From contig JAUHVL010000008.1 of NCBI GenBank assembly GCA_030425045.1, positions 62,001 through 126,000 on the forward strand: a stretch of DNA of 64,000 nt, in the 5' to 3' direction. This stretch comes from a bacterium (GTDB taxonomy: Bacteria > Bdellovibrionota > Bacteriovoracia > Bacteriovoracales > Bacteriovoracaceae). Positions 1-64,000 of the stretch are shown in pieces. The translations under genes were made by a program, and so were the position numbers. The notes beneath the pieces were generated by a model that saw only the letters and a program-made list of their open reading frames with translations, ran no database searches and was not told the DNA's origin. Position 1 is the first letter of the stretch. Every line of letters begins with the position of its first letter.

Positions 1-354
1 TAAGTCTGCACTGGTTGAGGAAAGAAAAGAAGGAGGGGCGAGAAAACGATACCTGGTTCCGACTCTTAGGTCGTCCCAGGTATACTCTCTTCCACCAAAT
101 TTATCGTACACATAAACCTTAGTAATTCTTTGACGAGCATTAAGCGACCAAGCGTTCGTCAACTTGTAGGTTCCTATACCAGAGATTGTTGTAGAGGAAT
201 CGATATCCTCTTTAAAGCCGTCAGAGTGAGTTAGAGATAAAGTTTTACTCCACTTACTCTCCGAGCTTTGAATCTCTTCTTCGAGTACGGCATTTTGAGC
301 GTGAATTCCCACGCTCAAAACTAATGCAAAAATTATGATGAAAGAGTTTCTCAT
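1..354 (-). CDS. Secreted outer-surface protein, N-terminal part (runs off window)
   Basis: Open reading frame on the minus strand from the ATG at 354 that continues past the left edge; about 118 residues are visible. The first ~19 residues (MRNSFIIIFALVLSVGIHAQ) are a Sec signal peptide with an A-Q cleavage site. The mature part alternates polar and aromatic residues (KTLSLTHSD, YKLTNAWSLNARQR, VGTRYRF), as in transmembrane beta strands, so an outer-membrane beta-barrel is a reasonable inference but not shown. Only 17 bases separate it from the metalloprotease upstream on the same strand, so it is probably the third gene of that operon. Confidence 0.7.
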   Translation of the reverse strand, partial: MRNSFIIIFALVLSVGIHAQNAVLEEEIQSSESKWSKTLSLTHSDGFKEDIDSSTTISGIGTYKLTNAWSLNARQRITKVYVYDKFGGREYTWDDLRVGTRYRFLAPPSFLSSTSADL

Positions 355-371
355 TGGTTTTGTTTCCTTTC

Positions 372-3221
372 TTAACGAACAGTTAAGTACATTCTGTAAA
401 GTTCAACCAAGTCAGCTTTCAGACGGTTGATGTTTTGATCACCAAAGCTTTCTGTAATCTTTTGGAAGATATTATAAGAATATGGTGAACGGTACTTCTC
501 AGTTAAGTAGTAACTTCCGTGAACATTTGTATAACCAACGATCGCCCCTTTGTTAAAGTGAGGAGAATCAGCAGTTTCAACGGTAAATGTTCCTGTATCT
601 CTTAAGCTAGAAAGATCAAGACCGAGGTCATCTCTTAATTGCTCAGAAGAAAGCTTCACAACTCTAATTCTATCGACAAGAGAGTTATCAAAACTATTCG
701 AAAAGTTTGCAGAGTTAAATGCATATAGGGCCCTAGAATAACCTAAGAACCAAGTATCCATATCAACTCTTGTGGTGAGTGAGTTTTCAAAAGCTCTTTC
801 AACATATTCCTTAATTTCAGGAATATCAGCATAAGAAAGGTAACTAATATTATTAAAAGACTCACTTGGATTATACATAAAGCCTTCATCACCGATTAAA
901 AACCTAACGGCAAATAGTTTATCGTAGAGGATACCTTGTCTTGTCACAGCACCAGTTCTGTTATCAAACTGTGTTCTCCAAGGACGGTCAGAAGCAGCTT
1001 GCTGAACAACACCATCGTAGAAAGCAAGAGAGAGCTTAACTGCGTGATGGAATTGATCATTAATGTCTTCAATGATGTCTTCTTTTTGATCTAGCGTAAG
1101 ATCAGGACGGTTTTTGAAGTACTCATTTAACTGATTACTTGTAAAATCCTGTCTCCACATTGCTAAGAACTTCTTGATATCCCACATTGTTCCGAAAAGA
1201 GCGTTGGCATAACTTTGCGTTCCCCAAAATGGTCTATCGTAACGGTAGTTTCTAATGAAATAGAGACTTTCATAGTCTTCAATCATATTAGCGATTACTT
1301 CCGTTGGAGTTGCACCTTTATCCCAAGTGTTACACATAGCATTTAGAGGTCTATGCTCATCAGTACAGAATAAGTGAAACTTTTCAGAGTCAACGGTTCC
1401 ATCTGAATAAAGGTATTGAATAGCTGCTTTGTCATAAGACTCCCAGTCATACTCAAGTCCAATTTCATCTTCTAACGCTAGGTAATCCATAACAGAAGAA
1501 GATGTTGCGTTCTCGTCAACAAAGTTTTTCTTATCAACTGAACCGTAGAAGTTGTGACGTAAACTTATATTGTGACCAAATTCGTGAATCGCAACACGGT
1601 ATAAAATATCGTCAACAATTTCTTTATTGGTTTTACCTTTAGTAATGGCACCTCTTACCCCAGCAAGAGCTTCCATTAATGGATACTGACAATGTCCTCT
1701 TTGCTGATCACGAATTTCACTTTTCATTTTCTCGTCCATTTCAACAAATACTTTATCCATTCCTTTGTTGAAATTAGTGAAGTTGGTGTGAAGTCCGTGC
1801 CCAGAGTGAGATAACATTTCATCAATTTGCGAGGAATCTCTCGCTGTAAAAATACTATGTTCTTGTGGATCTACAGTTGTAAATGAGTTCCAGTAAGGAA
1901 GACCATAAGTCTTATCCATCATAACTCGATGAAAAATGTCTCCCGATTTTCTTTCTGTGAAATCCATCGGCATTTTCCACTGATCAGATTCAAAACCAAG
2001 AAAACGCTTCATCTTTCTAAAAAGAGATGCCTCAGCAAGAGTCTGTTGGTTATTTTCAATATCACGTAATCTTTTTACGTAGTATCTTAGAGAGCTCGTC
2101 CAAACCATTGAGTTAGCTGAAATCAACTCTCCCGTAAATGGATCGGCATCACTAGGTCCATAACCAAGAGGTGAACCACTTTCAATTTCTGAAATCCAGT
2201 TAATAAAAGAGTATCTAATATCACCAAATTCTTTTGGCTTACCATCAAGTCCATCATTTTCATGAATATAAAAACGGGCCTTGATTCCTTTTTCTGCTAA
2301 AGCTTGGTTTGTTCTAGCAAAAACACCTTTTTCAGGGTCTGTATACATCCACTTATATTCTTCAGGGAATCCCTTAGCAAAGAAGAAGTGATGATCTTTA
2401 TTCGGATCCCATCTGTTTGCAAAATGATCGTAATCAACCCATCCCGTTTCTGGATTAATTCTCTCTTTTAGAGTTTTGAAGTAACCATATTTGTTATGGA
2501 GAGGATCGAATTCTCCACCATCGTAACGGAAAGGTCGGTAGTTAGGATTAGCTTCTCTTGTTTTGAAAGAGTATCTAATTTGCATAGTGTAAGTGAAATC
2601 ACTTTTTAACCATCTTCTATTAGAGGCACACTGTGGCTTAACTTGATAATTTAGTTCAACTACAAAAGTGATGTAGTCTGGAGACCAAACTAAAGAGTCT
2701 TGTAAAATTCTCCCATTTTTGTTGCTGTAACAAGATGAACCAAAACCACTAAAGTCTGCGACTTCTGATACGTCTGCTTTACTAAAGTCGATTTTAAAGA
2801 ATCTTTTTTGATCAAAACTTTTCTCATCATCTTCAACTTCTTGATTCGTTACTTTTCCATTTCTCTCATCAAGTTTCGTATCGAAGTGAGTAACATCCCA
2901 CTGATTTAAAACAGCGTGAGAATTATTCTCAGACTCCGTTGGGTAAACAGAGTTGGCATTTACTAACTGAAGCTTGTCTTTAGTAAATCTAAAGTATCCA
3001 GCTCTCACATCATTTTGATAACCAACAAAAGCTAAACCAGCATTCTCACTAGTTTTCACAACTGTTGCTTTATAGAGCCAAACGGCATTGTTTGGTTTTA
3101 ATAATCCCTTATCAACAACTTCATTGTTAGGATCTTCAATTCTATCTGGTTCACGTTCCTTCGCACAGGAAGCGATAAACATAGCCAGGGCAAGTAGTGC
3201 TAATAATTTAAAATTCTTCAT
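372..3221 (-). CDS. Zinc-dependent metalloprotease lipoprotein (metzincin-like)
   Basis: 949-residue exported protein. Residues 1-19 end in the lipobox IASC, so it is predicted to be lipid-anchored. The zinc site HEFGHNISLRH starts at H546 (HExxHxxxxxH, catalytic E547, ligands H546/H550/H556), and a SVMDY segment about 25 residues later matches a metzincin Met-turn. Large zinc-dependent metalloproteases with an HE.GH..GLRHNF site (the DUF5117/DUF4953 type) look similar; the Gly usually found before the third His is replaced here (ISLRH). AAGGAT lies ahead of the ATG. It sits between an unknown lipoprotein and a putative surface protein in one minus-strand operon. Protein degradation at the cell surface, possibly of prey protein, is inferred. 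Confidence 0.85.
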   Translation of the reverse strand: MKNFKLLALLALAMFIASCAKEREPDRIEDPNNEVVDKGLLKPNNAVWLYKATVVKTSENAGLAFVGYQNDVRAGYFRFTKDKLQLVNANSVYPTESENNSHAVLNQWDVTHFDTKLDERNGKVTNQEVEDDEKSFDQKRFFKIDFSKADVSEVADFSGFGSSCYSNKNGRILQDSLVWSPDYITFVVELNYQVKPQCASNRRWLKSDFTYTMQIRYSFKTREANPNYRPFRYDGGEFDPLHNKYGYFKTLKERINPETGWVDYDHFANRWDPNKDHHFFFAKGFPEEYKWMYTDPEKGVFARTNQALAEKGIKARFYIHENDGLDGKPKEFGDIRYSFINWISEIESGSPLGYGPSDADPFTGELISANSMVWTSSLRYYVKRLRDIENNQQTLAEASLFRKMKRFLGFESDQWKMPMDFTERKSGDIFHRVMMDKTYGLPYWNSFTTVDPQEHSIFTARDSSQIDEMLSHSGHGLHTNFTNFNKGMDKVFVEMDEKMKSEIRDQQRGHCQYPLMEALAGVRGAITKGKTNKEIVDDILYRVAIHEFGHNISLRHNFYGSVDKKNFVDENATSSSVMDYLALEDEIGLEYDWESYDKAAIQYLYSDGTVDSEKFHLFCTDEHRPLNAMCNTWDKGATPTEVIANMIEDYESLYFIRNYRYDRPFWGTQSYANALFGTMWDIKKFLAMWRQDFTSNQLNEYFKNRPDLTLDQKEDIIEDINDQFHHAVKLSLAFYDGVVQQAASDRPWRTQFDNRTGAVTRQGILYDKLFAVRFLIGDEGFMYNPSESFNNISYLSYADIPEIKEYVERAFENSLTTRVDMDTWFLGYSRALYAFNSANFSNSFDNSLVDRIRVVKLSSEQLRDDLGLDLSSLRDTGTFTVETADSPHFNKGAIVGYTNVHGSYYLTEKYRSPYSYNIFQKITESFGDQNINRLKADLVELYRMYLTVR

Positions 3222-3244
3222 AATATTTATCCTTATCTTCCTTC

Positions 3245-5248
3245 TTAATTTTGGTAAGTGGTTACAGAAGCAAAATCATTCTTATCAAAGTTCAACATAA
3301 GCTTAAGCTCAGGTAAGTAAACTGTTTCAAGTTGATTTGCTCCATCAGTTGAGTACTCCATAACCTTTTGACAAGATGATAGTCCCTCTAGAGTTTCAAG
3401 AGTTTTAACATCAGATTGACCAAAAAAGAGTTCTACATTTTGTGCTCCACAAGTAATTGAGAAGGCTTGATCATGTGATAAAGAGAAGCTAATTCCCGTT
3501 ACAACATTTTTCATAACTTCAGTTACCTGGTCACCAACTTGCTGAGGGAAGGCCTTCTTTTCGAGAATGAGAGTTAAAGGAAAGTTAGAAGGAGATACTG
3601 TCATCACTTCTCTTTCAATATACTTACCTTCAGTCAATGTAACTTTTCTAAAAATAGCATGTTCGTCAATATTAACTCTTTCACTCATGCCGTTCATCTT
3701 GATCGTTACCGTCTCTTTTGTTGAATCAAGCTTTTCAAACTCAACGATATCACCAAAGTTAAAGTCACCATGGCTTGTAAGTCCGGCTCTTAAATCAACA
3801 CTTTTAGGAGTAAAGTAAGCGTCTCCGATCATTCTATTAAATTCAGAATCAAGAAGGTCAGTCTCGATGAAACTTAAATTCCCCTGAATTCTATCCATAG
3901 AGAAGAAAACCGCTTTACCTGTGTTGGTAATAGGATCATATTGATAAACAGAGTTTCTCATATAATCCGTGTCTTTGATGTAGTTTCTTCCTGAACTTGA
4001 ATAACCTTTCATGCCAGGAAGCTCAGTCATTCCTTCAAGAATAATATTTCTAAAGTCATCTAAAAATGGAATCTGAAGTTCTTTAAGACCTTTGTTTTTG
4101 TCAAAGCCCAACTTCATTATCATTGGCTCTGAACCTTCAAAAGATCCTCTTTGAAGAGAGTAAGCTCTATCTTCTTCACTAAAAGTATAATTAAGGACTT
4201 CACCGTTAATCATAAAAACGTTTTCAAAATCGTTAGTTAAGTAAAAAGCTTTTAATACTTCTTCGTTAGAAGGAACTTTATAATCACGATCGTAATCAGA
4301 TCTCGTTGTAACGTTATAAACCTTACCATAGCGAGCATTCATCCCATCTGTTGTAGGGTCAATAAACTCGGTTGGCTTCTTTTGAAAAGCAAGAAGCTCT
4401 CCGTATGTTTGTCCAAGAGAAAGTGAAGTTCCTTCTGGGGAAATAAAAGAACCTTGAATAATATCAAAAGGAGCGTTTTGCTCACCACTACTTTCATCTA
4501 AGATGATTCTCATATCAGCAATTTCTTTTCTATCAGAAGAAACTCTAAGAATAAGTTTAGGTAGCATGTAGAGTATTGCATTTGATTCTTCAAAGTAGCG
4601 GATTTCACATCTTCTCGCAGCCATACAATCAAAACCTTCCTCTTTATTATGAAGGATATTAAATAATCCCTTCATATAACCCTCACCTAACAACTCATCT
4701 GGCCCGTAAAGTTCCGCAATACTTTTTCCAATGAATAGCTTTCCGTAGTCAGCGTTTTGAGTATCGAGATTCCCTTCATAGTCACCCGTTACAATAATAA
4801 GCTCAGGGTATCTTGGAGCGTTGTCTCTCCAGAAAATATAAATTCCCTCTCCGTAAACATAAAGAGGACCACTATCAGTGCTGTAAACCTCAGGAGTAGA
4901 AAGAATATCTGACGCTTTTTCAAACGTTGTTTTAAGATTGATTCCTGAAATAGAACCTTCATCATACATGATTGGCTTCACACGATTTTCACGAATACGA
5001 CGATCTTCTTCTTCTGTACTTAATTGGCCTGTGGTGTTTGATCCACCAGCAGAAATTTTATTTCCACTTCCAACAAAATTTAAAGTAGATAAAGTGTCTT
5101 GATTGACAACAGTCGCGCCATCACCAGTTTGTGGTTGAACATTATTTGTTCTATCGAATTGCTCTCTTGAATCCGAACATGAAAACAAAAATGTTAACGC
5201 GGTTGCCAATATTATCCCCAGTTGGCAAATTCCTTTTTTTTCTTTCAC
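3245..5248 (-). CDS. Large unknown lipoprotein, first gene of the protease operon
   Basis: 667 residues from the chosen GTG at 5248. That start has a strong AGGGGAG seven bases upstream and gives a clean lipoprotein signal (KEKKGICQLGIILA... ending FLFSC). The longer frame to 5338 adds 30 residues that would spoil the signal. I recognise no enzyme domain. The mature chain begins with a Ser/Thr/Gly/Asn-rich linker (to ~residue 80) and is otherwise a mixed beta-rich protein with several Cys, including a C-x5-C pair (DCMAARRCE), as expected for an exported protein. It ends 23 bases before the metalloprotease ATG, so the two are probably co-transcribed. A TTGACA-like -35 lies at 5332-5327, but no good -10 follows. 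Confidence 0.75.
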   Translation of the reverse strand: MKEKKGICQLGIILATALTFLFSCSDSREQFDRTNNVQPQTGDGATVVNQDTLSTLNFVGSGNKISAGGSNTTGQLSTEEEDRRIRENRVKPIMYDEGSISGINLKTTFEKASDILSTPEVYSTDSGPLYVYGEGIYIFWRDNAPRYPELIIVTGDYEGNLDTQNADYGKLFIGKSIAELYGPDELLGEGYMKGLFNILHNKEEGFDCMAARRCEIRYFEESNAILYMLPKLILRVSSDRKEIADMRIILDESSGEQNAPFDIIQGSFISPEGTSLSLGQTYGELLAFQKKPTEFIDPTTDGMNARYGKVYNVTTRSDYDRDYKVPSNEEVLKAFYLTNDFENVFMINGEVLNYTFSEEDRAYSLQRGSFEGSEPMIMKLGFDKNKGLKELQIPFLDDFRNIILEGMTELPGMKGYSSSGRNYIKDTDYMRNSVYQYDPITNTGKAVFFSMDRIQGNLSFIETDLLDSEFNRMIGDAYFTPKSVDLRAGLTSHGDFNFGDIVEFEKLDSTKETVTIKMNGMSERVNIDEHAIFRKVTLTEGKYIEREVMTVSPSNFPLTLILEKKAFPQQVGDQVTEVMKNVVTGISFSLSHDQAFSITCGAQNVELFFGQSDVKTLETLEGLSSCQKVMEYSTDGANQLETVYLPELKLMLNFDKNDFASVTTYQN

Positions 5249-5448
5249 GTAAACTCCCCTTTGATTAGGTCTCTGTGTTTTTTTGGTTAAACAATTTTTT
5301 AACTTGAAATTGGTAGCATCAATAATTGTCAAAAACAATACGATATGTATTTAAAGCAGCGAATTAAGTTTTGTAATTTTAGGCACTTAACAAAGAGACC
5401 GTGTATTCTTGTCAGAACTGATTAGAAAAAGATTCATTCTACGAGAAA

Positions 5449-6009
5449 TTATGGTGTCAGTTTTTCCAATTGAAGGAAAGATCTCGACTGAGCGTTTTTG
5501 GAGGATTTCTTTACAGGAAGCCTTACATCTCTACGGCCATATGCATCAAAAAAGATTCGTTCACTTTCTCCTGTAAAAGATAAGCGATATGGAAACTTTG
5601 ATTCACTATAAAGGTAAGACGAATATATCTCATCATTAATAATCACGACTTGTTGAAACCTCCACTCGACATTATTAATTTTCTTGAATGAGTCATGGGG
5701 CTCAAAGTCTATATAATAGTCTTTATACTGATCTCTTAATTTTTTCTCAAGGTCTGCGGGTATCTCATCATCAACTCGTTTTTCACAACGATAACGTAAC
5801 GAAAAAGTATGACGACAAGTAAAGCCGTCTGCCCGGTACTCAGCTAATTTTTCCTTTCCCTTCTCGGAGCCACCGTGAACATCATAGGTCCAGATGGTAT
5901 AGTCAGGGATGACCTTTTTAAATTCGTATGTTCCCTCGAGAATTAACGGACTCTCACAAAAAGTTGAAAAAGTGGTGAGTAAACAAAAGATGATCAAAAG
6001 TTTTTTCAT
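5449..6009 (-). CDS. Secreted protein of unknown function
   Basis: 186 residues. The first ~18 residues (MKKLLIIFCLLTTFSTFC) form a signal peptide; the A-x-A site is poor, and the Cys at 18 could be an atypical lipobox. The rest is rich in Tyr, Phe, Lys and Asp with two further Cys (FTCRH, RYRCEK) that may pair in the periplasm. No family recognised. It is monocistronic: the next minus-strand gene starts 200 bases downstream and the permease on the plus strand diverges from it with a 63-base gap that must hold both promoters. Confidence 0.6.
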   Translation of the reverse strand: MKKLLIIFCLLTTFSTFCESPLILEGTYEFKKVIPDYTIWTYDVHGGSEKGKEKLAEYRADGFTCRHTFSLRYRCEKRVDDEIPADLEKKLRDQYKDYYIDFEPHDSFKKINNVEWRFQQVVIINDEIYSSYLYSESKFPYRLSFTGESERIFFDAYGRRDVRLPVKKSSKNAQSRSFLQLEKLTP

Positions 6010-6072
6010 GCCAAGATTTAAAAGCAGTTTGTAAAATTAGTCAATCGAGAGTAAGTCCGTTAGCATTTCTTT

Positions 6073-7158
6073 ATGGAAAATCATTCAAAAATTAATACTT
6101 CAACTTTTTTAATTATCTTTATCTTTATTATTTTTCTGAACGCTTACCTCTTTCTCCCTTTGTTAAATGCGTTTATTTTTGCAGGAATATTAGCGGGAAC
6201 GTTCTATCCCTTTTTAAAGTGGTCAGGGCAGAAGTTTAACCTTAAAAAAGAATGGGCGGCCCTACTTACGACATTACTTATCGTTTGTACTATTATTCTC
6301 CCCCTTATTTATGTCATTTTTCAGATCTCAAAAGAAGCAGTCTTTCTCTATGGAATGATTCGCGAAGGCCTTAGTGCAGAACAAGTTCATAATTTTCTTT
6401 TTGGAGAAGGTTATGGAGCTACGATGATGAAAAAAGCACTTGATCTCTTTGGAAGTGACCTTACGAACGAAGAAGTTTACGCCATCATCCTTAAAAAAGC
6501 TCAAAGTTATAGTGGTCTCATCCTAAGTCAAATCAATAGCTGGTTAGGAGACACCTTAAACTTTCTTTTTCAGTTTTTAATTATGATTTTGGCCATTTAT
6601 AGTTTCTTCCTCAGAGGAGATAAGATGAAAGAATATATCTTTGAACTCTCTCCTCTTCCCGATGATCAAGAACAACTTGTTTTAGATCGCTTTAATCAAA
6701 TGAACTATGTCACGATGGTTGGAAATGGCATTGGTGGAGTTATACAAGGAGTTTTAGCGGGGATAGGTTTTTGGTTTGCAGGAATTTCATCTGTCTTTTT
6801 ATGGTCCTCGATCATGGTCATTCTGGCCTTTATCCCTCTTGTTGGTATCTCGATCGTTTTTATTCCCGCTTGTCTTTATCTTTTCTTAACTGGTCACGTA
6901 ACCACCAGTATTGTACTTCTTGTTTACTGTGGGATTGTTTCTTTAGTTGTCGAGAATTGGTTTAAACCAAAATTCATTGGGGATAAACTTAGTGCCGATG
7001 GCCTCATGATGCTTTTTTATATTGTTGCCGGTATGGGTGTTTTTGGAATGCTAGGAATATTCTATGGACCTTTACTTTTTATCATTTTTCTTACACTAAG
7101 TGATATATTTACAAAGCATTATATGCCACAACTAAGTAAGGGAAACCATGGAAATTAA
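6073..7158 (+). CDS. AI-2E family transporter (UPF0118-type permease)
   Basis: 361-residue integral membrane protein. Two hydrophobic segments near residues 12-45 and one at 60-85 are followed by a long soluble stretch (about 90-155) and then five or more membrane segments to residue ~350. This is the standard arrangement of the AI-2E/PerM family, as is the conserved late segment around GIFYGPLLFIIFLTL. Members export or exchange small solutes, and the substrate cannot be read from sequence. The stop overlaps the next gene (start 7148) by 11 bases, so the SDR is probably translationally coupled. Confidence 0.85.
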   Translation: MENHSKINTSTFLIIFIFIIFLNAYLFLPLLNAFIFAGILAGTFYPFLKWSGQKFNLKKEWAALLTTLLIVCTIILPLIYVIFQISKEAVFLYGMIREGLSAEQVHNFLFGEGYGATMMKKALDLFGSDLTNEEVYAIILKKAQSYSGLILSQINSWLGDTLNFLFQFLIMILAIYSFFLRGDKMKEYIFELSPLPDDQEQLVLDRFNQMNYVTMVGNGIGGVIQGVLAGIGFWFAGISSVFLWSSIMVILAFIPLVGISIVFIPACLYLFLTGHVTTSIVLLVYCGIVSLVVENWFKPKFIGDKLSADGLMMLFYIVAGMGVFGMLGIFYGPLLFIIFLTLSDIFTKHYMPQLSKGNHGN

Positions 7159-7930
7159 AAACAAACACGTCTTTATCACAGGAAGTGGAAGAGGAATGGG
7201 TAAAGACTTTGCAGTAAAAGCAGCAAAGCTTGGGGCCCATGTTCACCTCGTGAATAGAAAAGAAAATAACGAGCTTGAACAAGAAATAAAATCTCATGGG
7301 GCAGCGAGTGTAAAAACTTGGGTTGTCGATCAACTTCAAACAAAACAAATCGATAATTTTATTACTGCGATAAAAGAAGAAAATCAGGACGTTGATGTTC
7401 TTATCAATAATGCTGGCCTTTTGACTGGTGGCTTATTAGAAAATCAAGTCCCAGATGAAGTTCAAAATATGCTGCAAGTGAATATCGCTTCTCTTATCCG
7501 CATGACTCAAGGAGTTTTACCAGGCATGCTCAAAAGAAATAGCGGCGTCATCGTCAATAATGCGAGCGTTTCAGGTATTATGTATAGCCCCTGTGCAACC
7601 ACCTACTGTGCGGCCAAGGCCGGTGTCGTCGGTTTTACGAAAGCGCTAGAAAACGAATTGGCCCCTACCAACGTTCAAACGTTATTACTTATCACTCCGG
7701 GCGTGAAGACTGATATGTTTGATCAGATTTATGATAAATACGGAAGTAATATGGATCTTTCTTTTTTAACTTCTATACCCGCTTCTGTTTGGGCCGATAG
7801 AGTTTTTGACCATATTAAAAATAAAAAATCGATCTGTATGCCCAGTGGTAGTAACCGTTTTGGAGTTTGGCTAGCTCAGCACTTCCCCTCTGCTTTTGGT
7901 TACTTTATGGTTAAGAATTTTAAACGATAA
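7148..7930 (+). CDS. Short-chain dehydrogenase/reductase (SDR family)
   Basis: 260 residues with a classical SDR Rossmann fold: TGSGRGMGKDFA near residue 11 (TGxxxGxG nucleotide site), NNAG near residue 93, and a catalytic Ser (NNASVSGIM) with YCAAK (YxxxK) around residues 155-160. Predicted cytoplasmic NAD(P)-dependent oxidoreductase; the substrate is unknown. The C-terminal ~30 residues are hydrophobic/basic (FGVWLAQHFPSAFGYFMVKNFKR), like SDRs of the DltE/YqjQ group that act on lipid substrates, but that is a guess. It overlaps the end of the permease gene. Confidence 0.88.
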   Translation: MEIKNKHVFITGSGRGMGKDFAVKAAKLGAHVHLVNRKENNELEQEIKSHGAASVKTWVVDQLQTKQIDNFITAIKEENQDVDVLINNAGLLTGGLLENQVPDEVQNMLQVNIASLIRMTQGVLPGMLKRNSGVIVNNASVSGIMYSPCATTYCAAKAGVVGFTKALENELAPTNVQTLLLITPGVKTDMFDQIYDKYGSNMDLSFLTSIPASVWADRVFDHIKNKKSICMPSGSNRFGVWLAQHFPSAFGYFMVKNFKR

Positions 7931-8010
7931 ATGACGGCCGACTCTTCAAGCGACAAATTATTGACAACAAGAATCTCTAATTAGCGACTTAACTCACCTA
8001 TAAGCCTAAT

Positions 8011-8060
8011 CCCGAGTGTGGCACTCGGGCGCAATGACAATTACTGTCTGTAAGTAATTG
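8011..8060. other. Two adjacent perfect hairpins between SDR and subtilase genes
   Basis: CCCGAGTG (8011-8018) and CACTCGGG (8022-8029) form an 8-bp stem with a 3-base loop. CAATTACT (8038-8045) and AGTAATTG (8053-8060) form a second 8-bp stem with a 7-base loop. Neither is followed by a T-run, so a classical intrinsic terminator is not clear. The first may still end the permease-SDR transcript, or both may lie in the subtilase leader. The rest of 7931-8136 holds no gene. Confidence 0.5.
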
Positions 8061-8136
8061 ATACAACATGAATTCCTAACAGTTTGATAACATTTTTGCA
8101 TCGATTTTGACATTTCCAATGGAAGGAAGGTTTTTT

Positions 8137-9450
8137 ATGTTAAAGAAAGTATTAGTCTCTACAGTTTGTGCACTGACTGCACTATCAGCTTTCGGATCGG
8201 AGATCATCGTAAAGCTAAATGTTTCACCAGATCAGTTTCTTGAAGAACACCAAGAAATCAAAGAACTCAAACCTCTTGTTAAAGATCTCGATCTTTACTT
8301 GGCCATTGGTCATGAAAGAGCTGTTCTCGACGTAACAAACAAGTCACAGTTCAGTGGTATTGAGTATGCCATGAATAACGACGAAGTTAAGCCAAGAATG
8401 AATCCAAACGATCCAGAACTTGGTAAGCAATGGGCCTTTGAACCAGGCTTTTCTCAAAAAGGTATTGATGCCACTGATGCTTGGTCTATCACCACAGGTG
8501 GTATGAATGTTTTGGGACAAGACATTGTCGTTGCCGTCGTAGATGGTGGAGTTGATGTATCTCACAAAGACCTCGCTGCCAATATTTGGGTAAACCAAGG
8601 TGAAATTCCAGGTAACGGAATTGACGACGATGGCAATGGTTATGTTGATGATATCAATGGATGGAACGCTATCAGTAATAATAACTCTATTCCAAAAAGT
8701 TCTCACGGAACTCACGTTGCCGGTACAGTTGGAGCTGTTGGTAATAACGGTATTGGTGTTACAGGGGTTAACTGGAACGTTAAAATTATGGCCATCAATG
8801 GTTCAACTTCTAACACAGCTCAAGTCCTAAGAGCTTATGGCTATGTTCTTAAGCAGAAAAAACTTTGGATTGAAACAAACGGTGAAAAAGGTGCAAACGT
8901 TGTTGTTACAAACTCAAGTTTTGGAATCGACGGTGCTAATTGTAATAGCTCTCGTTATAAAGCTTGGAACGATATGTATAACGAAATGGGTAAATACGGA
9001 ATCCTTTCTGCTGCTGCTACAGCAAATAGAAACTGGGATATCGATAGAAAAGGTGACGTTCCTACAGGATGTAGTAGTCCCTACGTGATTGCCGTTACAA
9101 ACACAACAAATAGAGACAAATTAAATAGCGGTGCAGGTTACGGAAAAACTCAAATTGATATTGGAGCTCCAGGAACAAGCATTCACTCGACAACGCCTTA
9201 TGACAGAACGGGATCGAAGACTGGTACGTCGATGGCAACTCCTCATATTGCAGGAACTGTTGCCTTAATGCATGCAGCAGCTTCAACAAACTTTGCAGTT
9301 AAGTTTGATACTGATCCTGCAGCAGCAGCACTTGATCTCAAACAATTATTACTAGATACAGCTAAGCCAATTTCTGCGCTTAAGGGAAAGACTGTTTCTG
9401 GTGGAAGACTTGACCTTGGTCAAGCAGTACTAGGAATTCACAACTGGTAA
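8137..9450 (+). CDS. Secreted subtilisin-like serine protease (S8 family)
   Basis: 437 residues from the ATG at 8137, chosen because GGAAGGAAGG lies six bases upstream and a signal peptide (MLKKVLVSTVCALTALSAFGS) follows at once; a 10-residue longer frame lacks both. A propeptide-like segment spans ~20-85. The catalytic triad is complete: D136 (VVDGG), H190 (SHGTHVAG) and S365 (GTSMATPH). The oxyanion Asn is probably in NSSFG. Exported endopeptidase of broad specificity by family. Monocistronic or ended by the 15-bp hairpin that follows; use in prey or polymer degradation is inferred. Confidence 0.92.
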   Translation: MLKKVLVSTVCALTALSAFGSEIIVKLNVSPDQFLEEHQEIKELKPLVKDLDLYLAIGHERAVLDVTNKSQFSGIEYAMNNDEVKPRMNPNDPELGKQWAFEPGFSQKGIDATDAWSITTGGMNVLGQDIVVAVVDGGVDVSHKDLAANIWVNQGEIPGNGIDDDGNGYVDDINGWNAISNNNSIPKSSHGTHVAGTVGAVGNNGIGVTGVNWNVKIMAINGSTSNTAQVLRAYGYVLKQKKLWIETNGEKGANVVVTNSSFGIDGANCNSSRYKAWNDMYNEMGKYGILSAAATANRNWDIDRKGDVPTGCSSPYVIAVTNTTNRDKLNSGAGYGKTQIDIGAPGTSIHSTTPYDRTGSKTGTSMATPHIAGTVALMHAAASTNFAVKFDTDPAAAALDLKQLLLDTAKPISALKGKTVSGGRLDLGQAVLGIHNW

Positions 9451-9465
9451 AAATTAACTAAAAAC

Positions 9466-9511
9466 AGGTTTTGTAGTAAGCTGCCTTCATGCAATACTTA
9501 CTACAAAACCT
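9466..9511. promoter_or_regulatory. 15-bp perfect hairpin spanning the start codon of the DUF374 gene
   Basis: AGGTTTTGTAGTAAG (9466-9480) pairs exactly with CTTACTACAAAACCT (9497-9511). The 16-base loop contains the ATG at 9489 of the acyltransferase, and the right arm lies in its first codons. There is no Shine-Dalgarno outside the stem. It can act as the terminator of the subtilase gene (weakly T-rich sequence follows), as a translational block on the acyltransferase, or both. Confidence 0.7.
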
Positions 9512-10109
9512 TCTTTATTATCTCATCCGACTCCTCACTCTTACCTACCGATTTAAAACTCTAGGTAGTGATACTTTGCCGAAAAACTTTATTTTAGGTC
9601 TATGGCATAACAATATTTTTGCTGGCATTACCTCTCAAATAAACAACCCTCACGTGGTGATGGTTTCTCGCTCTAAGGATGCGGAACTAGTCGCTATTAC
9701 TCTTAAGCGAATGGGTCATTACCTTGTCAGAGGTAGTGGAATGAGAACAGGAGAAAGTCGAGGTGGCAAAGAAGCAAAAAATCAAATGGCGAATATCATT
9801 AAAAAAGGAATACCTGGGGCCATCGCCATTGATGGCCCTGTTGGACCGGTTTACAAAGTCAAAGCGGGAATTATTCACTTGGCCTACGAAACAAAAACAC
9901 CGATTGTTCCCTACATTCCACTTGCTAAAAATTTCTGGGAGTTTAAAAGTTGGGATAAGTTTCGTCTTCCAAAACCCTTTAGCGAAATAATCATCTGCTA
10001 TGGTAAACCCATTTATGTAAACGAACGATCGGACTTTGAAAGAGCTAAAGAAGATTTAGAAAAAGCGCTCAATGACTCGGAGAAGGAGCTTGAAGTTCTA
10101 TCACCCTAG
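9489..10109 (+). CDS. DUF374-family lysophospholipid acyltransferase-like protein
   Basis: 206 residues. It has an N-terminal hydrophobic segment (YLLQNLLYYLIRLLTLTYRF), then GLWHNN, VSRSKDAE, and RGSGMRTGESRGGKEA followed by AIDGPVGPVYKVKAG. These are the usual landmarks of DUF374 proteins, relatives of lipid A/1-acyl-glycerophosphate acyltransferases, in which LWH replaces the HxxxxD box. A membrane-associated acyl transfer role is inferred by family. The proposed ATG lies in the loop of a 15-bp hairpin and has no ribosome site, so the true start or its control is uncertain. It converges with bolA, overlapping by nine bases. Confidence 0.8.
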   Translation: MQYLLQNLLYYLIRLLTLTYRFKTLGSDTLPKNFILGLWHNNIFAGITSQINNPHVVMVSRSKDAELVAITLKRMGHYLVRGSGMRTGESRGGKEAKNQMANIIKKGIPGAIAIDGPVGPVYKVKAGIIHLAYETKTPIVPYIPLAKNFWEFKSWDKFRLPKPFSEIIICYGKPIYVNERSDFERAKEDLEKALNDSEKELEVLSP

Positions 10110-10400
10110 GCAAGGGGGAGATTTTCCACCATCATTATTTTCACTCCATTGAGTTGGAGTTTTTGTAACCAAAGCAAGAGCATGAATTTTATCTTTTAAA
10201 AGATCTGCTAACAGTTCATTCACCATCTGATGTCTTTTTAAAAGCATCTGACCTTCAAACTTTTCACTAACGACAATCACTCTAAAGTGAGATTCTGATC
10301 CAGCAGGAACATTATGCTTTCCGCTTTCATTCAAGACTTCAAAATGAGTTGGATTAAAGAATTCTGAAACTCTTTTTTCAATTTCCTTTTGAATCACCAT
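10101..10400 (-). CDS. BolA family protein
   Basis: 99 residues matching the BolA fold: helical start (IQKEIEKRVSEFF), then VLNESGKHNVPAGSESHFRVIVVSEKFEGQ, LLKRHQMVNELLADLL and HALALVTKTPTQW. The HFRV, RH and HAL positions are typical. BolA proteins partner with monothiol glutaredoxins in iron-sulfur trafficking and can act as regulators. The ATG has AAGG seven bases upstream, which lies inside the last codons of the helicase gene; the gap to its stop is two bases, so the two genes are coupled. The stop overlaps the convergent acyltransferase. Confidence 0.88.
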   Translation of the reverse strand: MVIQKEIEKRVSEFFNPTHFEVLNESGKHNVPAGSESHFRVIVVSEKFEGQMLLKRHQMVNELLADLLKDKIHALALVTKTPTQWSENNDGGKSPPCLG

Positions 10401-10402
10401 GG

Positions 10403-12391
10403 TTAAACCTTAAATTTTACTTCAATTTTTTTAAAACGACCGTCACCAATAGAAACCGTCTCAAGTTGAGGATCATTTTTAAAGTACTCATGAATAATTC
10501 TTCTTTCGGCAGGATTTAAAGAAGGTGACATAGCCGAAGATCTCTCATCCATTACTCGGTCTCTCAAGTCTTTTGCCATATTTTCTAAGTCTTTCTCACT
10601 ATTTTTATTTTGACGACCTCTATTACGATCACCACCGCCGGCAATAAAGTTAACCTTGAGGTGTCTTGGCATCATAATTTTTCGACTCAAATAACCTCTT
10701 ACGACTTGCTCTAAGGCATGAATGAGTTCACCTCTATTATTCGTTAACATCTTTTCATCTTTTCCATTCAAAAAGATTTTTAAAACATTATCTCTAAAAG
10801 AAACTCTCACAAAGAGATTAATATCCATCATTTTAAATAACTGGATCAAAAAAGGAGTCACAAGCCTTTTATAAATAGGACGAACATAAAACTTGTAGGT
10901 TGTTTCTCTCGGCCCAAAAAAGATAAACTTCTTTTTCCCTTCAGAGATAATTTCATGACCAATTAGCCCACCATCTGAAATATCAAAATGATTCATGGCC
11001 TGATCGACGGCCTTATCGAGATTGGTCGTACTAATCTGATATACCATTCTTTCATTTTTAGGCATTTTGATTTCAACTGGCTTTTGCTCTGTTCTCTCTT
11101 GTCTTGTATCTTGAACTGTTTGCTTCATTGGCTTTTCCTTTTTCTTCTCTGGTCTTTCAGGCTTAGCTCTTTTGCCTGGTTTTTCGCGTGATTCTTGACC
11201 AGTCAGTAATTTTAAAGATTTCTTATCTATTTTTGGGGGATGACCAAGGTCTGCTTTATAGTCGTCATCCTCGATATCTAACATTGGTATTTTTCCGACA
11301 AGCTCGCTGATTGAATCAAAGTGATCACAATCTTCATGAGCACAAAAACTGACCGCGACACCTTTTTTCCCGGCACGGCCAGTTCTTCCCACTCGGTGAA
11401 TATAGTTTGCCGCCTCAGATGGGAGGTCATAATTAATAACTAAGGATAGTCCTTCGACATCCAAACCTCTAGCGGCCACATCAGTACAAACAAGTATCGT
11501 CGTTTTCTTCTCTCTAAATTCTTGCATTAAGCGAGATCTTTTATTTTGAGGTAACCGACCTGAAATTGGTCTCGCTTTAAAACCAAGTTTCTTTAACCAT
11601 TCGGCCACAAAATGAGTTTGATATTGAGTATTACAAAAGACCATGGCGTAAGTATCTTCATTCTTTTTGAGAAGATTAAAAAGCACCGACATTTTCTCAT
11701 GCTTTGCCATCATCACCATTGAATGATCAATTTTATCGACCACAACTTCATCCACATCAATTTTAATTTCAAGAGGATCTGAGTGATATTTATAGGCAAT
11801 ATTTAGAACATCCATATTATTAGTGGCCGAAACCATAATAAGTTGTCTTGATTTTGGAAGTTGTTTAAAAATCAATTCAATATCTGCTTTAAAGCCCATA
11901 TCGAAAAGCCTATCCGCTTCGTCCATGACCAGGCAGGTACAAAGTTTAGGATCTATAATTTTTTGTTTGATAAGATCAATCATTCGCCCCGGCGTGGCGA
12001 CAAGAATTCTCGCCCCTTCACCAATGAGTTTCTTCTGGCGATCAATATCTTCTCCACCAATGACACAAGTCGCCGTTAAGTCAAAGGGAGTACTTAATTT
12101 TTCAAATAAAGAATATGTTTGTTGAGCAAGCTCTCTTGTTGGAGAAAGAACAAAAATTAAACCTTTTTGATCTTCCCCAGAGTTCTTTACAAGTTTTTCG
12201 ATAATAGGAATTGCGAAAGCACCAGTTTTACCACTTCCAGTTTTCGCCTGAACAAAAATATCTTTATTTTCTAAAATTGGTTCAATTGTTTTACTTTGAA
12301 CATCTGAGGCGGAAGTAAAGCCAATATCTTCTAAAGCTTGTACTAATTCAGGGGTAAGGTCTAATTCATTAAATGAGCAAAATGTTTTCAC
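10403..12391 (-). CDS. DEAD-box RNA helicase fused to Jag_N-KH-R3H tail
   Basis: 662 residues, GTG start. Residues 1-~375 hold a complete DEAD-box core: Q motif, AKTGSGKTG, PTRELAQQ, TPGR, DEAD, SATN, a motif V region (RGLDVEGLS) and HRVGRTGRAG. A Lys/Glu/Arg-rich linker (~385-445) follows. The last ~210 residues look like the protein Jag/KhpB/EloR: Jag_N-like (LDKAVDQAMNHF...GKKKFIFFGPRE), a KH-like domain whose GxxG loop is degenerate (TNNRGELIHALEQ), and an R3H motif (NPAERRIIHEYF, RxxxH). Predicted RNA-remodelling enzyme with a built-in single-strand RNA binder. Jag is normally a separate protein encoded near yidC. It is co-transcribed with bolA. Confidence 0.85.
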   Translation of the reverse strand: MKTFCSFNELDLTPELVQALEDIGFTSASDVQSKTIEPILENKDIFVQAKTGSGKTGAFAIPIIEKLVKNSGEDQKGLIFVLSPTRELAQQTYSLFEKLSTPFDLTATCVIGGEDIDRQKKLIGEGARILVATPGRMIDLIKQKIIDPKLCTCLVMDEADRLFDMGFKADIELIFKQLPKSRQLIMVSATNNMDVLNIAYKYHSDPLEIKIDVDEVVVDKIDHSMVMMAKHEKMSVLFNLLKKNEDTYAMVFCNTQYQTHFVAEWLKKLGFKARPISGRLPQNKRSRLMQEFREKKTTILVCTDVAARGLDVEGLSLVINYDLPSEAANYIHRVGRTGRAGKKGVAVSFCAHEDCDHFDSISELVGKIPMLDIEDDDYKADLGHPPKIDKKSLKLLTGQESREKPGKRAKPERPEKKKEKPMKQTVQDTRQERTEQKPVEIKMPKNERMVYQISTTNLDKAVDQAMNHFDISDGGLIGHEIISEGKKKFIFFGPRETTYKFYVRPIYKRLVTPFLIQLFKMMDINLFVRVSFRDNVLKIFLNGKDEKMLTNNRGELIHALEQVVRGYLSRKIMMPRHLKVNFIAGGGDRNRGRQNKNSEKDLENMAKDLRDRVMDERSSAMSPSLNPAERRIIHEYFKNDPQLETVSIGDGRFKKIEVKFKV

Positions 12392-12501
12392 AGCTAATTA
12401 TGTACTAAATTTCTTCTCTCCTGACTAATGATTATCGCTTTCTATGCGACAGGCCAAAAAAGAAAAATCCATACTTTAGCTAAATGCGCGGAGTATTAAT
12501 G

Positions 12502-15084
12502 CTAACTAGCTTTTTGATAATCATTTAGATTGATACTAAGCTGACCGTTATTTACCTCGTTATTAGAGCGAGATGGATTGATAACAGAGTCGATATTTAA
12601 GATCGAGACGATCTCATCATCGATAAAAGTTACGCCCAATATCTCCTCACGATCGGAGTTATTTTCATCAACTTGCTCATTTGTCTTCCCAATATCTAAC
12701 AACTCATTCACTCTGAGCCCAAACCATCGATCATCTTTTTGTACGACAATCAAGTCTAATTGATCATTTTGACTCAAGATTTCTGTAGTTGGAGTTGAAT
12801 CAAAATTAAGAGCATTTTCCAAAAAGACAATTGTCAAAGTAGATTCTCTATATCTTACGATGGGAAGATCTCCTGTAAAGCTCACACTTTTCGGATCGAT
12901 CACTTCAAAACGATAGACAGAATCCAACGGTAGCGCGAAAAGTTGATTATTCGATAATCTAAATTTCATATACTCTGTATAATTTTTCGCTTCAGATTCC
13001 TCTGATTTTATATTTTCGTATTCTTTTTCACTAACTGCTTCAATACTATTTCTCTTAGCAATTCCATTAACATCTAAAATTAATGATAAGTTTCCATCAC
13101 CAACAAAAGTTGAGCCTAGGTATTCTTCACAATCACCTAAAAGAGGGTGAAGTTTTTTAACAATGATCTCTTCAATATCGTTAATCTGGTCGACAATAAT
13201 CCCGTATGAAGCTTTCTTGTCTCTAATCACAACGATGTTCATAGAATCATTATCATCACGATGACCAAGCGAAAAAATCTCACGAGCTTCGACAAGAGGA
13301 ATAAGGCCGTTTTGATGCCTTAAAACTTTTTTATTATTTACGTAGTCAATTCGTTGTCCATTTTTCTTCCCTTCTTCATAAAGAACCACTTCGGCAACAT
13401 TATCTAGGGGAATAGAGAAAACGTGATCTTCGACATCAACCATTAATGAGTTAATAATTTGAATGGATCTAGGGATAGGAATAATCATGGTAAAGGTTGT
13501 TCCCTCACCCATTATTGAGTCAATATGAATACTTCCGCCACTTTCTTCTATCGAAGAACGAACCATATCCATACCAACACCACGACCACTTATTTCTGTC
13601 ACTTTCTCAGCGGTTGAAAAACCTGGCTCAAAGATAATATGAAAAACCCTATTATCACTCATCTCCCCTAACTCTTCTTGGGAGTAGAGTCCTTTTTCAA
13701 AAGCGAGTTTCTTTATAACTTCTGGATTTATTCCCTTACCGTCATCTTTAATTTCAACAACAATATCTTCACCAACTTCTTTAACACTTAACCAAATATT
13801 ACCCTTCTCACCTTTACCGGCTTTAACTCTATCTTCAACGGCTTCAACTCCGTGATCGACACTATTTCTCAACATATGAACAAGAACATTACTTAAGACC
13901 TTTCCAAGTGAAGTATCGACACGAATTTCTTCACCCTTGGTGTGAAAATCTACGTTCTTATTACAATTACGAGCTGAATCTCGTACAACTCGCTTCATTG
14001 GTCTAAAAACACCATCAATTGAAACTTTTTTAATTTCACTAATTTGATTTTGAAGAAACGAGCTTACTTTATGCATTTCATCCATCGCCTCGTTAACGAT
14101 TTCAAGCTCACGGTCTCCATTGTATTTCATATTTAATTTTGAAAGGTTTTTAAATATAGTATTTTTTAAAACGGTAAGTTCACCACTTTGTTCCATAAAC
14201 TCTTCTAGCATCCCTATAGAGACATTGAGTTTTTCATCTTTCTCTTTCTTTTCTTGTGATTGATTTTTATCTGCATCAGAGCTGGTACCACTTATCTCTT
14301 TCGCTTCAACTTTTTCTTCAGGCTCAGAGCTCTCTTGTAAAAAAACTTTTCCAGCTTCTTCTACATTAAAAGGAAAGGCTACTCCATCGCTGGTACATTG
14401 ATACATCTTTTTTAAAAAATCGAGTCCCTTTAGTAAGATATCAATCGATTGATTATTGACAGCTTTTTTCCCGTCTTTCACAGCAGTGATATAATCTTCA
14501 TAGACATGGGAAAATTTTGATATTTCAACGAGTCCTAAACAAGCACTTGTCCCCTTAATCGTATGAAGTAATCTGAAGTATGTATTTAATGCTTGCTGAT
14601 TACTTGGGTCCTCCTCAAGAGTGAGAATAAGTTCTTCAATCTCTTCAAGCATAGGGGTGGTTTCTTCTAGAAAAGCTGCGGCCATTCCCGCTTCTTCTTC
14701 AATAACATCAATTCTGGCAGCAATCTCTTTATTTAGAAATTCTTCATGCTCATTAAGCTTGAGCGGCTTTTCAATAAACTTAACAATCCTCAATGACATG
14801 GCCTGCTCAGCGAGCTTAACATCAAAAAAGCCAGTTACGATAACAAAGGGAACTTCACAGTTTTCTTCGAGTAATTTTGAACGTAACTCCATCCCGTCAA
14901 GTTCAGGCATTTTCAGGTCAGAGACAACTAAGCAAATTGATTTTTGATTTAATAAAATATACTCGAGAGCAGCATGGGGTTGATCAAAAGTTATAACATC
15001 GTGGCCAAGGACTTCAAATATCCCCTGATAATTCTCAAGTAGTTCTTTTTCGTCATCAACACAAACAATTTTATACTCTGACAT
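12502..15084 (-). CDS. Hybrid CheA-type histidine kinase (REC-Hpt-HATPase-CheW-CheW)
   Basis: 860 residues, cytoplasmic. Order: an N-terminal receiver (acidic CVDDE, phosphoacceptor D56 in VVSDLKMP, K near residue 106), an Hpt domain with phospho-His H174 (LLHTIKGTSACLG), a CheA dimerisation segment with charged coiled coil (~290-360), a HATPase with HMLRNSVDHG, DDGKGI and GRGVGMD boxes (~365-530), then CheW-like domains at ~535-670 and ~695-845. The N-terminal receiver and the second CheW copy are additions to standard CheA. It is the last gene of the che cluster. SD GAGAGG precedes the ATG. It probably takes part in a phosphorelay with the other CheA; the output is unknown. Confidence 0.88.
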   Translation of the reverse strand: MSEYKIVCVDDEKELLENYQGIFEVLGHDVITFDQPHAALEYILLNQKSICLVVSDLKMPELDGMELRSKLLEENCEVPFVIVTGFFDVKLAEQAMSLRIVKFIEKPLKLNEHEEFLNKEIAARIDVIEEEAGMAAAFLEETTPMLEEIEELILTLEEDPSNQQALNTYFRLLHTIKGTSACLGLVEISKFSHVYEDYITAVKDGKKAVNNQSIDILLKGLDFLKKMYQCTSDGVAFPFNVEEAGKVFLQESSEPEEKVEAKEISGTSSDADKNQSQEKKEKDEKLNVSIGMLEEFMEQSGELTVLKNTIFKNLSKLNMKYNGDRELEIVNEAMDEMHKVSSFLQNQISEIKKVSIDGVFRPMKRVVRDSARNCNKNVDFHTKGEEIRVDTSLGKVLSNVLVHMLRNSVDHGVEAVEDRVKAGKGEKGNIWLSVKEVGEDIVVEIKDDGKGINPEVIKKLAFEKGLYSQEELGEMSDNRVFHIIFEPGFSTAEKVTEISGRGVGMDMVRSSIEESGGSIHIDSIMGEGTTFTMIIPIPRSIQIINSLMVDVEDHVFSIPLDNVAEVVLYEEGKKNGQRIDYVNNKKVLRHQNGLIPLVEAREIFSLGHRDDNDSMNIVVIRDKKASYGIIVDQINDIEEIIVKKLHPLLGDCEEYLGSTFVGDGNLSLILDVNGIAKRNSIEAVSEKEYENIKSEESEAKNYTEYMKFRLSNNQLFALPLDSVYRFEVIDPKSVSFTGDLPIVRYRESTLTIVFLENALNFDSTPTTEILSQNDQLDLIVVQKDDRWFGLRVNELLDIGKTNEQVDENNSDREEILGVTFIDDEIVSILNIDSVINPSRSNNEVNNGQLSINLNDYQKAS

Positions 15085-15157
15085 AGATGCCTCTCATAAA
15101 TACATTTCTAAGAACTTATCGGATTTTAGATAAGATTAGTTTAGTCTTTAAGGGCTC

Positions 15158-15523
15158 TCAGGCTGCTTGTTTTTTTGGAAAAAGATCTTCACAAAGTAGC
15201 GATTTATCTTCAGGAGTTAACGGTAGTTCAAAAATATTATTATAACCAAGACTATAACTTAAGGCTTTTTGATTTGAGTCCATTTTAAAGTTTGTAAAAA
15301 GAAAATAGGAATGGGTGAACAACTTTTCTTCACTTACTCTAATAATAAAAGAATCATTTATTACATTATTGATAATAAAGACTTTGCAATCAGATTCATT
15401 TTTTAAAACTTTTAAAAGCTCATTTTGACCAGTAAAAACACTAATATCCTCATGACCAAGCTCTAACTTTGAAAGATCACTTTTATCCAAATTTGCTAAA
15501 TTTAAAATATAAAAATTGCTCAT
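15158..15523 (-). CDS. Receiver-like protein without phosphoacceptor, che cluster
   Basis: 121 residues from the ATG at 15523, which has AAGG six bases upstream; a six-residue longer version lacks a ribosome site. The pattern of alternating beta strands and helices (FYILNLAN, KVFIINNVIND, SYFLFTNF, ALSYSLGYNNIFELPLTPEDK) resembles a CheY-like receiver, including an ALS.GYNNIFELPL ending. However the Asp pair, the phosphorylated Asp and the Lys are not conserved. If the fold call is right it is a non-phosphorylatable decoy or scaffold. Otherwise unknown. It lies between cheR and the second cheA on the same strand. Confidence 0.5.
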   Translation of the reverse strand: MSNFYILNLANLDKSDLSKLELGHEDISVFTGQNELLKVLKNESDCKVFIINNVINDSFIIRVSEEKLFTHSYFLFTNFKMDSNQKALSYSLGYNNIFELPLTPEDKSLLCEDLFPKKQAA

Positions 15524-15578
15524 AAAGAACCTTAAAATCACCTAAAACCTTATCGAGACATGTCTAGGATATCTTTAG

Positions 15579-16412
15579 CTATTCTTTTTGATAAAAGAAT
15601 GCCTTATTAAATTCAACCTGTTTAAAGGGGAGGTTCATTCCAATCATACTCTCGCCGGCACCAAACACTAAAAAACCACCGGGTTTTAACGCCTTATGAA
15701 TATTCTCAAGAACCTTTCTCTTATTATCTTGATCTTGATAAATCAGAACATTACGACAAAAAATTATATGATGTTTGTTTGTAGGATAGATATCTTTTAA
15801 TAAGTTAAAAGTTGAGTATTTAGGCCACCTTTTTAATTCAGGATTAACGGCCCAGGAAATATTATCTTTTTCATCTTTATGTTGAGTAAAGTACTTTACT
15901 AAAAATGGAGCGGGCAGCCCCCTTTGAACATCAAGAGGTGTGTAAACTCCAGATTTTGCCTTAGCGAGAGCAGAAGTTGAAAGGTCTGTCGCTTCCATAT
16001 TGATCGACTGAGGTCTGACAATATTTTGAAAACTATCAAGAGACATATAAATACTATAGACTTCTTGGCCAGTAGAACAAGCACAACTCCAAATTGATAG
16101 CGTCGGATCTGTTGGATACAGTTTTTTAATCTCTGGAATCAGTGATTTAGCAAGCGCCTTAAAAGGCTTTAAGTCTCGCATGAAAAAAGTTTCATTATTG
16201 GTAAACAAATTTAAAATAAATTCTTCATCAGTTAAACTAAATGGTTTTTTAATGAAACTTAATAATTGCTGATCATCTTCAAATTCATAAGTAGATCGAA
16301 TTGTATTCAAACGAGAGTCTAAGCGGTAATAATCTGTTTCTTTATACAAAATGCCTGTTTTATCGTAGACATATTTGGCAAAGAAATCATAGATTTCTTT
16401 TTTAGTATCCAT
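15579..16412 (-). CDS. cheR: CheR-type chemoreceptor methyltransferase
   Basis: 277 residues. An N-terminal helical CheR domain (to ~75) precedes a SAM-binding domain with LSIWSCACSTGQEVYSI (CheR motif I), MEATDLSTSALAKAKSGVY (acidic SAM-ribose contact) and HHIIFCRNVLIYQD, then LKPGGFLVFGAGES. It methylates Glu residues of MCPs, opposing CheB. It starts one base after the cheY stop on the same strand, so the genes are coupled. The substrate is presumably the soluble MCP of this cluster. Confidence 0.93.
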   Translation of the reverse strand: MDTKKEIYDFFAKYVYDKTGILYKETDYYRLDSRLNTIRSTYEFEDDQQLLSFIKKPFSLTDEEFILNLFTNNETFFMRDLKPFKALAKSLIPEIKKLYPTDPTLSIWSCACSTGQEVYSIYMSLDSFQNIVRPQSINMEATDLSTSALAKAKSGVYTPLDVQRGLPAPFLVKYFTQHKDEKDNISWAVNPELKRWPKYSTFNLLKDIYPTNKHHIIFCRNVLIYQDQDNKRKVLENIHKALKPGGFLVFGAGESMIGMNLPFKQVEFNKAFFYQKE

Positions 16413-16413
16413 C

Positions 16414-16788
16414 CTAGTCTCCTAAAAGGTCTTCAAGTAGTTCAATTTTATTTTCTAGAATATCCACAGTGAATGGCTTCATAATATAATCAACAGCACC
16501 ACTTGATAGTGCTTTTTGAATCTTTTCGGGACTATTTTCTGTGGTCATCATAAAGATTGGAATTGTGAAAATACTCTCTGCTTGGTTTTTCTCTAGAAAT
16601 TCTAAACCATTCATGACTGGCATATTCCAATCTAATAAAACCAAATCCACGTCAGGTTGTTTGGCGATCACATCAAAAGCCGCTTGTCCATGTTCAGCGA
16701 CTAAAGGTTCATGCCCTAGTTCAGTAACCATGCTTGAAACCATTGATAGAATTGGTTTTGAATCATCGACAATTAGAATTTTCATCAT
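16414..16788 (-). CDS. CheY-like single-domain response regulator
   Basis: 124 residues, a bare receiver: acidic IVDDS, phosphoacceptor D56 or nearby (LVLLDWNMPVMNG), Thr in FMMTTE and Lys in DYIMKPF. It has no output domain, as in CheY, so it should act by binding a partner when phosphorylated by one of the two CheA proteins. The stop lies one base before cheR and the start overlaps the upstream unknown gene by one base. Whether it binds a flagellar switch or another target cannot be told from sequence. Confidence 0.9.
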   Translation of the reverse strand: MMKILIVDDSKPILSMVSSMVTELGHEPLVAEHGQAAFDVIAKQPDVDLVLLDWNMPVMNGLEFLEKNQAESIFTIPIFMMTTENSPEKIQKALSSGAVDYIMKPFTVDILENKIELLEDLLGD

Positions 16789-17768
16789 TATCCCTTTTGA
16801 CTAATTTTTAACATATTTTCAATATTCGTTAAGTATTCTTCTTTAGAACTCCCTTCCGAGAGATACTTTTTTACATTTCCTTGTATCAAAAGATGGTCTT
16901 TCAACTCCCAAGCGATTTTAACAGCTGTTTTAATTTCTTTAAGAACACTCGAAAAGTTATGAACAGTAAAATCAACTTGTTCAGCAATAATCGCTTCCAA
17001 TAAGCGCTCTTGAGATTCAAGATTTTTTATCAATAGTTTCTGCTCACACATTTTACTGACACCAAGTAATTTATAGATTTCAGTGTGAATTTCTTTGACT
17101 TTATCCGCGTTAAAACCAAGAGCAAGTTTCTTTATTAGTCCATTGATTTCAGTCTTTTTTTCATCAGTAAAAAAAGTTTTTAATTGGCCATCAGAATTAA
17201 TATTTAACTCTTCACTACTTTCTTCATTTGTAGACATAGAGTCTTCTGGTTCTGGTTCTGAAGAAGGCTTCGTATCTTCCATCAATTCATCTGCAGAAAT
17301 CCCAAGATCAGCTAAAGACTCAAGCGCTGCTGCATTGAAAGCACTATCGTTTGTCGAGGCTTCACTTTCAACGGCTTTTTCTTCCTCTCTAACCGTGTCT
17401 TCACTAGCTGGAGAAGGAGTTTTATCACTCTTATAATTTTCTATGACTTCAATCATTTTATCTGAAGAGAGATGACCTTGATCAATTATCCACTGAGCAA
17501 GTCCTTTTGACTCTTTGACTTGTTGATCTAAAACATCACCAATCTCATCATCAGTTAAGAGAGAGCTTTCTTTCAATACTTGCAGCAAGGATTTGTTTTT
17601 TTCGTTTGCAAGGTCAAGAAGCTCAATCAACTTTTCGGTATTCAGTTTTTCATGTTTTTTTAAAATATCAAGAAGTGGTCTCTTATGGTTAAACTGATAG
17701 CTCATACCATCGAGTATCTTTTGATCATCTAAAATATTATTCTTTTTTAAATATAACAAAAATCCCAT
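16788..17768 (-). CDS. Unknown che-cluster protein with N-terminal helical repeats
   Basis: 326 residues from the ATG at 17768, just after the cheB stop and with AAGAGA upstream; a start at 17792 would overlap cheB and has no ribosome site. Residues 1-~115 contain about three similar units of 35-45 residues (ILDDQKILDGM, LNTEKLIELLDL, LTDDEIGDVLDQQ, LSSDKMIEVIENY) that recall GspE/MshE N-terminal motifs; that resemblance is my inference. Residues ~118-200 are an acidic, Ser-rich linker. Residues ~205-320 are helical and may form a binding domain. Soluble, no membrane segment. Its place between cheB and cheY suggests a role in the sensory complex. Confidence 0.65.
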   Translation of the reverse strand: MGFLLYLKKNNILDDQKILDGMSYQFNHKRPLLDILKKHEKLNTEKLIELLDLANEKNKSLLQVLKESSLLTDDEIGDVLDQQVKESKGLAQWIIDQGHLSSDKMIEVIENYKSDKTPSPASEDTVREEEKAVESEASTNDSAFNAAALESLADLGISADELMEDTKPSSEPEPEDSMSTNEESSEELNINSDGQLKTFFTDEKKTEINGLIKKLALGFNADKVKEIHTEIYKLLGVSKMCEQKLLIKNLESQERLLEAIIAEQVDFTVHNFSSVLKEIKTAVKIAWELKDHLLIQGNVKKYLSEGSSKEEYLTNIENMLKISQKG

Positions 17769-17769
17769 A

Positions 17770-18807
17770 TTAAATTCTCTTAAAAACCTCATTTATCATT
17801 GTCGCTAACTCCTCAAGACTTAAACATTCAACTGTTGGAATATTTTCTTTTACCGCACCGGGCATCCCCCAGATGACAGATGATTGCTCATTTTGAACAA
17901 AGATATAGTCACCTCTAAGGTTTAACTTCTTATTTGCTTCAGCCCCGTCATTCCCCATCCCCGTTAAAACCAGTGAAAGAATTTTATCATCATAGTTTTC
18001 GGCGAGAGAATCGAGTAAAACATCTAATGAAGGTCTTACAAAACAAACTTTTTCTGATTGGTTAATTTTAATTTTTCCATTTTCATAGATCATATGAAAA
18101 TCACCGGGAGCAATTAAACATTTTCCGACTTCCAGTTGATCTCCATTTTCCCCTTCTTTAAATTCAAGAACACTACTTGTATTTGTTAAATGCCCTGCTA
18201 ACTTCTCTGTAAAAAAAGGAGGCATATGTTGTACAAGCAAAAGAGGTACTGAAGGTGTTTCTTTAACCATAGAAAAAAGCTTATTTAATGCTTCCGGTCC
18301 TCCTGTCGAGCTTCCAATGACAATAAGTTTAGGCTTTATGGTCATGTCTTTAACGATTGCTGGTACATTGACTGAACTCGCGACGCTTTCACCAGATTTT
18401 TTTCCGAGAAAAGATTTGACCTTTGGAATTAACGACTCTCGAATCATCTTTAGACTATTTTCAATACTTGCTGCACCACCAAGATCCTGCTTAGTGACAA
18501 AGTCATTAGCACCAAAAGAAAGCGCCAAAACCGTTTTTTCAGCCCCCTTACTACTAAAGCTTGAAAATACTAAGATAAAGACATCGCGATTAAATTTTCG
18601 TATCTCTTTAATTGCAGTGATTCCATCCATTATTGGCATTTCTAAATCTAACGTAATTAAATCTGTGTCTGGATTTGTTTTCAAGTACTCTATACCAGCT
18701 TGGCCATTTCCAACCGAGTGGACTTTGGTAATCTGATCAGATTCCACTAAGGCCTGAGAAATGGCCATCCTAAATACGACAGAGTCATCAACAACTAATG
18801 CTTTCAT
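17770..18807 (-). CDS. cheB: CheB-type chemoreceptor methylesterase/deamidase
   Basis: 345 residues. Receiver domain at 1-~125 (VVDDS, LITLDLEMPIMDG, DFVTKQD) linked to a methylesterase domain with the catalytic Ser in GSSTGGPEAL, His in QHMPPFF and Asp in TGMGNDGA. It removes methyl groups from MCP glutamates and is activated by CheA. Its ATG overlaps the MCP stop by one base. Together with cheR it shows that the cluster has a full adaptation loop. Confidence 0.94.
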   Translation of the reverse strand: MKALVVDDSVVFRMAISQALVESDQITKVHSVGNGQAGIEYLKTNPDTDLITLDLEMPIMDGITAIKEIRKFNRDVFILVFSSFSSKGAEKTVLALSFGANDFVTKQDLGGAASIENSLKMIRESLIPKVKSFLGKKSGESVASSVNVPAIVKDMTIKPKLIVIGSSTGGPEALNKLFSMVKETPSVPLLLVQHMPPFFTEKLAGHLTNTSSVLEFKEGENGDQLEVGKCLIAPGDFHMIYENGKIKINQSEKVCFVRPSLDVLLDSLAENYDDKILSLVLTGMGNDGAEANKKLNLRGDYIFVQNEQSSVIWGMPGAVKENIPTVECLSLEELATMINEVFKRI

Positions 18808-20327
18808 TAAACTTCAATCTTCTTAACAAGCTCTCCAAGTGTTTCAGAAAGATTTGCTAATGACGTTGATGCCTCTTGAGACTCAATGGCACTTTTTCCC
18901 GTGTCCGCTGCTGCTTTAGAAACTTGTCCAATATTTTCGTTAATCTGTTTAATTCCCTCTGCTGACTCGATAACAACTCTCGAAACTTCACTAGTGGTGG
19001 CGGCTTGCTCCTCAACCGACGCAGCAATATTTCCGGCGTAACCATTGATCTTATTGATCGCATCAGAAATTTCAGCAATGGCATTAACAGCACCTTTACT
19101 ATCTTCCTGAATCGCCTCAATTTTCATGGTGATATCTTCTGTCGCTTGAGCTGTTTGTTTTGCAAGTTCTTTTACTTCGTTTGCCACAACAGCAAATCCT
19201 TTCCCTGCCTCACCAGCTCTTGCTGCTTCAATGGTAGCGTTTAGAGCAAGAAGGTTGGTTTGTTGAGCAATAGAAGAAATCACCTTAATGACGTTTCCAA
19301 TATCAATACTCGATTCACCAAGCTTACCAATAATAGCATTTGTACTTTCTGCCATCTCCATTGCAGCATTTGAAATAGAGGATGATTCGTTTGTTGTTTT
19401 GGTAATCTCTTGGATTGCTGCCGACATTTCTTCCATATTTGTCGCCACAGTCTGAATACCGGCGTTGATCTCTTCACTGGCAGCACTTGCTGTATTTGAC
19501 TGAGCAGATGTCTCTTCTGCACTTGAAGATAAACTACTTGAAACTTGAATAAGGTTTGACGATGCTGCATTTAGCTCTTTCACCGTATTTTGTAGACCAT
19601 TAACAAGTTCAAACTTCGCTGTTACCACATCCCACGTTACCATTGGCCCTAAGTATGTTCCATCATCACTGACAATGGGACTGATAAGAAGATCTAGTTT
19701 CTCCGGCCCTACCTGAATAATCGCTCGGTGCGGAAGATTGTTTGGATCTGAAATAATTTTCTTTTGTCTGTCTGGGTTCTTATGAAAAATATCCATTTGA
19801 GACCCTTCAATTTCGTCAACACGACAAGGAAGAAACTGCTGAAGACCAGAGAGAACTTCTTTTGATTTATTGTTTAAATAGAGGATCTTTCCTTCAGGGT
19901 TACAAAACATGATATTAACGGGTGACTTATCATTCATCTGCATGGCTTGGGCCATACTTTCTTCTAACTCAAGTTTCTTTGTTACGATATCCCATGTTAC
20001 GAGAGGGCCTATATAGTTACCCTTATCATCTTTAACGGCACTAACAAGAAGATCCAGTTTTTCAGGGCCCACTTGAATTATTGCTTTGTGAGGAAGATTC
20101 TTTTCATTCGTAAATATTTTTCTTTATCGATCTGGATTTTTATGAAAAATATCTATCGATTTACCTACAAGATTTTCAACCTTATCTGGCAAATACTGTT
20201 CTAATGTTTTTAATGTCTCCATTGACTTTTGATTCATATAAATCAAATTCCCATCGACATCAGCCATCATTATATTGACCGGTGAAAGTTCTACCATTTG
20301 CTTAGAAAAATCATTTTCGTTTGACAT
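18807..20327 (-). pseudogene. Soluble methyl-accepting chemotaxis protein interrupted by an in-frame TAA
   Basis: Read through one stop, this is a 506-residue MCP. The 5' end at 20327 has a perfect AGGAG site and follows cheW by eight bases. Codon 68 is TAA (20126-20124) where the second copy of the same module has CAA (Gln), so one base change separates it from an intact gene. Two ~125-residue PAS-like modules sharing [27 protein letters not shown] and GP.VTWD.VT precede a signalling domain with the hairpin tip [30 protein letters not shown] region and EEM/EEI methylation-helix patterns. There is no membrane segment. A restart at the ATG 19955 would give a one-module receptor of about 382 residues. 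It could equally be a sequence error or a strain-specific mutation. Confidence 0.8.
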
Positions 20328-20335
20328 AAAATCTC

Positions 20336-20803
20336 CTATTTCTTTATTTCAAAAACTTTGTTTAGATTTAAAAGTATTAAAAGTTTATCTTCTAGTTTAA
20401 AAACACCATGAATATAATTTTTTATATTAGCTTCTAATGTAGGAGGGGTTTCAGAGAACCTGTCCATCTCTACCTCCATTACATCGAGAACCTCATCTAC
20501 CACTAATGAATAAAGACCATCGGAATGCTTTACGATAATATTCATATAATCTTCTTCATTATAATCATCTTCAATTTTTAAAAGTCGTCGCATATTAATT
20601 GCTGTGACGACTTGGCCTCTTAAGTTGATCAGTCCGTCAATATACTCGGGAGCGAGGGGAACAGATGTTTTCACCTGAGGTTTTACAACCTCTTGTACTT
20701 CTAAAACTGGTATTGCATAAAAATCTTTACCAATTCTAAAGCCACAAAGCTGTCTTGCCTTACTCTCAGCGAGGTTACGGTTTGGTTCTTGAACTTTTTC
20801 CAT
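20336..20803 (-). CDS. cheW: CheW-type coupling protein
   Basis: 155 residues of a single CheW domain: LCGFRIGKDFYAIPVLEVQEV, YIDGLINLRGQVVTAINMRRLL and SLVVDEVLDVMEVE are the usual strands. It links CheA to the MCP array. It starts 12 bases after the cheA stop and precedes the MCP. In addition each CheA of the cluster carries two CheW domains of its own, so five CheW domains are encoded here. Confidence 0.92.
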   Translation of the reverse strand: MEKVQEPNRNLAESKARQLCGFRIGKDFYAIPVLEVQEVVKPQVKTSVPLAPEYIDGLINLRGQVVTAINMRRLLKIEDDYNEEDYMNIIVKHSDGLYSLVVDEVLDVMEVEMDRFSETPPTLEANIKNYIHGVFKLEDKLLILLNLNKVFEIKK

Positions 20804-20815
20804 AAATATTTCCTC

Positions 20816-23446
20816 TTAAATCAAATCAGATACAAGCTCTAAAAACTTCTTCTGATCAAATTTTTTCATTCGTCCACTAAATGAAGATGTATCCTCTTCT
20901 TTTGTTAAGGTGGAGACTGCCAAGATTGGTAAATTCTCACCATTATCTAGTTCTCTCACCTTGTCCGCTAAAATATTTCCGTTCATCTTTGGCATCTGTA
21001 TATCTGTAACTAAAAAGTCGTACTGGGCCAAATTAGTTTTAACATCGTCATAGGCATCGGCTCCATCTTTAAACATAGTGACCTGAGCACCACAACTGAC
21101 TAATAAGTCTGTAATAATTTTTCGATAGAATGATGAGTCATCAACGACTAGAAATTTCTTACCGGTAAAGTCAAAACTGCTTTGATTTTTTTCATTTTTA
21201 TTTAAAAAGCTATAAAGTTTGTGAATATCGAGAACACTTATAAGCTTTTCATTGGCAAAAATCGTTCCCATGATACCTTCTCGATCACTATTTTTATCAT
21301 CAACAACATCATTTAAATTAGCAATATCAAGAATATTATCGACAACCAGTCCAACATTTCGCGTACCAATATCGACAACGATAATAAATACCTTATGATC
21401 ACTCTTTTCCTCACTCTTTAATCGGTCGAGTACTCCAGATTCATTTAATGATAGTGATTTTTCGATATTAAGAAGTGGCATGGCCTGATCACGATACTTA
21501 ATTAGTGCTTGATCTCCACTCCACACAATTTTATTTAGTTCAAAATCCTCAAGGCGATTTACTAAACAAAGAGGAACTCCATAAAGTCGATTATCTCCCA
21601 GCTGACAAAGAAGTAATTCGAAAGCTTCCTCTTTAAACTCACCACTCTCTTTATCGGAAATATCATCGATATCAGATTTGTCATGTTGTGTATTAAACAT
21701 ATTATAAAAGCCAAAAGCATCAATGATAAGAGCAACTCTTCCGTCACCCATTAAAGTCGCTCCAGCAAAAATATTATCTGTTTTAATTCCACTACTCAGA
21801 GGCTTCACAACAATTTCTTGAGTATCACGAACGTTATCTACTACCAGCCCGTAAATACTGCCCTCAGCTTTTAAAAAGACAATATTGATAAACGACGGTG
21901 CTTCTTCAGAGTCTTTAATCTTTAACGATTTATTAAGATAAAAAATAGGAATAAGCTCTCCTCTCAATCGATAGAAATCATTCCCATGTATTTTTTCTAT
22001 TTTATGACCATCTTCTCTACTCAATAAAACTAGCTCAACTAGGTTTTTTTGAGGCAATGCAAATGTTTCATCACCTCCATTAACGATAAGTGCTGGAACG
22101 ATCGCCAAGGTTAAAGGAATTTTTAATCGAAACGTACTTCCCTGACCTTCAACAGAGAGAACTTCAACTTTACCACTGACTTTTTCAATATTCGACTTCA
22201 CCACATCCATCCCGACACCTCGGCCAGAAATATTGGTAACCGTTTCAGCAGTAGAAAACCCTGGAGCAAAAATAAGGTTGTAAACTTTTGAATCACTCAT
22301 TTTTTCTGAGTCTTCTTCGTTTACAATTCCTTTAGATATCGCTTTTTTAAGAATTTTTTCTCTTGAAAGACCATTGCCATCATCAATAATATCGATATTG
22401 ACCTGACCGCCTTCATGATAAGCCTTAATGACAAGTTTTCCACTTTCAGGCTTTCCTTTTCTTAAACGCTCTTCGGGAAACTCAATACCATGATCAGCAG
22501 CATTTCGGATTAAATGGGTCATTGGATCTTTTATGACCTCTAGTAGAGATTTATCTAACTCCGTCTCTCCACCTAAAATCTCTAGAGCAATTTTCTTTTT
22601 CTGATTTTTTGCGAGGTCTCTTACAATTCTTTCAAATTTACTAAAGACACTACCTACAGGCTGCATCCGCGTCGTCATGATATCTGTTTGTAACTCTGTA
22701 GTTATGACATTGAGTTGATGGCCAAGTCGAGTAAGCTCAGAATCATCTGCTAACTGGGTATACTGAAGAATCTGGTTTCGGTTAAGAACCAGCTCACCGA
22801 CAACATTCATTATTTTATCTAAGAGAGATACGTTTACACGAATAGTTGAGTCCACGGCAGCTGACGTTTGAGACATTGTGTTGACATCATCACTCGTTTT
22901 TATTTCTTCTTTTTTAACAACCTCAACTGTAGATTCTTTTACCACTTCGGGCTTAGCCTCAACCACCTCTTCTTTAAAATGATTATCTTTACTCACTTCA
23001 AATTGAAGAAGTGACGCTTCATTATTTTCATCTTCGTTTAAGGTTATGGGCTCATCAACTTTGGTATCGATATTATTAATTTTATTAATAAGATCGCTAA
23101 AGTCGTTTTCGGGTTCTTTATTTGTTTTCTCTATTTCTTTTAAAATTGTCAGACAATTGTCAAAACTTTCTAACAGGACATCTGTCATTGAACTATTAAT
23201 TGTCAGTTCACCTTCTTGAAGTTTATTTAAGCAGTCTTCTGTCAGGTGAGTTATCTTTTCTAGTGTAGAGTAACCAAGAAAACTTGCGGAGCCTTTAAGA
23301 GTATGAACTTTACGGTATATTCCATTTAAAAGCTCACTGTCATCTGGGCTTTTTTCATATCTTGTCAGCTCTTCACTAATACTTGAAAGGTTTTCAAATG
23401 ATTCAATTAGAAACTCTTCAAGTATTTTTTGATTTAAGTCATTCAT
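20816..23446 (-). CDS. cheA: Hybrid CheA-type histidine kinase (Hpt-HATPase-CheW-CheW-REC)
   Basis: 876 residues. Hpt with H48 (KVHTLKGSASFLGY), an acidic linker (~125-195), dimerisation helices (LDKIMNVVGELVLNRNQIL), HATPase with HLIRNAADHGIE, DDGNGL and GRGVGMDVVKSN, a first CheW domain (~445-585), a second (~600-740), and a C-terminal receiver (FLVVDDSSFYRK, FLVTDIQMPKMNG, ~755-870). The receiver at the C terminus mirrors the N-terminal receiver of the other CheA. Autophosphorylating kinase for CheY/CheB. It overlaps the HD gene upstream by four bases. Confidence 0.92.
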   Translation of the reverse strand: MNDLNQKILEEFLIESFENLSSISEELTRYEKSPDDSELLNGIYRKVHTLKGSASFLGYSTLEKITHLTEDCLNKLQEGELTINSSMTDVLLESFDNCLTILKEIEKTNKEPENDFSDLINKINNIDTKVDEPITLNEDENNEASLLQFEVSKDNHFKEEVVEAKPEVVKESTVEVVKKEEIKTSDDVNTMSQTSAAVDSTIRVNVSLLDKIMNVVGELVLNRNQILQYTQLADDSELTRLGHQLNVITTELQTDIMTTRMQPVGSVFSKFERIVRDLAKNQKKKIALEILGGETELDKSLLEVIKDPMTHLIRNAADHGIEFPEERLRKGKPESGKLVIKAYHEGGQVNIDIIDDGNGLSREKILKKAISKGIVNEEDSEKMSDSKVYNLIFAPGFSTAETVTNISGRGVGMDVVKSNIEKVSGKVEVLSVEGQGSTFRLKIPLTLAIVPALIVNGGDETFALPQKNLVELVLLSREDGHKIEKIHGNDFYRLRGELIPIFYLNKSLKIKDSEEAPSFINIVFLKAEGSIYGLVVDNVRDTQEIVVKPLSSGIKTDNIFAGATLMGDGRVALIIDAFGFYNMFNTQHDKSDIDDISDKESGEFKEEAFELLLCQLGDNRLYGVPLCLVNRLEDFELNKIVWSGDQALIKYRDQAMPLLNIEKSLSLNESGVLDRLKSEEKSDHKVFIIVVDIGTRNVGLVVDNILDIANLNDVVDDKNSDREGIMGTIFANEKLISVLDIHKLYSFLNKNEKNQSSFDFTGKKFLVVDDSSFYRKIITDLLVSCGAQVTMFKDGADAYDDVKTNLAQYDFLVTDIQMPKMNGNILADKVRELDNGENLPILAVSTLTKEEDTSSFSGRMKKFDQKKFLELVSDLI

Positions 23447-24768
23447 GCCACACCAACTTTTAAGGCTTTTCTCATTTCTGTATCAAACACTTTAGCGATA
23501 GAACGAAAAGTTCCTTTACCAAAAGTCTCAGCTACCTCATCTAAAATTTCAGATATTTTTTCTACTTTAAACATTGATTGATAAAGTTTAATTACAAAGT
23601 AATGAACCATTAAAAAAATACATGATTGATGGTTCAACCTTCCAAACGCCACATCTTTTTCTTCTTCGTTAAAAAGATCAAAATAGTGATGAAGTTTTAT
23701 CATTTTAATTATATCCACATGGAGACGATCACTTTCCATGAGTTTATTTGCAATGTTTGAGGAATGAAGTTTTATTTCTTGTTTAATTTCTTCGGGAAGA
23801 TCTTCATCGTTAAGGCTCAATTCAAAATGAGCATACTCAGGACGAGAATATCCAAGATCATGCAACATCGCCGCAACACCAAATCGTCCGAGTTGATCAT
23901 CACTGCCCCAATCTAACTTACGAACAATGGAAAAACACAGAATCGAAATTAAATAGCTATGCTTAAAAAGAAATGTTCCCGAAAGAGAGTTAAACTCATC
24001 TATCAAACTTTTTACTTTTGGATCGTCTAACGTTTGCCCAAACTTATTCATTGTCTCTTCCATTTGGTGAAAAACGATTTCATCAACGCCAAGGTCTCTG
24101 GCCATTTCATAAACGATGTTAATTTGCTTTTCAAACTGTGAAGCGGGCTCTTTTTCGAACTTCTCGAAATCAAATACTTTAGTCAGTTTACTACTATCAA
24201 TTTTATAATAATCATCTGTTAAAAAGAGATACTCAGAGACTCCCTTTTCAGAGTACTTAGAAAACCTCTCATCAATAGGCTCACCTTGTTTAAATACTTT
24301 GACTGTTTTTTCAGCACTTATTTTTAAATAAAGATCGCATGGGAATTTCTTCTTCGCTTTTATTTTTTCTGCATCAATCGATAGAAATCTTCTTTCCTGT
24401 TCTTCTACTTCTGGAGGATTCAAATTAACAATGGCACTAATAATGTCTATGATTATTCTATTTGGTTTAACAACTTTAACATAATCGACTTTGTTAATTT
24501 TATCTTCTGTTAGAACTTGATAACGGAAGGTGAAATCACTTATAAGAAGTTTCTTTTCAGAAAGCTCTTTTTCGACCTCTTCACTTTTTCCAATGATGAT
24601 AAGGGCCGACTTTTTACTGATGAGTGTTGGTATTTCATCACTCATAAGATTAACTAATGAATAATGAGAGAGATACTGTTTAGCTAGCTTCTCAATTTTG
24701 AAGAACACATCTCGTGACTCACTGGTGTCATCTGTTCTATAAAAAATGTAATTTTTTACTACACTCAT
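23443..24768 (-). CDS. HD-domain signalling protein
   Basis: 441 residues. The C-terminal half (~245-430) has an HD-phosphohydrolase helical pattern: FKHSYLISILC, AAMLHDLGYS, LHSSNIANKLM and KLHHYFDLF. These are like HD-GYP/HDOD-related domains, but the GYP signature is absent. Residues ~125-185 (LYLKISAEKTVKVFKQGEPI) resemble the N-terminal domain often found before HD-GYP domains. It may hydrolyse or bind a nucleotide second messenger; activity is uncertain because the motif set is incomplete. It is coupled to cheA downstream (4-base overlap) and starts right at the end of the Hpt gene, so it belongs to the chemosensory operon. Confidence 0.75.
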   Translation of the reverse strand: MSVVKNYIFYRTDDTSESRDVFFKIEKLAKQYLSHYSLVNLMSDEIPTLISKKSALIIIGKSEEVEKELSEKKLLISDFTFRYQVLTEDKINKVDYVKVVKPNRIIIDIISAIVNLNPPEVEEQERRFLSIDAEKIKAKKKFPCDLYLKISAEKTVKVFKQGEPIDERFSKYSEKGVSEYLFLTDDYYKIDSSKLTKVFDFEKFEKEPASQFEKQINIVYEMARDLGVDEIVFHQMEETMNKFGQTLDDPKVKSLIDEFNSLSGTFLFKHSYLISILCFSIVRKLDWGSDDQLGRFGVAAMLHDLGYSRPEYAHFELSLNDEDLPEEIKQEIKLHSSNIANKLMESDRLHVDIIKMIKLHHYFDLFNEEEKDVAFGRLNHQSCIFLMVHYFVIKLYQSMFKVEKISEILDEVAETFGKGTFRSIAKVFDTEMRKALKVGVA

Positions 24769-25293
24769 CTATTTCGACTTTAATCTTTCTAATGTTATGC
24801 CAATTTCTGTTATTTCTTTTTTTATGGTATCTCTTACTAAGTCTTTATTTTTTTCTTTCAAATAAATATCGAGATCAACGTATTGATACATTAACAAGTG
24901 GTATGCTTTATCAAGTAACAACATTGCTTCTTTTATTTTTTCATCATCTGAAGAATCACCTTTGATATCATCTTCTAAATAATTAAATTTTTCGGTTTCA
25001 CCACTAAGGAGTAGCCTGCTGTGATCAACCGATGACAAAAAATAATCAATACACTCTTTAAGTTTTTTTCGATTTTCTTTTAACTCTTGGAATTTATCTT
25101 CAGTACGATGAATATGCTCTTGAACTTCATCAAAACCCATCATTCCAGAAGCACCTTTTAGCGAATGGAGTGCACGATAAACACGATTGTAAGCGTCCTC
25201 ACTTTCACAATCACTCTCTAGTTCTAGAAGTCCCTCTTCAATATCATCAAGAAGTTCCTTCGCTTCAATATTAAATTCATCAGCAAAATTCAT
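24769..25293 (-). CDS. Stand-alone Hpt phosphotransfer protein
   Basis: 174 residues. The first ~100 are a CheA-type Hpt domain with the phospho-His in RALHSLKGASGMMGF (near residue 43). The rest is helical (~125-174) with no kinase core. It can shuttle phosphate between the receivers of the two hybrid CheA proteins and CheY. It is the first gene of the cluster; the next gene begins one base after its stop. The region 25294-25401 upstream must hold the operon promoter, but I see no clear sigma-70 or sigma-28 consensus in it. Confidence 0.85.
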   Translation of the reverse strand: MNFADEFNIEAKELLDDIEEGLLELESDCESEDAYNRVYRALHSLKGASGMMGFDEVQEHIHRTEDKFQELKENRKKLKECIDYFLSSVDHSRLLLSGETEKFNYLEDDIKGDSSDDEKIKEAMLLLDKAYHLLMYQYVDLDIYLKEKNKDLVRDTIKKEITEIGITLERLKSK

Positions 25294-25401
25294 ATAATCC
25301 TAGTTCTTTTGTTTACTCTAAGTATTTTATTTTAAGAGAATTCTAAGACAGACTCAATGGGTGAATTTATTCAGTAATCTACTAATATTCACAGACTTTT
25401 T

Positions 25402-25698
25402 TTATTTTGACGTTAAGTGATTTTCTAGGTCTTTTAATATGGTTTCGAAATCATTTTTATCAAGTTTGAGATACCATTTACCACTTGGGTATAACACGGC
25501 CGCCACTCCCCTAGAGCATTTGCCCAAACAACCCGATGAATTAATTCGTACTCTTTTCCCCCATCTTTCTCGACAGACTTCTTTTAACTCTTTTTTAAAT
25601 TGAGAAGCATTTAAATTTAGATTTTTACCACAAGAGGGCTTTTCTGAATCTTTTTCATGATGACAGATAAATAAATGGGCGATGGGATGATCAGACAT
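25402..25698 (-). CDS. Thioredoxin-like [2Fe-2S] ferredoxin domain protein
   Basis: 98 residues with the thioredoxin-like 2Fe-2S pattern: C12 (FICHH), a second Cys at SCGKN (near 23), and GCLGKCSRG (near 57 and 61), followed by VLYPSGKWY and a final helix. This is like the small 'CLxxC...GCL..C' proteins of the (2Fe-2S) ferredoxin family. The electron partner is unknown. It overlaps the end of the PilZ-FliG gene by eight bases, so the two are co-transcribed. Confidence 0.88.
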   Translation of the reverse strand: MSDHPIAHLFICHHEKDSEKPSCGKNLNLNASQFKKELKEVCRERWGKRVRINSSGCLGKCSRGVAAVLYPSGKWYLKLDKNDFETILKDLENHLTSK

Positions 25699-26797
25699 AT
25701 TGAATAAAGGAGTCTGGACTTAAAACAAACTCTCCTGCTCGCTCTTTTTCGTGGATAAATTTGATAATTAATGTCTGGGCTTTTTCAATAGCTCCTGCGG
25801 GAAACTGCTTATCGAGACTCTCTAAGAAATCCATTCTGACGTTTTCCGACACATCACTTAAGAGATCATAAAGAAGCTCTTTACTGGAAATACGTAATGC
25901 TTGGGAAAGAACATTACGATCAACCTCTGTCCAAAAAATTTGCTTCATCTTTGGGGTTAAAAAACGCAGTCTTTCAATCTCTTCAATATTATCGGCGATA
26001 CTGACACCAAGTTTGGGATCAGCTTCTGAAATGAAAGCAATCTTGCGATCGATTTCTTCTTGCTTAAGCCCATTAAAGCCAGGAACATCTAAACCGGCCA
26101 TTTTAGTCTGCTTTATTTCAATAACACTTGAAACTGTTTTGAAGGTAATTTCATCTAAGCCTTCATCAAACTGTGCACCAATTTTCATGAGTTTTCCAAG
26201 TTCAGATTCTGATTTAAAAAACTGCTCTTCGCCAAATGGAGCGAGGTACATAATTTTAGCTTGAATATTTTCTTCGAGTTGCTGATCGGAAACATGGGTA
26301 ATGGAAATCTCCATTCCCGGTTTAAAATCGAGAACTTCTTTTTTAGGAGCGACAAAACTGATCCCCTTGGTAGAAAGATCAGACATTATATAACTGAGAG
26401 TTAAATGCTTCTCACCAAGATAACAATTAAAAGTCGTCGCTTTATAATCTTGATACTTATAATAAAGTCTTTCAATGATTCTTGAGTCTTTTATTTTAAG
26501 TTCGTTAGGTAGCGGTACAAATAAGATATCGTCTTTGATATCAAATTTTTCTCTTTTAAAAACAATATCAAGTTTATCGCAATGACCATAAATGGCTTCA
26601 CCTTTAAAAAGATTCTCTAAAGATCCCACGCTTAAAGAGATCGAAAGCTTATCTTCTTCTAGCTCTACAATTCGGCCAACAAACTTGTACTTACCTTTGA
26701 CTTCACTTTGCCAAAAAGTCCACATTAGGGAATCATCAACAGTTTTTTGAATCCGCTCACGAATGGACAAAGTGTCAAAGCACGACCACATTTTCAT
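25691..26797 (-). CDS. YcgR-like PilZ domain fused to a FliG C-terminal-like domain
   Basis: 368 residues, soluble. Residues ~30-110 are a beta-rich N-terminal domain. A PilZ domain follows (~112-215) with DLSTKG at 140-145 (DxSxxG) and R110xxxK114 in place of RxxxR, so c-di-GMP binding is plausible but not certain. Residues ~272-362 look like FliG-C: LRFLTPKMKQIFWTEVD, VLSQALRISSKEL, LLSDVSENVRMDFLESL, IEKAQTLIIKFIHEKERAGEFVL. The LREVD Arg is Thr here and the following acidic torque residues are missing. YcgR binds FliG as a separate protein in enterobacteria; here both parts are one chain. It lies just upstream of the che cluster on the same strand. Confidence 0.75.
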   Translation of the reverse strand: MKMWSCFDTLSIRERIQKTVDDSLMWTFWQSEVKGKYKFVGRIVELEEDKLSISLSVGSLENLFKGEAIYGHCDKLDIVFKREKFDIKDDILFVPLPNELKIKDSRIIERLYYKYQDYKATTFNCYLGEKHLTLSYIMSDLSTKGISFVAPKKEVLDFKPGMEISITHVSDQQLEENIQAKIMYLAPFGEEQFFKSESELGKLMKIGAQFDEGLDEITFKTVSSVIEIKQTKMAGLDVPGFNGLKQEEIDRKIAFISEADPKLGVSIADNIEEIERLRFLTPKMKQIFWTEVDRNVLSQALRISSKELLYDLLSDVSENVRMDFLESLDKQFPAGAIEKAQTLIIKFIHEKERAGEFVLSPDSFIQYV

Positions 26798-26846
26798 AAC
26801 TCACTCCGCTCTTTAAATGTAATAAGTATCGAGATAAAGATCAAGG

Positions 26847-27004
26847 GACACTTAGCGGCAAGACTCTAAATCTTGATAATGGTCACTTTAGTAGTTTCAA
26901 AACTATACCATTACAATTAGCTCAGGATCATCACGCTGCCACAAAAGCGTCAATATCGATCACTTTAATGGCATGCGGCCTGCTTCTAAAGAAAGTGTCA
27001 GGCC
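26847..27004. ncRNA. Multi-hairpin region before the HNH gene (candidate structured RNA)
   Basis: An outer 7-bp pair GACACTT (26847-26853)/AAGTGTC (26993-26999) encloses three hairpins: CAAGA/TCTTG (26859-26863, 26871-26875), TAATGGT/ACCATTA (26877-26883, 26907-26913, with inner TAGTT/AACTA), and ACGCT/AGCGT (26933-26937, 26946-26950). A further stem GGCCTG/CAGGCC (26977-26982, 26999-27004) competes with the outer pair. An AAAGGAGG follows at 27012. No known riboswitch consensus recognised. It may be the leader of the HNH gene (plus) or of the PilZ-FliG gene (minus). No protein gene lies in 26798-27063. Confidence 0.4.
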
Positions 27005-27063
27005 ACCAACAAAAGGAGGTAAGAAAAGGTCAGAACACACACAATTTTTCATGGAGGAGACAC

Positions 27064-27567
27064 ATGACGGAGTATCAGAGAATCTTGCTCACCACAATGA
27101 GCTATTTTTTTATTTTATGTTTTCTCATTTATGTTGTTTTATTTTACATACTACCTAAACCAGCAGAAGTTTTAACAACTATTCCCGCACAACAAGAAAT
27201 AAAATTAACAACATTTGGAACAAAAAAAGACTGGCAGTACCTACGAAAAAAAGTTTTAAAAATTCAAGGACGACATTGTTTGAAATGTGGAAAAAAACAA
27301 GATCGTATGCATATCGATCATATAAGGCCCAAATCAAAATATCCTCACTTGGAATTTAAAATAGATAATTTACAAGTTCTCTGTGGAGACTGTAATAGAA
27401 AAAAGTCTTTTGATAAGGAAGTTGATTACAGAAGTACACACCACCTCATGGCCTTACTAAAGGAAGTAAAAACAAACAAATTGATAAAGAGAAAATACAC
27501 TCATAACCTTAAGCATCTTGAAAAGTTAACAATTGCGAAGTTTCAAAAAGACTTAAGAAAAGGCTAG
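27064..27567 (+). CDS. Membrane-anchored HNH endonuclease-like protein
   Basis: 167 residues from the ATG at 27064, which has GGAGGAG upstream; a longer frame from 26968 lacks a site. One N-terminal membrane segment (residues ~10-31, SYFFILCFLIYVVLFYIL) is followed by a linker and an HNH fold: C72-x2-C75, HIDHIRPKSKYP, IDNLQVLCGDCNRKK. The CxxC pairs bind structural zinc and the HIDH/N residues form the metal site. HNH proteins cut nucleic acid. The orientation of the anchored domain (cytoplasm or periplasm) is not clear. It overlaps the convergent MepA-like gene by four bases at its 3' end. Confidence 0.8.
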   Translation: MTEYQRILLTTMSYFFILCFLIYVVLFYILPKPAEVLTTIPAQQEIKLTTFGTKKDWQYLRKKVLKIQGRHCLKCGKKQDRMHIDHIRPKSKYPHLEFKIDNLQVLCGDCNRKKSFDKEVDYRSTHHLMALLKEVKTNKLIKRKYTHNLKHLEKLTIAKFQKDLRKG

Positions 27568-28355
27568 CAACCTGATCCTGATGGTGGTTCCGCTTGGTCT
27601 ATACAGTCGGGGTCATCATCAGGACACTTTAATCTCAAGTGAAAATGTGTTTCGTGATGTTGATTTAAAGGTCTTAGTCGTCTCAAGACTTCTATATTAT
27701 CAGAAAACTCACCTATAGATTTAGCATAACTGCACATTCTTGATTTAATAGCAGGATCGACAAAAATTCGTCCAACATCAGCTTGATCGACAATATACTT
27801 AAAAAGCTCCCAATTTCGAGAGGTATTAAAGTTACTTGTCACCTTTCCCTTCGAAACAAAGTACTGTGTCCAGTAAGCATTATTTTTACCTTGTAATTTA
27901 TGATCATTACTTAAATAAACGATATCAACATCTAGACCATTTTGATGACTTTGATGGTTCGGTAGCGCTGGCCCTCCATGCCTATTGGCCAAATCACCAA
28001 CTTGCAGTTTTTCAACATTGTCGTATCTCGCTTGAACTTCATCTGCCATATCGATAACAAGGTCAATCAGCTCTCTGGTACCATAGGGACGATCTCTATT
28101 CATAAAAATTTTATGGATAGAATTACTACGGTTGAGAACATCTTCAGCGTTAATAAGCATTCCCCCATCACTGTAATAACCAACGGCTTGGGTTTGTCCT
28201 GGATCGCGATCGTCATCAGTGCTTGTATCTCCACACTGAGCTTTATGCTCACTTAATTGTGAAGCTGATAATTTAGATGTATCAACTTTTTCACAATCAG
28301 TTTGTTTACAAGAAACAAATAAAAGTAATGTCGCTAACCCAATTATATTTTTCAT
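27564..28355 (-). CDS. MepA-like murein endopeptidase lipoprotein (LAS family)
   Basis: 263 residues. Signal with lipobox LLFVSC (Cys16), then an Asp/Ser/Thr linker. MepA landmarks: RYGTREL region, LANRHGGPALPNHQSHQNGLDVDIVY (HxxxxxxD zinc site) and NQHHETHFHLRLKCP (HxH). Cys residues near the end (RLKCP, DPDCID, GSGC) probably form disulfides. MepA cleaves D-Ala-meso-Dap bonds in peptidoglycan without being a penicillin target. RBS AGAGGAAC before the ATG. A role in wall remodelling or in attack on prey walls is inferred. Confidence 0.85.
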   Translation of the reverse strand: MKNIIGLATLLLFVSCKQTDCEKVDTSKLSASQLSEHKAQCGDTSTDDDRDPGQTQAVGYYSDGGMLINAEDVLNRSNSIHKIFMNRDRPYGTRELIDLVIDMADEVQARYDNVEKLQVGDLANRHGGPALPNHQSHQNGLDVDIVYLSNDHKLQGKNNAYWTQYFVSKGKVTSNFNTSRNWELFKYIVDQADVGRIFVDPAIKSRMCSYAKSIGEFSDNIEVLRRLRPLNQHHETHFHLRLKCPDDDPDCIDQAEPPSGSGC

Positions 28356-28482
28356 AATGTTCCTCTAAGTAATTTTATTACCTTTCGGAAAAGTGAAATA
28401 TTTTTTTAGCTTAAAAACTCTAACAGGCAGTATTCATGGGGCATTATGAAACCGAATGATTCAGTCTTGATTCTTTTTTTGA

Positions 28483-29133
28483 TTAACTTATTTTTATTTT
28501 CTTTACGTCTTTGACATATTCATCAAACTCTAAGGCATTACCATCAGATGTAATTTGACCGATTCTTTCAACTAAGTTCTCTACTCTGTCTAGGGCATTT
28601 TGAAGTCGAGAAAGATATTTCTCATCTATGTCGTATTTCTTTTTAATTTGGGAAAGAGTTCCTCCGGCAATCATCAAAGGATTATTGAATTCATGCCGGC
28701 AAGTTACAATTAATGCCTTTACTGCCTCAGACTCTTTAAGCTGAGCATATTCTTTACTGAGGGTTGCATGCTCTAGCTGAGTTAAAATTCTTGCATAAAA
28801 TATAGCTTCATTAATAGGCTTTAGAACAAAGTCGTTAGCACCATTACTTAAAGTATAAACGAGGTCATTATCTTCTTGGGTAGCAGAAATCATAATGACT
28901 GGTAAATGGTTTTGATCCCATTTTTTTCTAATTTCTTTTAATACTGTAATCCCGGACTCTTCTCCAATTTGAAGATCTAATAAAACTAAATCAAACTCTT
29001 GACTATTGATGGCCTCTAAACCCTGTTCTATATTAGATGCCGAATAAGGAACCATCCCCCACTTTTTTAACTTGTGAGAAACAAGCTCGATCAAAAATCG
29101 ATCGTCATCAATGATTAGAATTTTTATCGACAT
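28483..29133 (-). CDS. Receiver domain with HisKA-like DHp but no ATPase domain
   Basis: 216 residues. Receiver at 1-~122 (IIDDDR, LVLLDLQIGEESG, FVLKPIN). Residues ~135-200 contain an H-box like that of histidine kinases (IVTCRHEFNNPLMIAGGTLSQI) and a second helix (YLSRLQNALDRVENLVERIGQI). No HATPase follows; the protein ends 15 residues later. It could be a phosphotransfer adaptor, a phosphatase or a decoy, or the catalytic partner may be elsewhere. It is transcribed away from the sigma-54-promoted small gene. Confidence 0.8.
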   Translation of the reverse strand: MSIKILIIDDDRFLIELVSHKLKKWGMVPYSASNIEQGLEAINSQEFDLVLLDLQIGEESGITVLKEIRKKWDQNHLPVIMISATQEDNDLVYTLSNGANDFVLKPINEAIFYARILTQLEHATLSKEYAQLKESEAVKALIVTCRHEFNNPLMIAGGTLSQIKKKYDIDEKYLSRLQNALDRVENLVERIGQITSDGNALEFDEYVKDVKKIKIS

Positions 29134-29291
29134 ATTCTTTAAACCCTCAACTTCTTATCGAATTTTACCCTTTATAAGTTAAAAGAAATCGGAACTGTCT
29201 AAACTTTAGACACTCGCCAAGGGCAACGTATCCTCTGCCCTAAAACTGAATGTAATATTAAAGTGTTACAAACACTTCCCCCTTCATCTTT

Positions 29292-29308
29292 TTGGCACTC
29301 AGGTTGCA
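29292..29308 (+). promoter_or_regulatory. Sigma-54 (RpoN) promoter
   Basis: TTGGCACTCAGGTTGCA matches the RpoN consensus TTGGCAC-N5-TTGCW with GG and GC ten bases apart. The start of transcription should be near 29319-29321, about 20 bases before the small secreted gene (ATG 29342). An activator of the NtrC type is needed; none is seen in the window. Confidence 0.8.
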
Positions 29309-29341
29309 AATATTTTAAGTAGACATCTCTAAGGAGAATTG

Positions 29342-29683
29342 ATGAAAACGATAATGACAATTTTACTTTTAACGACTTCCCTAAACCTTTTTGCTAGTGA
29401 GCAGATTACGTGTTTCGGCCCAAGAAACTCACATAAGATTATTCTCAACTCAAAAAGTGTTAGCGTAAGTAAACCTTTTTCGAATATTTCACGTGATGTC
29501 GCTTCTGAGATATCTGTACGAACGAGAGTGATGGGAAATGGTTTTAGCAAGTTTTTTTATGTATCAGGGAAAAAGTATACCATTCATATTGATGATAAAG
29601 ACAATTTTTCAGATATCGATGACTATATGATTATTAAATCGAGCAATGGTCATGAAATTACCTATCCGCTCAACTGCCAATAG
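29342..29683 (+). CDS. Small secreted protein under a sigma-54 promoter
   Basis: 113 residues from the ATG at 29342, four bases after AAGGAGA. The first ~18 residues (MKTIMTILLLTTSLNLFAS) are a signal peptide with A-S cleavage. The mature chain is beta-rich with a likely disulfide between Cys near residue 23 (ITCFGPRN) and the penultimate Cys (PLNCQ). No family recognised. The perfect RpoN promoter ahead of it indicates that it is expressed only under an activator-controlled condition. It ends three bases before the convergent lipoprotein gene. Confidence 0.75.
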   Translation: MKTIMTILLLTTSLNLFASEQITCFGPRNSHKIILNSKSVSVSKPFSNISRDVASEISVRTRVMGNGFSKFFYVSGKKYTIHIDDKDNFSDIDDYMIIKSSNGHEITYPLNCQ

Positions 29684-29685
29684 TT

Positions 29686-30498
29686 TTAACGTTTAAATTT
29701 AAACTTCTTTATAAGGTTATCGTCTTTATCTGATCTCTCAGGAATGCGGTAACCTTTACAACCTCGAATGACAGTCGTTTCTTCACGCCCAACTTTGGCA
29801 TAATCATCCAACTCTACATAACTTGAAGCACGTTCTTTTTTTCCAATTCTATAAAGCGCTGCCTCAGCTAAATACTCTCCCGTCAGCTGCATTCCTCCAT
29901 TAACCGTAACCGGACTATAGGCAATAGGGTGAACCTTGGCACGAATACTTTCCGTTTCTGCAAGTGTGACTGAGAATAGCTTTTTTCTACCAGTATTAGA
30001 TTTAACAACCTCTACATTGTTTATTTTTAAGCGATGGTCTAAGGCAGGACAAGGTATATTATCAAGCCGTGTAGAGAGAGATGAAGCTGCGTAATTGATT
30101 CCCAATGAGGCTGAATTTGATTGATTAAAACGAATCTCTCCAGGAGACTTTTGATTTTCAAAAGCAAATTGAACCGCAAAGTAACCCATCGTTCGAGATG
30201 ATGTACTCGCTCTTCTTTTAACCCTTATTAACCATGAGTCTATTCCCTTTTCTCGATAGAGCTTTTCCATATCATCTTTTTTTAATTGGGGTATCCCTAC
30301 ATGAATTCTTATTCCTCTACTAATTTTTTGTTTATAATAAGGTCCGACTTTCCAGGGCACCTCTTTAATGAGTTTTACTTTTAACTCGTCGGCATAAACA
30401 AAAGTACGATTACCTTCCTCGACAAGTTTTGCTTTTTTTGTGCATGAAAACAATAGAAGTATTACAAGATATGCAGAAATTTTGTTTCTTGAGAGCAT
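29686..30498 (-). CDS. Lipoprotein of unknown function
   Basis: 270 residues. Signal ending LLLFSC (Cys19) marks a lipoprotein. The mature protein is basic and beta-rich, with Cys in IPCPALDH and RGCKGY. No enzyme motif seen. The start overlaps the end of manA by 37 bases on the same strand, a long overlap, but it is the only frame position that gives a lipoprotein signal. Function unknown. Confidence 0.65.
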   Translation of the reverse strand: MLSRNKISAYLVILLLFSCTKKAKLVEEGNRTFVYADELKVKLIKEVPWKVGPYYKQKISRGIRIHVGIPQLKKDDMEKLYREKGIDSWLIRVKRRASTSSRTMGYFAVQFAFENQKSPGEIRFNQSNSASLGINYAASSLSTRLDNIPCPALDHRLKINNVEVVKSNTGRKKLFSVTLAETESIRAKVHPIAYSPVTVNGGMQLTGEYLAEAALYRIGKKERASSYVELDDYAKVGREETTVIRGCKGYRIPERSDKDDNLIKKFKFKR

Positions 30499-31373
30499 GT
30501 AAAATCCATTTTTATTTGATTGGGAATAATTGCTGTTTCATATGATTTTAATTTCTTATCACCAAGAATAAGCTCTCCCTCTAAAACAAGGACGGAGTGG
30601 AAGCGTGTTTTTTCTATTGTCTCCAGTTCTCCACCAGAAGTATTTTGAACAAGTCTAACTTCAAAGTCCTTAAAGCTTGTTAATGTCACCAATTCAGAAA
30701 GATGAGACGAAGCCTTTGAATGTCTGAAATAATCTATCGAATTAAAGTCACTTTCAAAATTTGTTACATCTAAAGCTTGCTTGATATGCAACTCTCTTGA
30801 GTTACCTTGATCGTCTAATCGATTCCAATCCCAAACACGATAGGTGATGCCAGAGCTTTGCTGTATTTCAGCTAAGAAAACATCTTTTCCTATAGCATGA
30901 ATTGTTCCAGCAGGTACGAAGAAAAAGTCATGTTTTGATACAGGAAAATATTTTAAATAGCCTGATAAGTTGTCTTTATTTTCTAATGCTTTTGAGAAAT
31001 CTTCCTTTGATACTCCCTCTTTTAAGCCTAGATAAATACCTGCACCGGGTTTAGCATCTAAAATCAACCAGCATTCTGTTTTTCCTGATGAACTTTCAAC
31101 TTGTCTTGCGTATTCGTCATCAGGGTGAACTTGAACACTAAGGTTATCTGATGTATCGAGAAGTTTAACGAGATATGGAAGTTGAGTTTCGTCTAAAAAA
31201 CGGTCTAAACTTTCGCCGTTAACTCTACTCGGTCCATCATGATGGCGAGAAACAACCCAGCTTTCTCCTACCTTTTCAGTGGTATCAAGGTTAAAAATGT
31301 TGGCCAGTCTCCGACCTCCCCAAATTTTAAATACCTGATGGGGAGTGGGGTATAAAATACTATTTTTCATCAT
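30462..31373 (-). CDS. manA: Mannose-6-phosphate isomerase, type I
   Basis: 303 residues. Starts with KIWGGRRLAN, then GESWVVSRH, LVKLLDTSDNLSVQVHPDDEYA, KTECWLIL, VPAGTIHAIG and QQSSGITYRVWDW. The zinc ligands QVHPDD, E of TECW and the H of TIHAIG are present. The enzyme interconverts mannose-6-phosphate and fructose-6-phosphate, supplying mannose for surface polysaccharides. The compact length is like the short bacterial type I enzymes. The lipoprotein gene overlaps its 3' end. Confidence 0.92.
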   Translation of the reverse strand: MMKNSILYPTPHQVFKIWGGRRLANIFNLDTTEKVGESWVVSRHHDGPSRVNGESLDRFLDETQLPYLVKLLDTSDNLSVQVHPDDEYARQVESSSGKTECWLILDAKPGAGIYLGLKEGVSKEDFSKALENKDNLSGYLKYFPVSKHDFFFVPAGTIHAIGKDVFLAEIQQSSGITYRVWDWNRLDDQGNSRELHIKQALDVTNFESDFNSIDYFRHSKASSHLSELVTLTSFKDFEVRLVQNTSGGELETIEKTRFHSVLVLEGELILGDKKLKSYETAIIPNQIKMDFTCSQETKFLHIL

Positions 31374-31526
31374 TTTGACTCAATTTGTTGCCACTCTAGT
31401 TTCTCAACTTTCATTTCAGTGAGCAAGGGCCAATATACCGTAATAAATTCGGTTAGATAATCAAAAGATAAATATCTTCATCGTAATACTAAGCCAAAGG
31501 ACGGTCACACGGTAAAATAGAATGAG

Positions 31527-32258
31527 ATGAAAAAGAATAGTCGCTCTATCAGGGCCCCAGTTATTACTCTGCCGGATACCGTTTTGTTTCCCTGGACACT
31601 TACGCATATAGAAATAAGCGATCAAGCTCATTTGAAAATTATTAAAGACGCTCTTAAAAATGGGAGTAATATTGTCATCACTCTACGAAAAGACCCCTTT
31701 GCTCCAAGAAATCCCTTTTCTTCTCATATAAATAAAAAGATGAATCAGATTGGAACCATTGGTAGACCTATTGTTATCGATGAGTCTGATCATGGATACA
31801 CTAAAGTTATTTTTAAAGGACAGGAAAGAGTAATCATCAAAGAACTTATACAAAATCTCCCCTATCCCATTTATGAGCTGGAGCTTTGTCCAGATAGTAA
31901 CTTAGAAAAAAATGAAAAAAAAATCATGGCCTTATCTCCCGGTGGTAATGCCCATATCGAACGACTGGCCAATCTGCTTCATAACTGGGGAGAACGAAAT
32001 ATTCAAGATTCACTCGATCGCGACAACTTCTTTTCGAGTTTAGAAAATATTAATCATCTTATTAATAATATCTCTACTCATTTAATCGATGATTCTGAAA
32101 TCAAACAAATTCTTTTAGAGACTTTAGACATCAGTGAAAGGATCCAAATTCTCTCTTTATTATTTCCAAGTGAAATGGTGGATAGAGAAGATCCAATGGC
32201 CTCTCAAGCGTTGAAAGAATATGAGTCCATTGAAAGTAAAATGATCAAGTCTCAATAA
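31527..32258 (+). CDS. Lon N-terminal (LAN) domain protein
   Basis: 243 residues. The first ~115 match the substrate-binding N domain of Lon protease: APVITLPDTVLFPWTLTHIEIS, GTIGRPIV and YTKVIFKGQERVIIKEL. The rest is helical, similar to the Lon coiled region (ILLETLDISERIQILSLLF), but there is no AAA+ or protease part. Stand-alone Lon-N proteins exist in many bacteria with no clear role. Convergent with the kinase-like gene, overlapping by seven bases. Confidence 0.85.
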   Translation: MKKNSRSIRAPVITLPDTVLFPWTLTHIEISDQAHLKIIKDALKNGSNIVITLRKDPFAPRNPFSSHINKKMNQIGTIGRPIVIDESDHGYTKVIFKGQERVIIKELIQNLPYPIYELELCPDSNLEKNEKKIMALSPGGNAHIERLANLLHNWGERNIQDSLDRDNFFSSLENINHLINNISTHLIDDSEIKQILLETLDISERIQILSLLFPSEMVDREDPMASQALKEYESIESKMIKSQ

Positions 32259-32917
32259 AAAGCAAAATGCATATTAATTAAAGTAAGCCCAAGTCCTGAA
32301 AGTAAGGGAATCACAAAATTATCATCAACAAAGAAAGTACAGAGCTCTGCTAACGAGCCAATGAAACCTGCAATCAAACTGAACAAGACAAGGTTCCAGC
32401 TAAAAGGAATAAGGGCAATCGAATAGATAAAAGTAACAACAGCACAAACGGCCACGCCAGCTAAACTTCCTTCAAGAGTTTTCCCTTGCCATAATTTTGT
32501 TTTGCCAAAATGGATACCAACCATTGAAGAAATGGGGTCAGAGAAGATCAAAAAGATGCAGGAGATGAGAGCTAAACTTTCATCAAAAAATCGTAATGTT
32601 AAAGCCACACCAAAAGCGTAGTAAACAAATCCACTAATTTGATGACGTTCTTTTTCACGCATGAGTGGACCCATTACACTTAAAACAAGAGCGTTAAAGC
32701 GAGTGCTTTTTAACCTTAAGGTCTCCATCAAAAATACAATTGCACCAAGAGTCAAAAGTAGATTGGACATTTCAATGGGAGAAATATTTGAAAGTAAGTA
32801 ATAGAGAAGCCCCAAAACCCCTGTGGCCATATGCCAAATCCTTCGAGGGAGATGAAGGTCGTTGCTGGCCTTCAAGTTTCGAAAAGGTTTGAGTGATTTT
32901 ATCGAGTTAATTTTCAA
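32252..32917 (-). CDS. Diacylglycerol/polyprenol kinase family membrane protein
   Basis: 221 residues, about six membrane segments. Motifs include RRIWHMATGVLGLLYYL, then SDPISSMVGIHFGKTKLWQGKTLEGSLAG, typical of the SEC59/dolichol-kinase and cytidylyltransferase-like family, and ends ELCTFFVDDNFVIPLLSGLGL. It probably phosphorylates a lipid alcohol with CTP or ATP; the substrate is unknown. Divergent from the MinD-like gene; the 154-base gap at 32918-33071 holds both promoters. Confidence 0.85.
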   Translation of the reverse strand: MKINSIKSLKPFRNLKASNDLHLPRRIWHMATGVLGLLYYLLSNISPIEMSNLLLTLGAIVFLMETLRLKSTRFNALVLSVMGPLMREKERHQISGFVYYAFGVALTLRFFDESLALISCIFLIFSDPISSMVGIHFGKTKLWQGKTLEGSLAGVAVCAVVTFIYSIALIPFSWNLVLFSLIAGFIGSLAELCTFFVDDNFVIPLLSGLGLTLINMHFAFY

Positions 32918-33071
32918 GTTGTATCCTTGATCATTTTAGTTTCTGAACTATACGGGATAAAAATAATGTGAGTCAAATTTCTCACTTTTGTTCAAAAACT
33001 TCGATATCAGAATTTCTATCCCTATGATACTATTAGGAAAGTAGAATTTTTTAAGTAGGTACCCACGCAGG

Positions 33072-34016
33072 ATGTCAAGAGATAATCAAGATCCAAAATG
33101 GAATCAATATATAGCCCCACAATCTGCTCCAAAAATTTGGTCGATTGGTGGTGGAAAAGGTGGAGTTGGAAAAAGTTTAGTAACAGCTAACCTTTCACTT
33201 TGCTTAGCACTTATGGGTTATAAAGTGGTGGCCATCGATCTCGACCTTGGTGGTGCTAACCTCCACACTTGTCTTGGTGTTCATATTCCTGAGAAAACTC
33301 TATCTGATTATCTTTCAAAAAAAGTTCATCATCTTGAAGAACTTTTAACACCGACACCAAATGAAAATTTACAAATTATCAGTGGTGCTCAAGATGATGT
33401 TGGTATTGCAAACCTTAAACAAATGCATAAAACCAAAATTTTAAATAAAATTAGAGAGCTCGAAGCTGACTTTGTCTTGATCGACCTGGGTGCGGGAACA
33501 ACGTTCAACACCTTAGACTTTTTTATTTCTGCAGATCAAGGAATTTTAACGACACTTCCCGAACCTACATCAATTGAAAATACTTATCGTTTTATCAAGT
33601 CGATCTATCACCGAAAGTTAAAAATGGCGGAAGACTTGCTAGAGGTTGGACCTCTTATTGATCAAGCGATGAACGCAAAAATTACACAAAACAATACACC
33701 CGCTCAATTGATCGGAAAAGTTATCGAGATGAACCCAGATATGGGACACCGACTGCAAAATGAAATCTCTCAACTTGTGCCAAAATTGATTATTAACCAG
33801 GTAAGAACTCAAGCAGATATTGATATTGGTTTTTCAATGAAGATTGTCTGTAAAAAATATTTTGGAATCAACTTGGATTATGTTGGTTATCTTGAATACG
33901 ATGCTTCTGTTTGGCAAAGTGTGAAAAGAAGAAAACCACTTCTTATGGAATTTCCAAACTCTGGCCTTATCCAAAACTTTGATAGAATCGTCCACCGATT
34001 ACTCAATTTAACTTAG
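33072..34016 (+). CDS. MinD/ParA-family ATPase
   Basis: 314 residues. Deviant Walker A GGGKGGVGKSLV near residue 28, KVVAIDLDLGGANLHTCLG (A' region) and ADFVLIDLGAGTT (Walker B). This is like FlhG/MinD ATPases but lacks an obvious N-terminal activator motif and the C-terminal amphipathic membrane helix is not clear. It probably positions a large complex or a protein. First gene of a plus-strand operon that runs to tatD; ten bases separate it from the next gene, so the pair probably acts together. Confidence 0.88.
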   Translation: MSRDNQDPKWNQYIAPQSAPKIWSIGGGKGGVGKSLVTANLSLCLALMGYKVVAIDLDLGGANLHTCLGVHIPEKTLSDYLSKKVHHLEELLTPTPNENLQIISGAQDDVGIANLKQMHKTKILNKIRELEADFVLIDLGAGTTFNTLDFFISADQGILTTLPEPTSIENTYRFIKSIYHRKLKMAEDLLEVGPLIDQAMNAKITQNNTPAQLIGKVIEMNPDMGHRLQNEISQLVPKLIINQVRTQADIDIGFSMKIVCKKYFGINLDYVGYLEYDASVWQSVKRRKPLLMEFPNSGLIQNFDRIVHRLLNLT

Positions 34017-34025
34017 GAATATATC

Positions 34026-34718
34026 TTGGTTACAGATGCAAAAAACTATTATGAAATTTTAGAAATTCCAACCTCTGCGTCTGGAAAAGAAATTCATCAT
34101 GGCTATATGAGAGCGAAAAATGCTTACTCCCAAGATAGCCTCGCCCTTTATAGTTTAATGAGCCAAGACGAGTGTGATGAAGTGCTCAACCTTATAGAAG
34201 AGGCCTACCATATTCTTTCCGACCCTAATAAAAGAAAGGAATATGATGCCGCAAGAGGAATCAATAAAGATATAGATCCTGAAGAAAAGCATCACTCCAC
34301 TAGTGATAACCCTTTTCCTACTCCAAAAGAGTCTAATGCTTCGTTAAGTGAAGACTTTTCAAAAGAAGATCACCCAAACTCAATGACGAAACTGGTTGCG
34401 AAGAATCGCTTCTCATTACAGTTTGAAGCAAACTCTGATTTTGAAAAAGAAATTGAGCAAGCGACAGAATGGACAGGTCCCTTTCTCAAACAAATTCGTG
34501 AATACAAAAACGTTGATATCAACCGTATGGCCGATATGACAAAAGTTTCAAAAACCTATATTCGCTATATAGAAGATGAAAGTTTTGATCTCCTTCCGGC
34601 CCCTGTTTATGTTCGTGGTTTTGTTTACCAATATGCCAAATGTCTAAAGCTCAACCCTGAGTTGGTTGCCACTTCATATCTTTACCGATTAAAGCAAGAA
34701 ACTCAGAAAGCAAAATGA
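34026..34718 (+). CDS. Degenerate J-domain / RodZ-type HTH fusion protein
   Basis: 230 residues, apparent TTG start with AGGA upstream. Residues 3-~75 read as a J-domain (YYEILEIPTSASGKEIHHGYMRAKNAY...AYHILSDPNKRKEYDAARG), but the HPD tripeptide that stimulates Hsp70 is missing. An acidic/Ser linker follows, then a RodZ-type HTH_25 (LKQIREYKNVDINRMADMTKVSKTYIRYIEDESFDLLPAPVYVRGFVYQYAKCL) to the end. No membrane segment is present, unlike RodZ. It may be a DNA- or protein-binding partner of the MinD-like ATPase just before it. It overlaps rluD by four bases. Confidence 0.82.
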   Translation: MVTDAKNYYEILEIPTSASGKEIHHGYMRAKNAYSQDSLALYSLMSQDECDEVLNLIEEAYHILSDPNKRKEYDAARGINKDIDPEEKHHSTSDNPFPTPKESNASLSEDFSKEDHPNSMTKLVAKNRFSLQFEANSDFEKEIEQATEWTGPFLKQIREYKNVDINRMADMTKVSKTYIRYIEDESFDLLPAPVYVRGFVYQYAKCLKLNPELVATSYLYRLKQETQKAK

Positions 34719-35698
34719 ATGAAGAAGAAAGAATCTTCACGATCACAGAAATTACGAAAGAAAAATTTGATCGTCTAGACCGCTTCCTTGCCAAAGTAAA
34801 TAAAGACCTTAGTCGATCAACGATAAAAACTCTTTTCCAAAAAGATCTCATCACAGGAAGCGATGAAAATCAAAACGACTTCCCACTCAAATTAAATAAA
34901 CTTCCTCCATTAGGAACTCACGTTACAATTCAAATCCCTCCCCCGATTCCAACCGAGGCGATTGCTGAAGACATTCCCTTGGAAATTCTTTATGAAGATG
35001 AGCATTTATTAATAGTGAATAAGAAAGCTGGAATGGTAACTCATCCAGCACCTGGACATTACACGGGAACACTAGTCAATGCCGTTTTACATCACTGTCA
35101 TGACCTTCAACAGATTGGAGATCAAATTCGTCCCGGCATTGTGCATCGACTAGATAAAGGAACCAGTGGTGTTATGGTTGTCGCTAAAAATCAAAAGACT
35201 CATGAAGGTCTGGTGATGTTATTCTCAACTCATGACATCACAAGAAAATATCAAGCTCTCGCACTGACAACGAGAGAGATTGCCGTAGGAGGAACCTTAC
35301 GTTCAACGTTGGGTAGACATCCTCAGAATAGATTAAAAATGGCCGCCAACGTGAAAAACGGAAAACTTGCCGTTACTCATTACAAAGTCTTAAAACAATA
35401 CGAGAAATCATCATTAATCGAATTAACGCTAGAAACGGGAAGAACTCATCAAATTAGAGTTCATTTAAGTAGTCTTTTAAATACACCCATTTTAATGGAT
35501 CCTCTCTATGGAAGAGCGAAAGAACACCTTAAGCATTTTTCAAACGAAATTAATGAACATTTAAAGGACTATCCTCACCCCTTATTACATGCCAAAGTCC
35601 TTGGCTTTAAACATCCTATAACAAAAGAAGAGCTTTATTTTGAAGCAGCGTTACCTGAAGTTTTTCAAAAAACGATGACGTTACTGGAGCAATCTTGA
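34715..35698 (+). CDS. rluD: RluA-family 23S rRNA pseudouridine synthase
   Basis: 327 residues. An S4-like RNA-binding domain at the start (KFDRLDRFLAKVNKDLSRSTIKTLFQ), then the catalytic domain with NKKAGMVTHPAPGH, IVHRLDKGTSGVMVVAK (catalytic Asp in HRLDKGTSG), LETGRTHQIRVH and HPLLHA. This is the RluD/RluC type, which modifies helix 69 or others; which uridines it targets cannot be told. It overlaps genes on both sides by four bases, so it is part of a tight operon. Confidence 0.9.
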   Translation: MNEEERIFTITEITKEKFDRLDRFLAKVNKDLSRSTIKTLFQKDLITGSDENQNDFPLKLNKLPPLGTHVTIQIPPPIPTEAIAEDIPLEILYEDEHLLIVNKKAGMVTHPAPGHYTGTLVNAVLHHCHDLQQIGDQIRPGIVHRLDKGTSGVMVVAKNQKTHEGLVMLFSTHDITRKYQALALTTREIAVGGTLRSTLGRHPQNRLKMAANVKNGKLAVTHYKVLKQYEKSSLIELTLETGRTHQIRVHLSSLLNTPILMDPLYGRAKEHLKHFSNEINEHLKDYPHPLLHAKVLGFKHPITKEELYFEAALPEVFQKTMTLLEQS

Positions 35699-36288
35699 CA
35701 CAAGTAATTTTTGAAAAGAAAACTCCACGAGGTATTTTTAAAGTTTTTATTGATAAGCCAGTAAATGATGTTTTTTTTGAAGTTGAACAAGTTCATGGCA
35801 AGACAATTTTAATGAATGAAAGTGATAAAAAAGCTGATGGAATCATCATCGATAACTCGACAATACTAACTCCCTTGGCCATTAAAACAGCAGACTGTAT
35901 TCCGCTTCTGGTTATTGGGCAGAGAGGTCATGGGCTACTTCATGCCGGCTGGCGAGGAGTTCAGTTACAAATTCACACACAGAATGAAGTGGCCAAACTC
36001 AAACCCACTTATTTCTTAATTGGCCCTCATATTTGTGCAGACTGTTTTCAAGTGACAGAGGAATTTTATGACCATTTTCCTCAGTCAAAAGAGCTTTTCT
36101 CACAAAAAAACGATAAAATTACTTTTGATTTAGCAAAGCAGATTGAAAAAGATCTCCAAAAAAGCTTCCCCAAGGCAAAAATAGAAAAGGCCAATCTTTG
36201 CACCTTTTGTAACTCAAACTTTAACAGCTATCGTCGAGACAAAACCAGTCTTAGAAATTGGAATATCTATTTTCCATCTCAGGGCTAA
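35695..36288 (+). CDS. pgeF: PgeF/YfiH-family (peptidoglycan editing factor, laccase domain) protein
   Basis: 197 residues from a TTG that overlaps rluD by four bases. Typical landmarks: EVEQVHGKTI, IKTADCIPLLVIG, HAGWRGVQ, GPHICADCFQV and CTFCNSNFNSYRRD. The family binds zinc or copper through the VHG, ADC and HAGWRG residues and in E. coli removes wrongly made muropeptide precursors. It is short compared with the usual 240-260 residues; the missing part seems to be N-terminal. It is often found next to rluD, as here. Confidence 0.87.
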   Translation: MTQVIFEKKTPRGIFKVFIDKPVNDVFFEVEQVHGKTILMNESDKKADGIIIDNSTILTPLAIKTADCIPLLVIGQRGHGLLHAGWRGVQLQIHTQNEVAKLKPTYFLIGPHICADCFQVTEEFYDHFPQSKELFSQKNDKITFDLAKQIEKDLQKSFPKAKIEKANLCTFCNSNFNSYRRDKTSLRNWNIYFPSQG

Positions 36289-36321
36289 CTCCGTTATAAT
36301 ATCTACTAAATTGGAGGAAAG

Positions 36322-37458
36322 ATGAGCTCAAAAAGTTTTTATAAAGACAGTAACTCTACTACGCATATTTTATTTATTTTATGTAATCTGATAATGATTG
36401 GTCTTTCCGTTTACCTCACAACTCACTATTTTGAGGTTAAGTACCCTGAAGGATTAGGACGAGCGTCAATTTGTGACATCAATAGCTTTTTTAATTGTGA
36501 TGTTGCTACTCACAGTCCAGCTTCTAATATTTTAGGAGTTCCTATTTCTGTTTTTGGAATTTTAATCAGTGTCTTTTTATTATTTGGTTATCTTTTTAAT
36601 GATGAAAGAACAGAGGGAACAAATCACGCCATTCTTCTTATCAATGCCGTTGGATGCTTAGTTCTTTTTATCTATTCTCTCGTTTTTCTTGGTGGCCTTT
36701 GTCCTTTCTGTACTCTCTATTATATTTTCTCATGGGCCGCACTTCTGTTATTTAGAAAAAATAGTGAAAACTTAACCGTAGCGCCAATGCCATTAGGAAT
36801 TTACGGAGTTGTCACTCTTGGGCTCAGCTTTGCCTTTTATGCTCATAGCGCAGATAAAGAAAAAAATTACTCTGCTATTTCAAAAAGTGTCGTGGAACAA
36901 TTTAACCAACTTAAAGACCTCGGTCATCCAAGTATAGAGTCTGAGTTTAGAATTGTATCGGCCACAGAGAAGTTTACAGATGCTCCGGTGCAAATCACGA
37001 AGTATAGTGATTTTGAGTGTCCCTCTTGTAAGGCCTTATCACAAGTTCTTCACAGAGTAGCAAAAGCTTACCCAGGAAAAATTAATATTCAGTATTTTTT
37101 CTACCCACTTGATCGAAACTGTAACCCAAAAATGACTCGAGATCTTCATCGCAATGCCTGTAAAGCCAGTTATCTCGCAGCTTGCTTACCTGATAAGTTT
37201 GCAGAGATAGAAGAGAAAATTTTTGAAGACCAAGGAAAAATTGATAATGAGTTTCTCGATAATCTGGCGAAACAATATGGTGTGACGGATTGTATGAATT
37301 CAGAAGAGACAAAAAAGAAAGTTGTCGATTATATTAAAACGGGTGATCAGTTTAATGTTCAATCGACTCCAACATTTTTCGTTAATGGAAAAAAGATTGA
37401 AGGTGCTCTTCCCGTCATTCAAATGAAGGCCATCATCGAAAGTATTTTGACCAAATAG
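36322..37458 (+). CDS. VKOR fused to a DsbA-like thioredoxin domain
   Basis: 378 residues. Four to five membrane segments in the first ~180 residues with VKOR Cys: ICDINSFFNCDV (loop pair) and GGLCPFCTLYY (active CxxC). A periplasmic DsbA-like domain follows (~200-378): YSDFECPSCKAL (CPSC), HRNACKASYLAAC, and the cis-Pro segment QSTPTFFVNGKKIEG. It makes disulfides in exported proteins and re-oxidises itself with quinone. SD GGAGG precedes the ATG. Fits the many Cys-containing exported proteins of this window. It ends where tatD begins (one-base overlap). Confidence 0.9.
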   Translation: MSSKSFYKDSNSTTHILFILCNLIMIGLSVYLTTHYFEVKYPEGLGRASICDINSFFNCDVATHSPASNILGVPISVFGILISVFLLFGYLFNDERTEGTNHAILLINAVGCLVLFIYSLVFLGGLCPFCTLYYIFSWAALLLFRKNSENLTVAPMPLGIYGVVTLGLSFAFYAHSADKEKNYSAISKSVVEQFNQLKDLGHPSIESEFRIVSATEKFTDAPVQITKYSDFECPSCKALSQVLHRVAKAYPGKINIQYFFYPLDRNCNPKMTRDLHRNACKASYLAACLPDKFAEIEEKIFEDQGKIDNEFLDNLAKQYGVTDCMNSEETKKKVVDYIKTGDQFNVQSTPTFFVNGKKIEGALPVIQMKAIIESILTK

Positions 37459-38249
37459 TGAGTAAAAAAAAAGAAATCCCATTTTATGAATCTGAGATGG
37501 TAGAAACACACTGCCATCTCGACTATCTAAAAGAAGTTAATCCACAAGAAGCTATCGAACTTGCTGCAGAAAAAAATGTCTCTAAATTGATCACCATTTC
37601 TGTCGACCCCAGTAATCTCGACACTGTGATGAATATCGCTAGGCAATTTCCTCAAGTTTACTGTTCTCAAGGTGTTCATCCACATAATGCAAAAGATTGG
37701 AATGAAGAAGTCGAAAAAAAGATTAAGCTTAATATTAAAGAAAAAAAGGTCGTCGCCATCGGTGAAATTGGTCTAGATTACTATTACAATAACTCTGAAC
37801 CAGATATTCAAAAACAAGTTTTTAGAAAACAACTTGAGATGGCTTCAGAGCTTAAACTTCCTGTCATCATTCATAGTCGCGATGCCGAGGATGATACTAT
37901 TGAAATTTTAAAAGAATTTCCCCAGACAAAAGGTGAAATTCATAGTTTTACCTCCTCTCTTAATTTGGCCCAGTTTGCTCTCGATCAGGGCCTATCCCTT
38001 GGATTCAATGGGATCATCACCTTTAAAAATGCACAAAGTGTGAGAGACGCTGTCTCTCTAGCTCCCCTAGATCGTATTTTACTTGAGACAGACTCCCCCT
38101 TCTTAGCCCCAACACCTTTTCGTGGAAAGGAAAATGCACCCCATTATCTGCCTCTGGTGGCACAAAAAGTAGCTGAAATTAAGTCCATATCTGTTGAGGA
38201 AGTCATAGGCCAGACGACGAGAAACGCAAATACACTCTTTTCTTTGTAA
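37458..38249 (+). CDS. TatD-family metal-dependent hydrolase (DNase)
   Basis: 263 residues from a GTG at 37458 that overlaps the previous stop by one base; an ATG at 37497, just before VETHCHLDYL, is an equally possible start. TIM-barrel landmarks: HCHLD, SQGVHPHNAKD, AIGEIGLDYYY, IIHSRDAEDD, IHSFTSSL and LLETDSPFLAP. Metal ligands are the His pair, Glu, two His and Asp. Family members degrade DNA 3' ends or D-Tyr-tRNA. Last gene of the operon; its stop codon is next to the 324-bp inverted-repeat element. Confidence 0.87.
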   Translation: MSKKKEIPFYESEMVETHCHLDYLKEVNPQEAIELAAEKNVSKLITISVDPSNLDTVMNIARQFPQVYCSQGVHPHNAKDWNEEVEKKIKLNIKEKKVVAIGEIGLDYYYNNSEPDIQKQVFRKQLEMASELKLPVIIHSRDAEDDTIEILKEFPQTKGEIHSFTSSLNLAQFALDQGLSLGFNGIITFKNAQSVRDAVSLAPLDRILLETDSPFLAPTPFRGKENAPHYLPLVAQKVAEIKSISVEEVIGQTTRNANTLFSL

Positions 38250-38252
38250 AAC

Positions 38253-38576
38253 TTACAAACTGACCCCTCTAATTGGAGATAAGTTATGAACGTAAACTCG
38301 TATCATTTATAAAGTTCCAAATACTTACAAAAAATAAATTATAACTTCCATGTTTTGCGATAACCAATATCGGGTCATCCATGCCCCGACCCTTCGGACA
38401 AGTCTTGGTCATCTCCTATTTTAAAAAAAGGGATGTTTAAAACTTGCCCACGTAGTGGGTGCGACCACGATGGGAGCATTTTAAATGTCTAAAAACAGGG
38501 AAGTTTTTATAGGACTTTCAAGAATAGATTAAATTTCAAAAATGAAACATATCCAATTAAGTAAGTCAGTTTGTAA
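38253..38576. mobile_element. 324-bp inverted-repeat-bounded foldback element (MITE-like or structured RNA)
   Basis: Fills the gap 38250-38627 between tatD and the YcaO gene. Outer inverted repeats: TTACAAACTGAC-N6-AATTGGA at 38253-38277 and its exact reverse complement with the same N6 spacing at 38552-38576. Inner inverted repeat AACTTCCATGTTTT (38343-38356) and its partner (38492-38505), 13 of 14 match. Small hairpins inside: CCCAC-GTA-GTGGG (38447-38459) and a GGGTC/GACCC pair (38372-38392). AAC borders the outer repeats on both sides (38250-38252 and 38577-38579), as a 3-bp target duplication would. A 32-codon frame on the minus strand (38284-38382) is probably chance. No transposase inside. 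Other copies in the genome would prove mobility. Confidence 0.6.
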
Positions 38577-38627
38577 AACTTATCTATAGGACTACTAAGC
38601 CCTACCCTAAAGTGATATGAAAAGGGC

Positions 38628-40808
38628 ATGCAAATTAATGTTCGTTATTTAGAAAATTTAAAGTTAGAGGCGCTATTTGAAGACTTTAGCGTCAAAACTG
38701 ATCAACCAGTTCGTTATAAAGGTGATGGTACCGCTCCTGGTCCATTTGATTATTTTTTGGCCTCTTCAGTTTTATGTGCGGCCTATTTTGTTAAAGTTTA
38801 TTGTAAGGCCAGAGGCATTCCAACTGATGATATCAATGTATCTCAAAATAATATTGTCGATCCTGAGAATCGCTATAAGCAAACTTTTCATATAGAAGTG
38901 GAAGTTCCCGAAAGCATCAGTGAAAAAGATCGTGAAGGAATACGAAGATCTATCGATCGTTGTACAGTCAAAAAAACGATTCAAAATAATCCTGAATTTC
39001 TCATAGAGCTAAAAAATACGCTCGGTAAAGATAGCAATCTCTTTTTTGAACAGTTTTTAAATTCTGATATCAAAACCATCATTAAGGGAAAAGATAGCTC
39101 GCTCGAAGAGACCATAAAAAAGATGACCTCCATTTTGAATGAGTTAGGAATACGTATTGAAATCTCTTCTTGGAGAAATCCTGTTCCCAATGTTTGGTCT
39201 GTCCATATTAGAGATGCTGACTCTCCCCTTTGTTATACCAATGGAAAAGGGAGCTCTAAAAACGCGGCCCTTGCGTCGGCGCTGGGAGAATATTTAGAAC
39301 GTATTAGTAATAATTATTTCTATGCTGATTATTTTTTAGGAAAAGAAATCTCTTCTCTTTCTTTTGTTCATTACCCTAACGAGAAATGGTTTTCACTTCC
39401 AAGTGATAACTCTCTTCCTCTAGGTCTTATGGATGAAAAGTTAATCTCCCTTTATAATGAAGAGGGTGAATTAAAAGCAAGTCATCTCGTCGATACAAAC
39501 TCTGGAAATATAGATAGAGGAATCTGTGCCCTCCCCTTTATTAGGCAATCTGATACAAAAGAGGTTTATATTCCCGTCAATCTGATTGGGAACTTATTTG
39601 TCAGTAATGGAATGAGTGCAGGAAATTCTCTGTATGAAACGAGAGTTCAATGCCTTTCAGAGATTTTTGAACGTGCTATCAAAAATAAAATTATTACAGA
39701 AGAAATAGCATTACCAGATGTACCAAAAGCGACACTTGAAAAGTATCCACAAATTAAAGCGGGTATCGATGAGCTTGAGGCCAAAGGTTTTCCCATTCTC
39801 GTTAAAGATGCTTCACTTGGTGGAGTCTTTCCCGTTATGAATGTGACTTTAATGAATCCTAAAACTGGTGGTGTCTTCTCTTCTTTTGGTGCTCATCCAA
39901 GTTTTGAAGTGGCCCTTGAGAGATCATTAACAGAGCTCTTACAAGGGAGAAGTTTTGAGGGCCTAAATGAAATGCCCCCTCCTACTTTTAACGAGTTTGC
40001 TATTACTGAGCATAATAATATCATTGATCATTTTATCGACTCTACGGGTGTCATCTCTTGGAAATTCTTTAGTGATAAATCAGATTATGAATTTGCTCAT
40101 TGGGATTTTTCGGGATCAACTGAAGAAGAATTTCACTATCTCATGGATTTACTATACAAGCAGAATACTGAAGTCTATATCGCCGATTATCATGATCTAG
40201 GAGTGCCTGCTTGCCGAATTCTTGTTCCTGGTTTTTCAGATATTTATTTAGCTGAAGATTTAATTTGGGACAATAATAATCGCGCCCTTCTCTTTAGAGA
40301 TGATATTTTAAACCTTCATTCACTTAATAACAAAGAACTAGCTGAACTCGATTTGAAACTAGAAGAGTCTGAACTCGATCTCTACATGCCTGTATCTGAA
40401 CTTATTGGGATAGCATTTGATGAAAATACCACATGGGGAGAGCTGACGATTGGTGAATTAAAATGTCTTATTTCATTAAGTCTAAAAGAATTTGAAAAAG
40501 CTAGAGAGTTACTCGATATTGTGCTTACTTTTAATGATAATTCAGCTCAGAGACGAAAGTTTTTTCAGGCCCTCGGTACCGTCTTGGATATAACGATACA
40601 GCAATTCTCAATGGATGATTATTTACCAAACCTCAAAAAAATGTTTGGAGAAGACCTCATATCGGAAATTCTTATGATGATTTCTGGAGAGAGCCACTTT
40701 TACGGACTAACTCCTCTCTGTGGTGATTTATCTAAAATCATCCCCCACCAAAAGCTGCTCGAAAGCTATCTTAAGCTTCATCGAAAAAGATCACAAAATC
40801 CACAATAA
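38628..40808 (+). CDS. OsmC domain / YcaO domain fusion protein
   Basis: 726 residues. Residues 1-~135 are OsmC-like with two Cys at the usual places (C50 in SSVLCAAYF, C112 in DRCTVKK). Residues ~160-590 are a YcaO cyclodehydratase-type ATP-binding domain: SSKNAALASALGEYLERIS, ETRVQCLSEIFERAI and ALERSLTELLQGR hold the Glu/Arg ATP-Mg contacts. The C-terminal ~120 residues are helical, and the PxPxP tail of azoline-forming YcaO proteins is absent. E. coli YcaO helps RimO-dependent methylthiolation of ribosomal protein S12. No RiPP precursor or dehydrogenase is next to it. The SD (GGG) lies close to the ATG; the start is fairly sure. Confidence 0.88.
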   Translation: MQINVRYLENLKLEALFEDFSVKTDQPVRYKGDGTAPGPFDYFLASSVLCAAYFVKVYCKARGIPTDDINVSQNNIVDPENRYKQTFHIEVEVPESISEKDREGIRRSIDRCTVKKTIQNNPEFLIELKNTLGKDSNLFFEQFLNSDIKTIIKGKDSSLEETIKKMTSILNELGIRIEISSWRNPVPNVWSVHIRDADSPLCYTNGKGSSKNAALASALGEYLERISNNYFYADYFLGKEISSLSFVHYPNEKWFSLPSDNSLPLGLMDEKLISLYNEEGELKASHLVDTNSGNIDRGICALPFIRQSDTKEVYIPVNLIGNLFVSNGMSAGNSLYETRVQCLSEIFERAIKNKIITEEIALPDVPKATLEKYPQIKAGIDELEAKGFPILVKDASLGGVFPVMNVTLMNPKTGGVFSSFGAHPSFEVALERSLTELLQGRSFEGLNEMPPPTFNEFAITEHNNIIDHFIDSTGVISWKFFSDKSDYEFAHWDFSGSTEEEFHYLMDLLYKQNTEVYIADYHDLGVPACRILVPGFSDIYLAEDLIWDNNNRALLFRDDILNLHSLNNKELAELDLKLEESELDLYMPVSELIGIAFDENTTWGELTIGELKCLISLSLKEFEKARELLDIVLTFNDNSAQRRKFFQALGTVLDITIQQFSMDDYLPNLKKMFGEDLISEILMMISGESHFYGLTPLCGDLSKIIPHQKLLESYLKLHRKRSQNPQ

Positions 40809-40963
40809 GTTGGCAAAAAAGCCTCCTTATCCTCTCCCTTAAAGGAAGCTTAAACCCCTAATATCACTGTAGCACTACCACCATTTTTAGCTTTGAAGAT
40901 ATATTAGTAAGCCTAGGAAATAAAGCCTTTTATAATTTAAGAAGAAGACTTCAGGGGGAAGTG

Positions 40964-43900
40964 ATGAGAGCTGTACGTTCAAGTTTAATATTATTAATCT
41001 TCTTATTAGTAAATCATTATATATATGCAGAAATCAAAGGGTATGTAGGTCCAGTGAAACTCATTGGCAATACTTTTTATATGACGGGATGGACTTGTGA
41101 TACCAAGATAAATAAATCCATTCCCCTTCATATTTATATTGAAGATGATAGAGGACAACGGTCTTTTTTAAAAGCAGCAAGAACAACAGTTAGTTCCGAA
41201 CAGGCCATTCATAATATTTGTAAAACAAAAGGTGAAATTAAACACCGATTTATGGTTCCTCTCACAAATCAAGATTTAATCAAACACGGTGGAAAAAAAT
41301 TAAGAATTTTTGGTATCTCTCAAAGAAGAGGGAGAAACAATGAACTTATTCATACTCATAATCAAAAGAAAATTATTCCAATAAATGAAAGTATTGTTAG
41401 AGGGCATATCGATACCGTGAATTTCCCATCAGAAGATAATGTCGTTATCATGGGCTGGGCATGCCACAAAGGATTTTCCCAATCTACAAAGATTCATATC
41501 TATGCTGAAGATAATGATGGAGTACGAACATTTGTTGGTGTTTATAATGCCAACAGTCCTTCAGGAGCTGGAGTAAAAAAAGCTTGTCGTTCAAATGGTA
41601 ATCACCGCTTTAGGGCCATTATTCCTAAGAGTAGGTTCAAGCCATTTTTAAGTGAAAAAATTCTAGTCTTTGGTATTAAAGTAGCTGATGGTGTAAACAA
41701 TAATCGCCTGACCTCAAAACAAGATCACTTCTTCCCTGCAACTGTGACTGAAAAGCTTTCAGAGGTGGCCAAGAATGGAAAAGATCTCAATATCCATATG
41801 GGACAAAAAATTGTCATCGATAAGAGTATGAACCTAGGTCAAATCAAGATTCTAGGAGGAATTCTCACATGTCCCGACAATAAAAATGCTTATGAGATTA
41901 AAACTAGCGGGATCATGATTAAAGGAAATACAGGACAATTGATTTGTGGCACCAGTTCAAAACGATTTTATGGGAAATTAACGATAAAGCTAAAAAAAGG
42001 AACCCCTCTTGGAAGAATGGGGGATGCCGCGATTGGAGTAATGGACGGTGGCCGTCTTATCATCCATGGGAGTGGACAAGGAAGCAAATGGGTTCGATTA
42101 GCTCAACATGCAAAATCAAAAGATACAAAAATTGTCGTCAACGAAGCCACTGGCTGGAGAAAAGGTGATCACATAGCCATCGGTCCAACAGGATTTAATT
42201 TATGGCAAGCTGAAAAACATAAAATTAGAAATGTTTCAAGTGACGGAAGAACGATTTACCTTGAAACTCCCTTAAGAAGTTTTCATTACGGAAAAATGCA
42301 ATATTTCAAAAAGGACTCTAGTAAAACTTTTAGTTTTGATAGCCGAGCAGAAGTGATCAATTTAACAAGAAATATTAAAATTACAACGGACGGTAATACT
42401 AAATACCTCGATACAAGCCGTATCGGTGGCCATATTATGATCATGAAAGGTGCTTATGGTTATGTCGATAGCGTTGAACTCGATCGTATGGGGCAAATGG
42501 GAGAAATGGGAAGGTACCCTTTTCACTGGCATAGGGCCAAAAACGTTAATGGTCAATATATTCGAAACTCAAGTATCGTAAACTCTTATCAAAGATGTGT
42601 CACAATTCATGGAACCAGCTACGCAAGAGTTATCAATAATGTTTGCTACAATCATTTTGGTCATGGTTATTTTTTAGAAGATGGAAATGAGACAAAAAAC
42701 TACCTTATTGGTAATGTCGGAATGCTCTCTAAGAGAACTCCCAAGTCACGGGCACTTCTCATCTCAGATCATACGGGAACTCAACCGGTACGTTTTGAAG
42801 CTCCCGCGACTTATTGGATTTCCAACCCGGATAATCATATCGTAAATAATGTCGCTTCAGGATCACAGGGAACAGGCTTTTGGATGTCTTTTGTTCCCTA
42901 TCTCTTCTGTGATGATAATAGCTGTGAAGTTGTATCAAAAGCTGCCGATGCGAATGTCTTTCCTTCTTATCAAAGTACTTTAAAATTTGATGGTAATATC
43001 TCACATTCATCAAAAGTTGGTTTTACTTGGGATGGTGCTGCTCACGGGGCCCTTACCAATAACCCAAATAATGAACATGATAGAAGAACAGAATCTTCTC
43101 ACTACCATAACAAAGGTCATGACAACCCTAATGGGAAAATGCCTCAGTTTAACAATCTTACCACTTATAAAAATATTCATTCGGCAATCTACTACAGAGG
43201 AAATACCTCAATATTTAATAACTTTAAAAGTGCCGACAGTACCGTCAATCTCTTTATTGCTTTTAACCAACATTTTAAAAACTCACTTATCGTTGGAGAA
43301 AGCGATAATTCTTCTGCAGCTGAAAGAGACTTTAGAATTTGGCACACAGCTTGGTCTCGTAAACGGCCTGTTGGAATGGTGACTTACGATGGCCCTGTGG
43401 TTTTAAACGATGTACACTTTGCCAAATTTTCTGACAAAAAAATAATTCATAGAGGAAGAGATATCACTCCTGCAGGATTCCATCTTTTTGGAGGAGCGAG
43501 CCACTATGAAAATCAACTGGTCAAAGTGAGTTTTGAGGGTCGACCTTATTACAAAGTATTATTTTCGGAAGATGGAGTTCAGTGGCAAGATGCTAAAAAT
43601 CATGTTCGCATGAGAGATGTTAACGGAACTCTCTATGGGAAACAAAACGAGTTGATTGTTCCAAATCACCCTATTCTTACTGATAGTTCTTGTCGAAAAC
43701 TTGAAGGAAACCGAACACAAGCATTAGGTTGTGATTATACACTTGGTAATATTCATCATGGATGGACTAAAAACCGCGATGGTTCAAGAGCAAATGTCGT
43801 TGATTTTTATGCCGTTAGAAACGATGGAAAAAGAACAGCTAACTACAACCCTGATCGTTATCGACTTAATAACAAACTCGGCGTTATTCTAAACAAAGGG

Positions 43901-44197
43901 TATATCTACAATATGTTCTACAATATGAATAATGTATCGAGGCCTGGTCTTATGTTTGAAGCAAAAAATAGGGGCGATATCAGTCCGATCTTAAGATTTC
44001 CTGCTAATAGTAGCTGTACCCCCGGAGGAAGATTTAAAAGACTTGCTTCTCTTAATGCTCTTAAAAGTTACAACGGTGACCAGAATGCTATTTATGTTGA
44101 CTCTAATAATATCGTCCACCTGCGAGCTGTAACTAGGCATTACCGTTCTGTGGTTATAAGCTTTCAGTCTGACGCTTTCGTTCTAAATTGCCCTTAA
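40964..44197 (+). CDS. Secreted G8-domain beta-helix protein (CEMIP/TMEM2-like)
   Basis: 1077 residues from the ATG at 40964 (five bases after GGGGG). Signal peptide to ~24. Two related ~95-residue repeats follow (GYVGPVKLIGNTFYMTGWTCD...FGIS; GHIDTVNFPSEDNVVIMGWACH...FGIK), each with GW.C and Cys pairs. Then a G8 domain (~265-400, with VMDGGRLIIHGSGQGSKW and WRKGDHIAIG) and a parallel beta-helix with RCVTIHGT and NVCYNHFGHGYFLEDGNETKN, segments also seen in the human proteins CEMIP, TMEM2 and PKHD1L1. Family members bind or cut hyaluronan-type glycans. It is a secreted glycan-active candidate. Convergent with mscS, overlapping by four bases. Confidence 0.85.
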   Translation: MRAVRSSLILLIFLLVNHYIYAEIKGYVGPVKLIGNTFYMTGWTCDTKINKSIPLHIYIEDDRGQRSFLKAARTTVSSEQAIHNICKTKGEIKHRFMVPLTNQDLIKHGGKKLRIFGISQRRGRNNELIHTHNQKKIIPINESIVRGHIDTVNFPSEDNVVIMGWACHKGFSQSTKIHIYAEDNDGVRTFVGVYNANSPSGAGVKKACRSNGNHRFRAIIPKSRFKPFLSEKILVFGIKVADGVNNNRLTSKQDHFFPATVTEKLSEVAKNGKDLNIHMGQKIVIDKSMNLGQIKILGGILTCPDNKNAYEIKTSGIMIKGNTGQLICGTSSKRFYGKLTIKLKKGTPLGRMGDAAIGVMDGGRLIIHGSGQGSKWVRLAQHAKSKDTKIVVNEATGWRKGDHIAIGPTGFNLWQAEKHKIRNVSSDGRTIYLETPLRSFHYGKMQYFKKDSSKTFSFDSRAEVINLTRNIKITTDGNTKYLDTSRIGGHIMIMKGAYGYVDSVELDRMGQMGEMGRYPFHWHRAKNVNGQYIRNSSIVNSYQRCVTIHGTSYARVINNVCYNHFGHGYFLEDGNETKNYLIGNVGMLSKRTPKSRALLISDHTGTQPVRFEAPATYWISNPDNHIVNNVASGSQGTGFWMSFVPYLFCDDNSCEVVSKAADANVFPSYQSTLKFDGNISHSSKVGFTWDGAAHGALTNNPNNEHDRRTESSHYHNKGHDNPNGKMPQFNNLTTYKNIHSAIYYRGNTSIFNNFKSADSTVNLFIAFNQHFKNSLIVGESDNSSAAERDFRIWHTAWSRKRPVGMVTYDGPVVLNDVHFAKFSDKKIIHRGRDITPAGFHLFGGASHYENQLVKVSFEGRPYYKVLFSEDGVQWQDAKNHVRMRDVNGTLYGKQNELIVPNHPILTDSSCRKLEGNRTQALGCDYTLGNIHHGWTKNRDGSRANVVDFYAVRNDGKRTANYNPDRYRLNNKLGVILNKGYIYNMFYNMNNVSRPGLMFEAKNRGDISPILRFPANSSCTPGGRFKRLASLNALKSYNGDQNAIYVDSNNIVHLRAVTRHYRSVVISFQSDAFVLNCP

Positions 44198-45327
44198 TTG
44201 GAGTTAATAAGAACGGGGGTTGAGAGATCAACTCCATAGCGAATTGAGTTATTAAAGATTATTTCATTCACTAAGTGTTTCGTCCGAAGAATTTTTCTCG
44301 CTTGGTGAGTAAATTTTGTTTTCTTCACTCCCCCAACATAAAAGGAAACAGCGTAGTTTAAAGAAAAGTCTCCTGCCTCGACCAAAAAGCATTCAAACTG
44401 GTTATTCTCATTAATTTCAAGCTCTTCTTTTTCACAACACTCTTTGAATGACTGCTTTAACATTTCTTCCATTTTATCTTGATGTTCCTCAAGCATTATA
44501 AGTCGTTGCTCTTGCTTCTCTTCAGTTTTACAAGGATATGAGACTTTGTACACAATCGTTTCTCTAAGCCCATGGGCATGAGCAAGCTTAGTCAAATTAT
44601 CAATCTTCAAATTCGCTAAATTACTGTTTCGAATTCTTGTTCGATGATTATTGGCAATATTAAGGAGGACTGTCTCCATAAAAGAAGTTTTGAAAACAAT
44701 ATAAAACTTACCCTCAAGTTCTATTATATCTCCATCTTCAACCATACTACTATTAAGTAAGGCCAACCCATGAAAAAGATCTGGTCCCCAAATAGAACTG
44801 GTTAAGGCGAAAAAACCTAAAATAATACCTATTAATCCGGTCGTTTCGAGAAGACTATTAAAGCCCCATATGTTGATGACAACAACGATATTGATAAAAA
44901 CGAGAATCGTAGTAACCAGTATATTAACCATTCTTGTCGAATAGTTTTCTACATTAATATTTTTTCCATCAATAGTTTTTTCATCACCAAATTTACGTCT
45001 AATAAAATTTGAAGAAACGTGAAGAAGAAGTTTTACCGTATAAAAAGATACCAATGTTAGAGCGACTTTACTAAGGTGTTGCTCGTACTCTTTATTAATA
45101 CCCGTTAAAACCAAATCAAAAAGATGTAAGATAAAAAAAGTGATATTAAAAAATCTAAAGGTCCATGTTTTTAGTTTTTGTTTTTCTCCCGACTCGTAAG
45201 AAAGAAGTGCGATAATTTTCCCCGAGAAAATAAAGAGAACAGTGTTTACAACAAACAGCATTAAATGAAGAACAGTTAATGTAATCTTAATATCAAAGAG
45301 AAAAAACTCATAAATTATTGAACTCAT
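44194..45327 (-). CDS. MscS-family mechanosensitive channel
   Basis: 377 residues. Four membrane segments to ~residue 185, the last of them the pore helix (TGLIGIILGFFALTSSIWGPDLFHGLALLNSSMVEDGDIIEL, an MscS TM3/beta-domain transition), then the beta domain (VFKTSFMETVLLNIANN.RTRIRNSNL) and an alpha/beta cytoplasmic vestibule to the end. It opens on membrane tension to release solutes. Divergent from the M28 peptidase gene; the promoters lie in the 129-base gap 45328-45456. Overlaps the G8 gene by four bases at its 3' end. Confidence 0.87.
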   Translation of the reverse strand: MSSIIYEFFLFDIKITLTVLHLMLFVVNTVLFIFSGKIIALLSYESGEKQKLKTWTFRFFNITFFILHLFDLVLTGINKEYEQHLSKVALTLVSFYTVKLLLHVSSNFIRRKFGDEKTIDGKNINVENYSTRMVNILVTTILVFINIVVVINIWGFNSLLETTGLIGIILGFFALTSSIWGPDLFHGLALLNSSMVEDGDIIELEGKFYIVFKTSFMETVLLNIANNHRTRIRNSNLANLKIDNLTKLAHAHGLRETIVYKVSYPCKTEEKQEQRLIMLEEHQDKMEEMLKQSFKECCEKEELEINENNQFECFLVEAGDFSLNYAVSFYVGGVKKTKFTHQARKILRTKHLVNEIIFNNSIRYGVDLSTPVLINSN

Positions 45328-45456
45328 CTAGGAATTATAGCTCTCTCAAGTTTTTTGGCCAAGATTTTTCATGATACTGCAACGCAAATCCCTCTTTATA
45401 AGTTACAAAAAGTCCTAAAAGTTTTAAAAATAATGCTGGAAATAACAGGAGTTCAA

Positions 45457-48363
45457 ATGAAGTTTATTTTCCTTGCCGCGTTAATCTGGCTGGCCTCATG
45501 TGGTAGTGGCCAAGTTGTAAATGAAAACAAAATCAATCCTTCTGCCGTTAGTGGAACTGAGTTTATCAGTTTTGCAAGACAGGTAACTTTTGAGGGAAAG
45601 AGATCTGGTGAAGCTTATTACAATCGCCAAGGTGATGAAATCGTTTTTCAAAGTGAAAGAACCAATGGCAAAAATCCATTCTATCAAATTTTTATGAAAG
45701 ACTTGATGAGTGGAAAGACATGGCAAGTATCACCTGGTGCAGGAAAAACAACATGTGCTTGGATTCACCCTTTTGAAGATAAAGTTATGTTCTCTTCAAC
45801 TCACCACGATCCAAAATCAATTTCGAAGCAAAACGCTGAAATTAAAATTAGAAACTCTGGGCAAAAAAGACGCTACTCTTGGGATTACGATAAAGAGTAT
45901 GAAATTTACTCGAGTACTAAGAAAGGAAAAAAACTCAAGCGTTTAACGAATACTATTGGTTATGATGCTGAAGGGTCTTATTCTCCTGATGGAAAATATA
46001 TTGCCTTTGCTTCAAACCGTGCTGCCTATACTTCAGAAATGTCTGACCTTGATGCCATCAACTTTAAAAAGAATCCAAGTTATATGATGGACATTTATAT
46101 TATGAACTCAGACGGCTCAAATGTTAAAAGACTTACGACTCATAAAGGGTACGATGGTGGACCATTTTTTAGTCCAGATGGAAAAAGAATCGTTTGGAGA
46201 AGATTTGCGAGCGACGGAAGAACAGCTGAAATTTTCACCATGAATATTGATGGAAGTGATAAAAAGCAATTAACCAGTTCAAACTCTATGTCTTGGGCAC
46301 CATTTTATCATCCCAGTGGCGACTACATCATTTATACAACAAGTATTCACGGACATCATAACTTTGAACTTTATATTGTTGATGTGAATGGTGAAAAAGA
46401 ACCCGTGAGAGTAACTGTTAGTGATGGCTTTGATGGCCTTCCTGTATTTAGTCCCGATGGTGACAGCCTAGTATGGTCTAAAAAACTCACCAATAATGAA
46501 TCACAAGTCATGATGGCCTCTTGGAATGACGCCAAAGCAAGAGAAGCGTTGGGACTTTCTCCTAGAAAAGTCAAGTTTGCCTATCACTCTCTTCGTCCGG
46601 AAATCCAAAAAAGAGATATCAAAAAAATTATTCATTACTTGGCTTCCGATGAAATGAAAGGCCGTCTCACTGGTAGTAAGGAAGAAAAAGTTTATACCGA
46701 AAAACTAGCAGAAGTTTTTTCTGATATGGGCTTAAAAGGTGCTGGCACCAAGGGTACATATTTTCAAAACTTTGATTTTGTTTCAAAAGTTGTACTTGGA
46801 AAGTCCAATGTACTCATGGCCAATGGACAAAAACCAGTTCTCAATAAAGACTGGGTCCCCTTGGCCTTTTCAAAAACAGGCTCTCAAAAAAGTATGCCTA
46901 TCGTTTTTGGAGGTTACGGAATTGTTGCTCCGGCAGACTCTGAATTCAAAGAATACAATTCATATAAATACCTCGATATTAAAGATAAATGGGTTATGGT
47001 TTTTCGTTACTTACCAGAGAATATCGAAGCCAAACAAAAGCAACACTTAAGACCTTACGCAAGAATGTACTCTAAGCTTGTTGCTGCCCAAGTAAGAGGA
47101 GCAAAAGGGATTATATTTGTAAGTGGTCCTAACTCTGGTGTAAAAAATCAACTGATCAAGTTCGGAGCTGATGACTTAAAAACAACAGCTAGCTTACCCG
47201 CCATTTCTATTACTGATGAACTCGCTCAACAATGGCTAGGTAATAATGATCTTGGAAAACTACAAACAGATCTCGATAACGGTGGGAAAACCCCAGAACT
47301 ACAAACAAGGTTAGTTAAGCTTGGTGCTCATATTACCGTCGAAAAGAAATCAGCTGTTGGTAGAAACGTACTCGCTCTTTTAAAAGTACCAGGTGCTAAA
47401 AAGACATTAATCATCGGGGCCCATGGTGATCATCTCGGTGTCGGGAAAAGCTCAAGCTCACTGATGAACAGTAGTGATGAATCTGATATTCACTATGGCG
47501 CTGACGACAACGCTTCTGGTGTGGCCGGTGTATTAGAGCTCGCTCATCACTATATGAAGAGACTAAAGACAGATCCTAAAAGCTTAAAGCAAAATATTCT
47601 TTTTGCCGTTTGGTCGGGAGAAGAAATTGGGATTTTAGGTAGTAATGCCTTTAAAAACTTTGATCCTAAAACAAACAAGAAGAGAAAAATTCCTTTAAGT
47701 AAAAATTATACGGCTTATCTCAATATGGATATGATTGGTCGTTTAACTCAAAATGTCTCTGTTCAAGGGGTTGGCTCTAGTGATGATTGGAATCCTCTTA
47801 TCGAAAGCCTTTCTCTTGGGAGTAATCTTTCGATGATCACAGCGATTGATCCTTACCTGCCTACAGATGCCATGGCCTTATACAATGGTAAGTTACCTGT
47901 TTTAAGTTTTTTCACAGGTGTGCATACAGATTACCACACACCAAGAGACACTCCCGAAAAAATTAATTATGAGGGAACAGAGGCCATTATCAATCTTGTT
48001 TCTCGTTTTACAGATCGCTTAATCAGCGTTCCCTATGGTCCACGTTTTAAAGAAGCAGATCAAAAGCATAATAAAGGTTCGAGACGTGGTGGCTTTAGAG
48101 TCGCTCTCGGAACAATTCCTGACTACTCTCAAGGAAAAGTAAAAGGAGTTCTCTTATCTGGCGTCGTTAAAGGTGGGGCTGCCTTTAAAGCTGGTCTAAA
48201 AGGCGGAGATATTATCGTCAATATTTCTGAGTTTAAGATCAACAATATTTATGACTATGTTGCTGCTCTTCAATCATTAAAACCCAATAAGAAAACAACT
48301 ATTGTCGTGATGAGATCAGGTAAAGTTGTTACCTTACCTATTGTTCCAGAATCAAAAGAATAA
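45457..48363 (+). CDS. TolB-propeller / M28 aminopeptidase / PDZ lipoprotein
   Basis: 968 residues from the ATG at 45457, chosen for CAGGAG seven bases upstream and for the lipoprotein signal (MKFIFLAALIWLASC) that starts there; the frame runs 34 codons further 5'. Residues ~45-380 are WD40-like TolB repeats (YSPDGKYIAFASNR, FSPDGKRIVW, FHPSGDYIIY, FSPDGDSLVW). Residues ~400-850 hold a peptidase M28 with an inserted PA-like part: GAHGDHLGVG, YGADDNASGVAG, WSGEEIGILGS, MDMIGR and DYHTPRDTPEKI give the zinc ligands and the catalytic Glu. A PDZ domain ends the chain (~880-965). Secreted aminopeptidase at the cell envelope. A strong terminator follows. Confidence 0.9.
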   Translation: MKFIFLAALIWLASCGSGQVVNENKINPSAVSGTEFISFARQVTFEGKRSGEAYYNRQGDEIVFQSERTNGKNPFYQIFMKDLMSGKTWQVSPGAGKTTCAWIHPFEDKVMFSSTHHDPKSISKQNAEIKIRNSGQKRRYSWDYDKEYEIYSSTKKGKKLKRLTNTIGYDAEGSYSPDGKYIAFASNRAAYTSEMSDLDAINFKKNPSYMMDIYIMNSDGSNVKRLTTHKGYDGGPFFSPDGKRIVWRRFASDGRTAEIFTMNIDGSDKKQLTSSNSMSWAPFYHPSGDYIIYTTSIHGHHNFELYIVDVNGEKEPVRVTVSDGFDGLPVFSPDGDSLVWSKKLTNNESQVMMASWNDAKAREALGLSPRKVKFAYHSLRPEIQKRDIKKIIHYLASDEMKGRLTGSKEEKVYTEKLAEVFSDMGLKGAGTKGTYFQNFDFVSKVVLGKSNVLMANGQKPVLNKDWVPLAFSKTGSQKSMPIVFGGYGIVAPADSEFKEYNSYKYLDIKDKWVMVFRYLPENIEAKQKQHLRPYARMYSKLVAAQVRGAKGIIFVSGPNSGVKNQLIKFGADDLKTTASLPAISITDELAQQWLGNNDLGKLQTDLDNGGKTPELQTRLVKLGAHITVEKKSAVGRNVLALLKVPGAKKTLIIGAHGDHLGVGKSSSSLMNSSDESDIHYGADDNASGVAGVLELAHHYMKRLKTDPKSLKQNILFAVWSGEEIGILGSNAFKNFDPKTNKKRKIPLSKNYTAYLNMDMIGRLTQNVSVQGVGSSDDWNPLIESLSLGSNLSMITAIDPYLPTDAMALYNGKLPVLSFFTGVHTDYHTPRDTPEKINYEGTEAIINLVSRFTDRLISVPYGPRFKEADQKHNKGSRRGGFRVALGTIPDYSQGKVKGVLLSGVVKGGAAFKAGLKGGDIIVNISEFKINNIYDYVAALQSLKPNKKTTIVVMRSGKVVTLPIVPESKE

Positions 48364-48371
48364 AAGATAAA

Positions 48372-48406
48372 AAAAGGGGTGAATCAATCACCCCTTTTCT
48401 TTTTAT
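48372..48406. terminator. Intrinsic terminator between convergent genes
   Basis: AAAAGGGGTGA (48372-48382) pairs with TCACCCCTTTT (48388-48398) around a five-base loop, followed by CTTTTTATT. The A-rich left arm makes it work on both strands, serving the M28 peptidase gene (plus) and the small secreted gene (minus, ends 48423). Confidence 0.9.
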
Positions 48407-48422
48407 TAATATTTAATTTTTT

Positions 48423-48797
48423 TTAGTTAGCAGGTGTTTCTTCTACAGGATCAGAAGGAAAAGCAAACTCAATAACGATATTTGGGTTGTGAGTTTTAAG
48501 ATCGTAAAACTTCAAACTGACAACATCACCAACAGTATAACCAAGAGAGCTCATCGCTCCTTTGAAGTCTGTGACAAAATTTGTTTCACAGTCACTTTTT
48601 GTAAATTGAGCAACACATTTTCCAAGAATTTCTTTACCATCGACACCGTCAACTTCTAGTAAATAGAGGGTTTGACCGTCGATATCGACCTTGGCCGTTA
48701 GAAATGGAAACCTAATAATATCAAAGCTTTGAAAAGGGCCAGCAACGATAGATGAAGAAATTAATGCGGCCATAATGAATGTTAGTATTTTGTTCAT
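48423..48797 (-). CDS. Small secreted protein of unknown function
   Basis: 124 residues. Signal peptide to about residue 19 (MNKILTFIMAALISSSIVA, A-G cleavage). The mature part has two Cys (GKCVAQF, DCETNF) likely to pair, a beta-rich core and an acidic end (PVEETPAN). No family recognised. SD AGGAG precedes the ATG. It diverges from the TonB receptor gene with a shared inverted-repeat promoter region, so it may share the regulation of that haem-uptake pair. Confidence 0.7.
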   Translation of the reverse strand: MNKILTFIMAALISSSIVAGPFQSFDIIRFPFLTAKVDIDGQTLYLLEVDGVDGKEILGKCVAQFTKSDCETNFVTDFKGAMSSLGYTVGDVVSLKFYDLKTHNPNIVIEFAFPSDPVEETPAN

Positions 48798-48812
48798 GAT
48801 TTCTCCTAATTT

Positions 48813-48857
48813 TTTGACTTATAACTTTAATACATTTAAATAATACGTTAAGTCAAA
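48813..48857. promoter_or_regulatory. 9-bp inverted repeat in a divergent promoter region
   Basis: TTTGACTTA (48813-48821) and TAAGTCAAA (48849-48857) are exact reverse complements, 27 AT-rich bases apart. Each arm contains TTGACT, a good -35, and reading inward there are AT-rich -10 candidates (TAAATA 17 bases later on plus, TATTAA 18 later on minus). So face-to-face overlapping promoters, or a regulator operator, for the small secreted gene and the TonB receptor. No Fur-box consensus is seen. Confidence 0.6.
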
Positions 48858-48874
48858 CAAATGGACTCCAGCTG

Positions 48875-50887
48875 ATGAAAACTTTAACAATTTTAGTTAT
48901 TTACTTCCTTAATTCTTATACATTTGCCCAATCATACTCTGAAGAAACCATTGTTGTGACTGGCACCAAAACAAAAAAACTTAGTGCCGAAGCTCCCGTT
49001 AAAACAGAGGTTTTTTCCAAGGCCCAAATTGAGCAACTACACCTCAATTCTGTTGATGAGGTTATCCCCTTCATTCCAGGAGTAACCCTACAAGAAAATC
49101 GGGGGCGCGAGGGAAAAAGTGCCATTATCCAAGGAATGGGTGGAAGCAAAGTGATGGTTTTGATTGATGGAATTCCCGTCATCCAAACAACTAATACAGG
49201 TGTCGATCTCACTAAAATTTCTACTGAAAATATTGAACAGATCGAGGTCGTTAAAGGTGCCGCTTCATCTCTCTATGGAAGTCAAGCAATGGGCGGTGTG
49301 ATCAATATCATCACCAACAGAGATCAAAAAGGGTTTAACTTTGACTTAGGCATGCAATCGAGTGTCGCCCTTTTGAACGATGATTTACAAACAGGAGAAA
49401 CCGAGCTTCCAGAAAATGTTTCACTTAATATGAGTGATCAAAAGAAAAGAGTGAATTATCAAGTTTCTTTTTCTAGGAGAGCTCGTGAAACAGTTGAACT
49501 TGATGAAAGTTCAATTGTTGATGACGGAACAGAGTTTGAGAAATACCAAGCCAGTGGCCTAATTGGATACCGTTATCGAGACCTAGACAAAATTGCTCTT
49601 CGTTATCGTTTTGAGCTTGATCGTAATACCAGCTACGACTCAGTTTCACGAGGGACGACAGGACTTTACGATCCAAGAGAAACAAGAAGTGATGTACTCA
49701 ACCACTCAGTTTATTTACTTGGTGAGAATAATTTTGAAGACGACAAACTCTCATACAACCTCACCTATCAAAGAGTTGAAGATGAGCATGATCAACTTGA
49801 TGATCCCTCCACTGCTCACACTGAGCTTGTTCGATCTTCATTATATCAATATACCCGCGGCGAAATACAATATGACATGGTTTTATTTGGTAACCATATT
49901 TTAACGTCTGGTCTAGCTGTCTCAAACCTTTCTCTTGATCAAAGTAAAAGAGAATATGAATCTTTAGATGTCTTTAACGAAACAAATGAAATTGAAAAAA
50001 AGTTCTTAAGATCTTATGAAGCCTATATACAAGATAATATTGTTTGGGATGAGGTGGAACTCGTACTAGGAACAAGAGGTCAATACGATTCTGATTTTGG
50101 AACTCAAGTCTCTCCAAAAGTAAGTACCATTTACTCACCAGAACTCATCACGGGAGCAAAGACTCAGCTTAGAGCGAGCGTTGGTACTGGTTATCGGGTC
50201 CCTAATTTAAAAGAAAAATATTATCTACTTGATCACTCCTCGTTAGGTTACCAATTACAAGGAAATGAAAACTTAGAACCTGAGAAATCATTAAGTTTCC
50301 AGGTAGGTCCTGAAATACTTACAAAAAACTTTGGTAACTTATCCGTAAACTTTTTTTATAACCAAATAGAAAATCTTATTACCTTTAAGGAAGCTGAGAG
50401 TTCCGGGCCGATTCAACAGTATACCTATTTTAATACAGATGAGTCAGAATCAAGAGGACTAGAAGTAGATTACTCTGTAAACTTTTTTAACAAGTCTTAT
50501 TTTTCTCAGAAATTTACCTATGCCGAAACCATCAATACTCAAACCGAGCGCTTTATTCCGGGAAGACCTCTTTACACTCTTCAGTCTACTTTTGGATTAG
50601 AATTTGGGCCAAGACTTCTTTGGATTAATACTTACGCCTATGAAGGTAACGAATATGTTGACGAAGAAAATACAGAGGTCGCGAGAGGATTTAATACATT
50701 TAATACGAAGTTAAACCTTAAGGCTTCACCAAAAGCATCGTTTGAACTCGGTATTAATAATCTTTTTGATGAAAGAAGAGATGCCCTCAGAGATGAAGTC
50801 ATCACGGAAGATAATAGTATTAGAAGACAGGACAAACGACCCCTTGTTGGACGTTACTTCTATTTAGGATTTAGACTTAGAGGTTAA
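48875..50887 (+). CDS. TonB-dependent outer-membrane receptor (probable haem/iron receptor)
   Basis: 670 residues. Signal peptide to ~18 (FAQ site). TonB-box region and plug: EETIVVTGTK, VDEVIPFIPGVTLQENRG, QGMGGSKVMVLIDG, IEQIEVVKGAASSLYGSQAMGGVINIIT. A 22-strand barrel (~150-670) with a GTGYRVPNLKEKYY segment and an end LVGRYFYLGFRLRG follow, as in BtuB/CirA/HmuR types. It binds a ligand and imports it with TonB-ExbBD energy. The HmuY-like gene begins four bases after the stop, which suggests haem as substrate. No TonB is in the window. Confidence 0.92.
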   Translation: MKTLTILVIYFLNSYTFAQSYSEETIVVTGTKTKKLSAEAPVKTEVFSKAQIEQLHLNSVDEVIPFIPGVTLQENRGREGKSAIIQGMGGSKVMVLIDGIPVIQTTNTGVDLTKISTENIEQIEVVKGAASSLYGSQAMGGVINIITNRDQKGFNFDLGMQSSVALLNDDLQTGETELPENVSLNMSDQKKRVNYQVSFSRRARETVELDESSIVDDGTEFEKYQASGLIGYRYRDLDKIALRYRFELDRNTSYDSVSRGTTGLYDPRETRSDVLNHSVYLLGENNFEDDKLSYNLTYQRVEDEHDQLDDPSTAHTELVRSSLYQYTRGEIQYDMVLFGNHILTSGLAVSNLSLDQSKREYESLDVFNETNEIEKKFLRSYEAYIQDNIVWDEVELVLGTRGQYDSDFGTQVSPKVSTIYSPELITGAKTQLRASVGTGYRVPNLKEKYYLLDHSSLGYQLQGNENLEPEKSLSFQVGPEILTKNFGNLSVNFFYNQIENLITFKEAESSGPIQQYTYFNTDESESRGLEVDYSVNFFNKSYFSQKFTYAETINTQTERFIPGRPLYTLQSTFGLEFGPRLLWINTYAYEGNEYVDEENTEVARGFNTFNTKLNLKASPKASFELGINNLFDERRDALRDEVITEDNSIRRQDKRPLVGRYFYLGFRLRG

Positions 50888-50890
50888 AAC

Positions 50891-52042
50891 ATGAAATATA
50901 TCTTAATCTTATTTTTACTCATCAACTTTTCTTGTAAGAGACTAAAACCTCTTCCAAAAGAAGAAGTGGTCTTTGCTCCTTTTTTATCAACATCCTCACT
51001 CTATCTCAAAGATGGTTCAGGTAGCCTTTTTGAAAGTATCGATTGGTATACTTATGATTTTATGGGTGGCCATATTATCTGGAGTAACCTCGATATCTAT
51101 GCTCTTAATACAGGAAGGGAGACATTCTATTTTCAAATTGAAGACTTTTATGACCCCACCAAACCCGCTGGTATTAGTAATCCGAAAAACTTTGCCAAGT
51201 TTAGTCTTAATGTTCTTCGAAAAGATGGGGTTGAGAATATTGTTATTGATGCTTATGCCTGTGGAGCAGCACAAGCTGATCCTGCCGGTTATGCCGCCTG
51301 CCAAGCAGACCCTGAGAGAAACCAGTTTACGTACTTTAATTTAGAAACAAATGAGTTTTTCAAACAAGAAACAAGTAAAGCTAAAGCGAGAGATGACTGG
51401 CATATCGCTTTCAAAGATTTTGAAATCATAATAAACAATGGCATCAATGGTGCGGGAAGAAATTTAGCAGGACTTGCCTATAGAAACCAAAACTTCTTTC
51501 AACTTTTAGATGATGAAGTCATTCCTCTTCTTGAGTCAATCAAAGATGCCAAACTAACGGGAGCGGGGAAAGAATATTTCAATCGCGTTAGCTCTAATAT
51601 TCAGTATTTTCTCCCGAAAGGACATGATAGAGTTATTCATGAATCCGATTGGTATACAACTAACTCAGATGGTGATCTTGTTGTTGTTAACAACACTTGG
51701 ATTGTAAAAGGACAAGAAGGAAATTCTTTTTTTAAATTTTCTGTCGATGACATTGTTAAGAGTAATGATGAGTATTCTGTTTCTTTAGCGTTTAATTACC
51801 AAGGCCCCCAAAGTTTTGAATTTGATACTGAGCAAACAGTTATTAACCTTCCTCTCTTTCAAAATGGAGTGAAGACAGAATACTGTCTTGATTTAGATAC
51901 AGGTAATTATGGTTGTGAAAGTGCAACTTGGGATATTCGTTTTGAAGTAACAGAAGGTGGCAACTGGTACCTCTGGACTAATAACGGAGCGATTCCTTTA
52001 GCCGACAACAATATTGCTCTTTCGACAAACTCAGCTCTCTAA
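50891..52042 (+). CDS. HmuY-family haem-binding lipoprotein
   Basis: 383 residues. Lipobox LLINFSC. HmuY-like fold: SIDWYTYDFMGGHII, LDIYALNTGRETFYFQIEDFYDP, DDWHIAFKDFEIIINNGINGAGRNLAG and SATWDIRFEVTEGGNWYLWTNNGA contain the strands and W..(I/A)F..N.G signature of this family. In Porphyromonas HmuY is a secreted/anchored haemophore that hands haem to HmuR. Here it follows its receptor by four bases. A Cys-rich insertion (AYACGAAQADPAGYAACQADP) is unusual. Substrate haem is inferred. Confidence 0.85.
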   Translation: MKYILILFLLINFSCKRLKPLPKEEVVFAPFLSTSSLYLKDGSGSLFESIDWYTYDFMGGHIIWSNLDIYALNTGRETFYFQIEDFYDPTKPAGISNPKNFAKFSLNVLRKDGVENIVIDAYACGAAQADPAGYAACQADPERNQFTYFNLETNEFFKQETSKAKARDDWHIAFKDFEIIINNGINGAGRNLAGLAYRNQNFFQLLDDEVIPLLESIKDAKLTGAGKEYFNRVSSNIQYFLPKGHDRVIHESDWYTTNSDGDLVVVNNTWIVKGQEGNSFFKFSVDDIVKSNDEYSVSLAFNYQGPQSFEFDTEQTVINLPLFQNGVKTEYCLDLDTGNYGCESATWDIRFEVTEGGNWYLWTNNGAIPLADNNIALSTNSAL

Positions 52043-52051
52043 GAGGATTTA

Positions 52052-52546
52052 ATGACCAAGCAAATACTTAGTACTCTCATTTTCTTAATTTCATTAGACA
52101 TACATGCTAGTTTTGATATCGCTTGCTGGTTAGAAGATAATCATTATGGACCAGATATTATTCTTAGAGTTGACGGCGAAAACTCTAAAATGGCCATCGA
52201 CTCCATCAAAATTACTGAAGATGACGGCGACCCTTTGTTTATTGGTGTCAATGAATTATCAAAGAGAAGTTTTCAAATTAAATCTGAAGAGATTCCACGT
52301 ATTTTTGAGCTAGATTATTTACGTTTAAGTTTTCTTGCAAATCTAGATCCCCACACTTTAATGAGAAGATTCTCTGCTACGATTAAATTTAATAATGCCT
52401 GGACTGAGTATCGTTATAATGGACCGATAGAAGAACAAATGACATGTAAGTTGGTATCAGAAAACTCTCAAGAGTCATTTAATTATGATTATATTAGCGA
52501 ACTAAAGAGTTTAAGAAATTTTAGTTTGAGTAAGTTTTTCTTTTAA
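52052..52546 (+). CDS. Small secreted protein after the haem pair
   Basis: 164 residues. Signal peptide to ~18 (ISLDIHAS). Mature part with Cys in IACWLEDN and MTCKLVS, beta-rich, acidic. No family recognised. It begins nine bases after the HmuY-like gene with AGAGGA upstream, so it is likely the third gene of the haem operon. Convergent with the Gre-like gene (adjacent stops). Confidence 0.7.
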   Translation: MTKQILSTLIFLISLDIHASFDIACWLEDNHYGPDIILRVDGENSKMAIDSIKITEDDGDPLFIGVNELSKRSFQIKSEEIPRIFELDYLRLSFLANLDPHTLMRRFSATIKFNNAWTEYRYNGPIEEQMTCKLVSENSQESFNYDYISELKSLRNFSLSKFFF

Positions 52547-53026
52547 TTAATATATTTTCTTAACAAGATAAGATTTTACATTTTCATTCACTTCTATTGA
52601 TACATCGTCATTTACAGATGCTCCCACCAACTCTTGCCCAAGTGGCGAAAAAACAGAAATAACTAAAACGGGCTCACCCTCGATCGTAAGAAGCTTTCCT
52701 CCCCCAGTCGGAGAAAGAAAATAATGTTTTTCGATGCCGTTATGCTCAAGTAGCACTAATGAGCCCGTAATAACTTCACTTAGGCCATCTGCTAATTTGA
52801 GATCAATTTCTTCAAGCATATTAAGCTCTTGCTCAATTTCATCAACTCGTTTTTTTTGAGCACCTGCCAGGTAACCAGCTTCAATAGCTCGAGTATCGTA
52901 CTTACCTTCTTGCTTCATATCATCTTGAGATTTATAGGCAGACGAACTCTCATAACTTTTTTTAGCTTGAGATAGCTCATGCTGTAAATTATTTCTCAGT
53001 TGTCCGAGAACTTGTTCTTTTTGCAC
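52547..53026 (-). CDS. GreA/GreB-like transcription factor
   Basis: 159 residues, GTG start with GGAGAG upstream and one base of overlap with the DUF2288 gene. Long N-terminal coiled coil (to ~80; QEGKYDTRAIEAGYLAGAQKKR is the tip region) and a C-terminal FKBP-like domain (ITGSLVLLEHNG, SPLGQELVGASVNDDVSI). GreA rescues backtracked RNA polymerase through acidic tip residues. The tip is altered here (MKQEGKYDT against SENAEY), so it may be a Gre paralog that binds the RNA polymerase channel without cleavage. Last gene of a three-gene set. Confidence 0.85.
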   Translation of the reverse strand: MQKEQVLGQLRNNLQHELSQAKKSYESSSAYKSQDDMKQEGKYDTRAIEAGYLAGAQKKRVDEIEQELNMLEEIDLKLADGLSEVITGSLVLLEHNGIEKHYFLSPTGGGKLLTIEGEPVLVISVFSPLGQELVGASVNDDVSIEVNENVKSYLVKKIY

Positions 53027-53337
53027 TAGTGATACTCTCCGATAAGCTGAATAATGACATAGGGACTAACAATTAAAAATTTTGCTATTTTTTTATGTGG
53101 CTCTTTTTCCCACTCTTTCACTTCGTGTTCTGTTGGCCGGTAAAGGTCTCCCTTATTAAGTAAATCTTTAATGGCATCAACATCATCTTTGGCCATTTGA
53201 TCACCAACACTAACGAGATCATAACCTGCTTTCAAAACAAAAAGAGATTGTCGATCCTGATGAGGCTTTAAAAGCTCCCAGTCCGCTTCTTGCACTTCAT
53301 TTCTAAAATCAAATGTGTCGTCGCCGTCCTCACTCAT
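53026..53337 (-). CDS. DUF2288-family protein
   Basis: 103 residues. WELLKPHQDRQSLFVLKAGYDLVSVGDQMAKDDVDAIKDLLNKGDL and KIAKFLIVSPYVIIQ match the general pattern of DUF2288 proteins, which have a similar length and an acidic start. No biochemical function is known. It overlaps its neighbours by one base on each side, so the three genes are translated together. Confidence 0.8.
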   Translation of the reverse strand: MSEDGDDTFDFRNEVQEADWELLKPHQDRQSLFVLKAGYDLVSVGDQMAKDDVDAIKDLLNKGDLYRPTEHEVKEWEKEPHKKIAKFLIVSPYVIIQLIGEYH

Positions 53338-54338
53338 TAACGATGAACTCCTTGAATTCCATGTTCACGAAAGAGCTGTCTAATTCTATTTTTTTCAACA
53401 TTTCGTTGAGCAACAGCATCTCCTAACACTATATTAATTTTATCAAAGATTTGAAACTGAACATCGGGATGATCATCAATTATATTATGAGGCTCACTTC
53501 GAAGTTCGTTTACAACCGTAGTTCGATCCGTTTTTCTAGCGATATTTGGTCCGTCATTAAAAAACCAATCACCATCACTGATAATATTCAAATTTTGTGT
53601 CACATTCTGAGGAATTATATCGTTATTCATCCCAATTGAATCAAGAGTGACAAGTAAGTCTATTTTTCGAAAGCCATGCTCAATATCATTGAGTTCATTG
53701 GCAATTTCCACTGCCGTATCTCCACCTAGGCCATGACCAATCAAAAGAATGGGTTGATTGGTATTATGCCTTTTAACAATATCAATAATCTCATCTTTAT
53801 GATCCCAAGAGAAAACTTTAGCTGTTGGAATATTTTCGGCCATCTTCTCAAGCCCACCGCTGTCAGCGTGAAAAGGGTTAAGACTCATATCTTTGATAAA
53901 GTATATTCCAGGGCCATTAATAACTTTTGGTAGGTCCGTTGAAATAGGTTCAGGCTTTTTCAATTCCCGAGGTGCTGTCCCATCAACTTTTTTATCTTCG
54001 CTTTTCTCAACAGCATTGACTTCATCGCCACCACCTCCAGTTCTCGGAAGTGGTATATTTTTAAGAGCAGTGGTCACCTTAGAGCTTGTCGAGCTGGCCG
54101 CTGAAGTTGCGGTTGAAGCCGTTGTCGAAGCACCACTAGCTGGTGTGTTTCCTGAAGGCTTAGACAATTTTGCTTTTTCTTTCGCCTCAGCTGAAATATC
54201 TGCCTTGTCCGTAATATTTTCAGACTTCTTAGGTATAGCCCTGTCTTTAACCGTATCAAGGTTTTGTGCGCCTAGCTTCTTTTTTGCTAAATAGTCTTCA
54301 CGCGATTTATAGCGGTTAATTTGTTGGTCTACTCTCAT
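53337..54338 (-). CDS. Alpha/beta-hydrolase-like protein with Gly in place of the nucleophile
   Basis: 333 residues. Residues 1-~125 are a low-complexity, charged and Ala/Ser/Thr-rich linker. Residues ~135-300 are an alpha/beta hydrolase-like core: GPGIYFIKDMSLNPF, VFSWDHKDE, LIGHGLGGDTAVEIA and LVTLDSIG. The nucleophile elbow reads GHGLGG, with Gly where Ser is expected, so hydrolysis is unlikely. A TTGATG-17-TATAGG promoter-like pair ends at the ATG, which would give a leaderless mRNA. The role is unknown; it may bind partner proteins or lipids. Confidence 0.6.
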   Translation of the reverse strand: MRVDQQINRYKSREDYLAKKKLGAQNLDTVKDRAIPKKSENITDKADISAEAKEKAKLSKPSGNTPASGASTTASTATSAASSTSSKVTTALKNIPLPRTGGGGDEVNAVEKSEDKKVDGTAPRELKKPEPISTDLPKVINGPGIYFIKDMSLNPFHADSGGLEKMAENIPTAKVFSWDHKDEIIDIVKRHNTNQPILLIGHGLGGDTAVEIANELNDIEHGFRKIDLLVTLDSIGMNNDIIPQNVTQNLNIISDGDWFFNDGPNIARKTDRTTVVNELRSEPHNIIDDHPDVQFQIFDKINIVLGDAVAQRNVEKNRIRQLFREHGIQGVHR

Positions 54339-54491
54339 CCTATAATAATTTTAACAAATAGCATCAAGTATACCAGACTGCAGATATGTCCACTGTCTAA
54401 AAAACTCTGATAATCAGGAGCTTAATGCACTATTCAAGTACCTAAAACTATGCTAGAAAAGTCAAAAATTTTAAGCCTGTGGAGTCATTTC

Positions 54492-55511
54492 ATGTCCAAG
54501 TTCAAAGTTGCCATTAACGGTATGGGTCGAATCGGTCGTACAATTATTCGTGAATTATATTCACTGCCTGAAAGAAATTTCGATATTGTGGCAGTCAATA
54601 ACCCTGGTCCTCAAATGGGTCATTACTTGCACTTACTCGAGTATGATTCTGTTCATGGACCTTTTAAAGGCAATCTTGAATATCAAAATGACGGTGATCG
54701 TTTCGGTATAAATGGTGAAGAGATTCGTTTTTTCTCAGTGAGAGAACCCGAAAATATTCCTTGGGAAGATTTAAACGTCGATATCGTTATCGATGCTACT
54801 GGAAAATTTAAAGATGGTCCTAGCCTAAGTAAGCACATGAAAGGATCAGTGAAAAAAGTTATTATGTGTGCCCCAGGAAAAGATCTCGATGGTACTTTTG
54901 TTATGGGTATAAATCACGAACAATACGATCCGAGTTCACATCACGTAATTTCAAATGCCAGCTGTACAACAAACTGCCTTGCCCCTGTTGCAAAAGTTTT
55001 AAATGACGAATTTGGAATCGCTTCTGGTTTTATGACAACGGTTCACGCTTATACTTCTGATCAACAGCTTCTTGATGGTTCACATAAAGACTTAAGAAGA
55101 GCAAGGTCTGCGGCCATGTCTATTGTGCCTACATCAACGGGAGCAGCTAAAGCAGTTGGACTTGTTATTCCAGAGTTAAAAGGCAAGCTTGATGGACTGG
55201 CCATGAGAGTACCTACTCCAAACGTTTCGGTTGTCGATCTCAACGTTATTTTAAATAAGAAGACAAGCGTAGAAGAAATCAATGCTGCTTTCGAAAAAGC
55301 TGCCTCTGGCTCTTTAAAAGGCATCTTAAAAAATGAGAAGAAGCCACTCGTTAGCATCGACTATTGTGGAATGAGAGAGTCATCTTGTGTTGACCTTGAA
55401 CTCACAAATTATATTGATGGAATGGCAAAAGTTGTCGCTTGGTATGATAATGAAGCTGGCTTCTCAAACAGAATCATCGATCTCACAAATTACGTCGGCG
55501 AAAAACTATAA
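54492..55511 (+). CDS. gap: Glyceraldehyde-3-phosphate dehydrogenase
   Basis: 339 residues from the ATG at 54492 (GGAG eight bases upstream; a 14-codon longer frame is not needed). FKVAINGMGRIGRTIIRE (NAD-binding), SNASCTTNCLAP with catalytic C158, and ends WYDNEAGFSNRIIDL. The enzyme makes 1,3-bisphosphoglycerate in glycolysis. First of four plus-strand genes: gap-pgk-tpiA and a MAPEG-type gene follow at 20, 16 and 3 bases. The bases 54339-54491 hold the promoter region. Confidence 0.96.
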   Translation: MSKFKVAINGMGRIGRTIIRELYSLPERNFDIVAVNNPGPQMGHYLHLLEYDSVHGPFKGNLEYQNDGDRFGINGEEIRFFSVREPENIPWEDLNVDIVIDATGKFKDGPSLSKHMKGSVKKVIMCAPGKDLDGTFVMGINHEQYDPSSHHVISNASCTTNCLAPVAKVLNDEFGIASGFMTTVHAYTSDQQLLDGSHKDLRRARSAAMSIVPTSTGAAKAVGLVIPELKGKLDGLAMRVPTPNVSVVDLNVILNKKTSVEEINAAFEKAASGSLKGILKNEKKPLVSIDYCGMRESSCVDLELTNYIDGMAKVVAWYDNEAGFSNRIIDLTNYVGEKL

Positions 55512-55531
55512 AATTATAACGGAGGATTATT

Positions 55532-56728
55532 ATGGCCTTAACTTACCTCGACCAAATGGACCTTGAGGGAAAGGTTGTCCTTTTAAGGTTAGACCTCAAT
55601 ACTCCCTTATCTAAAACAGAACCGAGAGAAGTTACAGACTCAACAAGAGTCGATCGAAGTCTTCCAACGATCAATTTTATTTTGGAAAATGGTGCTAAAA
55701 AATTAATTTTATGTAGCCATCTCGGTAGACCAAAAGGTGAAGAGAAACCTGAGTATTCACTTGAGCCTGTGGCCACATGCCTCGCTGAAAAATTAAATCA
55801 AGAAGTTGTCTTAACGGAGTCTTGCCTTGACCGTGGAATTAAAACCATGCTGGGTTTAGCCTCTCCCAAAATTATTCTTTTACAAAACCTTCGTTATCAC
55901 CCTGAAGAAGAAAAAAACGAGCAAAACTTTGCAAAGACTCTCTCTGAGTATGCAGATATCTATATCAATGATGCCTTTGGAGCGTCTCACCGCAAGCATG
56001 CTTCAATCCATGCCATCAACTATTACTTTAAAGGAAGAAGTGCAGCCGGCTTCTTAATTAAACAAGAACTTGAGGCCCTTGATAAAATCGTTAAAAACCC
56101 AAGTTCTCCCTTTGTCGCCATCGTTGGCGGAGCTAAAGTTAGCGACAAAATCAAAATTATCGAAAACCTCCTTCCCAAAGTGAATAACCTCATTATCGGT
56201 GGTGCCATGGCCTATCCTTTTTTAAAAGCGAAAGGTCATGAAGTAGGAAAATCCCTATGTAGTGATGATGATTTGAAAATTGCAAAGTCAGTTCTCAATC
56301 AAGCATCCGCTAGTAAAATTTTATTGCCTACAGATCATATTGTTTCAGACTCTCTCGATGGTAAGGCTGAATTTTGTAATGACACCAATATCCCTAGCGA
56401 TAAAATGGGTCTAGATATTGGAGAGCAAACTATTGCTCAATATAAAGCGGCTCTATCAGAGGCAAAAACAGTATTATGGAATGGACCAATGGGTCTTTTT
56501 GAAAAAGCTGATTTTTCAAAAGGAACGATGGCCATTGCAGACTATCTCGCGACATTAAATGATTGTTTCACTCTTGTCGGTGGTGGAGATTCTGTGAAAG
56601 CTGTGAACCAATCTGGAAATGCTGAAAAAATGAGTCATATCTCTACTGGTGGTGGAGCTTCTTTAGAGTATATTGAAAAAGGAAACCTCCCCGGAATAGA
56701 TGCCCTTCGTTTTGGTGTCGATTTATAA
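55532..56728 (+). CDS. pgk: Phosphoglycerate kinase
   Basis: 398 residues. KVVLLRLDLNTPL, SHLGRPKG, ATCLAEKL, NDAFGASHRKHAS, VGGAKVSDKI, LWNGPMGLFE and GGGDSVKAV with the final STGGGASLEY are the standard phosphoglycerate kinase motifs. AACGGAGG precedes the ATG. Transfers phosphate from 1,3-bisphosphoglycerate to ADP. Part of the gap-pgk-tpiA operon; full length for bacteria. Confidence 0.96.
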   Translation: MALTYLDQMDLEGKVVLLRLDLNTPLSKTEPREVTDSTRVDRSLPTINFILENGAKKLILCSHLGRPKGEEKPEYSLEPVATCLAEKLNQEVVLTESCLDRGIKTMLGLASPKIILLQNLRYHPEEEKNEQNFAKTLSEYADIYINDAFGASHRKHASIHAINYYFKGRSAAGFLIKQELEALDKIVKNPSSPFVAIVGGAKVSDKIKIIENLLPKVNNLIIGGAMAYPFLKAKGHEVGKSLCSDDDLKIAKSVLNQASASKILLPTDHIVSDSLDGKAEFCNDTNIPSDKMGLDIGEQTIAQYKAALSEAKTVLWNGPMGLFEKADFSKGTMAIADYLATLNDCFTLVGGGDSVKAVNQSGNAEKMSHISTGGGASLEYIEKGNLPGIDALRFGVDL

Positions 56729-56744
56729 AATAGGAACATTACAT

Positions 56745-57503
56745 ATGAAAAACTATATTGTTGGAAACTGGAAAATGAATCAATCCCTAGAAGAAATTAA
56801 TGCTTTCTTCACCAGCTTCAACGAAATATTTCCAAACACTTCAGATAATGTTTTCGTAGGTGTTTCTCCTCAAAGTTTTCATATTCCTCTACTCATGTCT
56901 CACCCAAAAAAGCCTGAGTTTATCAATATTGGTGCTCAAAATTGTAGCCAACATAAAAGTGGCGCCTTTACCGGCGAGAACTCTCCAAACGCTTTAAAGG
57001 AAATTGGAACTGTCTTTACCCTAATAGGTCATTCTGAGAGGCGACAGTTCTTTGGTGAGACAAGTAATCTTGCCCTCGGTGAAAAAATCCAATCGGCCCT
57101 CGATGAAGGCTTACAAGTGATCTACTGTATCGGTGAAAGTCTTCAAGAAAGAAAACAAAACCTCACTCAGTCTGTTCTTAAAGAGCAAACAATAACGGCG
57201 CTTAAAAATATTAAGATCGAAAACCAAGATCAATTACTGATCGCTTATGAGCCGGTGTGGGCCATTGGTACAGGAGAAACAGCAACTCCGGAACAAGCAG
57301 AAGAAGCTCATCAATGGATTAGAGGTTTTCTCAATGAGCTCCCAAACATCAATCAAGAAACTCCTCTTCTCTACGGAGGATCAGTAAAACCAGAAAATGT
57401 TGATGCTCTTCTAGCAAAAGAAAATATTAATGGAGCCCTAGTCGGAGGCGCCAGTCTCAAAGGTGATAGTTTTGGGAAACTATGCCTAGCGGCCACGAAA
57501 TAA
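56745..57503 (+). CDS. tpiA: Triosephosphate isomerase
   Basis: 252 residues from the ATG at 56745 (AGGA upstream); an earlier frame start overlaps pgk. GNWKMN (Lys), GHSERRQFFGE (catalytic His), YEPVWAIGTG (catalytic Glu) and YGGSVKPEN with GALVGGASL are the family motifs. Interconverts the triose phosphates. The MAPEG gene starts three bases after the stop. Confidence 0.96.
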   Translation: MKNYIVGNWKMNQSLEEINAFFTSFNEIFPNTSDNVFVGVSPQSFHIPLLMSHPKKPEFINIGAQNCSQHKSGAFTGENSPNALKEIGTVFTLIGHSERRQFFGETSNLALGEKIQSALDEGLQVIYCIGESLQERKQNLTQSVLKEQTITALKNIKIENQDQLLIAYEPVWAIGTGETATPEQAEEAHQWIRGFLNELPNINQETPLLYGGSVKPENVDALLAKENINGALVGGASLKGDSFGKLCLAATK

Positions 57504-57506
57504 GCG

Positions 57507-57908
57507 ATGGAAAAATCACTCATCTCTTTAATGCTTTTTTATTACTGTTATATTATTGCGTTTATGTTTTTTATGTTCAAAAAGCGTAAGCAGGCCATCA
57601 TCAAAAAAGAAGTGCATCACTCCCATTTTAAAAGTTATCGTGGAGAAACAACCGAGTATCTTCAAATCATACAAAATCACTTCAATAATCAGTTTCAAAT
57701 TCCTACGATTTTCTTTGTCGTTTGTGTTCTCTGTATAGCGATGAATAAAGTAAGTTACGTCACCATATTTTTAGCATTGGCGTTCGTCGTTTCTAGGATT
57801 ATTCATAGCTTAATTCACTTAGGCTCAAATCATCTCATTAAAAGAGCAATGTCTTACTTTACAGGTGTGGTAATTGTTGCCGTCATGATTGTCACAACAT
57901 TGTATTAA
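57507..57908 (+). CDS. MAPEG-family membrane protein
   Basis: 133 residues with four membrane segments. QNHFNNQFQIPTIFFVV and VVSRIIHSLIHL match the second and third segments of bacterial MAPEG proteins (membrane proteins of eicosanoid and glutathione metabolism). Function in bacteria mostly unknown. No Shine-Dalgarno except the end of tpiA (GCG), so translation is probably coupled. Confidence 0.8.
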   Translation: MEKSLISLMLFYYCYIIAFMFFMFKKRKQAIIKKEVHHSHFKSYRGETTEYLQIIQNHFNNQFQIPTIFFVVCVLCIAMNKVSYVTIFLALAFVVSRIIHSLIHLGSNHLIKRAMSYFTGVVIVAVMIVTTLY

Positions 57909-57989
57909 TTATCTCAGAACATTTTTCCACCCTCATTTGATCTCCCCTTTGTGAGACAATATCTTCAATTGAATTCAATGGAGTTATTT

Positions 57990-60026
57990 GTGCAAAAAAA
58001 TTCACTATTAAAAGTCTTCTTTATCTTAATTCTGACTGCTAGTTGTTCATCGTTAACAAACAATTATCACGAAGCAACAACAGCTAACCGAAACCCCGCA
58101 TCAGATAGAGATGCCAATTTTAGTTATATCGAAACGATCAATAGCTATTCTCTTTCAGGTGCAGCAAGAGCGGCTCTGGTTTCTGATGATGAAGACTTAC
58201 TTAAAGCGAAAGGGAGAATGGAATTAATTTTTCAATTTGCCAGAGAAGAGCCCATCGCCTTTTTCGATGAATTGCGAAGAAGAGCTCCAGTCTTTAAGTC
58301 AAAAGCTGGTGGAACGGGCCAAGGCTGGATTAGCTGGTGGAAAGGATCGAAAATTCCAAATATCTATGTCGTCTCAACAAATAAATTAGTGAAAGAAGTA
58401 TTAAACAATAATGAAGTCTTCACAGTTAAAACCTATACCGAGCAAATGGATAAAACCGTTGGTCCTTTTATGCTTGGCCATGAAGTTTCTGCTCCTAATC
58501 CCCTTCGCGAAGGACAAACAATAGACTTTAATGTCGAGAAGCATGCCATGAGGCATCTCATCTATAATGCTGGTAATGATCTCGATGTCGTGAGAAGTAT
58601 CACAAGAGAAACAGTGAAAAATGCTCTGCTCAATGTTTCAGATGAAAACCCTAACCATATAGATGTCGTGAGAAAAATTACAAGAGATGTTCCCATAAAC
58701 GTCGTTAGAGAGTTCTTTGGTTTTGAAGCTCCTGTTAACGATATGAAAAAATGGTCGCGGGCCGCTCAGCATAGTTTTTTCCATAATCCTTTTAGAGATA
58801 AAAAAATCAATGAGAAATCGGTTGAAGCCGGACAAGAAATGAAAGCCTTCCTTGAAAAATTCATACCTCAGATAAGAAGGGCCATTGCTGGAAACTACGC
58901 TAAGAACACTACCGTTGTGCAAATGATTCGCGCCTCTGATGCTCACGCAAGACATGGTCTTGATGAGACTCGTTTAGCCGCTAATATTATGGGCCTTTTA
59001 ATTGGTGCTGTTGAAACGGGAAGTGCCGCTATTGTTCAGTCACTAGAATTCTTTCTCGATAATCCTTACCTGATGGACCAAGCGGTTGCCGCTGCTAAAT
59101 CAAACAATGATGAACTTCTTTCAAAAATGGTTTGGGAAGCGCTTAGGTTTAACCCTGTTAACCCTTGGGTTGGAAGATATAGTGTTGAAGATTTCACGTT
59201 AAGCGATGGAACGTTTATTGAAAAAGGTAGTTTAGTTTTAGCTGCTACAGAGTCTGCCATGTTTGACCCAGAGGTTTTTACGAACCCAATGAGATTCAGT
59301 ACCAATAGAGATCACTCTGATTATTTTCACTTAGGTTTTGCAAGACATCGCTGTTTAGGTGATGACGTGGCCATGGCCTTTGTCCCAGAGACAATCAAAC
59401 AACTCTTGCTTCTTCCCTACTTAAGAAGAGCAAAGGCAGGAGGGCCACCAAGGTTCAAAGCCTATAACCATAAAGCACGTTTAGTTGATAGCCCCTTTCC
59501 TGAATCATGGAAACTTATCTGGGGAGATGCCACGGCACTTCCAGGTGAAGACGCCGGTTTTGTCGACAGATGGAGCAGTAAGAAATGGATTACAAGAACT
59601 TTAAAGTATGTCGATGGTAGAATATGGGATGCAAAAGATCAGTACGGAACAGAGATTAAAAATATCGCTGGTCAACTCTTTAGTGATGATCCAAAAGAAA
59701 AAGAAGCCGGAGTTGTAGAGTTTGGAAGAATAGCCAAGTTAACTCTTGATGAGAACAAAACGCCAGGTGAGCTTTATGAAGCTTGTATGGATATCAATAA
59801 ACTCTCTCACTCTGTCTTTCCACAAATCGACCAGAGAGCAGCTTATTGTAAAGTAAGAATCGACTTTAGAGTTTGTTATGCTCTCGCGGCTAAAGTGATT
59901 GAGATGTCGACTGAAGACTCCTATCGATTCTGTGCAGACCAACACGAGTTTTTAACAGAAGATGAAAAAGAGCTCTTTAAAGCAAACTTTAGTACACATC
60001 CAAGTTTTGAATTTTTAGCAGATTAA
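57990..60026 (+). CDS. Exported cytochrome P450 lipoprotein
   Basis: 678 residues from the GTG at 57990, which has TGGAG six bases upstream and gives a complete lipoprotein signal ending LTASC (Cys19); starts at 57951 or 57978 only lengthen the N terminus. P450 landmarks: GAVETGSAA in the I-helix, E383xxR386 (WEALR) in the K-helix, and FHLGFARHRCLG with haem ligand Cys455. The C-terminal ~150 residues are an extension with four Cys (EACMD, AYCKV, RVCYA, RFCAD) that fit disulfides outside the cytoplasm. P450s normally face the cytoplasm and need a reductase; here the next gene is a di-haem cytochrome c lipoprotein 17 bases away. The substrate is unknown. Confidence 0.87.
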   Translation: MQKNSLLKVFFILILTASCSSLTNNYHEATTANRNPASDRDANFSYIETINSYSLSGAARAALVSDDEDLLKAKGRMELIFQFAREEPIAFFDELRRRAPVFKSKAGGTGQGWISWWKGSKIPNIYVVSTNKLVKEVLNNNEVFTVKTYTEQMDKTVGPFMLGHEVSAPNPLREGQTIDFNVEKHAMRHLIYNAGNDLDVVRSITRETVKNALLNVSDENPNHIDVVRKITRDVPINVVREFFGFEAPVNDMKKWSRAAQHSFFHNPFRDKKINEKSVEAGQEMKAFLEKFIPQIRRAIAGNYAKNTTVVQMIRASDAHARHGLDETRLAANIMGLLIGAVETGSAAIVQSLEFFLDNPYLMDQAVAAAKSNNDELLSKMVWEALRFNPVNPWVGRYSVEDFTLSDGTFIEKGSLVLAATESAMFDPEVFTNPMRFSTNRDHSDYFHLGFARHRCLGDDVAMAFVPETIKQLLLLPYLRRAKAGGPPRFKAYNHKARLVDSPFPESWKLIWGDATALPGEDAGFVDRWSSKKWITRTLKYVDGRIWDAKDQYGTEIKNIAGQLFSDDPKEKEAGVVEFGRIAKLTLDENKTPGELYEACMDINKLSHSVFPQIDQRAAYCKVRIDFRVCYALAAKVIEMSTEDSYRFCADQHEFLTEDEKELFKANFSTHPSFEFLAD

Positions 60027-60043
60027 TACTCATAGAGGATAAT

Positions 60044-62338
60044 ATGAAAACACTTTCATTTATTGTAATTTCACTTTTTATTTTCTCTTGCTCAAAAAAT
60101 AATTTTGATATCAAGAGATATCCTTCAAATTATGGAGGGGAAAGTTACGGGCAGTCAGTAGACTATTCTGAAAAATGGGTTCAAGACCTCATGTCAGAAA
60201 AAACGCGAATCGGTGCAGGAACCGTTGAATTTCCCGCAGGATTAACGGGTAAAGAAGTTGCAGACCTTTGGCATCTTAATGAAGGAAGTGAGTTCTATCC
60301 TCTCAAGTGGATGTTTCACTTAGAAAGTGTTAACTCAAACTTAAAAGGTACAAAGTTTCTAGAGAAGCTCGATGAAAAGTTTGGTGTTATCTACGATAGT
60401 TATAGTGTGCAGTATGGCTACCCTGTTCCATGGATTGGTGTCACGGCAGCTTGGACAGAAACTCACCCAACAGAATCGGACGTTTTAGTTGAGGCCAATG
60501 AACCTGTTAAGTTTCTAAAATGGGTCGACGCTAAACCAAAATTTGCTGTCAGTGGTGTGAACTGTTCTTTTTGTCATACTTCTGAAGTTCAATATCAATC
60601 TCCCTATGGACAAGAAAACCGCAAGGTGATTCTAGATGGAGCACCGGCAAATATGTATATCAGAGGTTACTTCAGAGACATGGTGGCTTCTACCATTAAA
60701 ACAATGCTAACTCCTGAAATGCTTACAGAGTTTATCGATAATAACTTAGGTCAAACCCCAGGGACATCAAAAAAGATTGCGAAACAATTCTCTAAACAAT
60801 TTAGAATCGAGTTAGGTTTAGATAAAGAACGCTTTTATGGACGTTGGTTTGATAATGCGATTAGAGGACTTTACCGTCGAGTCTCACCAGATAATTATCA
60901 AAATAGTGTGCTCAAAGCATTGCAAGATGCTCTCTTTCAAAGAAGAGATGTTGTCAAAAAATACTTAGTCAAACTCGTTGAACTCACTTATGACTTAAAA
61001 GGAAATCCTGTTCCGCAAGAACTGATCTTTCGATTAGAAAGATTAGCGATCACCGTTGGATCAGACCCAGACTTACCCGTTACTCCAGAGGGCTATACCA
61101 GAACTGATGCCTTTGGAAGAATTGGAAACCTCGTCGCAAGAATGAACGACCCCATTGAGTTAACTGCAACGACATCTGTTCCTCACATGTGGAGTACAAA
61201 GTATAAATCACTCTTTCATTGGAATGCTAATACCAACTCGGTGATGAACCGAAATATTGGACAAAGTTTTGGCTTAGGTGCCGTTTTAACGGGACCCGAA
61301 ATTGAAGACTCTGCTTCTCTCACAGAAGAGTTAAAACATAATGCCACAACGAACCTTCACAACTTGGCCAAGATTGAAAAACTCCTTTATAAAATTCAAG
61401 TTCCCAAGTTTGATTCAATTTTCCCACAACATACAAGGGAAGACAGAACAACTCTTCAAAATGGTTGTAATACTTTCGCCAACAAATGTATGGGTTGTCA
61501 TCAAACAGATCAACGAGTTGGCCCTATGGGGAAACTTGTCCACGACAATATGATACCTCATCGAGTGATCAAAACAGATTCATGGTACTCAGAATTACAA
61601 AAGAAACCTGTCGATGGAGTTCCTCTAAAAGACGCCCTTTTCGGTTTTGTTAATGCTGTAAAAAAACGTTACTACAGTAGGTTTGATATCTCGGAAAGAG
61701 AGCAAAGAGATTGGCAAAACAAAGACTTTAGAGGTCCTGAATATTTTAGAGATACATTTGTCGGTGAAAATAGTCATGATCCTAACGGACCTAGTGCCTA
61801 TCTAAATATCGATAAAAGACAAGCTGGCTACCCTGCTCGATCACTGGCAGGTGCATGGGCAACAGCTCCTTTCATGCATAACGGTTCAATCCCTACAGTT
61901 GCTGATATCTTAAAACCTGAAAACGAAAGACCTAAAATCTTCTTTGTTGGAAGCAATGAGTACGATAATGAGAATATGGGGTTCAAGTCGGGACTAGATT
62001 CTCTCCCTATCCCTAAAGAAGAAATTGAAAGAGAATTTCAAGCACAATTTTCTCAAAAAGCTTTAGTCAGTAAGATGAATAGTGGTACTTATGATTCTTC
62101 ACTCTTAAAGTTTGCTTGTGATAAGTTTCCTGCGAGATGTTTTAACTCTTCTCATAAAGGAAACTCAAACAAAGGGCACTCAGGAGAAAAGTTTGGAACT
62201 AATCTTCCCACTCAAGAGAAGCAGGACCTCATCTATTTCTTAAAGTACGTAAAACCACATATCGAATACAGCTGGAACTCTCCCCCGCTTTACCATGTCA
62301 AAAGAGAAGCGGGTAAAGTAGAATGTGTTCTATACTAA
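60044..62338 (+). CDS. Di-haem cytochrome c lipoprotein, RoxA/peroxidase-like
   Basis: 764 residues. Lipobox SLFIFSC. Two CxxCH haem sites: C174SFCH and C482MGCH, each in a typical context (GVNCSFCHTSEV; KCMGCHQTDQRVGPMG). A late segment LAGAWATAPFMHNGSIPTVADILKPENERP is like rubber oxygenase RoxA and other di-haem cytochrome c peroxidase-like proteins. Predicted lipid-anchored periplasmic or surface redox enzyme. RBS GAGGA. It immediately follows the P450 gene and may donate electrons to it or act on the same substrate. Confidence 0.85.
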   Translation: MKTLSFIVISLFIFSCSKNNFDIKRYPSNYGGESYGQSVDYSEKWVQDLMSEKTRIGAGTVEFPAGLTGKEVADLWHLNEGSEFYPLKWMFHLESVNSNLKGTKFLEKLDEKFGVIYDSYSVQYGYPVPWIGVTAAWTETHPTESDVLVEANEPVKFLKWVDAKPKFAVSGVNCSFCHTSEVQYQSPYGQENRKVILDGAPANMYIRGYFRDMVASTIKTMLTPEMLTEFIDNNLGQTPGTSKKIAKQFSKQFRIELGLDKERFYGRWFDNAIRGLYRRVSPDNYQNSVLKALQDALFQRRDVVKKYLVKLVELTYDLKGNPVPQELIFRLERLAITVGSDPDLPVTPEGYTRTDAFGRIGNLVARMNDPIELTATTSVPHMWSTKYKSLFHWNANTNSVMNRNIGQSFGLGAVLTGPEIEDSASLTEELKHNATTNLHNLAKIEKLLYKIQVPKFDSIFPQHTREDRTTLQNGCNTFANKCMGCHQTDQRVGPMGKLVHDNMIPHRVIKTDSWYSELQKKPVDGVPLKDALFGFVNAVKKRYYSRFDISEREQRDWQNKDFRGPEYFRDTFVGENSHDPNGPSAYLNIDKRQAGYPARSLAGAWATAPFMHNGSIPTVADILKPENERPKIFFVGSNEYDNENMGFKSGLDSLPIPKEEIEREFQAQFSQKALVSKMNSGTYDSSLLKFACDKFPARCFNSSHKGNSNKGHSGEKFGTNLPTQEKQDLIYFLKYVKPHIEYSWNSPPLYHVKREAGKVECVLY

Positions 62339-62356
62339 TTCATTTTTAGAAATGGA

Positions 62357-63400
62357 CTAATCTATAACAGTATAAATGGCAAGGTGATCAGAACCTGCAA
62401 AGGGTACGATTTTTGCCATTTTTACTTTAAGATCTTTCGAAGCAAATGCATGATCGATACTGGTTTGAGTTTTCATACTTCCACTTTGATGAATACCGGT
62501 TCCCCTATCTGATTTTATGAGACTATTGCCCATACTTTGAGAAACCCTTTTATATGTATGAGAGGTAACTTTAATATTTCCAATGATGGGTACTTTTACA
62601 CTTTGTCTTTTTGGCGCATTAAAATCCCCTATCATCAACGTTCTTTTACTACTCTTACTATAGCGATTAGCTAAAATATTTCCTTGTCGATAGTTTGGGT
62701 TATTTTTACCTTTCCAAATTTTTAATGCTGTTTTTATTTTGCCTTCACATTTGGCCATGAGGGGCCACGGGTTTGGTAAGTGGACGGCTACAATATTATA
62801 GGTTTTATTTCTTTTTTTCACATTGAACTGCAAGTAAGGCCTATCCCATGAATCTCTTGCAAAACTGTTTGGGCCTGTAATTGATTTACCATATTTCTTT
62901 TTACAGCGAATCATATCTGAATCTTTCATCCAGCTACCAGACTGTAACATCACAATTTTTTTATTATTTATTTTAAAACGACTATAAATCGTCATGCCAT
63001 TATCTTGATCATAAAAACGATTATAACGATCTCTTTCAAATTTATAGGAGTACGTTTTATCGAGTAATTCAGAGACACCACCTTCATCAAAAGGTCTCGA
63101 GCAATGTTCACCAAAAATAAAAACATCTGGGCGTAAATCATCGCTAGCAATAAGGTTTTTAATATTTTTAATTAAGTTTTTCGGTGCTTCATTATGATAG
63201 AGTTTTTGAGGATAATCTTTTAACTTTTTTTGGCTTATAATACAGGCAACATTCCAAAACATAACTTTGAGACCTTTTGAGTCTTTGACTTCTTTTATCC
63301 AGCCCGTATGTTTCGGACCATCATTGCGATAAACAAAGTCTTGAGCATGAAGATTCGAAAAACCTAGTAAAGTAAAAGCCGCCGCTAATAAAAATCTCAT
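62357..63400 (-). CDS. Secreted endonuclease/exonuclease/phosphatase-family protein
   Basis: 347 residues. Signal peptide to ~19 (SNLHAQ). EEP-fold residues: LKVMFWNVACI (Asn), FIFGEHCS (Glu), VAVHLPNPW, LMIGDFNAP (GDFN), TSIDHAFAS and AGSDHLAIYT (SDH), so the metal site seems complete. DNA or phosphodiester hydrolysis outside the cell is predicted; sphingomyelinase/phosphatase action is an alternative. SD AGGAC. Convergent with the cytochrome gene. A small CCCC/GGGG hairpin lies upstream. Confidence 0.87.
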   Translation of the reverse strand: MRFLLAAAFTLLGFSNLHAQDFVYRNDGPKHTGWIKEVKDSKGLKVMFWNVACIISQKKLKDYPQKLYHNEAPKNLIKNIKNLIASDDLRPDVFIFGEHCSRPFDEGGVSELLDKTYSYKFERDRYNRFYDQDNGMTIYSRFKINNKKIVMLQSGSWMKDSDMIRCKKKYGKSITGPNSFARDSWDRPYLQFNVKKRNKTYNIVAVHLPNPWPLMAKCEGKIKTALKIWKGKNNPNYRQGNILANRYSKSSKRTLMIGDFNAPKRQSVKVPIIGNIKVTSHTYKRVSQSMGNSLIKSDRGTGIHQSGSMKTQTSIDHAFASKDLKVKMAKIVPFAGSDHLAIYTVID

Positions 63401-63553
63401 AATGAAGTCCTGTTTTTAATATTATCCCCTTAATGGGGAGTTCAACCAAGTTATAATCTGCTAAGTCTTATTTTTTCGAAGTCTTAGAGCTTATAAAGCG
63501 TACAAAAGCCTCTATATTTAAGCTCAGATAAATGGCTAAAAGCGATGAATATT

Positions 63554-63577
63554 CAAGTAGTTACATATGTCTACTTG
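63554..63577. promoter_or_regulatory. 7-bp inverted repeat upstream of secG
   Basis: CAAGTAG (63554-63560) and CTACTTG (63571-63577) with a 10-base spacer (ttacatatgt) in the divergent gap 63401-63636 between the nuclease gene and secG. No T-run follows, so a terminator is unlikely; an operator is possible. The rest of the gap holds no gene. Confidence 0.35.
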
Positions 63578-63636
63578 CCAAAAAAGCTTCGATTAGATAC
63601 AAGTATGCGTTATCTCTATGAAATAGGACTAATTTA

Positions 63637-63999
63637 ATGACAACATCACTTATGATTATTCAAGCTATTCTCTCTGTACTTCTCATTGTTGTAGTTCTTT
63701 TACAATTTGGTAAAGGTGCTGAAGCAGGTCTCATGTCTAGTGGTGGTGCTGACTCGATGTTTACGGGAGCACAAAGAGGTAATATTCTCGTTAAGATTAC
63801 AGTCGTTTTATCAATTCTCTTCATGGGAAATTCTATTTTGATGTCAAAACTTCAATCGCAAAAGTCTGGAACTTCTCTTCTTGATGGTGAAGCACCTGTT
63901 GCAAGACCACTTAACTCAGATGCTGCCAATGAAGCTGCCAAAGCGAATTCAGAAAAAGCTCCTGAGACGACAACGACGACCGAAGAAACTAAAAAGTAG
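63637..63999 (+). CDS. secG: SecG, protein-export membrane subunit
   Basis: 120 residues. Two membrane segments (IIQAILSVLLIVVVLLQ and ILVKITVVLSILFMGNSIL) around the conserved loop LLQFGKGAEAGLMSSGGADSMFTGAQRG, which is the SecG signature. The Ala/Glu/Thr-rich cytoplasmic tail (from ~85) is low complexity. Auxiliary part of SecYEG; supports export of the many signal-peptide proteins of this region. Stop at 63997-63999, complete. Confidence 0.93.
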   Translation: MTTSLMIIQAILSVLLIVVVLLQFGKGAEAGLMSSGGADSMFTGAQRGNILVKITVVLSILFMGNSILMSKLQSQKSGTSLLDGEAPVARPLNSDAANEAAKANSEKAPETTTTTEETKK

Positions 64000-64000
64000 T

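Follow-up and report, generated by a model that had tools for sequence, protein, structure and literature searches.

Dioxygenases and cytochromes P450 are known to work together in the production of oxidised-lipid signals in fungi and animals; namely, in the fungal dioxygenase-P450 fusions (linoleate diol, epoxy-alcohol and allene oxide synthases) and in the COX to PGIS/TXS cascade, a haem dioxygenase is paired with a self-sufficient P450. The CYP74 clan, which includes the hydroperoxide lyase of the bacterium Methylobacterium nodulans, is also relevant here, since the P450 described below is proposed, like this clan, to use lipid hydroperoxides without redox partners. In Pseudomonas aeruginosa, the oleate diol synthases PA2077/PA2078 (FadCcp) are RoxA-like di-haem c proteins with two CxxCH sites and the PY[FL]HNGSV motif; PA2077 is an exported fatty-acid dioxygenase (PMC4496055), and the second step is performed by a second di-haem protein, not a P450. 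The rubber oxygenases RoxA/RoxB also carry two c haems and the MauG motif, and no P450 partner is mentioned for them in the passages of the RoxA reviews consulted.

We examined a window of 64,000 nucleotides (positions 62,001 to 126,000 of contig JAUHVL010000008.1, assembly GCA_030425045.1, Bacteriovoracaceae), in which a first-pass annotation had pointed out a lipid-anchored, exported P450 with all core motifs and a Cys-rich C-terminal extension, followed after 17 bases by a RoxA-like di-haem lipoprotein. This observation was confirmed by our analysis. The features of the locus, all on the forward strand, are as follows.

57980..57983 (+), GGAG, a good ribosome site, 6 bases before GTG 57990
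57990..60026 (+), lipoprotein-signal cytochrome P450, 678 aa (stop 60024-60026)
57990..58046 (+), predicted lipoprotein signal MQKNSLLKVFFILILTAS-C19 (lipobox Cys codon 58044-58046)
59013..59018 (+), I-helix acid-alcohol pair E342-T343
59136..59147 (+), ExxR motif E383-A-L-R386
59352..59354 (+), haem-thiolate ligand Cys455
59535..60023 (+), C-terminal extension with four Cys (599, 620, 629, 648)
60034..60039 (+), AGAGGA ribosome site of the di-haem gene, in the 17-base gap
60044..62338 (+), RoxA-like di-haem c-type lipoprotein, 764 aa (proposed dioxygenase), starting with ATG 60044
60563..60577 (+), first haem-c site CSFCH (174-178)
61190..61192 (+), invariant W383, candidate counterpart of RoxA W302
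61487..61501 (+), second haem-c site CMGCH (482-486)
61868..61894 (+), MauG/RoxA motif PFMH612NGSIP
62177..62179 (+), His712, predicted second axial ligand of haem 2

The first gene belongs to the cytochrome P450 superfamily (Pfam PF00067, E 2e-18), and E342, T343, E383, L385, R386 and Cys455 were invariant in 38 homologues. The AlphaFold2 model has a core with pLDDT mostly above 90, and a Foldseek search with this model gave a TM of about 0.8 to bacterial P450s. The C-terminal extension (residues ~516-678) holds four Cys residues, so that "Cys-rich" is a fair but mild description.

The second gene was matched by NF040606 (E 9e-71) and by PF21419, RoxA-like (E 4e-15), and it also has a lipobox (Cys16). 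Both Cys and the His of each CxxCH site were invariant in 25 homologues; W383 and His712 were also invariant. With two CxxCH sites, the MauG motif and the C-terminal axial His, the protein has the sequence features of the RoxA-like / FadCcp di-haem oxygenases. In a profile search the protein hit the RoxA structure 4b2n (E 1.6e-29), where the C-terminal cytochrome domain was aligned, PFMHNGSIP corresponding to PYFHNGSVP of RoxA and His712 to the His of the RoxA GNDNGGH. In contrast, similarity in the active-site half was low; the RoxA half around residues 302-317, including Trp302 and Phe317, did not align in the profile alignments, and the correspondence of W383 to W302 is hence only a candidate one. 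The scores of 42-46 bits were far below the curated cut-offs (900-1000 bits) of RoxA, RoxB and RoxC, and the protein is not a rubber oxygenase proper by this criterion. Furthermore, the Foldseek search with the di-haem model found no significant PDB match, RoxA included, although the pTM of the model was 0.83.

The export of the P450 is predicted from sequence, without protein-level data, but is supported by more than the signal itself. The signal has the n-region charge, the hydrophobic core and the lipobox Cys and matches the PROSITE-type lipobox pattern, while Thr at -3 is slightly unusual. ATG 57978 and GTG 57951 are alternative starts, but both keep the same signal. Among the relatives, the lipobox pattern was found in 12 of 18 proteins of the exported group, most of the others having a Sec-type signal as judged by eye, against 0 of 71 other proteins by the same pattern. 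The exported relatives form one deep clade (support 100/98), several members of which have Sec type I signals, and their P450 cores keep almost only the haem cysteine (mean number of core Cys 1.4 against 3.5, p 6e-7). The four Cys of the C-terminal domain have the same spacing in L029/L046 (L numbers denote related loci), and in one lineage (L041/L042) this domain is a separate gene with its own Sec signal. It is therefore very unlikely that the N-terminal stretch is a membrane anchor facing the cytoplasm or results from a mis-called start.

The pairing of the two genes is not a local feature. Of 80 related P450 loci from many phyla, 64 have the di-haem gene within two genes, 56 of which are adjacent, and 7 instead have a COX-like haem dioxygenase nearby. 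Among 369 genomes of the phylum, 16 of 17 P450-positive genomes also carry the di-haem gene, in some on another contig (Fisher 6e-25; by genera 1e-14). The absence of conserved linkage in relatives had been named beforehand as a result that would refute the proposal, and the linkage was found to be strongly conserved and far wider than Bacteriovoracales. The COX-like partners in the seven loci and in three rhizobial plasmids, ten in total, all have the YRWH tyrosine motif, and the one compared with solved structures matched COX-2 best (E 6.6e-49), with its Tyr aligned to the Tyr of the COX YHWH. The partners were swapped at least four times; a single clade for the partner was rejected (AU test, p 1.5e-8), and P450s 70% identical to each other (L080 and L079) have different partners. 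What the two non-homologous partner types would share is dioxygenase chemistry, which is inferred for the di-haem proteins: RoxA and the P. aeruginosa 10S-DOX are RoxA-like (PMC4496055), and YRWH is the tyrosyl motif of fungal dioxygenase-P450 enzymes (PMC4496055, PMC13049297).

These results bear on how the P450 would be driven. The first-pass annotation proposed that the extracytoplasmic P450 is fed by a c-type cytochrome or, alternatively, acts with a peroxidase-like oxygenase on a polymer or lipid, and this interpretation is supported only in part. Export with lipid anchoring and a true functional pair are supported. Also, the electron-feed model, in which the di-haem protein or another periplasmic cytochrome reduces an ordinary O2-dependent monooxygenase outside the cytoplasm, would be consistent with the predicted extracytoplasmic location of both proteins in this clade and with the E-T pair of monooxygenases. 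Nonetheless, the di-haem gene is replaced in related loci by a COX-like haem dioxygenase that is not an electron carrier, and in most bacteria with the di-haem partner the P450 has no export signal while the di-haem protein is exported, so direct electron transfer could not be the general function. The di-haem protein is, furthermore, a 70-85 kDa RoxA-type enzyme and not a small carrier. We thus consider the electron-feed model as unlikely, and the other option, a partnership with an oxygenase, fits best; a fatty acid or lipid is favoured over a polymer as the substrate but is not shown. Patatin-like phospholipase genes follow the P450 in L055, L066, L070 and L090, while no evidence on the substrate exists in the genome under study.

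As the explanation that we favour, albeit with no more than even confidence, the two genes would form an extracytoplasmic oxygenation cascade. In this view, the di-haem RoxA-like lipoprotein acts as a dioxygenase that puts O2 onto an unsaturated lipid (most likely a fatty acid or acyl lipid) to give a hydroperoxide, and the neighbouring lipid-anchored P450 takes that hydroperoxide as substrate and oxygen source, rearranging or cleaving it to a diol, epoxy-alcohol, aldehyde or similar, so that it would need no ferredoxin or flavin donor and could work outside the cytoplasm. While our analysis establishes both genes, both export signals, the conserved pairing and the swap for a COX-like dioxygenase, the location at the outer membrane, the dioxygenase activity of the di-haem protein, the lipid nature of the substrate and the consumption of the hydroperoxide by the P450 without a reductase are all inferred. 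The gene pair looks like a bacterial counterpart of the fungal and animal cascades, from which it differs in that the genes are separate, the partner is usually a di-haem c RoxA-like protein, and both proteins at this locus are predicted to be exported lipoproteins.

The main counter-evidence is the intact Glu-Thr acid-alcohol pair of O2-activating P450s, because CYP74, CYP8A1 and the fungal partner P450s have altered I-helix residues (PMC13049297, PMC10813956); the altered I-helix groove of the CYP74 and fungal LDS-AOS type is therefore not found in this family. Sequence and fold also place the P450 among ordinary bacterial monooxygenases, and in most relatives the P450 and the di-haem protein are predicted in different compartments, so the intermediate would have to cross a membrane. 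Alternatively, and in line with the invariant E342-T343, the class I bacterial P450 fold and the different compartments in most relatives, the P450 might be a conventional monooxygenase that acts in the same lipid pathway before or after the dioxygenase, where cytoplasmic members use general ferredoxins and the exported members use an unidentified donor or H2O2. No ferredoxin-like ORF was found, however, within 4 genes of any of the 80 loci by a motif search, and there was no redox family among the recurrent neighbours; this model does not explain a working exported form or the restriction of the partners to dioxygenase types, either, and appears doubtful. A conserved Gln/Asn at T343+7 was considered as a catalytic amide like that of fungal LDS but was dropped, since the aligned ordinary P450 chain 5l90 also has Asn at this position.

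P450s are taken to be cytosolic or cytosol-facing enzymes that depend on NAD(P)H-linked donors. The conserved exported clade suggests that evolution moved one outside, and the conserved partnership suggests how it can run there. More tentatively, and somewhat less likely than not, the P450 might be fuelled outside the cytoplasm by hydroperoxide from the neighbouring di-haem c dioxygenase in a periplasmic or outer-membrane, reductase-free oxylipin cascade, which would be part of a wider bacterial family with two unrelated dioxygenase types serving the same P450. No earlier description was found in the literature searched, which does not cover most subscription journals. The wider pair of the P450 with a di-haem (or COX-like) protein is present in ammonia and nitrite oxidisers, methanotrophs, rhizobia, cyanobacteria and Bdellovibrionota and offers a concrete lead on bacterial oxylipin chemistry and on the role of many unnamed "di-haem cytochrome c peroxidases".

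In this respect, a role in defence was also considered, where the di-haem protein is a peroxidase and the P450 is a peroxygenase that detoxifies lipid hydroperoxides and protects the envelope. The hit to NF040606, a family named di-haem cytochrome c peroxidase, the export of haem proteins and a MAPEG gene upstream (57507-57908, PF01124) would be consistent with such a role. The RoxA-like branch contains dioxygenases, however, and the alternative partner has the dioxygenase tyrosine motif, which makes the defence model improbable. The MAPEG gene was indeed rejected as a third member, since in relatives it sits elsewhere without the pair, and DUF1304, examined as a possible MAPEG relative, showed no similarity. 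A scan for promoters and terminators gave results at the background level. As a minor deviation in the P450 itself, the Phe that usually occurs seven residues before the Cys (FxxGx[RH]xCxG) is replaced by Leu448 at this locus and by Leu in most exported relatives, whereas many cytoplasmic members have Phe; this is a known kind of variation and does not disqualify the protein from the superfamily.

The reading frame of the P450 was found to start at a GTG codon preceded by GGAG at a distance of six bases, whereas the earlier starts at 57978 and 57951 lack such a site and would keep the same signal. The genes concerned are as follows.

57507-57908 (+), MAPEG family gene (PF01124, E 7e-17), directly after tpiA and before the P450
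57990 (GTG) to the stop at 60024-60026, P450
from 60044, 17 bases after the P450 stop and with its own AGAGGA site, di-haem protein

The P450 was found by Pfam at E 2e-18, and E383, R386 and Cys455 are as described in the first-pass annotation; an acid-alcohol pair, E342-T343, is also present. The di-haem protein has a lipobox (Cys16), two CxxCH motifs (174-178 and 482-486), the MauG motif and a C-terminal His712 that aligns with the RoxA ligand region. It is over the cut-off of NF040606 (di-haem cytochrome c peroxidase) and PF21419 (RoxA-like), but far below RoxA/B/C themselves. The MAPEG family gene lies in other contexts in relatives and is hence probably not part of the pair.

Export of the P450 was examined by comparison with its homologues. 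In the Bdellovibrionota loci, the lipobox is conserved (L029, L030, L031, L032, L033, L035, L041, L043 and others) or replaced by a Sec type I signal (L036-L039). A lipobox pattern matched 12 of 18 proteins of this group and 0 of 71 others; by eye, most of the remaining six carry a Sec signal, and one Prosthecobacter member (L064) has VVSC, which is missed by the strict pattern. In a tree with 49 rows, furthermore, all eight exported rows included in it, among them L064, fall in one clade with support 100/98, and a larger tree of 87 rows does the same for 15 rows. The exported P450 cores hold a mean of 1.4 Cys, in most only the haem ligand, against 3.5 in the sisters without signals (Mann-Whitney, 6e-7), although this p-value is not a count of independent events because the exported proteins are one lineage. 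The C-terminal extension carries four Cys with the same spacing in L029/L046. In L041 and L042, in contrast, the P450 lacks the extension, and the next gene (L041:7372-8142 and L042:8304-9074) encodes a related domain (E about 1e-3, a weak match but with the Cys pattern) that starts with its own Sec-type signal. Together, these results make export likely; Ser at +2 after the lipobox Cys would, by the rule in E. coli, send the protein to the outer membrane. We also noticed lipobox-bearing P450 paralogues that lack the haem-ligand Cys and are probably non-haem pseudo-enzymes (L029:6013-8112 (= L046) and L044:7044-8213); the one in L029 directly follows the P450/di-haem pair.

Both genes are absent from the same-family relatives searched. 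Across 369 genomes of the phylum, 17 have this P450 family (three generic P450 hits were set aside by hand) and 18 have the di-haem gene, 16 of which are shared (Fisher, 6e-25); in terms of genera, 10 are shared out of 11 and 11 (1e-14). In several genomes (G209, G212 and G214), the two genes were found on different contigs, while in 11 of the phylum loci they are neighbours or near neighbours, in either order and also divergent. The observation of the first-pass annotation, namely an export signal on the P450 and its pairing with the di-haem gene, stands.

A wider genome scan then gave 80 P450 loci from Pseudomonadota, Cyanobacteriota, Verrucomicrobiota, Acidobacteriota, Nitrospirota and others, of which 64 have the di-haem homologue within two genes, 56 of them adjacent. 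Seven others (L054, L063, L067, L074, L076, L080 and L081) have an animal-type haem peroxidase, adjacent in six and six genes away in L054, and the same arrangement is seen in the rhizobial plasmid loci L024, L026 and L027. All ten of these proteins carry YRWH, which is described as the tyrosyl-radical motif of fungal dioxygenases (PMC4496055); the one compared with solved structures (L081) best matches COX-2 (E 6.6e-49), with its Tyr aligned to the YHWH Tyr of COX. Nine loci have no partner in view, and several of these sit at contig ends. The partner type changes at least four times on the tree, and holding the P450s with COX-like partners as one clade is rejected (p 1.5e-8); indeed, the P450s of L080 and L079 are 70% identical with different partners.

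Two unrelated proteins that share haem-dioxygenase-type chemistry replace each other beside one P450 family. The simplest reading, which we hold with only even confidence, is that the P450 receives the product of the dioxygenase, a hydroperoxide, as in the COX to PGIS/TXS route and the fungal DOX-P450 fusions (PMC13049297). This reading would also explain how a P450 can work outside the cytoplasm, where no ferredoxin or NAD(P)H is available. While the genes, their signals, the conserved pairing and the partner exchange are seen in the sequences, the location of the P450, the dioxygenase activity of the di-haem protein, the lipid nature of the substrate and the consumption of a hydroperoxide are inferred. 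A motif search revealed no ferredoxin-like ORF within four genes of any locus, and no redox family stands out among 141 neighbours, as far as the 25 most frequent families show. A lipid substrate is suggested by the chemistry of the nearest characterised relatives, RoxA and PA2077 (PMC4496055, PMC10837239), and also by patatin-like phospholipase genes, which lie directly after the P450 on the same strand in Verrucomicrobia, Neptunomonas and Nitrotoga:

L055:4074-6281, patatin-like phospholipase gene
L066:9193-11295, patatin-like phospholipase gene
L070:6655-8757, patatin-like phospholipase gene
L090:9523-12444, patatin-like phospholipase gene

Some of the evidence, however, speaks against this reading. 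The P450 retains the Glu-Thr pair that ordinary P450s use to activate O2, and its closest structures are ordinary bacterial monooxygenases. Also, most relatives have a P450 without a signal and a di-haem partner with one, so that the intermediate would need to cross the inner membrane; this weakens a simple relay there, though not in the exported clade. The AlphaFold model of the di-haem protein (pTM 0.83) had no significant match in Foldseek, not even RoxA, and in spite of this discrepancy we rely on the sequence profile match to RoxA (E 1.6e-29), in which the W302/F317 region of RoxA could not be aligned.

The interpretation in the first-pass annotation is only partly supported: its proposal that the c-type cytochrome acts as the electron donor of the P450 is unlikely as the function of the family, given the partner exchange and the different compartments of the two proteins in most relatives, although it is not excluded for the exported clade alone. 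The system resembles known dioxygenase-P450 cascades in its logic, but the exported P450, the di-haem c partner and the partner exchange appear to be undescribed in the open papers searched.

A small membrane protein, DUF1304 (PF06993), was furthermore found to recur beside or within the P450/di-haem cluster in several bacterial groups and is perhaps a third component:

L030:6119-6484, DUF1304 gene
L036:5339-5701, DUF1304 gene
L053:10146-10517, DUF1304 gene
L065:9153-9551, DUF1304 gene
L066:5194-5553, DUF1304 gene
L070:2499-2858, DUF1304 gene
L086:10347-10709, DUF1304 gene

In addition to the pair, the genome under study (G000) carries a second, unlinked RoxA-like di-haem gene and a second, ordinary P450, at about 70828-71508 of contig C75 and about 29119-30240 of contig C78, respectively.
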